A stretch of DNA of 33,017 nt, taken from positions 1 through 33,017 of IMG/VR virus record IMGVR_UViG_3300027734_000204; one strand, written 5' to 3'. The notes below the pieces were generated by a model. That model saw only the letters and a program-made list of their open reading frames with translations. It made no database searches and was not told where the DNA came from. Position numbers and translations under genes: made by a program. Below are positions 1 to 33,017 of the stretch, one piece after another; the stretch's first letter is position 1; each line of letters begins with the position of its first letter. Source of the stretch: a virus.

Positions 1-1
1 A

Positions 2-637
2 TATAATTTAGATCGCAGATATTATTATGAGAATATAACACACACATTCTTATTGGGAGCTGAAATATTTTATCTGTGGAATGGTGGTGATACTTCTCTT
101 ACTCCAGCAGAACGCACAGCACACGGAATTACTTTAAATTCTCATATTGCAAGCTTGAATACTCTATTAGGCGGAAAAGTTCCTCAAAGTAGTAGTTCAT
201 CAACAGCAGCAATCTCATACAGAGATCTTTACGTTACTACAGGAGCTAAACTACACGACTTCAAATATATTTGGAGAACCACATTTAATAATGAAATTAT
301 TCAAGCTATAAATAATACAACAGGAATAACTTATGCGCTAGGAGGATTGACTTGTGGCATTTGGGATACTTCTACCACAGATATTCCTCCATCATATACT
401 GTTATAACAGAAATACCGGTAATACAAAATTATGCGAGTTATAATTTAACAAATACCACAACTCTTGCATCAACTACTGGGTGTACTACCAGATTTAATG
501 TTCCGACCTACGTGTTCCCGTCTTGGGATTACGATATAAAATTAATTCCTGGAATTTCTTTTGGCAAAATAACAATTAACGATTTTAAATATTTACAAGG
601 AATAACTAATCCAAACAGTGGAATATCTCCATGTTAA
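2..637 (+). CDS. 3' part of an unidentified virion/tail-region protein, truncated by the window edge
   Basis: The frame is open from base 2 to the TAA at 635-637. No ATG lies in the first part: the first start-like codon is a TTG at 53, and good coding sequence (YNLDRRYYYENITHTF) continues upstream of it, so the gene enters from outside the window. About 211 residues are visible. They are rich in Thr, Asn, Ile and Ser, as in phage fibre or baseplate-distal proteins, and contain a recognisable stretch FYLWNGGDTSLTPAERTAHG. No signal peptide, membrane segment or catalytic motif can be seen. The downstream neighbours are three adhesion proteins on the same strand, 28 nt away, so a tail-associated structural role is inferred from context only. 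I do not recognise the family. Confidence 0.75.
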   Translation, partial: YNLDRRYYYENITHTFLLGAEIFYLWNGGDTSLTPAERTAHGITLNSHIASLNTLLGGKVPQSSSSSTAAISYRDLYVTTGAKLHDFKYIWRTTFNNEIIQAINNTTGITYALGGLTCGIWDTSTTDIPPSYTVITEIPVIQNYASYNLTNTTTLASTTGCTTRFNVPTYVFPSWDYDIKLIPGISFGKITINDFKYLQGITNPNSGISPC

Positions 638-665
638 ATACACACACAATAAGGATATATAATAT

Positions 666-2954
666 ATGCTACCAATAACAGGATTAACAGGAACAGATAC
701 GTTTGAAACTTGGTTTGGTAAAACCAATGAAATTATTAGCAGTTTAAACAGTTCTACCATACTCTCTGTTAAAGATGCCGGAGCAGTAGGAGACGGCGTA
801 ACCGACGATACTGCCAGTATAAAAACTGCATTAAGTAGCGGAAAAAAAGTAATATACTTTCCTAGTGGAACATATAAAGTTACTCAGGGATTAACTCTTC
901 CTGCTTTTGTTTCTATATTTGGTGATGGACCAGACGCAACTATTATTGATGGTTCTAGTTGCACTGCTAATGGGCTCGGTTCATATGAAACACATATACG
1001 TACTGCAGAAGGAACATGGTCGTCTCTGCCTGCCTTGGCGTCTCCAGGAATTACTAAAGGTGACCAAAATATTACATTCGTATCTGCTCACGGTTTAACA
1101 TTTAATGATGAAATTTGTGTGTATAATCCTACAAATTATTCTTGGTCTAAATTTACTTCATACCACAGAGCCGGAGAAGTTCAATTTATTGCTTGGACTC
1201 CTTCAACCACAATAGTTCGTTTACAAGGATCCGCATACGCAAATTATAAATCCACAGATGTTTCTTTATATAAACTTTCAGCTTATACATCATGTTTTAT
1301 AAAAAATTTCACATTAAAGTGTGCTAAACTAGGACCTGTTACTTCTGGACGAGGTGTTCGCGTAAATCAAGGATTAAATTGTATACTAGAAAATGTTAAA
1401 GTTGTAAACGTTCCGTATGCCGGTATTGAAATAAACCAGTCTCATAACGTTTTAGTAAATAATTGTACCGTTCAAGAAGACGCCTCAGACGATTTTGGCG
1501 GCGATTACGGATTAGTAGTTATGAATTCTTCTTCTGTTCTGGTTAATGGTGGATACTATTCTGCGTCCAGACACGCAGTTACTATTGGTGGTGGTAGTGG
1601 AGTAGGAGCAGTTCCAAACAGAAATGTAAAAATTATTGGAACTAGTTGCCATACTTCGGGCGTTACTTTAGATGCTGCTAGTGCTGGGGCATTAGACGTT
1701 CATTCAAATGCCGAACACATCTTGTTTAGAAATTGTACAATAAATGGAGGAATAGCAGGATTAGGTGGAGACAATGTAACTGTAGAAGGTTGTCATATTG
1801 TTGGAAGAGGCGCAGGTGACTCTTTAATTTACGGTGCCGGATGCAAAGGAACCAATTTTGCAATACACAATAACCACTTGATATCCACTAGAAAAGGCCG
1901 ATTAAATCGTGGAGCTTTTATAGATATTGGTGCGCAAAATGACGCTATATCAGATAAAACTTCTGAAGGCGGTATAATATCAATTAAAAATAACACACTT
2001 GATTGGCAATACTCTCCTACCAGTTCTGGTCGTAGAGAAGCAGGAGAAACTGCATCAGATGGTTATTCTTCTTATGGAAACTGGCTATCTATAGTAAATA
2101 CTGGTACTACAGGATATACTGGAGGAGATATTATAATCGATATCCAAGGAAATACTGTTAAAGCACCAAATAATTACCATCAAGGTGGTGCGTATATTCA
2201 AGTAACAGGAAACACTTTAGATGCTCAATTTAATGTGGTTAATTTTTCTAATAATACTTGTGTGAACGTTGGTGGTGCTGAATTAGACAGTTCATGGGTT
2301 TCTGCTAATCATGTAGTTTTTCAGGGAAATAATATTATAAATTCCGGTAATGTTGGATTGAAAGCATCAGGCGTAAAAAAATCTATAGTATGTAAATCTA
2401 ATAGTATTAATGGAACCCGAAATTCTCCAGCAATTTATTTACGAGGACGGTCTGCCTCTTGGTTGGGATGGAATGGTTTCTGTGAATTTATAGAAGTTTC
2501 GGAGAATACAGTTAATAATGGAGTATTAACAAAAGATTATACTTTTAATACTGGAACACTAACAGATTATAGTGTGTTTTATTTTGATAACGGTATTTTC
2601 CGAGACAATATTATGGGATCAGATAATAGAACTTTTATACTTGATGCCAATCGCGGATTTGTTTTAAACGAAACAGTAACGGGAAATAGCTCTAATGCTG
2701 TTGCAACTATTAAAGCATTCCAAGGCATTACTCAATTTGGTATAGGTGTAACAAACAATAGTGGTTCTTTTACTTTAAATGAAACGATTACAGGAAATAT
2801 TTCTGGTAAAACTGCCAGTCTTACAGGAATTGCTTCCACTCATAGTTTTGGATCATATCTATTTACTGGAAACAATTTATGGAGTGGTAAAAACGCATGG
2901 TGGAGTGGTTTTACCTTAACACTTTCCGGCATAACTACTAATAATATTTTATAA
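666..2954 (+). CDS. Tailspike-like protein with pectate-lyase-3 type right-handed beta-helix
   Basis: This 762-residue protein is probably a receptor-binding tailspike that recognises or cleaves a surface polysaccharide. Residues about 33-75 carry the classic entry to the Pectate_lyase_3/glycosyl hydrolase 28-type beta-helix: SVKDAGAVGDGVTDDTASI, then the VIYFPSGTY strand. Residues about 90-600 are short Asn/Gly/Val-rich rungs typical of a right-handed parallel beta-helix. The N-terminus (about residues 10-30, TFETWFGKTNEIISSLNSS) resembles the short virion-attachment segment found at the front of many phage fibres. The ATG at 666 follows AAGGA at 651-655. Near the C-terminus, two similar segments (VLNETVTGNSSNAVATIKAF and TLNETITGNISGKTASLTGI) form an internal repeat. 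Catalytic residues cannot be assigned by eye, so enzyme activity is inference while the fold call is solid. Confidence 0.85.
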   Translation: MLPITGLTGTDTFETWFGKTNEIISSLNSSTILSVKDAGAVGDGVTDDTASIKTALSSGKKVIYFPSGTYKVTQGLTLPAFVSIFGDGPDATIIDGSSCTANGLGSYETHIRTAEGTWSSLPALASPGITKGDQNITFVSAHGLTFNDEICVYNPTNYSWSKFTSYHRAGEVQFIAWTPSTTIVRLQGSAYANYKSTDVSLYKLSAYTSCFIKNFTLKCAKLGPVTSGRGVRVNQGLNCILENVKVVNVPYAGIEINQSHNVLVNNCTVQEDASDDFGGDYGLVVMNSSSVLVNGGYYSASRHAVTIGGGSGVGAVPNRNVKIIGTSCHTSGVTLDAASAGALDVHSNAEHILFRNCTINGGIAGLGGDNVTVEGCHIVGRGAGDSLIYGAGCKGTNFAIHNNHLISTRKGRLNRGAFIDIGAQNDAISDKTSEGGIISIKNNTLDWQYSPTSSGRREAGETASDGYSSYGNWLSIVNTGTTGYTGGDIIIDIQGNTVKAPNNYHQGGAYIQVTGNTLDAQFNVVNFSNNTCVNVGGAELDSSWVSANHVVFQGNNIINSGNVGLKASGVKKSIVCKSNSINGTRNSPAIYLRGRSASWLGWNGFCEFIEVSENTVNNGVLTKDYTFNTGTLTDYSVFYFDNGIFRDNIMGSDNRTFILDANRGFVLNETVTGNSSNAVATIKAFQGITQFGIGVTNNSGSFTLNETITGNISGKTASLTGIASTHSFGSYLFTGNNLWSGKNAWWSGFTLTLSGITTNNIL

Positions 2955-2996
2955 AATTAAAATAAAAACTAGATCTTAAACGCATAATTACTGTGA

Positions 2997-5402
<2,406 letters not shown>

Positions 5403-5403
5403 A

Positions 5404-5411
5404 CATAAATA
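5404..5411 (+). promoter_or_regulatory. T4-type late promoter variant CATAAATA
   Basis: CATAAATA ends 6 nt before the ATG at 5418 and begins right after the stop codon of the preceding fibre gene. There is no SD in the gap, so a nearly leaderless transcript is predicted. Confidence 0.5.
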
Positions 5412-5417
5412 TAACAT

Positions 5418-7283
5418 ATGGCAATTAATTTTCCTGATAATCCTACTTCCGGTCAAACGTATACTTATAACGGTATATCGTGGTCGTGGAACGGTTCCGC
5501 ATGGACAAAGGCAATAGGAAATTACGTAAACTTTTTGAATGGTCTTACTGGTGGTGTTACCTTGGCACAAGGCTCAAACATCACTCTGACACCAAGTGGT
5601 AAAACAATTACTATTGCTGCTTCTGGCGGTATAGGAGCCACTGGTGCAACAGGAGCAACTGGTCCTCAAGGAGCAACAGGTGTTCAAGGTGTAACAGGTG
5701 TTCAAGGTGTAACAGGAGCAACAGGAGCAGGTGGTGCTTTAGGTTATTGGGGTAGTTTTTGGTCAACGCAAGACCAATCAGCAGCAAGCACAACAGGTGC
5801 TTATCCAATTACTTACAACAATACAGACCCAAATTCTAATGGTGTAAGCATTGTTTCTAATTCACAAATTACATTTAGTTATCCGGGTGTATACAACATT
5901 CAGTTTTCTGCACAGGCAGATAGAGTTTCTGGATCTGGCACAGATACTATTGATATATGGTTCCGTAAAAATGGAACAGATATTTCAGACAGTAATACCA
6001 TAATAACTGTTTCTGGTGGTGCATTAGCAGCCAAAACTGTTGCTGCTTGGAACTACATGCTTCAAGTTAATGCTAATGATTATGTTCAATTAATGTGGCG
6101 GTCATCTGATACTCGTTTAGAACTTATTGCAGATCCATCAGGCAGTAGTCCAACTAGACCGGCAATTCCATCAGTAATTCTTACAGCACAACAGGTCATG
6201 TATACGCAACTCGGGCCAACGGGTGCTACAGGACCGATGCCGTCAAATTATGTTTCTTCCGTGAACGGCGCAACAGGAGCTCTCAGCCTGTTGGCGTCTA
6301 CCGGAGTAAGTATTGCGGCAGGTGGTAATGGAATTACATTCACTAATACTGGTGTACAAAGTTGGAACGGTTCAACTGGTGCTGTTACCTTTAACTCATA
6401 CGTGTCCAGTTTTAATGGTTTAACAGGAGCAGTTACAGGAGTAACAACCAGTGTAGCAAATACATTTACTGCTCAACAAAACTTTACTGCTGGTCTTAGT
6501 GCTGCGGGTGGCATAACACTCAACGGATCGCTAACAGGAGTAACGGCTACCTTTACCCGTTTACTGTCAGCAAATGCCGGTATCTCTTCAGCAGGCGGAA
6601 CATTCTCGTCTCTGACCCGTTTCACCGCAGGAATTACTGCATCCACTCTGTATGTGTCAGGTGGTGCAACATTCGCAAATGCATTATTTGTAAATGGGGG
6701 AATATATCCACAAATACTAGGTACTAGTCTTAATTTGAATGTTGATGCTAGTACAATAACCACTATTGGTGATGTAAGTAATCTCGGTAGCGAAACATAT
6801 GTTCAAGTTGATGACTCTACTGGAACAATCACACTAAATGCTCCTGCGAGTGGTATAAACCAAAACGGCGGTTTCCTTAATCGAGTAACTGCTCCATCGT
6901 TTGCTGACACCTATTCGTTTAATGAGACTTATCGAACCACCACAACGGCTACCACAGCCAATCAAACTATTGCTACAATATCGGATGTTTACGACAATGG
7001 TGTAATACCACCAGAAATGCGCTATCCTGCGTTTGAGGTCACAATTTCTGCTCGTGATACCGTGTTGAACAAAACTGAAATGTTGAAGATGTTGGTGGTG
7101 CAGGACGGAACCAATACCATAAACACGCAATACGGCTTGATTCGCACAGGAGCAACCGGCCCTGTTTCGTCTTATAGTACAACTTTGAGTGGTACACCAA
7201 GAAACTTGTTGATTCGTGCCACACCACTTTCCACCAACAGCACCGCATTCACAACCACCGTGCGTGCTCAATCAAGCGGCTAA
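5418..7283 (+). CDS. Tail fibre protein with short collagen-like segment and C1q/TNF-like domain
   Basis: A 621-residue fibre protein. The N-terminus (NGISWSWNGSAWTKA) is a Trp-rich module common on phage fibres. Residues about 74-102 are Gly-Ala-Thr/Gly-Val-Gln triplets (GATGATGATGPQGATGVQG), a short collagen-like stretch built on an 18-bp DNA repeat. Residues about 105-250 (GSFWSTQDQSAAS, then ISFSYPGVYNIQFSAQ-like strands, DTIDIWFRKNGTDI and NDYVQLMWRS) fit the jelly-roll pattern of C1q/TNF-like domains. Then come repeated SSFNGLTGAVT-type modules and a beta-rich C-terminus with a GATGP motif. It starts at ATG 5418 behind a late promoter without an SD. A trimeric receptor-binding or accessory fibre is inferred from domain type and position. 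The C1q-like call is moderately secure. Confidence 0.8.
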   Translation: MAINFPDNPTSGQTYTYNGISWSWNGSAWTKAIGNYVNFLNGLTGGVTLAQGSNITLTPSGKTITIAASGGIGATGATGATGPQGATGVQGVTGVQGVTGATGAGGALGYWGSFWSTQDQSAASTTGAYPITYNNTDPNSNGVSIVSNSQITFSYPGVYNIQFSAQADRVSGSGTDTIDIWFRKNGTDISDSNTIITVSGGALAAKTVAAWNYMLQVNANDYVQLMWRSSDTRLELIADPSGSSPTRPAIPSVILTAQQVMYTQLGPTGATGPMPSNYVSSVNGATGALSLLASTGVSIAAGGNGITFTNTGVQSWNGSTGAVTFNSYVSSFNGLTGAVTGVTTSVANTFTAQQNFTAGLSAAGGITLNGSLTGVTATFTRLLSANAGISSAGGTFSSLTRFTAGITASTLYVSGGATFANALFVNGGIYPQILGTSLNLNVDASTITTIGDVSNLGSETYVQVDDSTGTITLNAPASGINQNGGFLNRVTAPSFADTYSFNETYRTTTTATTANQTIATISDVYDNGVIPPEMRYPAFEVTISARDTVLNKTEMLKMLVVQDGTNTINTQYGLIRTGATGPVSSYSTTLSGTPRNLLIRATPLSTNSTAFTTTVRAQSSG

Positions 7284-7305
7284 TGACTAGGAGATAAAAT
7301 AATTC

Positions 7306-7335
7306 TTGACTTTGTGATTTTTTAGTGTATATTAT
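7306..7335 (+). promoter_or_regulatory. Sigma70-like promoter of the replication/nucleotide operon
   Basis: TTGACT at 7306-7311 is a good -35. TATATT at 7328-7333 (16-nt spacer) or TATTAT at 7330-7335 (18-nt spacer) serves as -10. It lies directly upstream of the first early gene and is unlike the TATAAATA late class, which fits early expression by host RNA polymerase. The predicted start site falls at about 7340, on or next to the dUTPase ATG. Confidence 0.55.
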
Positions 7336-7339
7336 GGTG

Positions 7340-7861
7340 ATGCTAAAAGTCTATAAACTTTATTCAGACGTACACATTCCAAAACACGCAACAACACAAG
7401 CTGCGTGTTTTGATGTTCGTGCGTATCTGGGTCAACCCTTATACGAAGTCAAGGGATTCTGTGCTAACAATAAAGAGTGCAAGCCGCCTATCTTGGAAAC
7501 CACCGAAGGGTCTCGGTACATCAAGATTGATCCCGGTCAAAGGCTACTAATTCCTACCGGAATTATTTTTGATATTCCAGAAGGGTATTCAGTGCGTATC
7601 CACGCTCGTTCCGGTCTTGCACTCAAGCAAGGCATGGTGATGGCAAACTCTCAAGGCATTATTGATTCAGATTACGTGGAAGAATCCAAGATAATGTTAT
7701 TGAATATTTCTACCGAACCAGTCTACATATATCATGGTGATCGTGTTGCACAAGCGGAACTTGTACGATGCGAACAATACAATATTATGGAAACAACCGA
7801 ACGGCCAACACAAAAAACGGATCGTAATGGCGGTTTTGGTTCCACAGGAGTTACACAATGA
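7340..7861 (+). CDS. dut: dUTP pyrophosphatase (trimeric dUTPase)
   Basis: Hydrolyses dUTP to dUMP and pyrophosphate, keeping uracil out of DNA and supplying dUMP for thymidylate synthesis. All five trimeric dUTPase motifs are visible in order: QAACFDVRA, HARSGLAL, GIIDSDYVEE, DRVAQAEL and the C-terminal lid RNGGFGSTG. Between motifs 1 and 2 there is a longer insertion (around EVKGFCANNKECKPP) than in minimal dUTPases. The frame has candidate starts at GTG 7325, ATG 7334 and ATG 7340. I prefer 7340 because the product then begins MLKVYKLYSD, as in the family, and because the promoter -10 covers the earlier codons. No SD precedes it. It is the first gene of the early operon and works with ThyX and the ribonucleotide reductase downstream. 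It overlaps the next gene by ATGA. Confidence 0.93.
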   Translation: MLKVYKLYSDVHIPKHATTQAACFDVRAYLGQPLYEVKGFCANNKECKPPILETTEGSRYIKIDPGQRLLIPTGIIFDIPEGYSVRIHARSGLALKQGMVMANSQGIIDSDYVEESKIMLLNISTEPVYIYHGDRVAQAELVRCEQYNIMETTERPTQKTDRNGGFGSTGVTQ

Positions 7862-8178
7862 CGCGAGATGACCTTATTCGTAATCACGAAATGTTATGCA
7901 ACATGGCTCGTGAACTGATGAAGAAGAAGAACGCAGACTACGCAGGCCGAAACGGTGTAGAACCGTTTGCCAACTTTACTCGGGTTCAGTCTATGGGCAT
8001 TTGCCCAACCGAAGTAGGGTTTCTGGTTCGCATAACCGACAAGATGAGTAGGCTGTCTTCATTTATGGAATCGGGTAAGTTAGAGGTTGCCAACGAGTCT
8101 TTTGAGGATACAATAGTAGATGTAATCAACTACATGGTACTACTGCACTCCTACCTAAAAGATAAGAAGAATGTCTAA
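7858..8178 (+). CDS. Nmad1/DUF1599 family protein (nucleotide-metabolism-associated helical protein)
   Basis: A 106-residue all-helical protein. The pattern KKNADYAGRNGVEPFANFTR, then MGICPTEVGFLVRITDKMSR and a C-terminal ESFEDTIVDVINYMVLLHSY, matches the DUF1599 family (nucleotide modification associated domain 1), which is common in phages next to thymidylate and nucleotide genes. The acidic ED..D helix resembles all-alpha NTP pyrophosphatases of the MazG type, so a house-cleaning or modified-nucleotide role is possible but inferred. It overlaps dut by 4 nt and the polymerase by 8 nt, so it is translationally coupled to both. Biochemical function of the family is not settled. Confidence 0.8.
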   Translation: MTRDDLIRNHEMLCNMARELMKKKNADYAGRNGVEPFANFTRVQSMGICPTEVGFLVRITDKMSRLSSFMESGKLEVANESFEDTIVDVINYMVLLHSYLKDKKNV

Positions 8179-10744
8179 ATTTTATACTGCGGTTCACACT
8201 GTTGGAAACACGGTTGTTGAGATTGGATACGAGAACGGTAAGCGGGTTGTTAACAAGACCCAGTTTCAACCAACACTGTTTGTTCCTTCCCTGAAGAAGG
8301 GAGCCAGATGGCACAGTCTGGAAGGTATTCCTCTAGAAGCGTTTCAGCCGGGAGATATTGGTGATTGCCGTGAAGCAATTGATCGGTATTCATCGGTTGC
8401 CAATTTTAAGATTTACGGTAATACCGACTGGACTGCTCAGTATATTGGAGATCAGTATCCGGGAGAAGTTCCTTATGTTTACAAGGATCTTCGTGTAGGA
8501 TTCATAGACATTGAGACTGAATCAGAGAACGGATTCCCATCTCTAGAAGATCCCAACGAGCGAATCAATGCCATCACGGTGGAGAATGACGGCAAACGAG
8601 TTTCGTTTGCACTGCAAGAGTTTGATCTGCCGGGTGTAGAATGCCACGTGTTTGCGGATGAACGCAGCATGTTGCGTGCTTTCCTTGAGTACTGGGAAAC
8701 ACATTATCCTGATATCATTACCGGATGGAACATCAGGTTCTTTGATATTCCGTACATCTATAAGCGAGTGGTGAAACTGTTTGACGAGAAAACTGCCAAG
8801 CGGTTGTCTCCCATCCGAAAAATTCAAGAAAAGATTGTGAATCGTAAAGGCAAGGATCACACAGTATTTGATCTGCTGGGTGTTGCCACGCTGGACTACT
8901 ACGAACTGTACATCAAGTTTACGTACACTAATCGTGAGTCGTACAGCCTGAACCATATTGCTAATGTAGAGTTGGGTGAAGAAAAGCTGGACTATTCTGA
9001 ACACGACAGCATTAAAGACTTTTACACCAAAGACTTTCAAAAGTTTATGGAGTATAACTCACATGACGTTACACTGGTTCAAAAGCTGGACAAGAAGTTA
9101 AAACTGCTGGAACTGGTGGTGGCTCTAGCATACAATGCTAAAGTTAATTTCACAGACACCTTTTCTCAAGTAAAGACTTGGGATTGTATCATTTACCATC
9201 ATCTGGCCAGCAAGTTTATTGCGGTTCCATTGAAGCCGGAAGTGGAAGAAAAGAGTGAACAGTTTCAAGGTGCGTACGTGAAAGATCCGCAAGTGGGTAT
9301 GCACAACTGGATTGTGTCGTTCGACTTGGACTCACTGTACCCGCATCTTATCATGCAGTACAACATTTCTCCGGAAACCAAGGACGCTCTTGGCAAGCGA
9401 AACACACTGGATCCAGACCATGTGCTGAATCCACACTCTGAAACAGCACAAACACAATTTCTTCGTGTTCAAGACCACCAACAAGCTGCCGTAGAAAAAA
9501 ATCTTGCGATTGCAGCAAACGGTGTGTACTTCAAGCGAGACAAGCAAGGATTCCTGCCTGAACTAATGGAAACCATGTATGAAGAACGCAAGATGTACAA
9601 GGAAAAGATGTTGGAAGCCAAGCGAGCCCTCAAGGCCCTAGACGCTACCGCATCTGCCACCAAGCGAGAAGAACTAGAATACCAGATCTCTAAGTACCAC
9701 AACTTCCAACTTGTACGAAAGATTCAGTTGAATTCCGCATTCGGTGCGGTAGGAAATCAGTACTTCCGGTATTACGATATTGATTGTGCAGAAGCTATTA
9801 CAGTTTCCGGAAAGTTATCTATCCGTTGGATTGAACAAGAGTTAAATAAATTTTTGAATCGGATGGCGGGAACCACAGATGTAGACTTTGTTGTGGCATC
9901 TGATACAGATTCCGTATATCTGTGCATGGATAATGTGGTTCAACGAATCTTTGCAGGTAAGAGTATCCCAGATGCAAAGATCACAGAAACGCTCGAAAAA
10001 CTTTGCAAAGATAAGATTGAGCCGTTTATACAACAACGCTACGAGGAATTGGCAAAAACCATGAACGCGTACGCTCAAAAGATGCACATGAAGCGTGAGA
10101 GTATTTGCAGTAAAGGTATCTGGACTGCAAAGAAACGGTACATGCTTAACGTGATGATGGGCGAAGAAGGCGTGCTGCTGAAAGAACCAGAACTCAAGAT
10201 CATGGGTATTGAAACAGCCCGATCCAGCACACCACAGATTGTGCGTAAGGCACTAAAGACCGCTATTAGTTTGATTATGAATCAAGGCGAGAAAGCGGTT
10301 CAAGATTTTGTGGAACAATTCCGTGATCAGTTTGATCAGGCCGGAATTGATGATATCGCGTTTCCTCGTTCTGTTTCCGGAATGGATAAGTACTCTTGCA
10401 AAACTGGCGTGTACAAGAAGTCTACTCCGATTGCGGTGAAAGGATCTCTGCTGTTCAACCACTTCTTGTACGAAAACGGATTGGAAAAGAAGTATCGTCC
10501 AATTGGAGAAGCAGAAAAAATTAAATTTGTTTATTTAAAGGAACCAAATCCACTTTCGTTCGTAAGTGGAAACGAGCACGTTATTTCTTTTGGAACGCAA
10601 ATTCCTAAAGAACTGCACCTAGATAAGTATGTGGATCGTGACCTACAATTTGAAAAATCTTTTGAAGATCCCTTGAAAACCATTTTAGATGTGCTACAAT
10701 GGAGCATAAGAAAGACCCCATCGTTAGAGGATTTCTTTGTGTAA
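8171..10744 (+). CDS. gp43: Family B DNA polymerase with 3'-5' exonuclease (T4 gp43-like)
   Basis: Replicative DNA polymerase of 857 residues. Exonuclease motifs: Exo I FIDIETE (D113, E115), Exo II GWNIRFFDIP (D192), Exo III YNSHD (Y295, D299). Polymerase motifs: A FDLDSLYP (D385), B KIQLNSAFGAVGN (K517-N521, Phe where many have Tyr), C ASDTDS (D578, D580), and the KKRY palm/thumb motif near residue 655. The C-terminus ends in SLEDFFV, which looks like a clamp-binding peptide as in gp43, although no sliding clamp gene is in this window. The full set of motifs in normal order shows an intact enzyme. It starts 8 nt inside the Nmad1 gene and is followed by a small membrane ORF and uvsX. Confidence 0.96.
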   Translation: MSKFYTAVHTVGNTVVEIGYENGKRVVNKTQFQPTLFVPSLKKGARWHSLEGIPLEAFQPGDIGDCREAIDRYSSVANFKIYGNTDWTAQYIGDQYPGEVPYVYKDLRVGFIDIETESENGFPSLEDPNERINAITVENDGKRVSFALQEFDLPGVECHVFADERSMLRAFLEYWETHYPDIITGWNIRFFDIPYIYKRVVKLFDEKTAKRLSPIRKIQEKIVNRKGKDHTVFDLLGVATLDYYELYIKFTYTNRESYSLNHIANVELGEEKLDYSEHDSIKDFYTKDFQKFMEYNSHDVTLVQKLDKKLKLLELVVALAYNAKVNFTDTFSQVKTWDCIIYHHLASKFIAVPLKPEVEEKSEQFQGAYVKDPQVGMHNWIVSFDLDSLYPHLIMQYNISPETKDALGKRNTLDPDHVLNPHSETAQTQFLRVQDHQQAAVEKNLAIAANGVYFKRDKQGFLPELMETMYEERKMYKEKMLEAKRALKALDATASATKREELEYQISKYHNFQLVRKIQLNSAFGAVGNQYFRYYDIDCAEAITVSGKLSIRWIEQELNKFLNRMAGTTDVDFVVASDTDSVYLCMDNVVQRIFAGKSIPDAKITETLEKLCKDKIEPFIQQRYEELAKTMNAYAQKMHMKRESICSKGIWTAKKRYMLNVMMGEEGVLLKEPELKIMGIETARSSTPQIVRKALKTAISLIMNQGEKAVQDFVEQFRDQFDQAGIDDIAFPRSVSGMDKYSCKTGVYKKSTPIAVKGSLLFNHFLYENGLEKKYRPIGEAEKIKFVYLKEPNPLSFVSGNEHVISFGTQIPKELHLDKYVDRDLQFEKSFEDPLKTILDVLQWSIRKTPSLEDFFV

Positions 10745-10754
10745 GGACGCACAT

Positions 10755-10847
10755 ATGGATCTTGTAATAATTATATTTTTGGCGGCGATAGTAGTGATTT
10801 GTGACAGACTAGAAAAGAAATGGAGCAAAGACGATGAATCTAAATGA
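10755..10847 (+). CDS. 30-residue membrane peptide between polymerase and uvsX
   Basis: This short frame starts at ATG 10755, 7 nt after a good ribosome-binding site (AAGGA at 10743-10747), and ends at TGA 10845-10847. The product begins [17 protein letters not shown], a single hydrophobic segment of about 16 residues, followed by a charged tail ([13 protein letters not shown]). It overlaps the start of uvsX by 14 nt and its end contains the GGAG used by uvsX, so the two are probably translationally coupled. Operon position, SD and overlap support a real gene. No family is recognised. It could be a membrane tether, an inhibitor, or merely a coupling leader. Confidence 0.55.
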
Positions 10848-11847
10848 ACTAATTAAAGAATCCGGTAATCAGTATGCAGGTATGATTGAAGACGGTATTG
10901 AAGGCAGCGATGTCCGTGGCTTTATTGATACCGGCTCGTACGCTTTCAACGCGCTTGTGTCTGGTTCCATGTACGGTGGAATTGCGGACAACAAGATTAT
11001 TGCGCTGGCTGGCGAGTCTGCTACTGGTAAGACGTACTTCTCGCTTGGCATGGTTCGCAAGTTTCTAGATGACCGTAAAGACGGTATGGTGCTGTACTTT
11101 GATTCCGAGCAAGCCGTAACCTCCGACATGTTTATTGATCGCGGTGTTGATCCTAAGCGTGTGGCAGTATTTCCGGTTGCCACCATTGAAGAGTTCCGTA
11201 ATCAGTTAATCAAGATTGTGGACAAGTATCTGGAACAAGAATCAGACAAGCGTAAGCCCTTGATGGTTGTGTTGGATTCGCTGGGTATGTTGAGCACCAG
11301 CAAGGAAATCAATGATACGGCTGAAGGCAAGGAAGTGCGTGACATGACTCGTTCTCAAGTCATCAAGAGTACTTTCCGTGTGCTTACCCTAAAGCTTGGC
11401 AAGGCTGGTATTCCACTAGTGATGACCAACCACACCTACGACGTTATTGGTTCTTACGTTCCAACCAAGGAAATGGGTGGTGGCTCTGGTCTCAAGTACG
11501 CAGCGTCTACTATTGTATACCTGTCCAAGAAGAAGGACAAGGATGCAGACGGTCAAGTGGTTGGTAATATTATTCATTGTAAGTTATACAAGAGTCGTCT
11601 CACCAAGGAAAACCAGATGGTAGACGTTCGACTAAACTACGATAGTGGTCTAAATCGTTACTACGGACTTCTTGACTTGGCTCTAAAGTATGATATATTT
11701 AAGAAGGTGTCTACTCGTATCGAACTTCCAGGTGGTGAGAAGGCATTTGAGAAGAACATCAACGAAGAACCAGAAAAGTTCTTCACTGAAGATGTCATGA
11801 AGCGTTTAGAAGAAGCAGTAGCCAAGGAATTTAAGTACGGACAATGA
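10834..11847 (+). CDS. uvsX: UvsX/RecA-like recombinase
   Basis: A 337-residue strand-exchange ATPase that forms filaments on single-stranded DNA and drives recombination-dependent replication. Walker A is GESATGKT (residues 60-67) and Walker [10 protein letters not shown] (143-151). [10 protein letters not shown] after the first core strand and the L2-like region [14 protein letters not shown] are typical of phage UvsX rather than bacterial RecA. It is somewhat shorter than T4 UvsX (391 residues), mainly at the ends. The start at ATG 10834 follows GGAG at 10822-10825. Its stop overlaps the helicase start (ATGA), tying recombinase, helicase and primase into one translational block. Confidence 0.93.
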
Positions 11848-13238
11848 AAGAATTTGAACTAGTGCTTCTGGAAGCTCTTCTCTTTCGAGAAGACTTCTAC
11901 AAGAAAGTTATTCCATTTATTAAGACGGAGTACTTCCACCGGAAGCCCGTCCAAATGGTGTATACTTGCATCCACGATTTTGTGATGCGGTATAATGCGT
12001 GTCCGTCCAAGGATGCCATGAGTATCTGTCTTGAGAAGCACAAGGGTGTTAGTCAGACCGAGTACGATCAGTGCATTGAAATGTTGAATGACTTCAACAA
12101 GAAGTCAGCAGAGGAACACAACCTTGATTGGCTGGTTACAGAAACTGAAAACTTCTGCAAAGAGAAGGCTCTCTATAATGGCATCATGGAATCTATCCAA
12201 ATCATGGATGGAAAGTCCAAAGACAAAATCCGAACTGCTATTCCTAGTATTTTGTCTGACGCTCTTGCAGTTAGTTTTGATACTAATATCGGTCACGATT
12301 ACCTAGAAGATTCAGAAGCACGATACGAATTTTACCACAAGACCGAGAAGCGTATTCCGTTTGATCTAGACTTCTTTAATACCATTACAAACGGTGGTAC
12401 GCCTACGAAAACCCTAAATATAGTAATGGCAGGTACTGGAGTCGGTAAGTCTCTATTCCTTTGTCATCATGCAGCTAACTGCCTGAATCAAGGCATGAAT
12501 GTTCTGTATATCACCTGTGAAATGGCGGAAGAACGAATCGCAGAGCGTATTGATGCCAATCTGCTGGATATTACTTTGGATTCTCTGCGTGAACTTCCCA
12601 AAGAAACATACGACAAGAAGATTGCCAATCTGAAGCAAAACGCCAAGGGTAAACTGATCATCAAGGAGTATCCAACAGCCACGGCAAACGTGAACCATTT
12701 CCGTGTACTACTGGATGAACTTAATCTGAAGAAGAAGTTTAAGCCTGACATGATTGTGATTGATTATCTGAACATTTGTGCTTCTTCTAGAATGAAGCCG
12801 GGAGCAAATGTAAACTCTTATACCTTTATCAAAGCGATTGCGGAAGAACTTCGTGGTCTTGCCACTGAGCGTGGTGTTCCAATCTGGTCTGCCACACAAG
12901 TTAATCGTATCGGATTTGCCAGCACGGATATCGGTTTGGAAGACACATCAGAATCGTTTGGTCTGCCCGCAACCGCCGATTTCATGTTTGCTCTGATCTC
13001 CACAGAGAAACTGGACGAGATGAATCAGATCATGGTGAAGCAGTTGAAGAACCGATACAACGATACCGCAATCAATCGTAAGTTTATTGTGGGTATCAAT
13101 CGTGCCAAGATGAAGCTGTTTGACGTGGAACAACCACAACTTGCAGACGCAAATCAAGAACAAGAAACTGAAGAACAAGAAGAAGTAAAGTTTACCAACA
13201 AGTTTGGTAAGAAGGATTTCTCAAGGTATCGCTCATGA
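11844..13238 (+). CDS. gp41: Replicative DNA helicase, DnaB/T4 gp41 family
   Basis: Ring helicase of 464 residues that unwinds the fork 5'-3' and pairs with the primase encoded next. An N-terminal helical domain (about 1-130) precedes a RecA-fold ATPase domain with Walker A GTGVGKS (197-203), [16 protein letters not shown] as the DnaB-type motif 1a, Walker B MIVIDYLN (303-310), and the motif IWSATQVNR with the sensor Gln near 355-363. Length is close to T4 gp41 (475). It overlaps uvsX and the primase by ATGA at both ends, so stoichiometric coupled translation is likely. The acidic C-terminus ([12 protein letters not shown]) could contact the primase or a loader. That last point is inference. 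Confidence 0.94.
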
Positions 13239-14272
13239 CAATTTTTATTGACAAGAAATTTATTAATCTGATGTCTGGTCAACTGGAACGATTCAGTTGG
13301 AAGAAAGATAATCTTGCCAACTGTCGTTGTCCGATCTGTGGTGATTCCACAAAGAATAAAGTTAAGGCTCGTGGTTTCTTCTTTGAGAAGAAAGGTGAAT
13401 TCTTTTTTAAGTGCCATAACTGTAGTGTTGGATTAAACTTATATAATTTTATGAGTCAAGTTTCTCCAAGCCTATGTAAAGAGTACAGTCTAGAAAAGTT
13501 CAAGGAAAAGAATCTCTCTAACCCACCAAAAAAGGAAAAGAAGGATATGTTATTCTCCAATAAACCCAAGAAGAAGTACAATATTGAGCTTCCAATGGTT
13601 GCAGAACTTCCTCCTAATCATGCGTGTCGTCAATTTGTAGAGTTACGTCAAATTCCCAAGGCAATGTGGAAGCATCTATATTATGCGGAAAACTTTGCTG
13701 ACTGGGCCAAGCGGATTAATCCAGAAACGGCAGAAGCACTAGATGCCGAAAGTCGTCTGGTAATTCCAATTTTAGACCACAAGGGTCATCTGGTTGGAGC
13801 ACAAGGACGCATCATCAAGGTGTCCACAGACCGCAACGCTCGCAAGTCGGTTCGTTACATCACCATCAAGCCAAAGGAAGAAGAGCATAAGTCTTGGTAC
13901 GGCCTGGATCGTGTAAACGCACTAGGCACCATATATGTGGTGGAAGGTCCACTGGATTCTCTTTTCATTCCTAACTGCGTTGCTACTATAGGAATGAGTG
14001 ATGCGTTTAATATTCCAAAATATATTAAAGATCGTCCCATGATTTTTGTGATGGATAACGAACCACGAAACGTGCAAGTTATTCACACCATGGAACGATT
14101 AGTGAAAGAAAATAAAAAGGTTTGTGTGTGGCCAGAAAGTATGAAGTACAAAGATATTAATGATATGATCATGGGTGGTATGGACGCTAAGGAAATCCTA
14201 AATATCATTAACAGTAACTCTGCGTCAGGTCTAGAAGCACAAATAAGGATCAATAAATGGAAGAAGATGTAA
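13235..14272 (+). CDS. gp61: DNA primase with zinc finger and TOPRIM domain (T4 gp61-like)
   Basis: Synthesises RNA primers for lagging-strand replication together with the neighbouring helicase. An N-terminal zinc-binding domain is visible as CPIC (residues 32-35) and CHNC (60-63). A TOPRIM domain follows with the catalytic Glu in VVEGPLDSLF (235-244) and an acidic FVMDNE (271-276) in place of the usual DxD. A basic Lys-rich linker (about 85-115) separates the two. Length of 345 residues matches gp61 (342). The start overlaps the helicase stop (ATGA), and its 3' end overlaps the next gene by 16 nt. Confidence 0.92.
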   Translation: MTIFIDKKFINLMSGQLERFSWKKDNLANCRCPICGDSTKNKVKARGFFFEKKGEFFFKCHNCSVGLNLYNFMSQVSPSLCKEYSLEKFKEKNLSNPPKKEKKDMLFSNKPKKKYNIELPMVAELPPNHACRQFVELRQIPKAMWKHLYYAENFADWAKRINPETAEALDAESRLVIPILDHKGHLVGAQGRIIKVSTDRNARKSVRYITIKPKEEEHKSWYGLDRVNALGTIYVVEGPLDSLFIPNCVATIGMSDAFNIPKYIKDRPMIFVMDNEPRNVQVIHTMERLVKENKKVCVWPESMKYKDINDMIMGGMDAKEILNIINSNSASGLEAQIRINKWKKM

Positions 14273-14547
14273 ACAAGCCAGAAGACGAAGGGGAAGAGTT
14301 TGAAGAAATTGAAATGGATACAAACAATCCAATTATAGTTTTTTGTTTTATGTTTATGGAATACGTGAAAGAGATTGATCCAGACATGTATAAGAAGGCA
14401 CATAAGTACGCCCAAGATCATACAGACTTGGATATAACAGATTTTGAAATTGATTTTGACGAACTGGTTGAAGACAAGAATATTGATGAAGACGAGATTG
14501 AAGAAGATTTAGATTTTGATGATGATAACTATGAATCAAACAATTAA
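14257..14547 (+). CDS. Small highly acidic protein between primase and ThyX
   Basis: A 96-residue protein in which about 38 residues are Asp or Glu and only about six are Lys. The order is an acidic N-terminus (EEFEEIEMD), a more hydrophobic centre (IIVFCFMFMEYVKEIDPDMY) that could be a helix, and an acidic C-terminus of alternating Asp/Glu and hydrophobic residues. It starts inside the primase gene and ends inside thyX, so it is part of the operon. I do not recognise the family. Comparable charge is seen in DNA-mimic inhibitors and in acidic tails of single-strand-binding proteins, so a role in blocking a DNA-binding host factor or in the replisome is a hypothesis only. Confidence 0.75.
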   Translation: MEEDVNKPEDEGEEFEEIEMDTNNPIIVFCFMFMEYVKEIDPDMYKKAHKYAQDHTDLDITDFEIDFDELVEDKNIDEDEIEEDLDFDDDNYESNN

Positions 14548-15223
14548 AGTACTGGATAAAGGACATGTTGAATATATCGAACATATGGGCTCAGATCTTA
14601 TGGTGGCAAATGCTGCTAGGGTCTCATTCGCTAAAACCAGTGAGTGGGAAACAGCAGAGAATGGTACACGTCAGTTATCACAGAGAGACCAAAAACTCAT
14701 CAAGTATTTGGCCGAGCACAACCACTGGACGCCATTTGCGCACCCGCAGATTACACTCCGAATCAAAGCTCCAATTTTCGTAAGAACCCAACTTTTTAAA
14801 CACAAAGTGGGATTCACGGAAAATGAAGTTTCTCGTCGGTACGTAACAGCAGAACCGGAATTTTACACTCCAGACTGGCGTTCTGCTCCCACAGACGGAG
14901 CCAAGCAAGGAAGTTCAGATTTTATGTACGATCCGGTTGTCGAGGACCTGGATCGGGTGTATAATAGGATTGCTTTGGACTCGGTGGAAATATACAAAAC
15001 ATTATTAAAAGAAGGGGTTGCCCCTGAGCAAGCCCGAGCTTTATTGCCACAAGGTACCTACACCGAGTGGTGGTGGACCGGATCGCTCTCAGCGTACGCT
15101 CGTGTCTTTAAACAACGAATAGACACGCATGCTCAATGGGAAGTTCAGCAGTATGCAGCAGCAATTGGAAAAATACTGGAACCTTTATTTCCGCATTCTT
15201 GGGCAGTTCTGACCGCTAAATAA
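14531..15223 (+). CDS. thyX: Flavin-dependent thymidylate synthase ThyX
   Basis: Makes dTMP from dUMP using FAD, NADPH and methylene-tetrahydrofolate, the step after dUTPase. About 230 residues. The region FVRTQLFKHKVGFTENEVSRRY replaces the textbook ThyX signature RHR-X7-S with KHK-X8-S; the NEVSRRY end is intact. The C-terminal EGVAPEQARALLPQG and the later R-x-x-x-x-AQWEVQQYA block are typical of ThyX. I start it at ATG 14531 (MNQTIKVLDKG). Upstream TTG 14516 and ATGs at 14519 and 14522 are in frame but lie further into the preceding gene, and none has a strong SD. Translation is probably coupled to the overlapping acidic gene. Confidence 0.93.
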   Translation: MNQTIKVLDKGHVEYIEHMGSDLMVANAARVSFAKTSEWETAENGTRQLSQRDQKLIKYLAEHNHWTPFAHPQITLRIKAPIFVRTQLFKHKVGFTENEVSRRYVTAEPEFYTPDWRSAPTDGAKQGSSDFMYDPVVEDLDRVYNRIALDSVEIYKTLLKEGVAPEQARALLPQGTYTEWWWTGSLSAYARVFKQRIDTHAQWEVQQYAAAIGKILEPLFPHSWAVLTAK

Positions 15224-15253
15224 ACTTACTTAACAAACAGGAGAAAATTAAAT

Positions 15254-17173
15254 ATGCATTTACCTACAGCTTATCAAGAGTTCATTCATCTTTCCCGTTA
15301 CAGTCGTTGGCTAGAAACTGAAGGTCGTCGTGAGACTTGGGAAGAAACGGTGAACCGTTACTTTGATTACTTTGATAAGCATCTTAAGAATAGCACCAAG
15401 TGTAAGCTTGACAAGGAAACTCGTGAAGAACTTCGTCAAGCGGTCTTGAATCAAGAAATCATGCCTTCTATGCGTTCACTAATGACGGCAGGCGAGGCAC
15501 TGGATCGTGACAACACTGCTGGTTATAACTGTTCGTATGTTGCTGTGAATCGTGTTCGTGCTTTTGATGAAATTCTTTATATTCTGATGTGTGGAACCGG
15601 AGTAGGATTCTCCGTGGAGAGACAATATGTGGACAAACTTCCTACAGTGGCTGAACAGTTTACTGACTCAGACACGACGATCATTGTACAAGACAGCAAG
15701 GCTGGTTGGGCTAAAGCTTACAAAGAGCTTATCTCCCTACTCATTGGTGGTCAAATTCCAAGATGGGACTTATCTAAAGTACGCCCTGCTGGTGCCCGAC
15801 TCAAAACTTTTGGAGGTCGTGCGTCTGGCCCAAAGCCACTGGATGATCTGTTTAGGTTCACAGTGGATACATTTAGAAGAAGTGCTGGACGGAAGCTCAC
15901 CTCCATCGAATGTCACGATCTCGTCTGTAAGGTTGCGGAAATTGTGGTGGTCGGAGGAGTCCGTCGATCGGCTCTTATCAGCCTTTCAAATCTTACCGAT
16001 GAACGGATGCGTGATGCTAAGACTGGAGCATGGTGGGAAGCTAATCCTCAAAGAGCACTTGCGAATAATAGTGTAGTGTACAAGGAGAAGCCAGAGATCG
16101 GAACCTTCATGGAAGAATGGGTATCCCTATACAAGAGTAAGAGTGGTGAGCGTGGTATCTTTAATCGTGATGCTTGCCAAAAGACGGTAGCCAAACTGGG
16201 TGATCGTCGTGACGCAACCTACGAGTTTGGTACTAATCCTTGCTCTGAAATTATTCTGCGAGATCGTCAGTTCTGCAATCTCACAGAAGTAGTTGTTCGT
16301 GATACTGATACCATGGAGTCACTACAACGCAAGGTTCGTTTGGCGTCTATTCTAGGCACATGGCAAGCCTCACTAACCAACTTCCCGTACCTATCCAGCG
16401 AGTGGAAGAAGAACTGCGAAGAAGAAGCTCTACTTGGCGTGTCATTAACTGGTATTCTAGACAACAAGATGATGCGTGATATGCACGGTCTGAAGGCTAA
16501 TCTTGCCAATCTGAAGGAGACAGCTGTTAAGACTAATGCAGAATGGGCCAAGAAGTTAGGTATTAATGCAGCGGCTGCTATTACTTGCATCAAGCCAAGT
16601 GGTACAGTTTCTCAACTTACTGATGCAGCATCCGGTATTCACGCTCGTCACAACGAGTATTATATCCGCACTGTTCGTGCAGATCGTAAGGATCCTCTTT
16701 GCCAGATGATGATTGAGAAGGGCTTTACTCACGAGCCTTGTGTGATGAAGCCTGAAAACGTTATGGTTTTCTCATTCCCAATGAAGGCGGTAGGTTCAGT
16801 TACTCGTAACGATATGACTGCTATCGAGCATCTAGAGTTATGGTTGACTTACCAACGTTACTGGTGTGAACATAAGCCGTCAATCACTGTGACTGTGAAG
16901 GAACACGAGTGGATGGAAGTGGGTGCTTGGGTGTACAAACACTTTGATGAGATTAGTGGTATTTCGTTCCTGCCACATTCTGATCACTCGTATCGTCAGG
17001 CTCCATACCAAGACTGCACCAAGGAGCAGTACGAAGAACTATTGGCTGCAACTCCAAAAGATGTGGATTGGAGTGAATTGAAGAAGTGGGAAAAGATGGA
17101 TTCCACTGTTGGAACACAAACCTTCGCTTGTAGCGGAGACAAGTGTGAATTGGTTGATTTGACTAATAATTGA
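15254..17173 (+). CDS. nrdJ: Class II (adenosylcobalamin-dependent) ribonucleoside-triphosphate reductase
   Basis: Reduces ribonucleoside triphosphates to deoxynucleotides using B12, with no oxygen requirement and no second subunit. 639 residues, in the range of monomeric phage class II enzymes and shorter than the 739-residue Lactobacillus protein. Visible landmarks: YNCSYVAV with redox Cys93, CGTGVGFSV, GERGIFNRD, the radical-site loop NPCSEI (C330, E332), FCNLTEV with the partner C341, and a C-terminal reducing pair CSGDKC (C626, C631). These are the residues needed for activity. ATG 15254 follows AGGAG at 15239-15243. Placement after thyX puts the whole deoxynucleotide supply in one operon. 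The cofactor must come from the host or environment. Confidence 0.95.
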   Translation: MHLPTAYQEFIHLSRYSRWLETEGRRETWEETVNRYFDYFDKHLKNSTKCKLDKETREELRQAVLNQEIMPSMRSLMTAGEALDRDNTAGYNCSYVAVNRVRAFDEILYILMCGTGVGFSVERQYVDKLPTVAEQFTDSDTTIIVQDSKAGWAKAYKELISLLIGGQIPRWDLSKVRPAGARLKTFGGRASGPKPLDDLFRFTVDTFRRSAGRKLTSIECHDLVCKVAEIVVVGGVRRSALISLSNLTDERMRDAKTGAWWEANPQRALANNSVVYKEKPEIGTFMEEWVSLYKSKSGERGIFNRDACQKTVAKLGDRRDATYEFGTNPCSEIILRDRQFCNLTEVVVRDTDTMESLQRKVRLASILGTWQASLTNFPYLSSEWKKNCEEEALLGVSLTGILDNKMMRDMHGLKANLANLKETAVKTNAEWAKKLGINAAAAITCIKPSGTVSQLTDAASGIHARHNEYYIRTVRADRKDPLCQMMIEKGFTHEPCVMKPENVMVFSFPMKAVGSVTRNDMTAIEHLELWLTYQRYWCEHKPSITVTVKEHEWMEVGAWVYKHFDEISGISFLPHSDHSYRQAPYQDCTKEQYEELLAATPKDVDWSELKKWEKMDSTVGTQTFACSGDKCELVDLTNN

Positions 17174-17184
17174 AAGGATACATT

Positions 17185-17466
17185 ATGAACACTGATAATA
17201 TGATTTTATTAAATTTTATGTTTACTACTGTGCTGGCTTTTATTGCTTATCGTCAACTTATTGTTGGTAAGTTTCAACGTGAGCGAGAGATCGAGCAAAT
17301 TCATCAAGAAATCCGTAATAACGCGGACTATATTAATAGTAAGATGAATGAACTAGAAGATCGACACGACCGTGATATGATGGAGGTCTATCGAGATCTG
17401 GACAATATGACAGAGGCTCTTTCCACCAAGAAGACCACTGGACTAAACTCACGCATTCCGCTGTGA
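17185..17466 (+). CDS. Small membrane-anchored coiled-coil protein, last gene of early operon
   Basis: A 93-residue product from ATG 17185, 6 nt after AAAGGA at 17173-17178. The frame also extends to a TTG at 17170, but that codon precedes the SD. An N-terminal membrane segment (LLNFMFTTVLAFIAYRQL) is followed by a charged heptad-like helix (EREIEQIHQEIRNNADYI, MNELEDRHDRDMMEVYRDL), probably a cytoplasmic coiled coil. It follows nrdJ by 11 nt and is closed by a strong terminator. No family is recognised; the architecture fits a membrane-tethered accessory factor. Confidence 0.75.
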   Translation: MNTDNMILLNFMFTTVLAFIAYRQLIVGKFQREREIEQIHQEIRNNADYINSKMNELEDRHDRDMMEVYRDLDNMTEALSTKKTTGLNSRIPL

Positions 17467-17484
17467 GATAAACTGAGTGTAAAC

Positions 17485-17516
17485 AAAAACCCCGGCTTTT
17501 AGGCCGGGGTTTTTTA
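17485..17516. terminator. Bidirectional Rho-independent terminator between convergent genes
   Basis: A 12-bp stem, AAAAACCCCGGC (17485-17496) pairing with GCCGGGGTTTTT (17503-17514), closes a 6-nt loop and has a T-tract in plus and A-tract (T on the other strand) in minus orientation. It ends the early operon and the convergent minus-strand gene at 17526. Confidence 0.93.
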
Positions 17517-17525
17517 TTATTCAAT

Positions 17526-19052
17526 TTAAGATCCCGTATAGTATTTTGCCATTACTTTTGATTCATCCTGAAGACTTGGATTTCTTGACACTAACGCTTT
17601 ATGTAATAATGAATCGGGATTTAAGGCGTCTTCTTTTGTAAATTTATCTTTAAAATCTGGATCATTTTGGCTGGCACTCATTATCTTCATAAGTGCTTCT
17701 CTTTGATCTGCTCTACCAACAGTTTTTTCACCTATCTTTTTTTCTTTTTTCTCTACACGCTCTTTAGGCATACCTCCACCACCCATACCACTAAAAGCCT
17801 GTACGTTTCGTATTCCTTTGACTAAATCCACAAATCCATGAGGATTTACTTGACCTTCTAATCCTGCAACTTTGACTTGTCTTTCTCTGCGTTTTGCTGA
17901 AACATCTTCTAAAGAATCTCTGGTTTCTTCAAAAAGATTTGCTAGACGATGATAATAAGATTCTTGTACACCCAATCTGGATACTGATGTACCATAACCA
18001 GTATCTCTAACATTATATAAATCTTTCTTATAATTCAATCCTAATCTTTGTTGATCTCTAGCAGCAATTCGCTTTCTTTCTGCTTCTCTGCTAAAATCGG
18101 TAATTGGTTCACTAGTCATGCCACCAGTTACTGGAGCAGTCTTTAATCTTTGTTCCATACCTGCTGGAAGATCTTCCCCTTCTGGTCTGCCTGCTGCACG
18201 ATTAATCATTCGTTTTGCTGCAGCAGCTTCTGGATCAGCTTGTTCTGCAGCTTTTTTACTGGCAGCAGCTTGTGCTTGAAGAGCAGCTATTTTAGCAGTA
18301 TTAGATTTGTCTAATTCTGCTAATCTGGCTTGTTGAGCGTTTATTGTGGTTTGTAACCCTTGTGATTCTTTGGCAGAAGCAGCAGCTTGTGCTTTTTTAG
18401 CTTCCCAGGCAGCTTGTGCTTTAGCTTGTCTGGCTTTCCATTCAGATTCAGGAACTTGTTGACCTGATTCGTATGCGCCTTTAGTGGGTTCTGGAAGTGG
18501 TTGTGTTCCTTTTTGCTCTTCTTCACGGTTTCTGAATTGTCTAACAGAACTATCCATAGGTTGTTCTGGTAGTTTGGCAGGAGCTGATGGGTTATTAGCT
18601 GTATTCGGGGTATTAATTATACCTTGGATAGTGTTCATTATATTATCAACTGCAGTTTGAGTTGCAGCACTCATCACTTGCTTGGAAGAACCAGGAGCAA
18701 TTGGAGTTCTGGTTGATGGAGTACCAGTTGGTAGTGGAGCTTCCACTGAAGGATATAATGCATTATTAATTGTTCCTTGAATTCTCTGACCAGCTTTAAA
18801 TGAGTTTACAGCAGTATCCATAGGTTGTTCTTCTGGAACTATGCCTTGTGGATTCATTGCAGTGTTAATAATATTTTGAACTCTTAATGATCCTGGAGCT
18901 GGAATTTGTGGAGGATTTCCTAATCGTAGATTGGCGTCCGGGGTTTGTGGTGCCAGTACTACCGCTTCAGCTAGTTGATTATTTATTTCTGTGGTTCTGG
19001 CAAAAATACCACGAATAAGATTGGTTTCATTGTTAGTAGGGAGATTATGCAT
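17526..19052 (-). CDS. Unknown Ala/Gln-rich coiled-coil protein, probably late/virion-associated
   Basis: 508 residues. The N-terminal 210 residues are Pro/Asn/Thr-rich and hold an internal repeat: INTAMNPQGIVPEEQPMDTA versus NTANNPSAPAKLPEQPMDSS, each followed by a V-x-x-F-basic segment. Residues about 210-280 are a long Ala/Gln/Lys coiled coil (WKARQAKAQAAWEAKKAQAA). The C-terminal third is globular and charged, with a Gly-rich patch (GMGGGGMP). ATG 19052 is preceded by AAAGGATA and, further up, by a CCTAAATA late-promoter variant, which suggests late expression and a structural or scaffolding-type role. That role is inference; I do not recognise the family. It ends at the bidirectional terminator. 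Confidence 0.8.
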   Translation of the reverse strand: MHNLPTNNETNLIRGIFARTTEINNQLAEAVVLAPQTPDANLRLGNPPQIPAPGSLRVQNIINTAMNPQGIVPEEQPMDTAVNSFKAGQRIQGTINNALYPSVEAPLPTGTPSTRTPIAPGSSKQVMSAATQTAVDNIMNTIQGIINTPNTANNPSAPAKLPEQPMDSSVRQFRNREEEQKGTQPLPEPTKGAYESGQQVPESEWKARQAKAQAAWEAKKAQAAASAKESQGLQTTINAQQARLAELDKSNTAKIAALQAQAAASKKAAEQADPEAAAAKRMINRAAGRPEGEDLPAGMEQRLKTAPVTGGMTSEPITDFSREAERKRIAARDQQRLGLNYKKDLYNVRDTGYGTSVSRLGVQESYYHRLANLFEETRDSLEDVSAKRRERQVKVAGLEGQVNPHGFVDLVKGIRNVQAFSGMGGGGMPKERVEKKEKKIGEKTVGRADQREALMKIMSASQNDPDFKDKFTKEDALNPDSLLHKALVSRNPSLQDESKVMAKYYTGS

Positions 19053-19073
19053 GTATTATCCTTTTTCTAATAT

Positions 19074-19081
19074 TATTTAGG
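19074..19081 (-). promoter_or_regulatory. Late promoter variant CCTAAATA
   Basis: On the minus strand CCTAAATA lies 21 nt upstream of ATG 19052, leaving room for a leader that carries an AAAGGATA ribosome-binding site. The first two bases deviate from TATAAATA, so this is a weaker call. Confidence 0.4.
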
Positions 19082-19114
19082 TTTTTTCCATTTCAGGATA
19101 TACATAATTATGAC

Positions 19115-19885
19115 ATGAAAAAGGCCACTGCAATCTTTACCGCAGTGCTTCTAGCCCTCCTAAATGGATGCCAGAAAGACGCCAGTGTCTCCAAATCACC
19201 CTCCCCCACTGCAATCATTCAAATACCACAGGGTATTAGTAAGCCAGATCCATTCCCCGGATTCGAGGTCGTAAATCACAATACCAAAGATACGTTTGGT
19301 TGCGTGGGGCACGTACACAACCAGAAAGGCCAGTTCATAGGAAGTGGCGTTCTGATTGCCCCTGCAGTGGTTCTCACTGCAGGGCATGTAATTGACGGCG
19401 AAACCTTGAGGTATTTCATAACCAAGGATAAAGCTTATCTGATAGAAAAAATGATAATTCACCCCGGATATACTGGAAAAGACGGAGAAGTGGTAGACGA
19501 TATTGGAATATTAATTTTAACGGAAGGATGTGATGAACAGCCAGCACAGTTAATACACGATAAGTCTGAGCTAACACAAAGAGAATCACTTACCACCGTG
19601 GGTTTCTCTCACGAGATTAAGAAGATTAGCAAACCAGGAACCTTCTGGTATTACGGAACAGTGGAAGAAGAACCTCAGTACATGAAGTTTCTTCCAATAA
19701 ACGGACACATCTGGTTTGGAGACTCAGGCGGTGCCGTGTTTGAAAACGGTGGCCGTCTGGCAGGTATTATTTCGTCTATGTGCATCATCGACAACACTAT
19801 GGTTGACCAATCAGCGATCCGTGTGGATCGTTATGCGGATTGGATTAAAGAGATGATGAATCGTGAACAATGTTCAACCAAATAA
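19115..19885 (+). CDS. Trypsin-like serine protease lipoprotein
   Basis: A 256-residue exported protease. The N-terminus is a lipoprotein signal peptide (MKKATAIFTAVLLALLNGC) with Cys19 as the lipidation site; Gln at +2 does not signal inner-membrane retention. The mature part begins with a Ser/Pro linker and then a chymotrypsin-fold domain with the full triad: His91 in VVLTAGHVID, Asp129 in DDIGILIL, Ser204 in FGDSGGAVF. It should sit in the periplasm, anchored probably to the outer membrane. Bases are visibly more GC-rich than the flanking late genes, hinting at recent acquisition. AGGAT at 19095-19099 is a weak, rather distant SD. Possible roles (surface receptor trimming, superinfection exclusion, stress-protease mimicry) are inference. 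Confidence 0.9.
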   Translation: MKKATAIFTAVLLALLNGCQKDASVSKSPSPTAIIQIPQGISKPDPFPGFEVVNHNTKDTFGCVGHVHNQKGQFIGSGVLIAPAVVLTAGHVIDGETLRYFITKDKAYLIEKMIIHPGYTGKDGEVVDDIGILILTEGCDEQPAQLIHDKSELTQRESLTTVGFSHEIKKISKPGTFWYYGTVEEEPQYMKFLPINGHIWFGDSGGAVFENGGRLAGIISSMCIIDNTMVDQSAIRVDRYADWIKEMMNREQCSTK

Positions 19886-19928
19886 CTTTCATTAAATTAT
19901 GGTGTTAGCCCAAGCCATTGGTTTTTAA

Positions 19929-19936
19929 CCTAAATA
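19929..19936 (+). promoter_or_regulatory. Late promoter variant CCTAAATA
   Basis: CCTAAATA ends 6 nt before ATG 19943, the same geometry as the exact TATAAATA in front of the 3021 gene. The gap ATTATAC contains no SD. A short CCAA/TTGG hairpin with five T's lies just upstream (19910-19926) and may weakly end the protease transcript. Confidence 0.45.
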
Positions 19937-19942
19937 TTATAC

Positions 19943-20500
19943 ATGTTAATTGCAGGTATAGACTATTCGTTAACAAGTCCTAGCATCTGTGTTTTTAATT
20001 CGGAAGAACCGTTTTGTTTTAAACGTTGTGCATTTTATTTTCTTTCAGATGTAAAGAAAAATCAACGCCTGTTTCTTAATAATATTAAAGGAGAGGCTTT
20101 CCATGATTGGAACAGTGATTTCTCTAGATATGAAAATATTTCAGATTGGGCCATGGATTATCTTACAGGCTGTGAACAAGTAGCAATCGAAGGATACGCT
20201 TTTGGTGCTAAAGGTAAAGTATTTCATATTGCAGAAAATACTGGAGTACTTAAATATCGTTTACACCAAACAGGTATACCTGTAGAAGTAATTCCACCCA
20301 GTGCCATAAAAAAGCAAGCATCAGGAAAAGGAAACGCTAACAAAGAAGAAATGTATAAAGCGTTTGTTCGTGAAACTTTTGTGGATTTACAAAAAGCAAT
20401 TAGTCCCGGAAAAAAAGATATCGGAAATCCGGTATCTGATATTGTGGACTCATACTTTATTTGTAAAGCTCTTTACTTAAAATTAAAAGGGCTTAAATAA
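19943..20500 (+). CDS. RuvC-like Holliday junction resolvase / RNase H-fold nuclease
   Basis: A 185-residue protein with the RuvC/RNase H-fold order of acidic residues: Asp7 in AGIDYSLTSPS, Glu83 in VAIEGYAFG, and Asp166/Asp169 in VSDIVDSYF. Between them is a PPSAIKKQASGKGNANKEEM segment equivalent to the RuvC helix that contains K-x-x-x-x-G-x-G-x-A-x-K. It probably resolves branched DNA before packaging, the job done in T4 by the unrelated gp49. Expression behind a late-type promoter without SD agrees with a packaging-stage role. It is followed at once by a terminator. The fold call is firm; substrate is inferred. Confidence 0.82.
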   Translation: MLIAGIDYSLTSPSICVFNSEEPFCFKRCAFYFLSDVKKNQRLFLNNIKGEAFHDWNSDFSRYENISDWAMDYLTGCEQVAIEGYAFGAKGKVFHIAENTGVLKYRLHQTGIPVEVIPPSAIKKQASGKGNANKEEMYKAFVRETFVDLQKAISPGKKDIGNPVSDIVDSYFICKALYLKLKGLK

Positions 20501-20534
20501 AAACCTCCGATTTTTAGGTCGGAGGTTTTGTTTT
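20500..20534. terminator. Bidirectional Rho-independent terminator
   Basis: AAACCTCCGA (20501-20510) pairs with TCGGAGGTTT (20519-20528) around a TTTTTAGG loop, with T-rich tails in both directions. It separates the resolvase from the convergent minus-strand gene ending at 20550. Confidence 0.9.
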
Positions 20535-20549
20535 TATTGAATTTTTAGT

Positions 20550-20789
20550 TTATTTGTTTTTAGCCATTTCACGAACCTTGGCGTAAAATACCCTGGTTCC
20601 TTTATCTGAGCCGTATTGCTTTACCATATTGGCAAGCATTGATTTGTGAGATTTAGCAACAGCTTCTTCTTTAGCATTGAGTTGCTCAGTGATAGCCATA
20701 CCTTGTCTTTGTAGTTCAAAAGAGCGGGTAGACGGTTGTTGTTTTTGGGTTTGGCTTTGTAGCCATGCGTTCATCATTCTTCGATCCAT
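20550..20789 (-). CDS. Small unknown protein, 79 residues
   Basis: A Gln/Lys/Met-rich, probably helical protein. The segment MLANMVKQYGSDKGTRVFYAK near the C-terminus looks like a conserved phage motif in which a 'KxYGxxKGxxVFYA' helix-turn recurs, but no function is known to me. ATG 20789 follows AAGGAA (minus strand, about 20800) and its own late-promoter variant inside the end of the upstream gene. It ends at the shared terminator. Confidence 0.7.
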   Translation of the reverse strand: MDRRMMNAWLQSQTQKQQPSTRSFELQRQGMAITEQLNAKEEAVAKSHKSMLANMVKQYGSDKGTRVFYAKVREMAKNK

Positions 20790-20808
20790 GGTGGTATTCC
20801 TTTTTCTT

Positions 20809-20816
20809 TATTTATG
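20809..20816 (-). promoter_or_regulatory. T4-type late promoter variant CATAAATA
   Basis: On the minus strand CATAAATA lies 19 nt upstream of ATG 20789, with AAGGAA between. It overlaps the stop codon of the lipoprotein gene upstream. Confidence 0.5.
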
Positions 20817-21078
20817 GTTTTGGAGTATTTGACTCAGATTTCCCGCATTCTGGACACTCTTTAATGTACTTTCTCCAAGCCCATGCCATCAATAAAGCAA
20901 CGATTGGTAGATACCAGAGAATCCACCCCCAACCTGTGGAAACCTTGTCTCCATTTTGGATATCATAATCAAGTTTCTTCATGATAACATTATCTGAAGT
21001 GGTATCAGGAATAATAGATGGTGCTGTGTTGCAAGCTACCAGGAATAGAGTAGTTAGTAGTGTGGTAATAGTTTTCAT
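20812..21078 (-). CDS. Lipoprotein with C-terminal transmembrane segment (possible unimolecular spanin)
   Basis: An 88-residue protein with a lipoprotein signal (TTLFLVAC, lipidated Cys16), a short polar linker of about 33 residues, one C-terminal membrane span (about 50-68, WGWILWYLPIVALLMAWAW) and a CPECGK tail. A lipid anchor at one end and a membrane segment at the other is the layout of unimolecular spanins such as T1 gp11, which join inner and outer membranes during lysis. The linker is much shorter than in gp11 and would hardly reach across the periplasm, so the call is tentative. A strong AAGGAG precedes ATG 21078, and the gene sits 9 nt after the holin-like gene, supporting a lysis pair. 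Confidence 0.6.
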   Translation of the reverse strand: MKTITTLLTTLFLVACNTAPSIIPDTTSDNVIMKKLDYDIQNGDKVSTGWGWILWYLPIVALLMAWAWRKYIKECPECGKSESNTPKP

Positions 21079-21087
21079 GTGTACTCC

Positions 21088-21525
21088 TTAAGATTTGTTG
21101 GATGCCGCAGCAGAACCAAAGTAGAAGCCTACGATACTGAGCAGAACTTGACGACTCTCAGAGGTAAACAGGTATCCGTTTACTTCCACAAAGAACTTCT
21201 TGGTGGACTCTGGTACTAAACCAAACAGCCCTTCTGGGGTCTTGGCGTCTACTTCCACAAAGGTTGGAATTCCAAAGAAGGGAAGAACAAACGGTGCAAG
21301 AATTGAACCAAACAGTACAGACAACACGATGAGTTGTCTGACAAACTTACCTACGTCTAGTGGTACTCGTTCAGCTGCTGCCGTTTGGTTTTCGGTGGTC
21401 TGCTTGTTGGCAGCCATCATTTGCTGAAACATTTCCTTTTGGTCTTGAGCTTTTTGGGCCATGTAACGGAACAGGAACCCAGCAGCCCCGCCACCAATCA
21501 ACGATAATAATTCTGGTGCAATCAT
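21088..21525 (-). CDS. Multi-pass membrane protein, holin candidate
   Basis: 145 residues with an N-terminal amphipathic/hydrophobic segment (LLSLIGGGAAGFLFRYM), a central span (QLIVLSVLFGSILAPFVLPFF) and a C-terminal span (VLLSIVGFYFGSAAASNK). Between the first two is a charged, Gln-rich stretch, and between the last two a loop with FGLVPESTKKFF. Size and membrane layout fit a holin, and the next gene encodes a doubly anchored lipoprotein. No endolysin is visible in the window, so the lysis assignment is inference. The gene has a clear AAAGGA before ATG 21525 and belongs to the operon that starts at 22814. Confidence 0.7.
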   Translation of the reverse strand: MIAPELLSLIGGGAAGFLFRYMAQKAQDQKEMFQQMMAANKQTTENQTAAAERVPLDVGKFVRQLIVLSVLFGSILAPFVLPFFGIPTFVEVDAKTPEGLFGLVPESTKKFFVEVNGYLFTSESRQVLLSIVGFYFGSAAASNKS

Positions 21526-21537
21526 AACAATCCTTTC

Positions 21538-21906
21538 TCAATAACTGTTATCTTTATCCTTAAAGTATGTATTAGGCTTCTTACGCTTAAATATAGAGTT
21601 TCTCGATGTGTGGCGTTTTTGGACTTCCACTGGAATAGCCAAATCTTCTGGTTTTAAACCAGCAATACCACCTCCTGCTTCAGAATTGGCTATAGGAGCT
21701 ACTGCTCCACCTTCTTGCTCCAACAGTCTACAAGCCACCATTTCTCGAATTGCAGAATCTATAAACATCTGTTTGCTGCCACCTAAAAGTTCACACTCTT
21801 CGGCAAACTGATTTAAAGTTGCAATCACATCATCAGTTTCTATTGCTTCATTTATAAATTCACATAAAGTAAATGTAGTAATAATTTTGGTTAAATCTGG
21901 TTTCAT
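21538..21906 (-). CDS. Unknown 122-residue late protein
   Basis: The N-terminal two thirds (LTKIITTFTLCEFINEAIET, later MFIDSAIREMVACRLLEQEG) look alpha-helical. The C-terminal 40 residues are basic and disordered-looking (RHTSRNSIFKRKKP). The start overlaps the stop of the upstream gene (ATGA), so translation is coupled. I do not recognise a family. The gene lies mid-operon between conserved phage genes and the holin candidate. Confidence 0.7.
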   Translation of the reverse strand: MKPDLTKIITTFTLCEFINEAIETDDVIATLNQFAEECELLGGSKQMFIDSAIREMVACRLLEQEGGAVAPIANSEAGGGIAGLKPEDLAIPVEVQKRHTSRNSIFKRKKPNTYFKDKDNSY

Positions 21907-22283
21907 GTTATTTCTTTTAACGCATTCATTATTCTGTGATCAACCGGAATTGCATCAATTTTATTTTCTGGAATTCTTTTTGGAAGAATCTGTAAAAAAT
22001 GTAAAAATGTTTTTAAATATGAATGATACTTTGGTTCTATTTTGAAGAAAAGAATTCTAGCACACCCTTCCACACCAAACACATTATTTAAAATCATTAT
22101 ATGGTTTAGTAACAATCTTTCTTTCAAAATTTTTTTAGTTTCATACTTATTAAAGAGCCTTTTAATGTATTTAATTCTATTAAGGTCTTCATAGAATTCG
22201 TTCATACCCTTACAGCTCGGGTTGTCATACACTTTAATTGCATATAAAAGAAAATTGTCTTCACTCAAAGGCTCATATAACAT
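21903..22283 (-). CDS. Conserved-looking small helical phage protein of unknown function
   Basis: 126 residues, with a strongly patterned sequence: DNFLLYAIKVYDNPSCKGMN, EFYEDLNRIKYIKRLFNKYE, LKERLLLNHIMILNNVFG and ILFFKIEPKYHSYLKTFLHF. The amphipathic helices and many aromatic residues suggest a compact all-alpha protein. The pattern resembles proteins I associate with T4-like phage structural clusters, but I cannot give a function. It begins 3 nt after the stop of the 22814 gene and overlaps the next gene by ATGA. Confidence 0.75.
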   Translation of the reverse strand: MLYEPLSEDNFLLYAIKVYDNPSCKGMNEFYEDLNRIKYIKRLFNKYETKKILKERLLLNHIMILNNVFGVEGCARILFFKIEPKYHSYLKTFLHFLQILPKRIPENKIDAIPVDHRIMNALKEIT

Positions 22284-22286
22284 TTT

Positions 22287-22814
22287 TTACTCTGTTTCGT
22301 TTGACTGATCCATATCTCCTTGATCTGATTTATTGGAAGAACGAACAATTTTAATATCCATTTTGTATAAACCAGACTCAGCTTCACTAATCATAACAGC
22401 TAAACTTAAGTGATCACCACCCAGAATATCTTCAATACCGTCAGTGGTTTCAAATTCATTGTGTGGAGTAGTTAAATTCTTACCAAAAGTACCACCGTAT
22501 CGTGTTACCTTAAAATTCATTGGTTGACCAATAGCAAGATCAGTCTTCTTGTTGAAGTCAAAATCTAGACCTGCTAGATTTAGTTTTACACGCATTAGTG
22601 ATAATGCAGCACGTGGTTCTAAGTATTCACGACCAGTGAATGCTTGGATGAACGCTCTTAGTCTTTGAAGTTGTTCGTTGTGTTCGATGCGATGAACACC
22701 GAAATCGCTGAATGCGCTTCGAGTTGAATTTTGAGTAGGGAAGCCACCTAAAGCTCCACCGTCCATATAAGCGTCTTCAGTTAATTGTTGTTTTAGTTGT
22801 TTAAATTTTTTCAT
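22287..22814 (-). CDS. Unknown late protein, first gene of its operon
   Basis: 175 residues. A conserved-looking N-terminal part (MKKFKQLKQQLTEDAYMDGG, then FGVHRIEHNEQLQRLRAFIQ and FTGREYLEPRAALSLMRVKL) is followed by beta-rich sequence (MNFKVTRYGGTFG, HLSLAVMISEAESGLYKMDI). No enzyme motif is visible. ATG 22814 follows GGAG and a GATAAATA late-promoter variant. Its place at the head of a late operon suggests a virion or assembly function, which is inference. Confidence 0.72.
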   Translation of the reverse strand: MKKFKQLKQQLTEDAYMDGGALGGFPTQNSTRSAFSDFGVHRIEHNEQLQRLRAFIQAFTGREYLEPRAALSLMRVKLNLAGLDFDFNKKTDLAIGQPMNFKVTRYGGTFGKNLTTPHNEFETTDGIEDILGGDHLSLAVMISEAESGLYKMDIKIVRSSNKSDQGDMDQSNETE

Positions 22815-22828
22815 TTAAGTCTCCGTAT

Positions 22829-22836
22829 TATTTATC
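22829..22836 (-). promoter_or_regulatory. T4-type late promoter variant GATAAATA
   Basis: On the minus strand GATAAATA lies 14 nt before ATG 22814, with ATACGGAGACTTAA between, so the GGAG falls at the predicted transcript start. It sits exactly in the 26-nt space between two minus-strand operons. Confidence 0.5.
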
Positions 22837-22840
22837 TGTT

Positions 22841-24013
22841 TTATTTCTCTGATTTTTTGGTCTTCTTGCCCTTTTTCATTAACTCAATATAGGTTGCTAA
22901 ACGATAACTGGCTTCTTCTGGGGTGTCATCTCTTATTTTATTGCCATTTTTATCTTTAGGACCAGTTACCACTTTGGCTTTACCTTTTACTTTTTCTCGA
23001 ATATCGTCACGACTTTTTGCTCTTGGGTTGCTTGCTTGAGGAGTAAGTTTACCTTTATTGTCTTTATTTACAATATCTTCTGAAATTTGGTTAAAGAAAC
23101 GATCTTTTAGTCGTTCTTGAAGAATTAAATTTGTGCTCTTTTGTGCTTTATTAGTAAACTCTGCTTTCAAATTAATATCTTCTTTCACAGTACGCCAAGA
23201 ACCACCCTTTTTCTTGTAACACTTTGATGCCCACGCGTTTGCGTATGCGCTTGGATACACATCAAATTTATTTTTTGCTTGACTCTTACAAGCTGACCAC
23301 TTTTCTGGATCGTTTGGTTTATTCTTTTCCAGAATAACAACTCGGGTATCTTCACACACAACCTTGGTTACTTCTGCTGGATCAATCATTTTACTCATTT
23401 CGCCGTCTTCAAATAATGCAAAATTATTCTTAAAAATACCAAGAACACCGTAATGATTTCCATTATTAGTTTCTACCAAAGTCTTTTTGCCACGAAATGG
23501 CGCAAGATCCAATTCAGTAAAATCCATACATTCTTTTATTACTGAAGTATTGGAAACATCTTTTTTCCATATTTTAAAATTAGCTTGTTCTTTTAAAAGT
23601 TTTTTGCTAATCTTTTGTTTAATTTTATCCATCAAACTGGATTTTTTATCGTGTTCACATCCGCACTCTTCGTTATAATTTTTCATAGACTCATTTACCT
23701 TTTTGTTTGCTGCACCAGTTTCAACAAATATTGGTTTTTTTCCTTTAGAACCAGTTCCCTTTTTGCCTCTGCCAGCATCGCTTTGTGCTTCTCGTTTTCT
23801 TTTCACAAAACTACCAATTCCGTCTTTACCTAACTTTTTGGCCTTTTGCTTTGAAAGACAAGCAGAATAAGATTCACCTTCTTTGGCATCACCACATTTG
23901 CCTACACGCTTTCCAGCAGTATTGTATCTATCCCAACCAGGTTCTTTGGTTGCAGACTGTTTATGGAACCATTTTCCCAATCCAGAATCTTTATATACCT
24001 CGTTTAGTTTCAT
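22841..24013 (-). CDS. Lys/Cys-rich unknown protein with DUF5872-like modules
   Basis: 390 residues, very basic. Residues about 10-95 (GLGKWFHKQSATKEPGWDRY, VGKCGDAKEGESYSACLSKQ, then RGKKGTGSKGKKPIF) form one Cys/Lys module. Residues about 230-275 (WSACKSQAKNKFDVYPSAYA, WASKCYKKKGGSW) form a second that resembles the DUF5872 family of phage proteins. Between them is a beta-rich stretch (GVLGIFKNNFALFEDGEM). The charge suggests nucleic-acid binding and the paired Cys a metal site, but neither is proven. The start overlaps the upstream GAF-like gene by ATGA, so it is the third gene of the 27024 operon. Confidence 0.72.
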   Translation of the reverse strand: MKLNEVYKDSGLGKWFHKQSATKEPGWDRYNTAGKRVGKCGDAKEGESYSACLSKQKAKKLGKDGIGSFVKRKREAQSDAGRGKKGTGSKGKKPIFVETGAANKKVNESMKNYNEECGCEHDKKSSLMDKIKQKISKKLLKEQANFKIWKKDVSNTSVIKECMDFTELDLAPFRGKKTLVETNNGNHYGVLGIFKNNFALFEDGEMSKMIDPAEVTKVVCEDTRVVILEKNKPNDPEKWSACKSQAKNKFDVYPSAYANAWASKCYKKKGGSWRTVKEDINLKAEFTNKAQKSTNLILQERLKDRFFNQISEDIVNKDNKGKLTPQASNPRAKSRDDIREKVKGKAKVVTGPKDKNGNKIRDDTPEEASYRLATYIELMKKGKKTKKSEK

Positions 24014-24642
24014 CGCTTTTGTTGACCTAGTTGAGCTGTAATTTGATTGCGAATCTTAGTTAATTCGTTCGTGCTAAACGTTTCATCAATTCTTTCTGCT
24101 TTCAAACTACTGCACCATTGAACCATGATGAAACCGGTTGTTTGGTTTTGAATCTTGATGGGTAGTACACTGAAAGCTTCCACACTACGAGACTCTAAGT
24201 ACTGTTTTAGATAAGAGTTTTTAAGGTCTACAGTATAATGAATTTTTGGACTGTCTTCTAATACCAGATGTAACAGGGGAATAAACATGGAACAAAGAAC
24301 ACCTTTAATTCTGTTAGCATCCGATTCAATTCCTTTTTCTAAAGACTCATGAGTGAGACTAAACTTTCTCATGGATACGCCATCCATAAAATACTCGCCA
24401 TTATGAAATTGGATTACTTGTGCTCTGGCTGCATCAGTTAATACTCGGAGTTCTGTTAGAACTTCATGAATTTCACCGTGCACAGTGATAAAGTTGTCAT
24501 TCTTTTTTCGTTGTTCTTTGTGATATTTAACCCATGCTTTGCAAGCACCAAGCACAGTTGCACACGCTACCGCAACATATACCGAATAGGTTTCAAATAT
24601 TTTAACAAAGTCTTCAGAAAAGCTAAAATGACCGTCAATCAT
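24010..24642 (-). CDS. Membrane-anchored GAF-like domain protein
   Basis: 210 residues. One membrane span near the N-terminus (about 19-37, TYSVYVAVACATVLGACKAW) is followed by a basic linker, a short helix and a sensor-like domain: RAQVIQFHNGEYFMDGVSMR, KFSLTHESLEKGIES, and a late strand TGFIMVQWCSS. The 'QFHNG..f..G...~.~S.t.E' pattern matches GAF-related domains seen in some phage genomes. The ligand is unknown. AAAGG precedes ATG 24642, 9 nt after the large HNH-containing gene. A role in sensing or in docking to the inner membrane is speculation. Confidence 0.65.
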   Translation of the reverse strand: MIDGHFSFSEDFVKIFETYSVYVAVACATVLGACKAWVKYHKEQRKKNDNFITVHGEIHEVLTELRVLTDAARAQVIQFHNGEYFMDGVSMRKFSLTHESLEKGIESDANRIKGVLCSMFIPLLHLVLEDSPKIHYTVDLKNSYLKQYLESRSVEAFSVLPIKIQNQTTGFIMVQWCSSLKAERIDETFSTNELTKIRNQITAQLGQQKR

Positions 24643-24651
24643 TGAACACCT

Positions 24652-27024
24652 TTACTTCTTTTTAAATTTAAGTTTTTTGTCTAAACGACTTTCGAGATAG
24701 GGAATACTTTTTATGCCAACAAATGGATCATTAGAACCAGGAGTGTCTTGAAGAAGTTTATTTACTACTTCAGGAGTGCCTTCAAATCCTGCACCATGAT
24801 CTTCATTCATGCTGCGATTTTTTGATTTAGATATTACTTTTAAATTGTCAACACTATTATTTTGAGGGTTGCCATCTTTATGATGAGTATCATTACCATC
24901 GCCTTTACGAATTTTACCCTTTTTTTTCATTATTCTGTTGGCAAGAACTCGTTTGCTACGATTTTTTCTTTGTTCTGGTTTTGCGTGGTAATTGTCGTAT
25001 TCTTTGCGGTAATTTCTTTTTTCATCTAAAGAAGAAAACTGCTCCATGATAATTAAAGCGTCTAGCAGATCAATTTGACCTGCCTTGATGTTCTCCACCA
25101 AACAGTCATTGATTGAAAGGTATTCTTCTAGTAAAGCGTCTGCTCCCTTTTCTATTACATTTTGTGAATCGCCGTCTGGATTAAAGTTTACGTGTACTGG
25201 AATTTGAACTTCGTCTTCCGAACTGGTACCTGGATTGAACACCACGGTATTGCTTACATCAGTATCGCCCGCATAGAATTCTGAATAAACTATTGGAGTT
25301 CTGAAAGTTGCATCAGTTAATTGTAATTCAAATAATTGAAGGAATGCCAGAGGATTTGATAACTGATCTTTAACCTTCTCGATTTGCATTACTGCGCCAA
25401 TATTACTCTCGGTTAAAGTCTCTGTGGTTTGTTGGAAGATGGATTGTAAGAATCCTTGGCTAGAATTTGGTGTTTGAACAAATTTTAAACTTATATCAGT
25501 ATCTTTAGACTTTGCCAGAGTGGTTGCAAAATCTGCAGTCAACGGAATTGCTTTAGCGTCAGTTCCGTCTTTCTTGGCAGTAAACATCATTTGAGCAGAA
25601 CCACGCTTGCCATCAAACTTATTGTTTCCTGTTAATGCTTCTAATATGAAAGCAGTCTTGATCTCTATACTTTGATTTATATAAGTTTCAATAAGATCAG
25701 ACGCTTTACTTATTATTGTTTTTTGTGAGTTTATGATTTGATCGCGTTTTGCTTTCTCTTTGCCTAAAGAAATTAGCACATCATTTATGCCTTGTACTGG
25801 TGTTGGAACTGAACGAGAAGAAAATCCTTTACGTAAATCTTCTACAAAGTCTTTCACAAACACATCAAAAGTTCCAACAATTTGTTCTGGTTGCAGACTG
25901 TTTAGTATGGAAGTAAACACTAAACCGGCTTCGCCTTTATTTGTTGGTCTTAACTGTTCACCAATCTTTACAGAAATACCAACCTCTTGTCCGTTTCCTT
26001 TACCAATCACTGTGGCGTTAGGAGCAGCTTCTTTCATGCCTGCTTGAGACCAAGCTTTAGAAGTCTTGACAACCGGATCTAATTTTTCAAACTTCATTGA
26101 GGCAGCAGCAGGAAATGCAGCAAAGAGTTCTTTGGTAAATCTTTGCATGGCATCACCTAATGTTCTGCTGGTGGTTATAAGTTCTTCATACTCTTTAGAC
26201 GGCTTCTTGCCAGATAAAGAATTTAAAGCATCAGGAGTTGTTGCGATTAATTGATTAGTATTGTGATCCCAATCAGGATATGTGGAGTCTGGATCTGTTA
26301 TTTCTTTTCCGTCTTTTGGAGCTCTTAACTCTGGTGGTTCTGGTTGTTGTTCTTCCGCTTTGCCTTTAGCTCCACCGGTTTTCTTTTCTTCTTTTTCTTT
26401 TTCTACTCTACCACCTAAAAGTTTGATGGAAGTTTTTGTGTTCATAAAGTTGTCTAAACGAGAATAGTAATTCAAGTCTCGCTTAGTCACATTACCTTTA
26501 TCAATCTTCTTTGCTTTACCTTTTAGTATGGTGTGTGTTTGAGGATTATAATCACTCTTTGTGATAATTTCAATTTTATTTAATTTATTGTTCTTAACAA
26601 TAATGATATTGGCAAGACCGGTTTGTTTTTCTTCGCGGCGATCTTCTCGTTTGCGATCACGTTCACGATCAGCAGGGTCTACCTCTGGGCGCATTCTTTT
26701 CTTTTCTGCTTTTAGTGGAGTCTTTTTTGATTCTGCTTCAAAAAGTAGTGACGTTAAAAATTTGTCACTCAACTCTTTAATCTTTTTACTAAAAACAGAT
26801 TCTCTCATTTGTATTCCTTTAGCCTTTGCTTGATATAAATCTCTGGCAAGTTCTGATTTCAAGCGTCCTTTACGGATTGCTGTCTCTCGATCAAAATTAG
26901 CCATTTTCTTTCGATTTTCAAATTTTTGTTTTTGATATGGAATATTCATCTCCCATAAAATGGAAGACTCGGCTAAAAAGTCAGCATAATTAGATTCATT
27001 AAACCAGTTTGGTTGATTAGACAT
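24652..27024 (-). CDS. Large late protein with C-terminal HNH-type motif
   Basis: 790 residues. The N-terminal third is charged and probably helical (AIRKGRLKSELARDLYQAKA, ADRERDRKREDRREEKQTG). The middle (about 270-640) is a globular alpha/beta region with no motif I recognise. The C-terminus carries an HNH/NUMOD4-type signature: basic helix RSKRVLANRIMKKKGKIRKG, then HHKDGNPQNNSVDNL at about 714-728 and ISKSKNRS. T4-like marine phages often carry such a module at the end of large, probably virion, proteins; whether it cuts DNA is unknown. Expression follows a CATAAATA late motif 11 nt before ATG 27024 with no SD. It heads a three-gene operon. Confidence 0.8.
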   Translation of the reverse strand: MSNQPNWFNESNYADFLAESSILWEMNIPYQKQKFENRKKMANFDRETAIRKGRLKSELARDLYQAKAKGIQMRESVFSKKIKELSDKFLTSLLFEAESKKTPLKAEKKRMRPEVDPADRERDRKREDRREEKQTGLANIIIVKNNKLNKIEIITKSDYNPQTHTILKGKAKKIDKGNVTKRDLNYYSRLDNFMNTKTSIKLLGGRVEKEKEEKKTGGAKGKAEEQQPEPPELRAPKDGKEITDPDSTYPDWDHNTNQLIATTPDALNSLSGKKPSKEYEELITTSRTLGDAMQRFTKELFAAFPAAASMKFEKLDPVVKTSKAWSQAGMKEAAPNATVIGKGNGQEVGISVKIGEQLRPTNKGEAGLVFTSILNSLQPEQIVGTFDVFVKDFVEDLRKGFSSRSVPTPVQGINDVLISLGKEKAKRDQIINSQKTIISKASDLIETYINQSIEIKTAFILEALTGNNKFDGKRGSAQMMFTAKKDGTDAKAIPLTADFATTLAKSKDTDISLKFVQTPNSSQGFLQSIFQQTTETLTESNIGAVMQIEKVKDQLSNPLAFLQLFELQLTDATFRTPIVYSEFYAGDTDVSNTVVFNPGTSSEDEVQIPVHVNFNPDGDSQNVIEKGADALLEEYLSINDCLVENIKAGQIDLLDALIIMEQFSSLDEKRNYRKEYDNYHAKPEQRKNRSKRVLANRIMKKKGKIRKGDGNDTHHKDGNPQNNSVDNLKVISKSKNRSMNEDHGAGFEGTPEVVNKLLQDTPGSNDPFVGIKSIPYLESRLDKKLKFKKK

Positions 27025-27035
27025 AGGCGTACTTT

Positions 27036-27043
27036 TATTTATG
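27036..27043 (-). promoter_or_regulatory. T4-type late promoter variant CATAAATA
   Basis: Minus-strand CATAAATA, 11 nt before ATG 27024. The sequence between (AAAGTACGCCT) has no Shine-Dalgarno, so the predicted leader is about 6 nt. Confidence 0.5.
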
Positions 27044-27048
27044 GATTT

Positions 27049-27414
27049 TTACGCTTTGTCTTCCGGCTGGATGCGTTCCACGGTAAATCCTTTAAAACTT
27101 TTCCGTTTACCGCTTATCACATCATACATGGCAGAATCATTGATTTTTCGTTCTTTACAAAAACCGGTAAAATTATCGGTAATGTACTTGATTCCTTCTT
27201 TATCTGTAAAAATGTAGATGGTGCGTTTCTTTTTGGTGTGTGTAAATTCCAATTTCTTGTGTGTTCCACCTTTCCACACCCATCCTTGTGGTGTTTGGGT
27301 AAATTCACCACCATATTTTTCAATAAATTTGGCTCGGTTCATTGCTCCGCGAGAATTACCGTTAAAAAATGCCCATTCTCTAGTATTACGCTTGTTCACA
27401 TTGTTTAGGTTCAT
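27049..27414 (-). CDS. NUMOD-like DNA-binding protein
   Basis: 121 residues. The C-terminal half (YITDNFTGFCKERKINDSAM, then YDVISGKRKSFKGFTVERI) has the pattern of the NUMOD/IENR1 modules that give sequence-specific DNA binding in homing endonucleases. The N-terminal half (GNSRGAMNRAKFIEKYGGEF) could be another helical DNA-binding unit. No nuclease active site is visible, so a regulator or a remnant of a homing endonuclease are both possible. The start (SD GGAGAG) lies inside the end of the PD-(D/E)XK nuclease gene, a 29-nt overlap, so the two are co-translated. Confidence 0.65.
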   Translation of the reverse strand: MNLNNVNKRNTREWAFFNGNSRGAMNRAKFIEKYGGEFTQTPQGWVWKGGTHKKLEFTHTKKKRTIYIFTDKEGIKYITDNFTGFCKERKINDSAMYDVISGKRKSFKGFTVERIQPEDKA

Positions 27415-28042
27415 ATTCGTCTCTCCATTCTTTGATTGCTACAGCAAGATCTTTTTTATAATTTTTAGTTTGTTCCACAAACACCTGAGTAGTGCCGTCA
27501 TCACAGGAAATCAGAATGACAATCTGGGTTATTGGTTGTCCTGTACGTTCTTTCCACATTTCTGCGTATGCTGTGGCTTGTAGAAAGTAACTGTGAATAT
27601 CATCTTTTTGCTTGGGCCGAGTGCTTCCTTTAAAGTCGATCACGCTGGGAATACCATTATAATCTGCAATACAGTCAGATCGACCAGCCATGCGTAACGG
27701 CTTGCTCCAAAGGAATCCTTCAATCGCGTAAATATTGTCAATTTTATTAATTTCTGTTTGAATTTGATTGAAAAGATCTAAAGTGTACGGGTCTTGATCT
27801 TTAAATTTAGGCTCATTTAACAGATAAGTTTCAATTAAAGAGTGCAGCTTAGTGCCACGGGTTCTGGTACGGGCAGCTTCTTTAGGATTCTTTTTGCGCC
27901 ATTCAGCAAAGAACTGATTCTTTTTCCAGCCTACCACTGTGGTTACGCTGGGAAATCTGCCTTCTGGGGTTTGGTAGAATCCGTCTATTCGTTCGCCTTG
28001 TTCCAGATCCACTAGTTTATGATTAAAATGTTTAGCATTCAT
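27386..28042 (-). CDS. PD-(D/E)XK exonuclease, MGME1/Cas4-like
   Basis: 218 residues. Motifs in order: RGTKLHSLIETYL (His67, Glu71), IEGFLWSKPLRMAGRSDCIA (Glu108, Asp123), SVIDFKGS (Asp136-Phe-Lys138) and YFLQATAYAEM (Gln155, Tyr159). These are the catalytic and QxxxY motifs of single-strand DNA exonucleases of the MGME1/RecB-nuclease group. It probably trims DNA ends or flaps in recombination, repair or packaging. An exact TATAAATA lies 12 nt upstream on the minus strand and no SD is present, so expression looks late. Confidence 0.85.
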   Translation of the reverse strand: MNAKHFNHKLVDLEQGERIDGFYQTPEGRFPSVTTVVGWKKNQFFAEWRKKNPKEAARTRTRGTKLHSLIETYLLNEPKFKDQDPYTLDLFNQIQTEINKIDNIYAIEGFLWSKPLRMAGRSDCIADYNGIPSVIDFKGSTRPKQKDDIHSYFLQATAYAEMWKERTGQPITQIVILISCDDGTTQVFVEQTKNYKKDLAVAIKEWRDEYEPKQCEQA

Positions 28043-28054
28043 GATGTATACATA

Positions 28055-28062
28055 TATTTATA
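28055..28062 (-). promoter_or_regulatory. T4-type late promoter TATAAATA
   Basis: Exact minus-strand TATAAATA, 12 nt before ATG 28042, in the 38-nt divergent space shared with the plus-strand gene at 28081. There is no SD in the gap. Confidence 0.58.
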
Positions 28063-28080
28063 CAGAATAAGGGAGATTAT

Positions 28081-28362
28081 ATGAATTTCTATCGTGTAGG
28101 AAAAGTAATAGGACTAACAGCAAATCAAGGATTTACTTTTGATCAGGGTGCTTATACACATAAAGCAGTATTGATACCAAACGGATCTTTTGCTTCAACT
28201 CCTTCTCTAACAGTTTATTTCCATGATGCGGCAACAACAACTCCTCTTGGTATTACTTTTGTTGGTCAAGCAACCACATCTGGTCAGTGCCCGTATATCA
28301 TACCAGGTGTTTTGAAAGCTATAAATTCCACAGTAGCAGGTCGAATTGTTCTGTTAGGATAA
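28081..28362 (+). CDS. Small beta-rich protein, paralogue 1 of a tandem pair
   Basis: 93 residues. It shares with the next protein the pattern FYRVGK, a Y-x-HKAV strand, a TVYFHDA strand (VFFYGDA in the paralogue), PYI-x-P, and a terminal beta strand ending in Leu-Leu. The alternating hydrophobic pattern suggests a small beta-sandwich, such as a decoration, head-fibre or tail-associated subunit, but this is inference. ATG 28081 follows AAGGGAG at 28069-28075. No clear plus-strand late promoter is visible in the short upstream gap. Confidence 0.75.
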   Translation: MNFYRVGKVIGLTANQGFTFDQGAYTHKAVLIPNGSFASTPSLTVYFHDAATTTPLGITFVGQATTSGQCPYIIPGVLKAINSTVAGRIVLLG

Positions 28363-28364
28363 AA

Positions 28365-28700
28365 ATGCTTCCTTTTAATTTTACAGAATTAGATGGATTT
28401 TATCGAGTAGGTAAAACTGTAGCTATTGGGGATGGTCAAACTTTAGTGTTGGGTTCTTCTTCTGCGTACAAGCATAAAGCAGTAATGTTACGAAATCAAG
28501 ATACGGTTGGCAGAAGAGTTACTGTTTTCTTTTACGGCGATGCAGTGGGTGCTGCAAACAACAGTGTAGTTTTAGTTATACCTGGATCAACCGCAACACT
28601 TATACAACCTTATATTGTTCCAGCTAGAATAGAACGAATAACTATAGAGCTTCTTGAGGGTGCTGGTTCTAACGGAATTAGAGTTTCTCTGTTAAATTAA
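28365..28700 (+). CDS. Small beta-rich protein, paralogue 2 of a tandem pair
   Basis: 111 residues from ATG 28365, two nt after the stop of its paralogue. The frame is open further upstream but that part overlaps paralogue 1. Shared blocks are GFYRVGKTVA, YKHKAVMLRN, RVTVFFYGDA and QPYIVPARIE. It has an extra 9-residue N-terminus (MLPFNFTEL) and a longer C-terminus ending in IRVSLLN. No SD is close to 28365, so it probably relies on reinitiation. It ends one base before the convergent Pro-rich gene, leaving no terminator. Confidence 0.78.
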   Translation: MLPFNFTELDGFYRVGKTVAIGDGQTLVLGSSSAYKHKAVMLRNQDTVGRRVTVFFYGDAVGAANNSVVLVIPGSTATLIQPYIVPARIERITIELLEGAGSNGIRVSLLN

Positions 28701-28701
28701 C

Positions 28702-30588
28702 TTATTTACCCAGCAATTTCTTGAAGTAACCGGTTACATCAGATCCGGTTGAGTTGTACACTCGGTATTGTTTCTTACCAAATACTACTCTGCGAACTCC
28801 TCGAATTGAAGAAGCAAACACGTCTACTTTCTTACCGTCTTGTATGTAAGAAATTTTGTATCGTTGTTTTTTTAATTTGCGTTGCAGTGATTCTTTAGGT
28901 GTAAGTTTACCTTCTGATACTACAACTTGTTGTGTGGTAAATCTTCTGCGGAATGGATCGTAATTACCCAATCGTTTCTTTGCAGAAATTCGTTCACTTG
29001 CAGCTACAATATCTGGTTCTATAACATCTGGTTTTACTGTTTCTTCTTCTTTTTCTTCCGACACTACAACTTGTTGTGTAACGAATCTTCTTTGGAAAGG
29101 ATCGTAATTACCTACGCGTTTTCTTGCAGTGTATCGTTCACCAGGAGCAAGATCTAATGGAACTTCTGGTTCTCTTACTTGAGTTTGTTTTTGTTCTAAG
29201 TCTCCACCAAATGGTATGAATGGTGGTGTTTCTGGTTCTGGCTTTGGTTGTGGCTTTGGTTGTGGCTTTGGTTGTGGCTTTGGTTGTGGCTTTGGTTGTG
29301 GCTTTGGTTGTGGCTTTGGTTGTGGCTTTGGTTGTGGCTTTGGTTGTGGTTTTGGTTGAGGTTGAGGCTGTGGACCTGGACCTGGTTGTGGTTTTGGTTG
29401 AGGTTGAGGCTGTGGACCTGGACCTGGTTGTGGTTTTGGTTGAGGTTGAGGCTGTGGACCTGGACCTGGTTGTGGTTTTGGTTGAGGTTGAGGTTGAGGC
29501 TGTGGACCTGGACCTGGTTGTGGTTTTGGTTGAGGTTGAGGTTGAGGCTGTGGAATAGGATCCCATGGGAATGGGAAAGGATTCCAAGGTTTTTGACCCG
29601 GAGCAGGTGCTGGAGTTGGAGCAGGTGCTGGAGCAGGTGTAGGAGTTGGAGCAGGTGTAGGAGTTGGAGCAGGCTTTGGTTCTACTGGTTTTGGTGTTAC
29701 TGGCTTTGGACTATAAGGATGGCCGGGAATTTGCCATGGCCATTGAAAAGGTTTAGTTGGATCAAATGGTTTTGGCTCTACTGGAGTAGGAGTTGGAGCA
29801 GGTGTAGGTTCTGGAGCAGGCTTTGGAGCAGGTGCTGGTGTGGGTTCTGGAATTGGAGTAGGTGCTGGTTTTGGTGTTACAGGCTTAGGACTATAAGGAT
29901 GCCCAGGAATTTGCCATGGCCATTGAAAAGGTTTAGTTGGATCAAATGGTTTTGGTGTTGGCGTTTCTGGTTCTTCTGGTTTTTTTGGTTCTTCTGGTTT
30001 TTTTGGTTCTGCCGGTGGTGCTTCTGGTGGTGCTTCTGGTGCTGGAATAAAATCTATAGGTGGAGTATCTACTCTGATATCACCGGGAGCACCAGGAACA
30101 GTATTTGGATTTCCTGCAGTTTGTGTTATAAAAAATGGAGCAATAAGTCCTGCTGCTGTTGCTAACCACGGCGGTATAATAGGAACTACATTTGGTGTTG
30201 GTGTTGGTTCTACAGTGGTAGTTGGTGTTGGTTGACCAGGAAATTTAATAGGAGCAGGAGGTTCGACGTAACCAGGCATTCCAGGTCCCGGTCTTGGACC
30301 AGGCAATGGCCCCGGAGTTGGCAAAGGACGAGCAGGAAGTCCTTCATTCAATATCATTTTACTGGCAATCTGTTCAGACAAATTTGCAATAAAAGCAGAA
30401 TCAACCACAGCATCATTTTGTTGTGAATAAGATTCGTTCAATTGTAGTGATGGATCAACCAGATGAGAAACAAATTCTGACACGGAAGGATAACAGCCTT
30501 GGGATTGTTTCCAATCCAAGGCTGCTTCTGTTAAAATTGATTTAATCTTACGAGAAAGTTTTAGGTGTTGTAAATATCTGTTTTTCAT
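28702..30588 (-). CDS. Proline-rich repeat protein
   Basis: About 628 residues from ATG 30588 (a GTG at 30591 directly before it is an alternative). The N-terminal 85 residues are globular and helical ([20 protein letters not shown]). A Pro-rich region with one hydrophobic stretch (about 134-157, [20 protein letters not shown]) follows. Then come two near-identical modules ([20 protein letters not shown]), 14-residue units of the type [14 protein letters not shown], and nine or more PKPQ tetrapeptides. The C-terminus has two copies of [20 protein letters not shown] and a basic tail. PKPQ/PEPK arrays form extended rods, as in TonB. The role is unknown. TATAAATA precedes the start. Confidence 0.85.
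29240..29347. repeat. Nine perfect 12-bp tandem repeats in the Pro-rich gene
   Basis: Plus-strand unit GGCTTTGGTTGT occurs nine times without a mismatch. On the coding (minus) strand each unit encodes Pro-Lys-Pro-Gln. Perfect identity at DNA level suggests recent slippage expansion and likely length variation between isolates. Confidence 0.95.
29348..29550. repeat. 42-48-bp tandem repeats in the Pro-rich gene
   Basis: About four and a half units contain GGACCTGGACCTGGTTGT and GGTTTTGGTTGAGGTTGA. The last full unit and the final partial unit each carry an extra GGTTGA hexamer. On the minus strand they encode Gln-Pro-Gly-Pro-Gly-Pro-Gln-Pro-Gln type units. They adjoin the 12-bp array and are nearly identical to each other. 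Confidence 0.9.
29701..29955. repeat. Direct duplication of a ~75-bp segment, 180 bp apart
   Basis: The segment around 29701-29775 recurs almost unchanged at 29881-29955 (shared core ATTTGCCATGGCCATTGAAA). The offset is exactly 180 bp, a multiple of 3, so the Pro-rich protein carries two [20 protein letters not shown] modules in frame. Confidence 0.92.
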
Positions 30589-30596
30589 CACAGATA

Positions 30597-30604
30597 TATT
30601 TATA
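30597..30604 (-). promoter_or_regulatory. T4-type late promoter TATAAATA
   Basis: Exact minus-strand TATAAATA, 5 nt before GTG 30591 and 8 nt before ATG 30588. No SD lies between. With T4 spacing, transcription would begin on the GTG, so the ATG would have a 3-nt leader. Confidence 0.58.
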
Positions 30605-30609
30605 TTTGT

Positions 30610-31176
30610 TTACTTTCCGGGCAAAAGAAACCGAATCGGCCAGTAACGGCTTCCATCATTATTTCCAAAAAGCATCCAATCTTCCACATTCAGTGGGTTA
30701 TACGCCCGCCAAACACCATCAGTCAAATTCACGGTGAAAACACCACCGGCTGCACCCAACTTACGCCACACAGCCAGCGAAACTGGTGTTTGGTGTGAGT
30801 CTGAAATCAGGGTATATCCCCGATCCGACAACCAACGGTACATACCGGGAGCAACGCCCTGACCCACGTAGTCGTTGTGTACACGAATCCGGTCAACCAC
30901 ATACACCTTGCGGCCCCACTGAAACGCTCCCTGTGGGACAGGTGCGGTGATCAGTCGGGCAGTCAGAACCACATCACCGTTGTTGTCGGTAGCCATGATC
31001 AGTACACCATTTCCTTGTGGTGTACGAACCTGCTTCATTTCAATACTCAAACCGTCCAGATCACGATCCCCCCAGTGCTTGGTTACAGTACCGGGAGTAC
31101 GATCAAATTGCTTGATTTCCTTGTTAAAAGAGGCGAGATTGTTATTGTCGATGGTAATTGTGGGAGTAAGAATCAT
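30610..31176 (-). CDS. GNAT-like acetyltransferase-fold protein
   Basis: 188 residues from ATG 31176; a GTG at 31191 (adding MYINH) is an alternative. Neither has a clear SD. The central part VYVVDRIRVHNDYVGQGVAP, GMYRWLSDRGYTLISDSHQT, VSLAVWRKLGA follows the GNAT order: strand 4, the acetyl-CoA loop (here VGQGVAP instead of R/Q-x-x-G-x-G/A), helix 3, strand 5 and a final W-x-K-L helix. The loop is imperfect, so it may bind acetyl-CoA or be a non-catalytic relative. Bases are visibly more GC-rich than the neighbouring genes. No promoter motif was found upstream; the gene faces away from the RNA candidate. Confidence 0.7.
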   Translation of the reverse strand: MILTPTITIDNNNLASFNKEIKQFDRTPGTVTKHWGDRDLDGLSIEMKQVRTPQGNGVLIMATDNNGDVVLTARLITAPVPQGAFQWGRKVYVVDRIRVHNDYVGQGVAPGMYRWLSDRGYTLISDSHQTPVSLAVWRKLGAAGGVFTVNLTDGVWRAYNPLNVEDWMLFGNNDGSRYWPIRFLLPGK

Positions 31177-31228
31177 ATGGTTAATATACACCCAAAAGAA
31201 AAAAATGCAAACTAGAAATCATATTTTC

Positions 31229-31236
31229 CATAAATA
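31229..31236 (+). promoter_or_regulatory. T4-type late promoter variant CATAAATA in front of RNA candidate
   Basis: CATAAATA with no protein gene behind it. The predicted start (about 31242) lies at the first stem of the structured region, and a terminator follows about 125 nt later, forming a complete short transcription unit. Confidence 0.45.
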
Positions 31237-31239
31237 AAG

Positions 31240-31368
31240 GTGATCGGGCTGAGTTGGTCGTAGACAGTCCTTCACGCGAACTACGCCATTCATGCTTTAA
31301 AAGGAACTTCGCTACCTTTCGATCGTCATAGAGGCAGGGGAGAGTTCACGCTCTCCCTTGCTTTTTTT
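31240..31368 (+). ncRNA. Candidate structured non-coding RNA
   Basis: About 125-nt unit between a CATAAATA motif and a terminator, in a 230-nt space without a good protein gene. Possible helices read from the sequence: P1 GGTGATCG (31239-31246) with CGATCGTC (31320-31327), 8 bp including two G-U pairs, closing the whole element; P2 GG(T)CGTAG (31256-31263) with CTACGCC (31281-31287), one bulge; P3 AAAGG (31300-31304) with CCTTT (31315-31319); P4 is the terminator stem. P1 to P3 form a three-way junction. The composition is GC-richer than its surroundings. A 25-codon TTG frame (31254-31331) inside it has no SD. No known RNA family is recognised. It might be a regulatory RNA or the leader of the 31407 gene. 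Confidence 0.45.
31334..31368 (+). terminator. Rho-independent terminator of the RNA candidate
   Basis: GCAGGGGAGAG (31334-31344) pairs with CTCTCCCTTGC (31351-31361), 11 bp with one G-U, a 6-nt loop, and seven T's at 31362-31368. The last T is also the first base of the next late promoter. Confidence 0.88.
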
Positions 31369-31375
31369 ATAAATA
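31368..31375 (+). promoter_or_regulatory. T4-type late promoter TATAAATA
   Basis: Exact match sharing a base with the terminator T-tract. The gene it serves starts at 31407, so the leader is about 26 nt and contains AAGGAA (31394-31399), a normal ribosome-binding site. Confidence 0.65.
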
Positions 31376-31406
31376 CAGGTAAGATTATATAGCAAGGAAC
31401 CCTACA

Positions 31407-32372
31407 ATGGACATGGAAAATATTAAAAAAGCTGTTAAAGAGTCTGTCTTACAAAACTTTATGGAAGCCGCCAAGTTTGCTCGCCGTGGTGCTGTAAAGC
31501 AACGCCCAAAGAGTTGGAGCAAAGGCACCAAGTCTGGATCAGACAAGCGCAAGATGCGTGAAGAAGGCAAACAACAAGCCAGAAATATGAATGAATATTA
31601 TAATAGAGAACCAGGTTATCAATACAATCCACAACCAGACGATCCAAGGCCAGGACAACCAGGTGGTCCACCTGATCCAGAAGCCAAGCGCAAAGAGATG
31701 GGAGAAAGAATTTCTAATGCAGTACACGATTGGGTGGAAGAAACTGGTCTTCACAAACAACACGGCCATTCCACAGAGGAAATGCGTAAAGCATTAAAAG
31801 GTAGAATAGAAAATTCATACGACGATATAGCAGATGCAGCCAGTGATTTGATTGATGTGTATCCTGCACCTGAAGGTGTTGATCCAGAACAATATAAAAA
31901 ACACATGGAACAAGGTATACACGGATACGCAACTGGACGTTCACTAGAGAATAGAGATAAGATGTTAGCTGGCAATCCATACTATGATGCAATTAATGCG
32001 ATTGATGAATCTTATAATACAACTTCGTACTTTTACAACAAACTAAAAGAGAATACCGAGATTCCAAGACACGCCAGAGAAACTCCTGAAGAAACTCCAG
32101 ACTATTACGGTGAACTGGAACGCCAAAGAGAAGCAGGTACATCAGGAGAAGAACCTAGAGAAGAACCTAGAGAAGAACCTAATCGTCCTCATACTCCTGA
32201 AAGTGTTGCTAAACTATTACAACAAGCACACGAAACTGCTTTAGCAAGAACCGCAACTGCGTTTGGTCCTGGTGGTAAACATGCCAAGCAAGATCCGTTT
32301 TATATGATAAAACATTACGCAGATGAGCTAGACGCACTTCACACTCGCGTTATGGGTGATGCAAGTAGTTGA
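31407..32372 (+). CDS. Unknown charged late protein
   Basis: 321 residues from ATG 31407 (a second ATG at 31413 is possible), 7 nt after AAGGAA. The N-terminus is a basic helix (MDMENIKKAVKESVLQNFME, KFARRGAVKQRPKSWSKG), like the N-termini of capsid-maturation or scaffold-type phage proteins. A Pro-rich linker (QPDDPRPGQPGGPPDPE) follows, then a mostly helical acidic region, three REEP repeats (EEPREEPREEP) and a C-terminal helix (ESVAKLLQQAHETALARTAT). I do not recognise a family. An exact late promoter and a good SD mark it as a well-expressed late protein. Confidence 0.8.
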   Translation: MDMENIKKAVKESVLQNFMEAAKFARRGAVKQRPKSWSKGTKSGSDKRKMREEGKQQARNMNEYYNREPGYQYNPQPDDPRPGQPGGPPDPEAKRKEMGERISNAVHDWVEETGLHKQHGHSTEEMRKALKGRIENSYDDIADAASDLIDVYPAPEGVDPEQYKKHMEQGIHGYATGRSLENRDKMLAGNPYYDAINAIDESYNTTSYFYNKLKENTEIPRHARETPEETPDYYGELERQREAGTSGEEPREEPREEPNRPHTPESVAKLLQQAHETALARTATAFGPGGKHAKQDPFYMIKHYADELDALHTRVMGDASS

Positions 32373-32373
32373 T

Positions 32374-32587
32374 ACGAAATTTGTAATCAAATACAATATT
32401 CGTAACCAGATAGGAACTTCCTAACAAATAGAAAGTTCTTATTCTTTTACGAAATTCGTAACTGAATAGAAAATTCGTAACAGTTTAAGTTTCGAGGTTA
32501 GGAACTTCCTGTCCGTTATAAAATTTGTAACTGAATACAAAATTCGTAATCGAATAGGAAATTCGTAACAGTTTAGGTTCCGAGGTT
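32374..32587. repeat. 19-bp degenerate tandem repeat array (iteron-like)
   Basis: The 220-nt space between two convergent genes is filled with back-to-back units, mostly 19 bp, consensus about ASGAAATTCGTAACTGAAT. Starts: 32374, 32393, 32412 (18 bp), 32430 (divergent), 32449, 32468, 32487 (13 bp), 32500 (18 bp), 32518, 32537, 32556, 32575 (13 bp). Unit order suggests a higher-order repeat, since AGAAAATTCGTAACAGTTT plus a short GAGGTT unit recurs at 32468 and 32556. A 19-bp period does not code. It may be a replication or packaging site, a protein-binding array, or a transcription barrier; function is not visible. Confidence 0.85.
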
Positions 32588-32592
32588 CCAGG

Positions 32593-32892
32593 TTAGTGCC
32601 AGCGAGTTCCCTTTGCGTTGTTACCTTTATCAAAACGGGCTTGCTGACTCTTGGGTTGTCCACGCTTGATCTTGGACATCAGTTCGCTCCATCGTCCGCC
32701 TGTGGCTTTATCCGGGGTCAGGGTGTGGTCAACACCTAGACCGGGAGTACATCCAGCCCATGACTTCTTCACCGTACCTTCCGCCTTACACTTCGGGCAA
32801 GGCAAGGTGGTTGGAAGGTCGCGGTCTTTCATCATGTGGATTTCTTCCCATACTTTCTGACACTTATCACACTCATAGTTGTAGGTTGGCAT
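32593..32892 (-). CDS. FmdB-like zinc-ribbon protein
   Basis: 99 residues. The N-terminus MPTYNYECDKCQKVWEE with CDKC, followed by CPKC about 24 residues on, is the zinc ribbon of the FmdB family of putative regulators, which is also common in phages. The C-terminal half (SKIKRGQPKSQQARFDKGNN) is basic and disordered-looking. It may bind nucleic acid or a transcription component; that is inference. ATG 32892 lies 5 nt after a minus-strand GATAAATA with no SD, so the transcript is predicted to begin on the A of the start codon. GC content is visibly above the local average. Confidence 0.82.
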   Translation of the reverse strand: MPTYNYECDKCQKVWEEIHMMKDRDLPTTLPCPKCKAEGTVKKSWAGCTPGLGVDHTLTPDKATGGRWSELMSKIKRGQPKSQQARFDKGNNAKGTRWH

Positions 32893-32897
32893 ACAGG

Positions 32898-32905
32898 TAT
32901 TTATC
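32898..32905 (-). promoter_or_regulatory. T4-type late promoter variant GATAAATA
   Basis: Minus-strand GATAAATA, 5 nt before ATG 32892 (intervening CCTGT). Using the T4 spacing the first transcribed base is the A of the ATG, the clearest leaderless case here. It overlaps one arm of a 10-bp inverted repeat. Confidence 0.55.
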
Positions 32906-32954
32906 GGACTTTCACAAGGTCTGATAATCTAGTATACCGCATACAGTCCGATAA
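32901..32954. repeat. 10-bp perfect inverted repeat around the promoter of the zinc-ribbon gene
   Basis: TTATCGGACT (32901-32910) and AGTCCGATAA (32945-32954) are exact reverse complements, 34 bp apart. One arm contains the GATAA of the late promoter. A related half-site TCTGATAATC lies between (about 32920), and a second, 6-bp inverted repeat ATACCG/CGGTAT is interleaved. It may be an operator or a duplicated promoter. The remaining sequence to 33017 shows only a repeated GAGATTCCG and no gene. Confidence 0.6.
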
Positions 32955-33017
32955 GCAAACGGTATCCCAGAGATTCCGATTCCCATATCCGAGATTCCGG
33001 TAATATGAAATGTATAA

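Follow-up and report, generated by a model that had tools for sequence, protein, structure and literature searches.

The window, by which we mean the whole 33,017-nucleotide stretch of phage DNA analysed here, carries a short intergenic transcription unit whose predicted RNA has a core that is the reverse complement of domain IV of 23S rRNA, with two antisense blocks conserved in all copies of the RNA and a third that is weaker. We consider it probable, at about 0.6, that this RNA belongs to a widespread phage family of natural antisense RNAs, with a docking loop and conserved mismatches of their own, which directly attack or reprogram host ribosomes by pairing with a 23S rRNA segment that is near-universal and lies at the subunit interface. 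A more specific reading, to which we give even odds, is that the copy in the window is a late-transcribed antisense RNA which pairs with host 23S rRNA and interferes with 50S function or with the joining of the subunits. The features of the locus are collected in Table 1.

Table 1. Features of the small RNA locus in the window (23S positions in E. coli numbering).
Feature	Position	Strand	Remarks
T4-type late promoter CATAAATA	31229-31236	+	motif match; same motif 5' of the RNA in homologues
Small RNA, whole predicted transcript	31240-31368	+	start placed by promoter spacing, end by the terminator
P1 5' strand, GATCG	31242-31246	+	pairs with 31320-31324
P2 5' strand	31247-31263	+	varies between subfamilies
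P2 3' strand	31281-31296	+	
Antisense block 1 UACGCCAUUCAUGC	31282-31295	+	complementary to 23S 1964-1977
Linker in place of 23S helix 71 (1945-1961)	31296-31300	+	3-29 nt between the blocks across the family
P3 hairpin AAAGG-AACUUCGCUA-CCUUU	31300-31319	+	10-nt loop, 31305-31314
Antisense block 2 AAGGAACUUCGCUACCUU	31301-31318	+	complementary to 23S 1927-1944 (helix/loop 70); one conserved mismatch, A1938
Antisense block 3 GAUCGUCAUAG	31321-31331	+	complementary to 23S 1914-1924 (helix 69, 3' side); conserved A1918 mismatch
Intrinsic terminator	31333-31368	+	hairpin 31333-31345/31350-31362 and T-run
Separate late promoter TATAAATA of the next gene (31407-32372)	31368-31375	+	directly 3' of the terminator

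The window is a fragment of an aquatic T4-type phage encoding a UvsX-like recombinase, a ribonucleotide reductase, tail fibres and a family B DNA polymerase with 47% identity to Synechococcus myophages. A 790-aa protein encoded on the minus strand (24652-27024) gave a weak match to an HNH_3 endonuclease domain at its C-terminal end (E 2.7e-5) and was otherwise unmatched. The motif NATAAATA, known as the late promoter of T4-like cyanophages (PMC2984593), was located in the right orientation 6-20 nt 5' of an ORF start at eight sites in the window and is thus probably used in this phage; it was additionally present 32 nt 5' of the gene that follows the RNA. The original prediction had described a late promoter, a structured RNA and a strong terminator standing together without a convincing protein gene, followed immediately by a separate promoter for the next gene, and each of these elements was recovered, with the promoter closely 5' of a structured transcript of ~120 nt, as in T4-type late transcription units. 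A 25-codon frame starting at TTG is not conserved by the homologues, in which indels of 1-2 nt shift and disrupt it. The locus had also been singled out as GC-rich, and at 49.6% it does exceed its immediate flanks (28-32%) and the window (40.3%), but 9% of same-size windows are equally GC-rich, and GC content alone is therefore unremarkable. The gene 3' of the RNA was without family match and contains a short repeat, GAAGAACCTAGA, at 32120-32190.

Pattern scans identified the RNA in at least 53 further IMG/VR contigs, giving 37 distinct core sequences in all, with a single copy per contig in each of the 27 contigs (up to 147 kb) that were searched whole. One record, L062 (IMGVR_UViG_2775507074_000001), was left out because it contains a genuine E. 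coli-type 23S sequence including helix 71 (~520-568) and is apparently contamination or a contig wrongly classed as viral. The RNA is intergenic and its neighbours form a dozen or more unrelated sets, indicating that the RNA rather than its gene neighbourhood is the thing that is kept. In the two nearest relatives the RNA is almost unchanged, against 76-86% identity of the adjoining protein; in L001, 133 nt from 31236 are identical to the window beside a protein that is 76% identical. A terminator lies on the plus strand in 33 of the 37 distinct loci, and a late promoter was found 5' of the RNA on the plus strand in 20 of the 37, with none on the other strand. Taken together, these sequence comparisons tell us that the locus is a real non-coding RNA gene. 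It can practically be dismissed that it is instead a DNA-level site matching rDNA, for a homing endonuclease or for recombination, or the leader of the next gene. The I-CeuI site falls in the same 23S stretch; however, with helix 71 missing there is no contiguous site, and promoter and terminator are conserved. A leader or riboswitch acting in cis is likewise at odds with many unrelated downstream genes (compare L008 with L009) and with a terminator and a separate promoter between the RNA and the gene that it would control.

The distribution of the RNA outside these contigs was assessed in several ways. A model search of 15 cultured T4-like phages did not detect the RNA at the sensitivity used, while the same model recovered all 27 carrier contigs under filters looser than those applied to the cultured phages. 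A gapped pattern run through 85,000 bacterial and archaeal genomes returned just four unrelated stretches. When the RNA was compared with cultured phages by blast, only chance matches and stray 23S records came up; a match in Pelagibacter phage HTVC201P (E 0.8) lies inside its ribonucleotide reductase gene and was set aside as chance, and S-PM2 contains the motif with one mismatch, as chance alone would lead one to expect.

For the region 31240-31368 the predicted fold has an energy of -47.7 kcal/mol (dinucleotide shuffles as control, z = -3.8) and consists of a three-way junction followed by a terminator hairpin of 13-16 bp with a T-run, and most copies fold likewise as a closing P1 with P2 and P3. 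The long P1 closing helix of the original prediction was not borne out: P1 has just 5 bp, and it is P2 and the terminator that are long. As to the covariation that was suggested as a check on the fold, it was strong in the terminator helix, where both sides changed in 10 of 13 pairs among 10 homologues and 94% of cells were paired in the window's subfamily, but P1-P3 of the same subfamily, although 96-98% paired, varied solely by G-U type changes. P1 was compared across subfamilies by eye, as these align poorly. The near lack of covariation in P1-P3 would be explained if the core were constrained by a target outside the RNA molecule. All five kinds of one-sided pair change seen in P1-P3 are G-U wobbles that work on the plus strand only. 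This bears on the notion that the opposite strand yields a decoy RNA resembling 23S, which we hold to be highly improbable: while the minus strand would indeed encode a 23S-sense fragment, the wobble changes do not suit it, late promoters are absent from it and terminators are few.

The complementarity to 23S rRNA came to light when blast of the homologues against phage records listed 23S rRNA fragments. The blocks are collinear with 23S in the correct antisense order, block 3, which contains most of the P1 3' strand, being matched in most copies and more weakly than blocks 1 and 2. The P3 hairpin mirrors that of helix 70, and 9 of the 10 nucleotides of its loop are complementary to the helix/loop 70 region, so that the loop would display antisense sequence. 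Aligned with antisense 23S, the window RNA matched AAGGAACTTCGCTACCTTTCGATCGTCATAG against AAGGAATTTCGCTACCTTAGGACCGTTATAG (23S 1914-1944) with a score of 37, which none of 3000 dinucleotide shuffles reached and which was the best among 255 tiles of the window. Across the 37 distinct RNAs, antisense scores of 28-55 stood against best sense-strand scores of 16-24, i.e. background. The best antisense alignment covered block 2 (1913-1944) in 35 of them, reaching 2003 in one, and lay at 1952-1978 in the other two. For the weakest members (L008, L021, L056 and, narrowly, L010, L054 and L059) a control of 100 shuffles reached or neared the observed score; testing these sequences one at a time thus does not decide the matter, whereas the collective test does. 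For the latter, a profile was trained on phage copies only, none of them chosen with 23S in view, and it found antisense 23S in all six bacteria searched (E. coli, Burkholderia, Ensifer, Priestia, Flavobacterium and Arthrobacter) at E values of 3e-11 to 7e-14, the next-best site having an E value of 0.62. In the alignments to this profile 23S has 15 extra nucleotides, and these correspond to helix 71. Duplex energies, calculated with the RNAs' own structure ignored, favoured this part of 23S over the rest in eight of eight RNAs. The complementarity is thus beyond chance, collinear and on the antisense strand.

Blocks 2 (1927-1942) and 1 (1964-1977) are pairable at nearly every position in 32-37 of the 37 sequences. 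Part of block 2 served as the search motif, so that its conservation follows from the way the copies were collected. The first motif, however, did not contain block 1. Of the distinct loci retrieved with it, 19 were checked, and every one of them has block 1, as does the window, with 12 to 15 of its 15 positions able to pair. The complementarity therefore holds across diverged carriers independently of the search motif, and the comparison of sequences shows blocks 1 and 2 to be maintained in phages that have diverged deeply and that carry the RNA among unrelated genes. Their place in the fold, on the other hand, changes. Block 1 is the P2 3' strand in the window's subfamily, while in a compact subfamily (L022, L024, L026, L034, L047, L048 and L052) part of it (e.g. 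CUACGCUA) lies in the P2 loop, and in L056 and L054/L059 little is left beyond the two blocks and the terminator. In L056 the RNA adjoins a gp23 gene related to those of Methylophilales and Pelagibacter phages. Such persistence of the blocks, with their pairing partners inside the RNA altered or lost, would be expected if the target were external. It also makes us give little credence to the alternative that the RNA is a structured sRNA with a protein or mRNA partner, whose likeness to rRNA reflects ancestry only, through captured antisense rDNA. Such an origin could accommodate the conserved mismatches described below, as well as a GCGAA motif, present in 25 of the 37 copies, which is complementary to UUCGC in loop 3 and could contact it in an internal loop-loop pairing. 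However, the blocks stay through subfamilies A, B and C and through the reduced members, and the 23S complement is better conserved than the fold. Four loci (L037, L049, L050 and L051), belonging to one subfamily, have an additional conserved 5' domain, GTGGTTGGAGGGATTTGAATACCGGGG.

The duplex is interrupted at recurrent positions. A1918 is unpaired in all 37 RNAs (C in 35), and A1938 faces a mismatched C in 31 and a pairing U in 6; C1925/U1926 and C1967 are mismatched in most, the last by A in 27. Such conserved mismatches argue against tuning of the RNA towards a perfect duplex. Opposite 23S 1974 the phage RNAs carry G (32) or T (5) and no other base, these being the complements of C, found in most 23S, and of A, found in the actinobacterium Arthrobacter; opposite 1971, two phages have a T, the complement of the A of Priestia. 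This variation hints that the phage RNAs may follow the 23S of their hosts. The host markers Photo_RC and WhiB gave no match in 50 carrier records.

We infer expression, timing, binding and effect from the anatomy and complementarity described above. The RNA would be produced late in infection, and its exposed P3 loop would pair first with the single-stranded helix/loop 70 region UAGCGAAAUU, after which pairing would extend to the second block across helix 71, which could remain folded as a bulge between two duplexes. The duplex would occupy the face of the 50S, free or still in assembly, that meets the other subunit, and 70S formation and translation would be reduced. Helix/loop 70 is single-stranded and is cut by MazF-mt6 in free 50S and not in 70S, and its mutation abolishes 50S-30S association (PMC5408214); a PNA directed against the neighbouring helix 69 inhibits the growth of E. 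coli (PMC7038079). On the basis of these toxin, mutation and PNA data we think docking on the 50S, with lowered 70S formation, the most likely mode of action. Two features complicate this reading. Block 1 of the window's subfamily is part of a stem, and the 23S sequence that it would pair with is itself base-paired in the mature ribosome, so that pairing would need either invasion or an assembling 50S. Late expression is moreover odd for a translation shut-off, since the phage still needs ribosomes.

One alternative is that pairing marks 23S rRNA for cleavage or decay, the duplex being attacked by RNase III or by a nuclease of the phage, so that nucleotides and phosphate are freed late in infection in nutrient-poor water. 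This would draw on the same complementarity and the same late promoter, and the window phage encodes a ribonucleotide reductase, i.e. nucleotide supply matters to it. We nonetheless judge it unlikely, as the conserved mismatches interrupt the duplex and no nuclease gene accompanies the RNA across loci. Alternatively, the RNA might be a shield, covering helix/loop 70 against host rRNA-cutting toxins of the MazF-mt6/mt3 type, which recognise UUCCU, or against other abortive-infection nucleases. Block 2 spans UUCCU (1939-1943), the site of both MazF-mt6 and MazF-mt3 (PMC5408214); a late and stable duplex at this place should, however, itself harm ribosomes, and toxins of this kind are not known from the hosts of the carriers, so that a protective role seems rather doubtful. 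The bipartite layout, with antisense blocks flanking one hairpin, also recalls a guide or chaperone that would pair transiently with domain IV of pre-23S around helix 71 and help its assembly or modification. Bacterial 23S is modified by stand-alone enzymes, and no partner protein gene accompanies the RNA; we thus regard such a helper as very unlikely.

Interference with the 50S by pairing would set this RNA apart from the phage RNAs described so far. The c4 RNA of P1/P7, sar of P22 and CfrI of a cyanophage are likewise short phage RNAs that present complementary sequences in loops, as described for c4 (PMC12197685), but they pair with phage or host mRNA, no rRNA target has been described for any of them, and rRNA is not mentioned in a 2025 review of small RNAs from phages (PMC12197685). 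The MazF-mt6 and MazF-mt3 toxins and the helix-69 PNA act on the same 23S surface (helix 69/70) and inactivate the 50S; in contrast to the RNA described here, the former are protein nucleases and the latter a synthetic oligomer, and neither is a natural RNA. The stable RNAs C and D of T4 are also small untranslated RNAs of a T4-type phage, of unknown function, but they are encoded in a tRNA cluster and gave no significant antisense-rRNA match. T4 rnaD (NC_000866; L083:1054-1172, minus strand) contains AAGGAATTGCGTTA, 12/14 antisense to 23S 1931-1944, plus TCGCTACC; this match to the same 23S spot has an E value of 2.5 and is not significant. The phi29 pRNA resembles our RNA in its phage origin, in its length of ~120 nt and in having a three-way junction and a pair of complementary loops, but there is no sequence relation between them and the Rfam model of pRNA did not match. 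To our knowledge, T4-type phages package DNA without a pRNA.

No precedent for the RNA was found in the open-access papers searched. Known phage routes run through proteins that act on ribosomes and small RNAs that act on mRNAs, and a natural phage RNA targeting rRNA was not found among them. Our comparison suggests that there are phages which use RNA rather than protein on host ribosomes. The helix 69-71 region is a functional surface vulnerable to toxins and to synthetic antisense agents, and the pairing, if real, would be a new viral means of controlling translation. As the RNA is ~120 nt long, no partner gene was seen and its target is nearly universal in bacteria, the proposal can be tested in a laboratory strain; the 23S of E. 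coli K-12, for one, retains the target apart from the mismatches named above. Independently of its function, the RNA offers a new marker by which a broad group of aquatic T4-like phages not yet in culture can be recognised.

The assignment to a small RNA of unknown class, as originally proposed, is supported by an autonomous unit that recurs in other contigs and by the searches of known families. No family of Rfam 15 reached its gathering cut-off in the window, and for the RNA region searched to E 10 the best match was Termite-leu, at 23.5 bits against a cut-off of 51. A tRNA or tmRNA identity was not supported by ARAGORN or Rfam. The wcaG, manA, PhotoRC-II, glnA and abiF models, which likewise describe structured RNAs of T4-like aquatic phages, did not match the RNA, whether in the window or at the eight related loci searched; at the latter, Rfam matches fell outside the RNA and comprised only tRNAs, tmRNA and manA. 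Arrays of tRNAs and a permuted tmRNA (RF04321) lie within a few kb of the RNA in the carriers L037 (807-4084) and L022 (2903-5612), and a manA RNA (RF01745) was located on the minus strand of L020 (7843-8046), a carrier of the TTACTCC variant.
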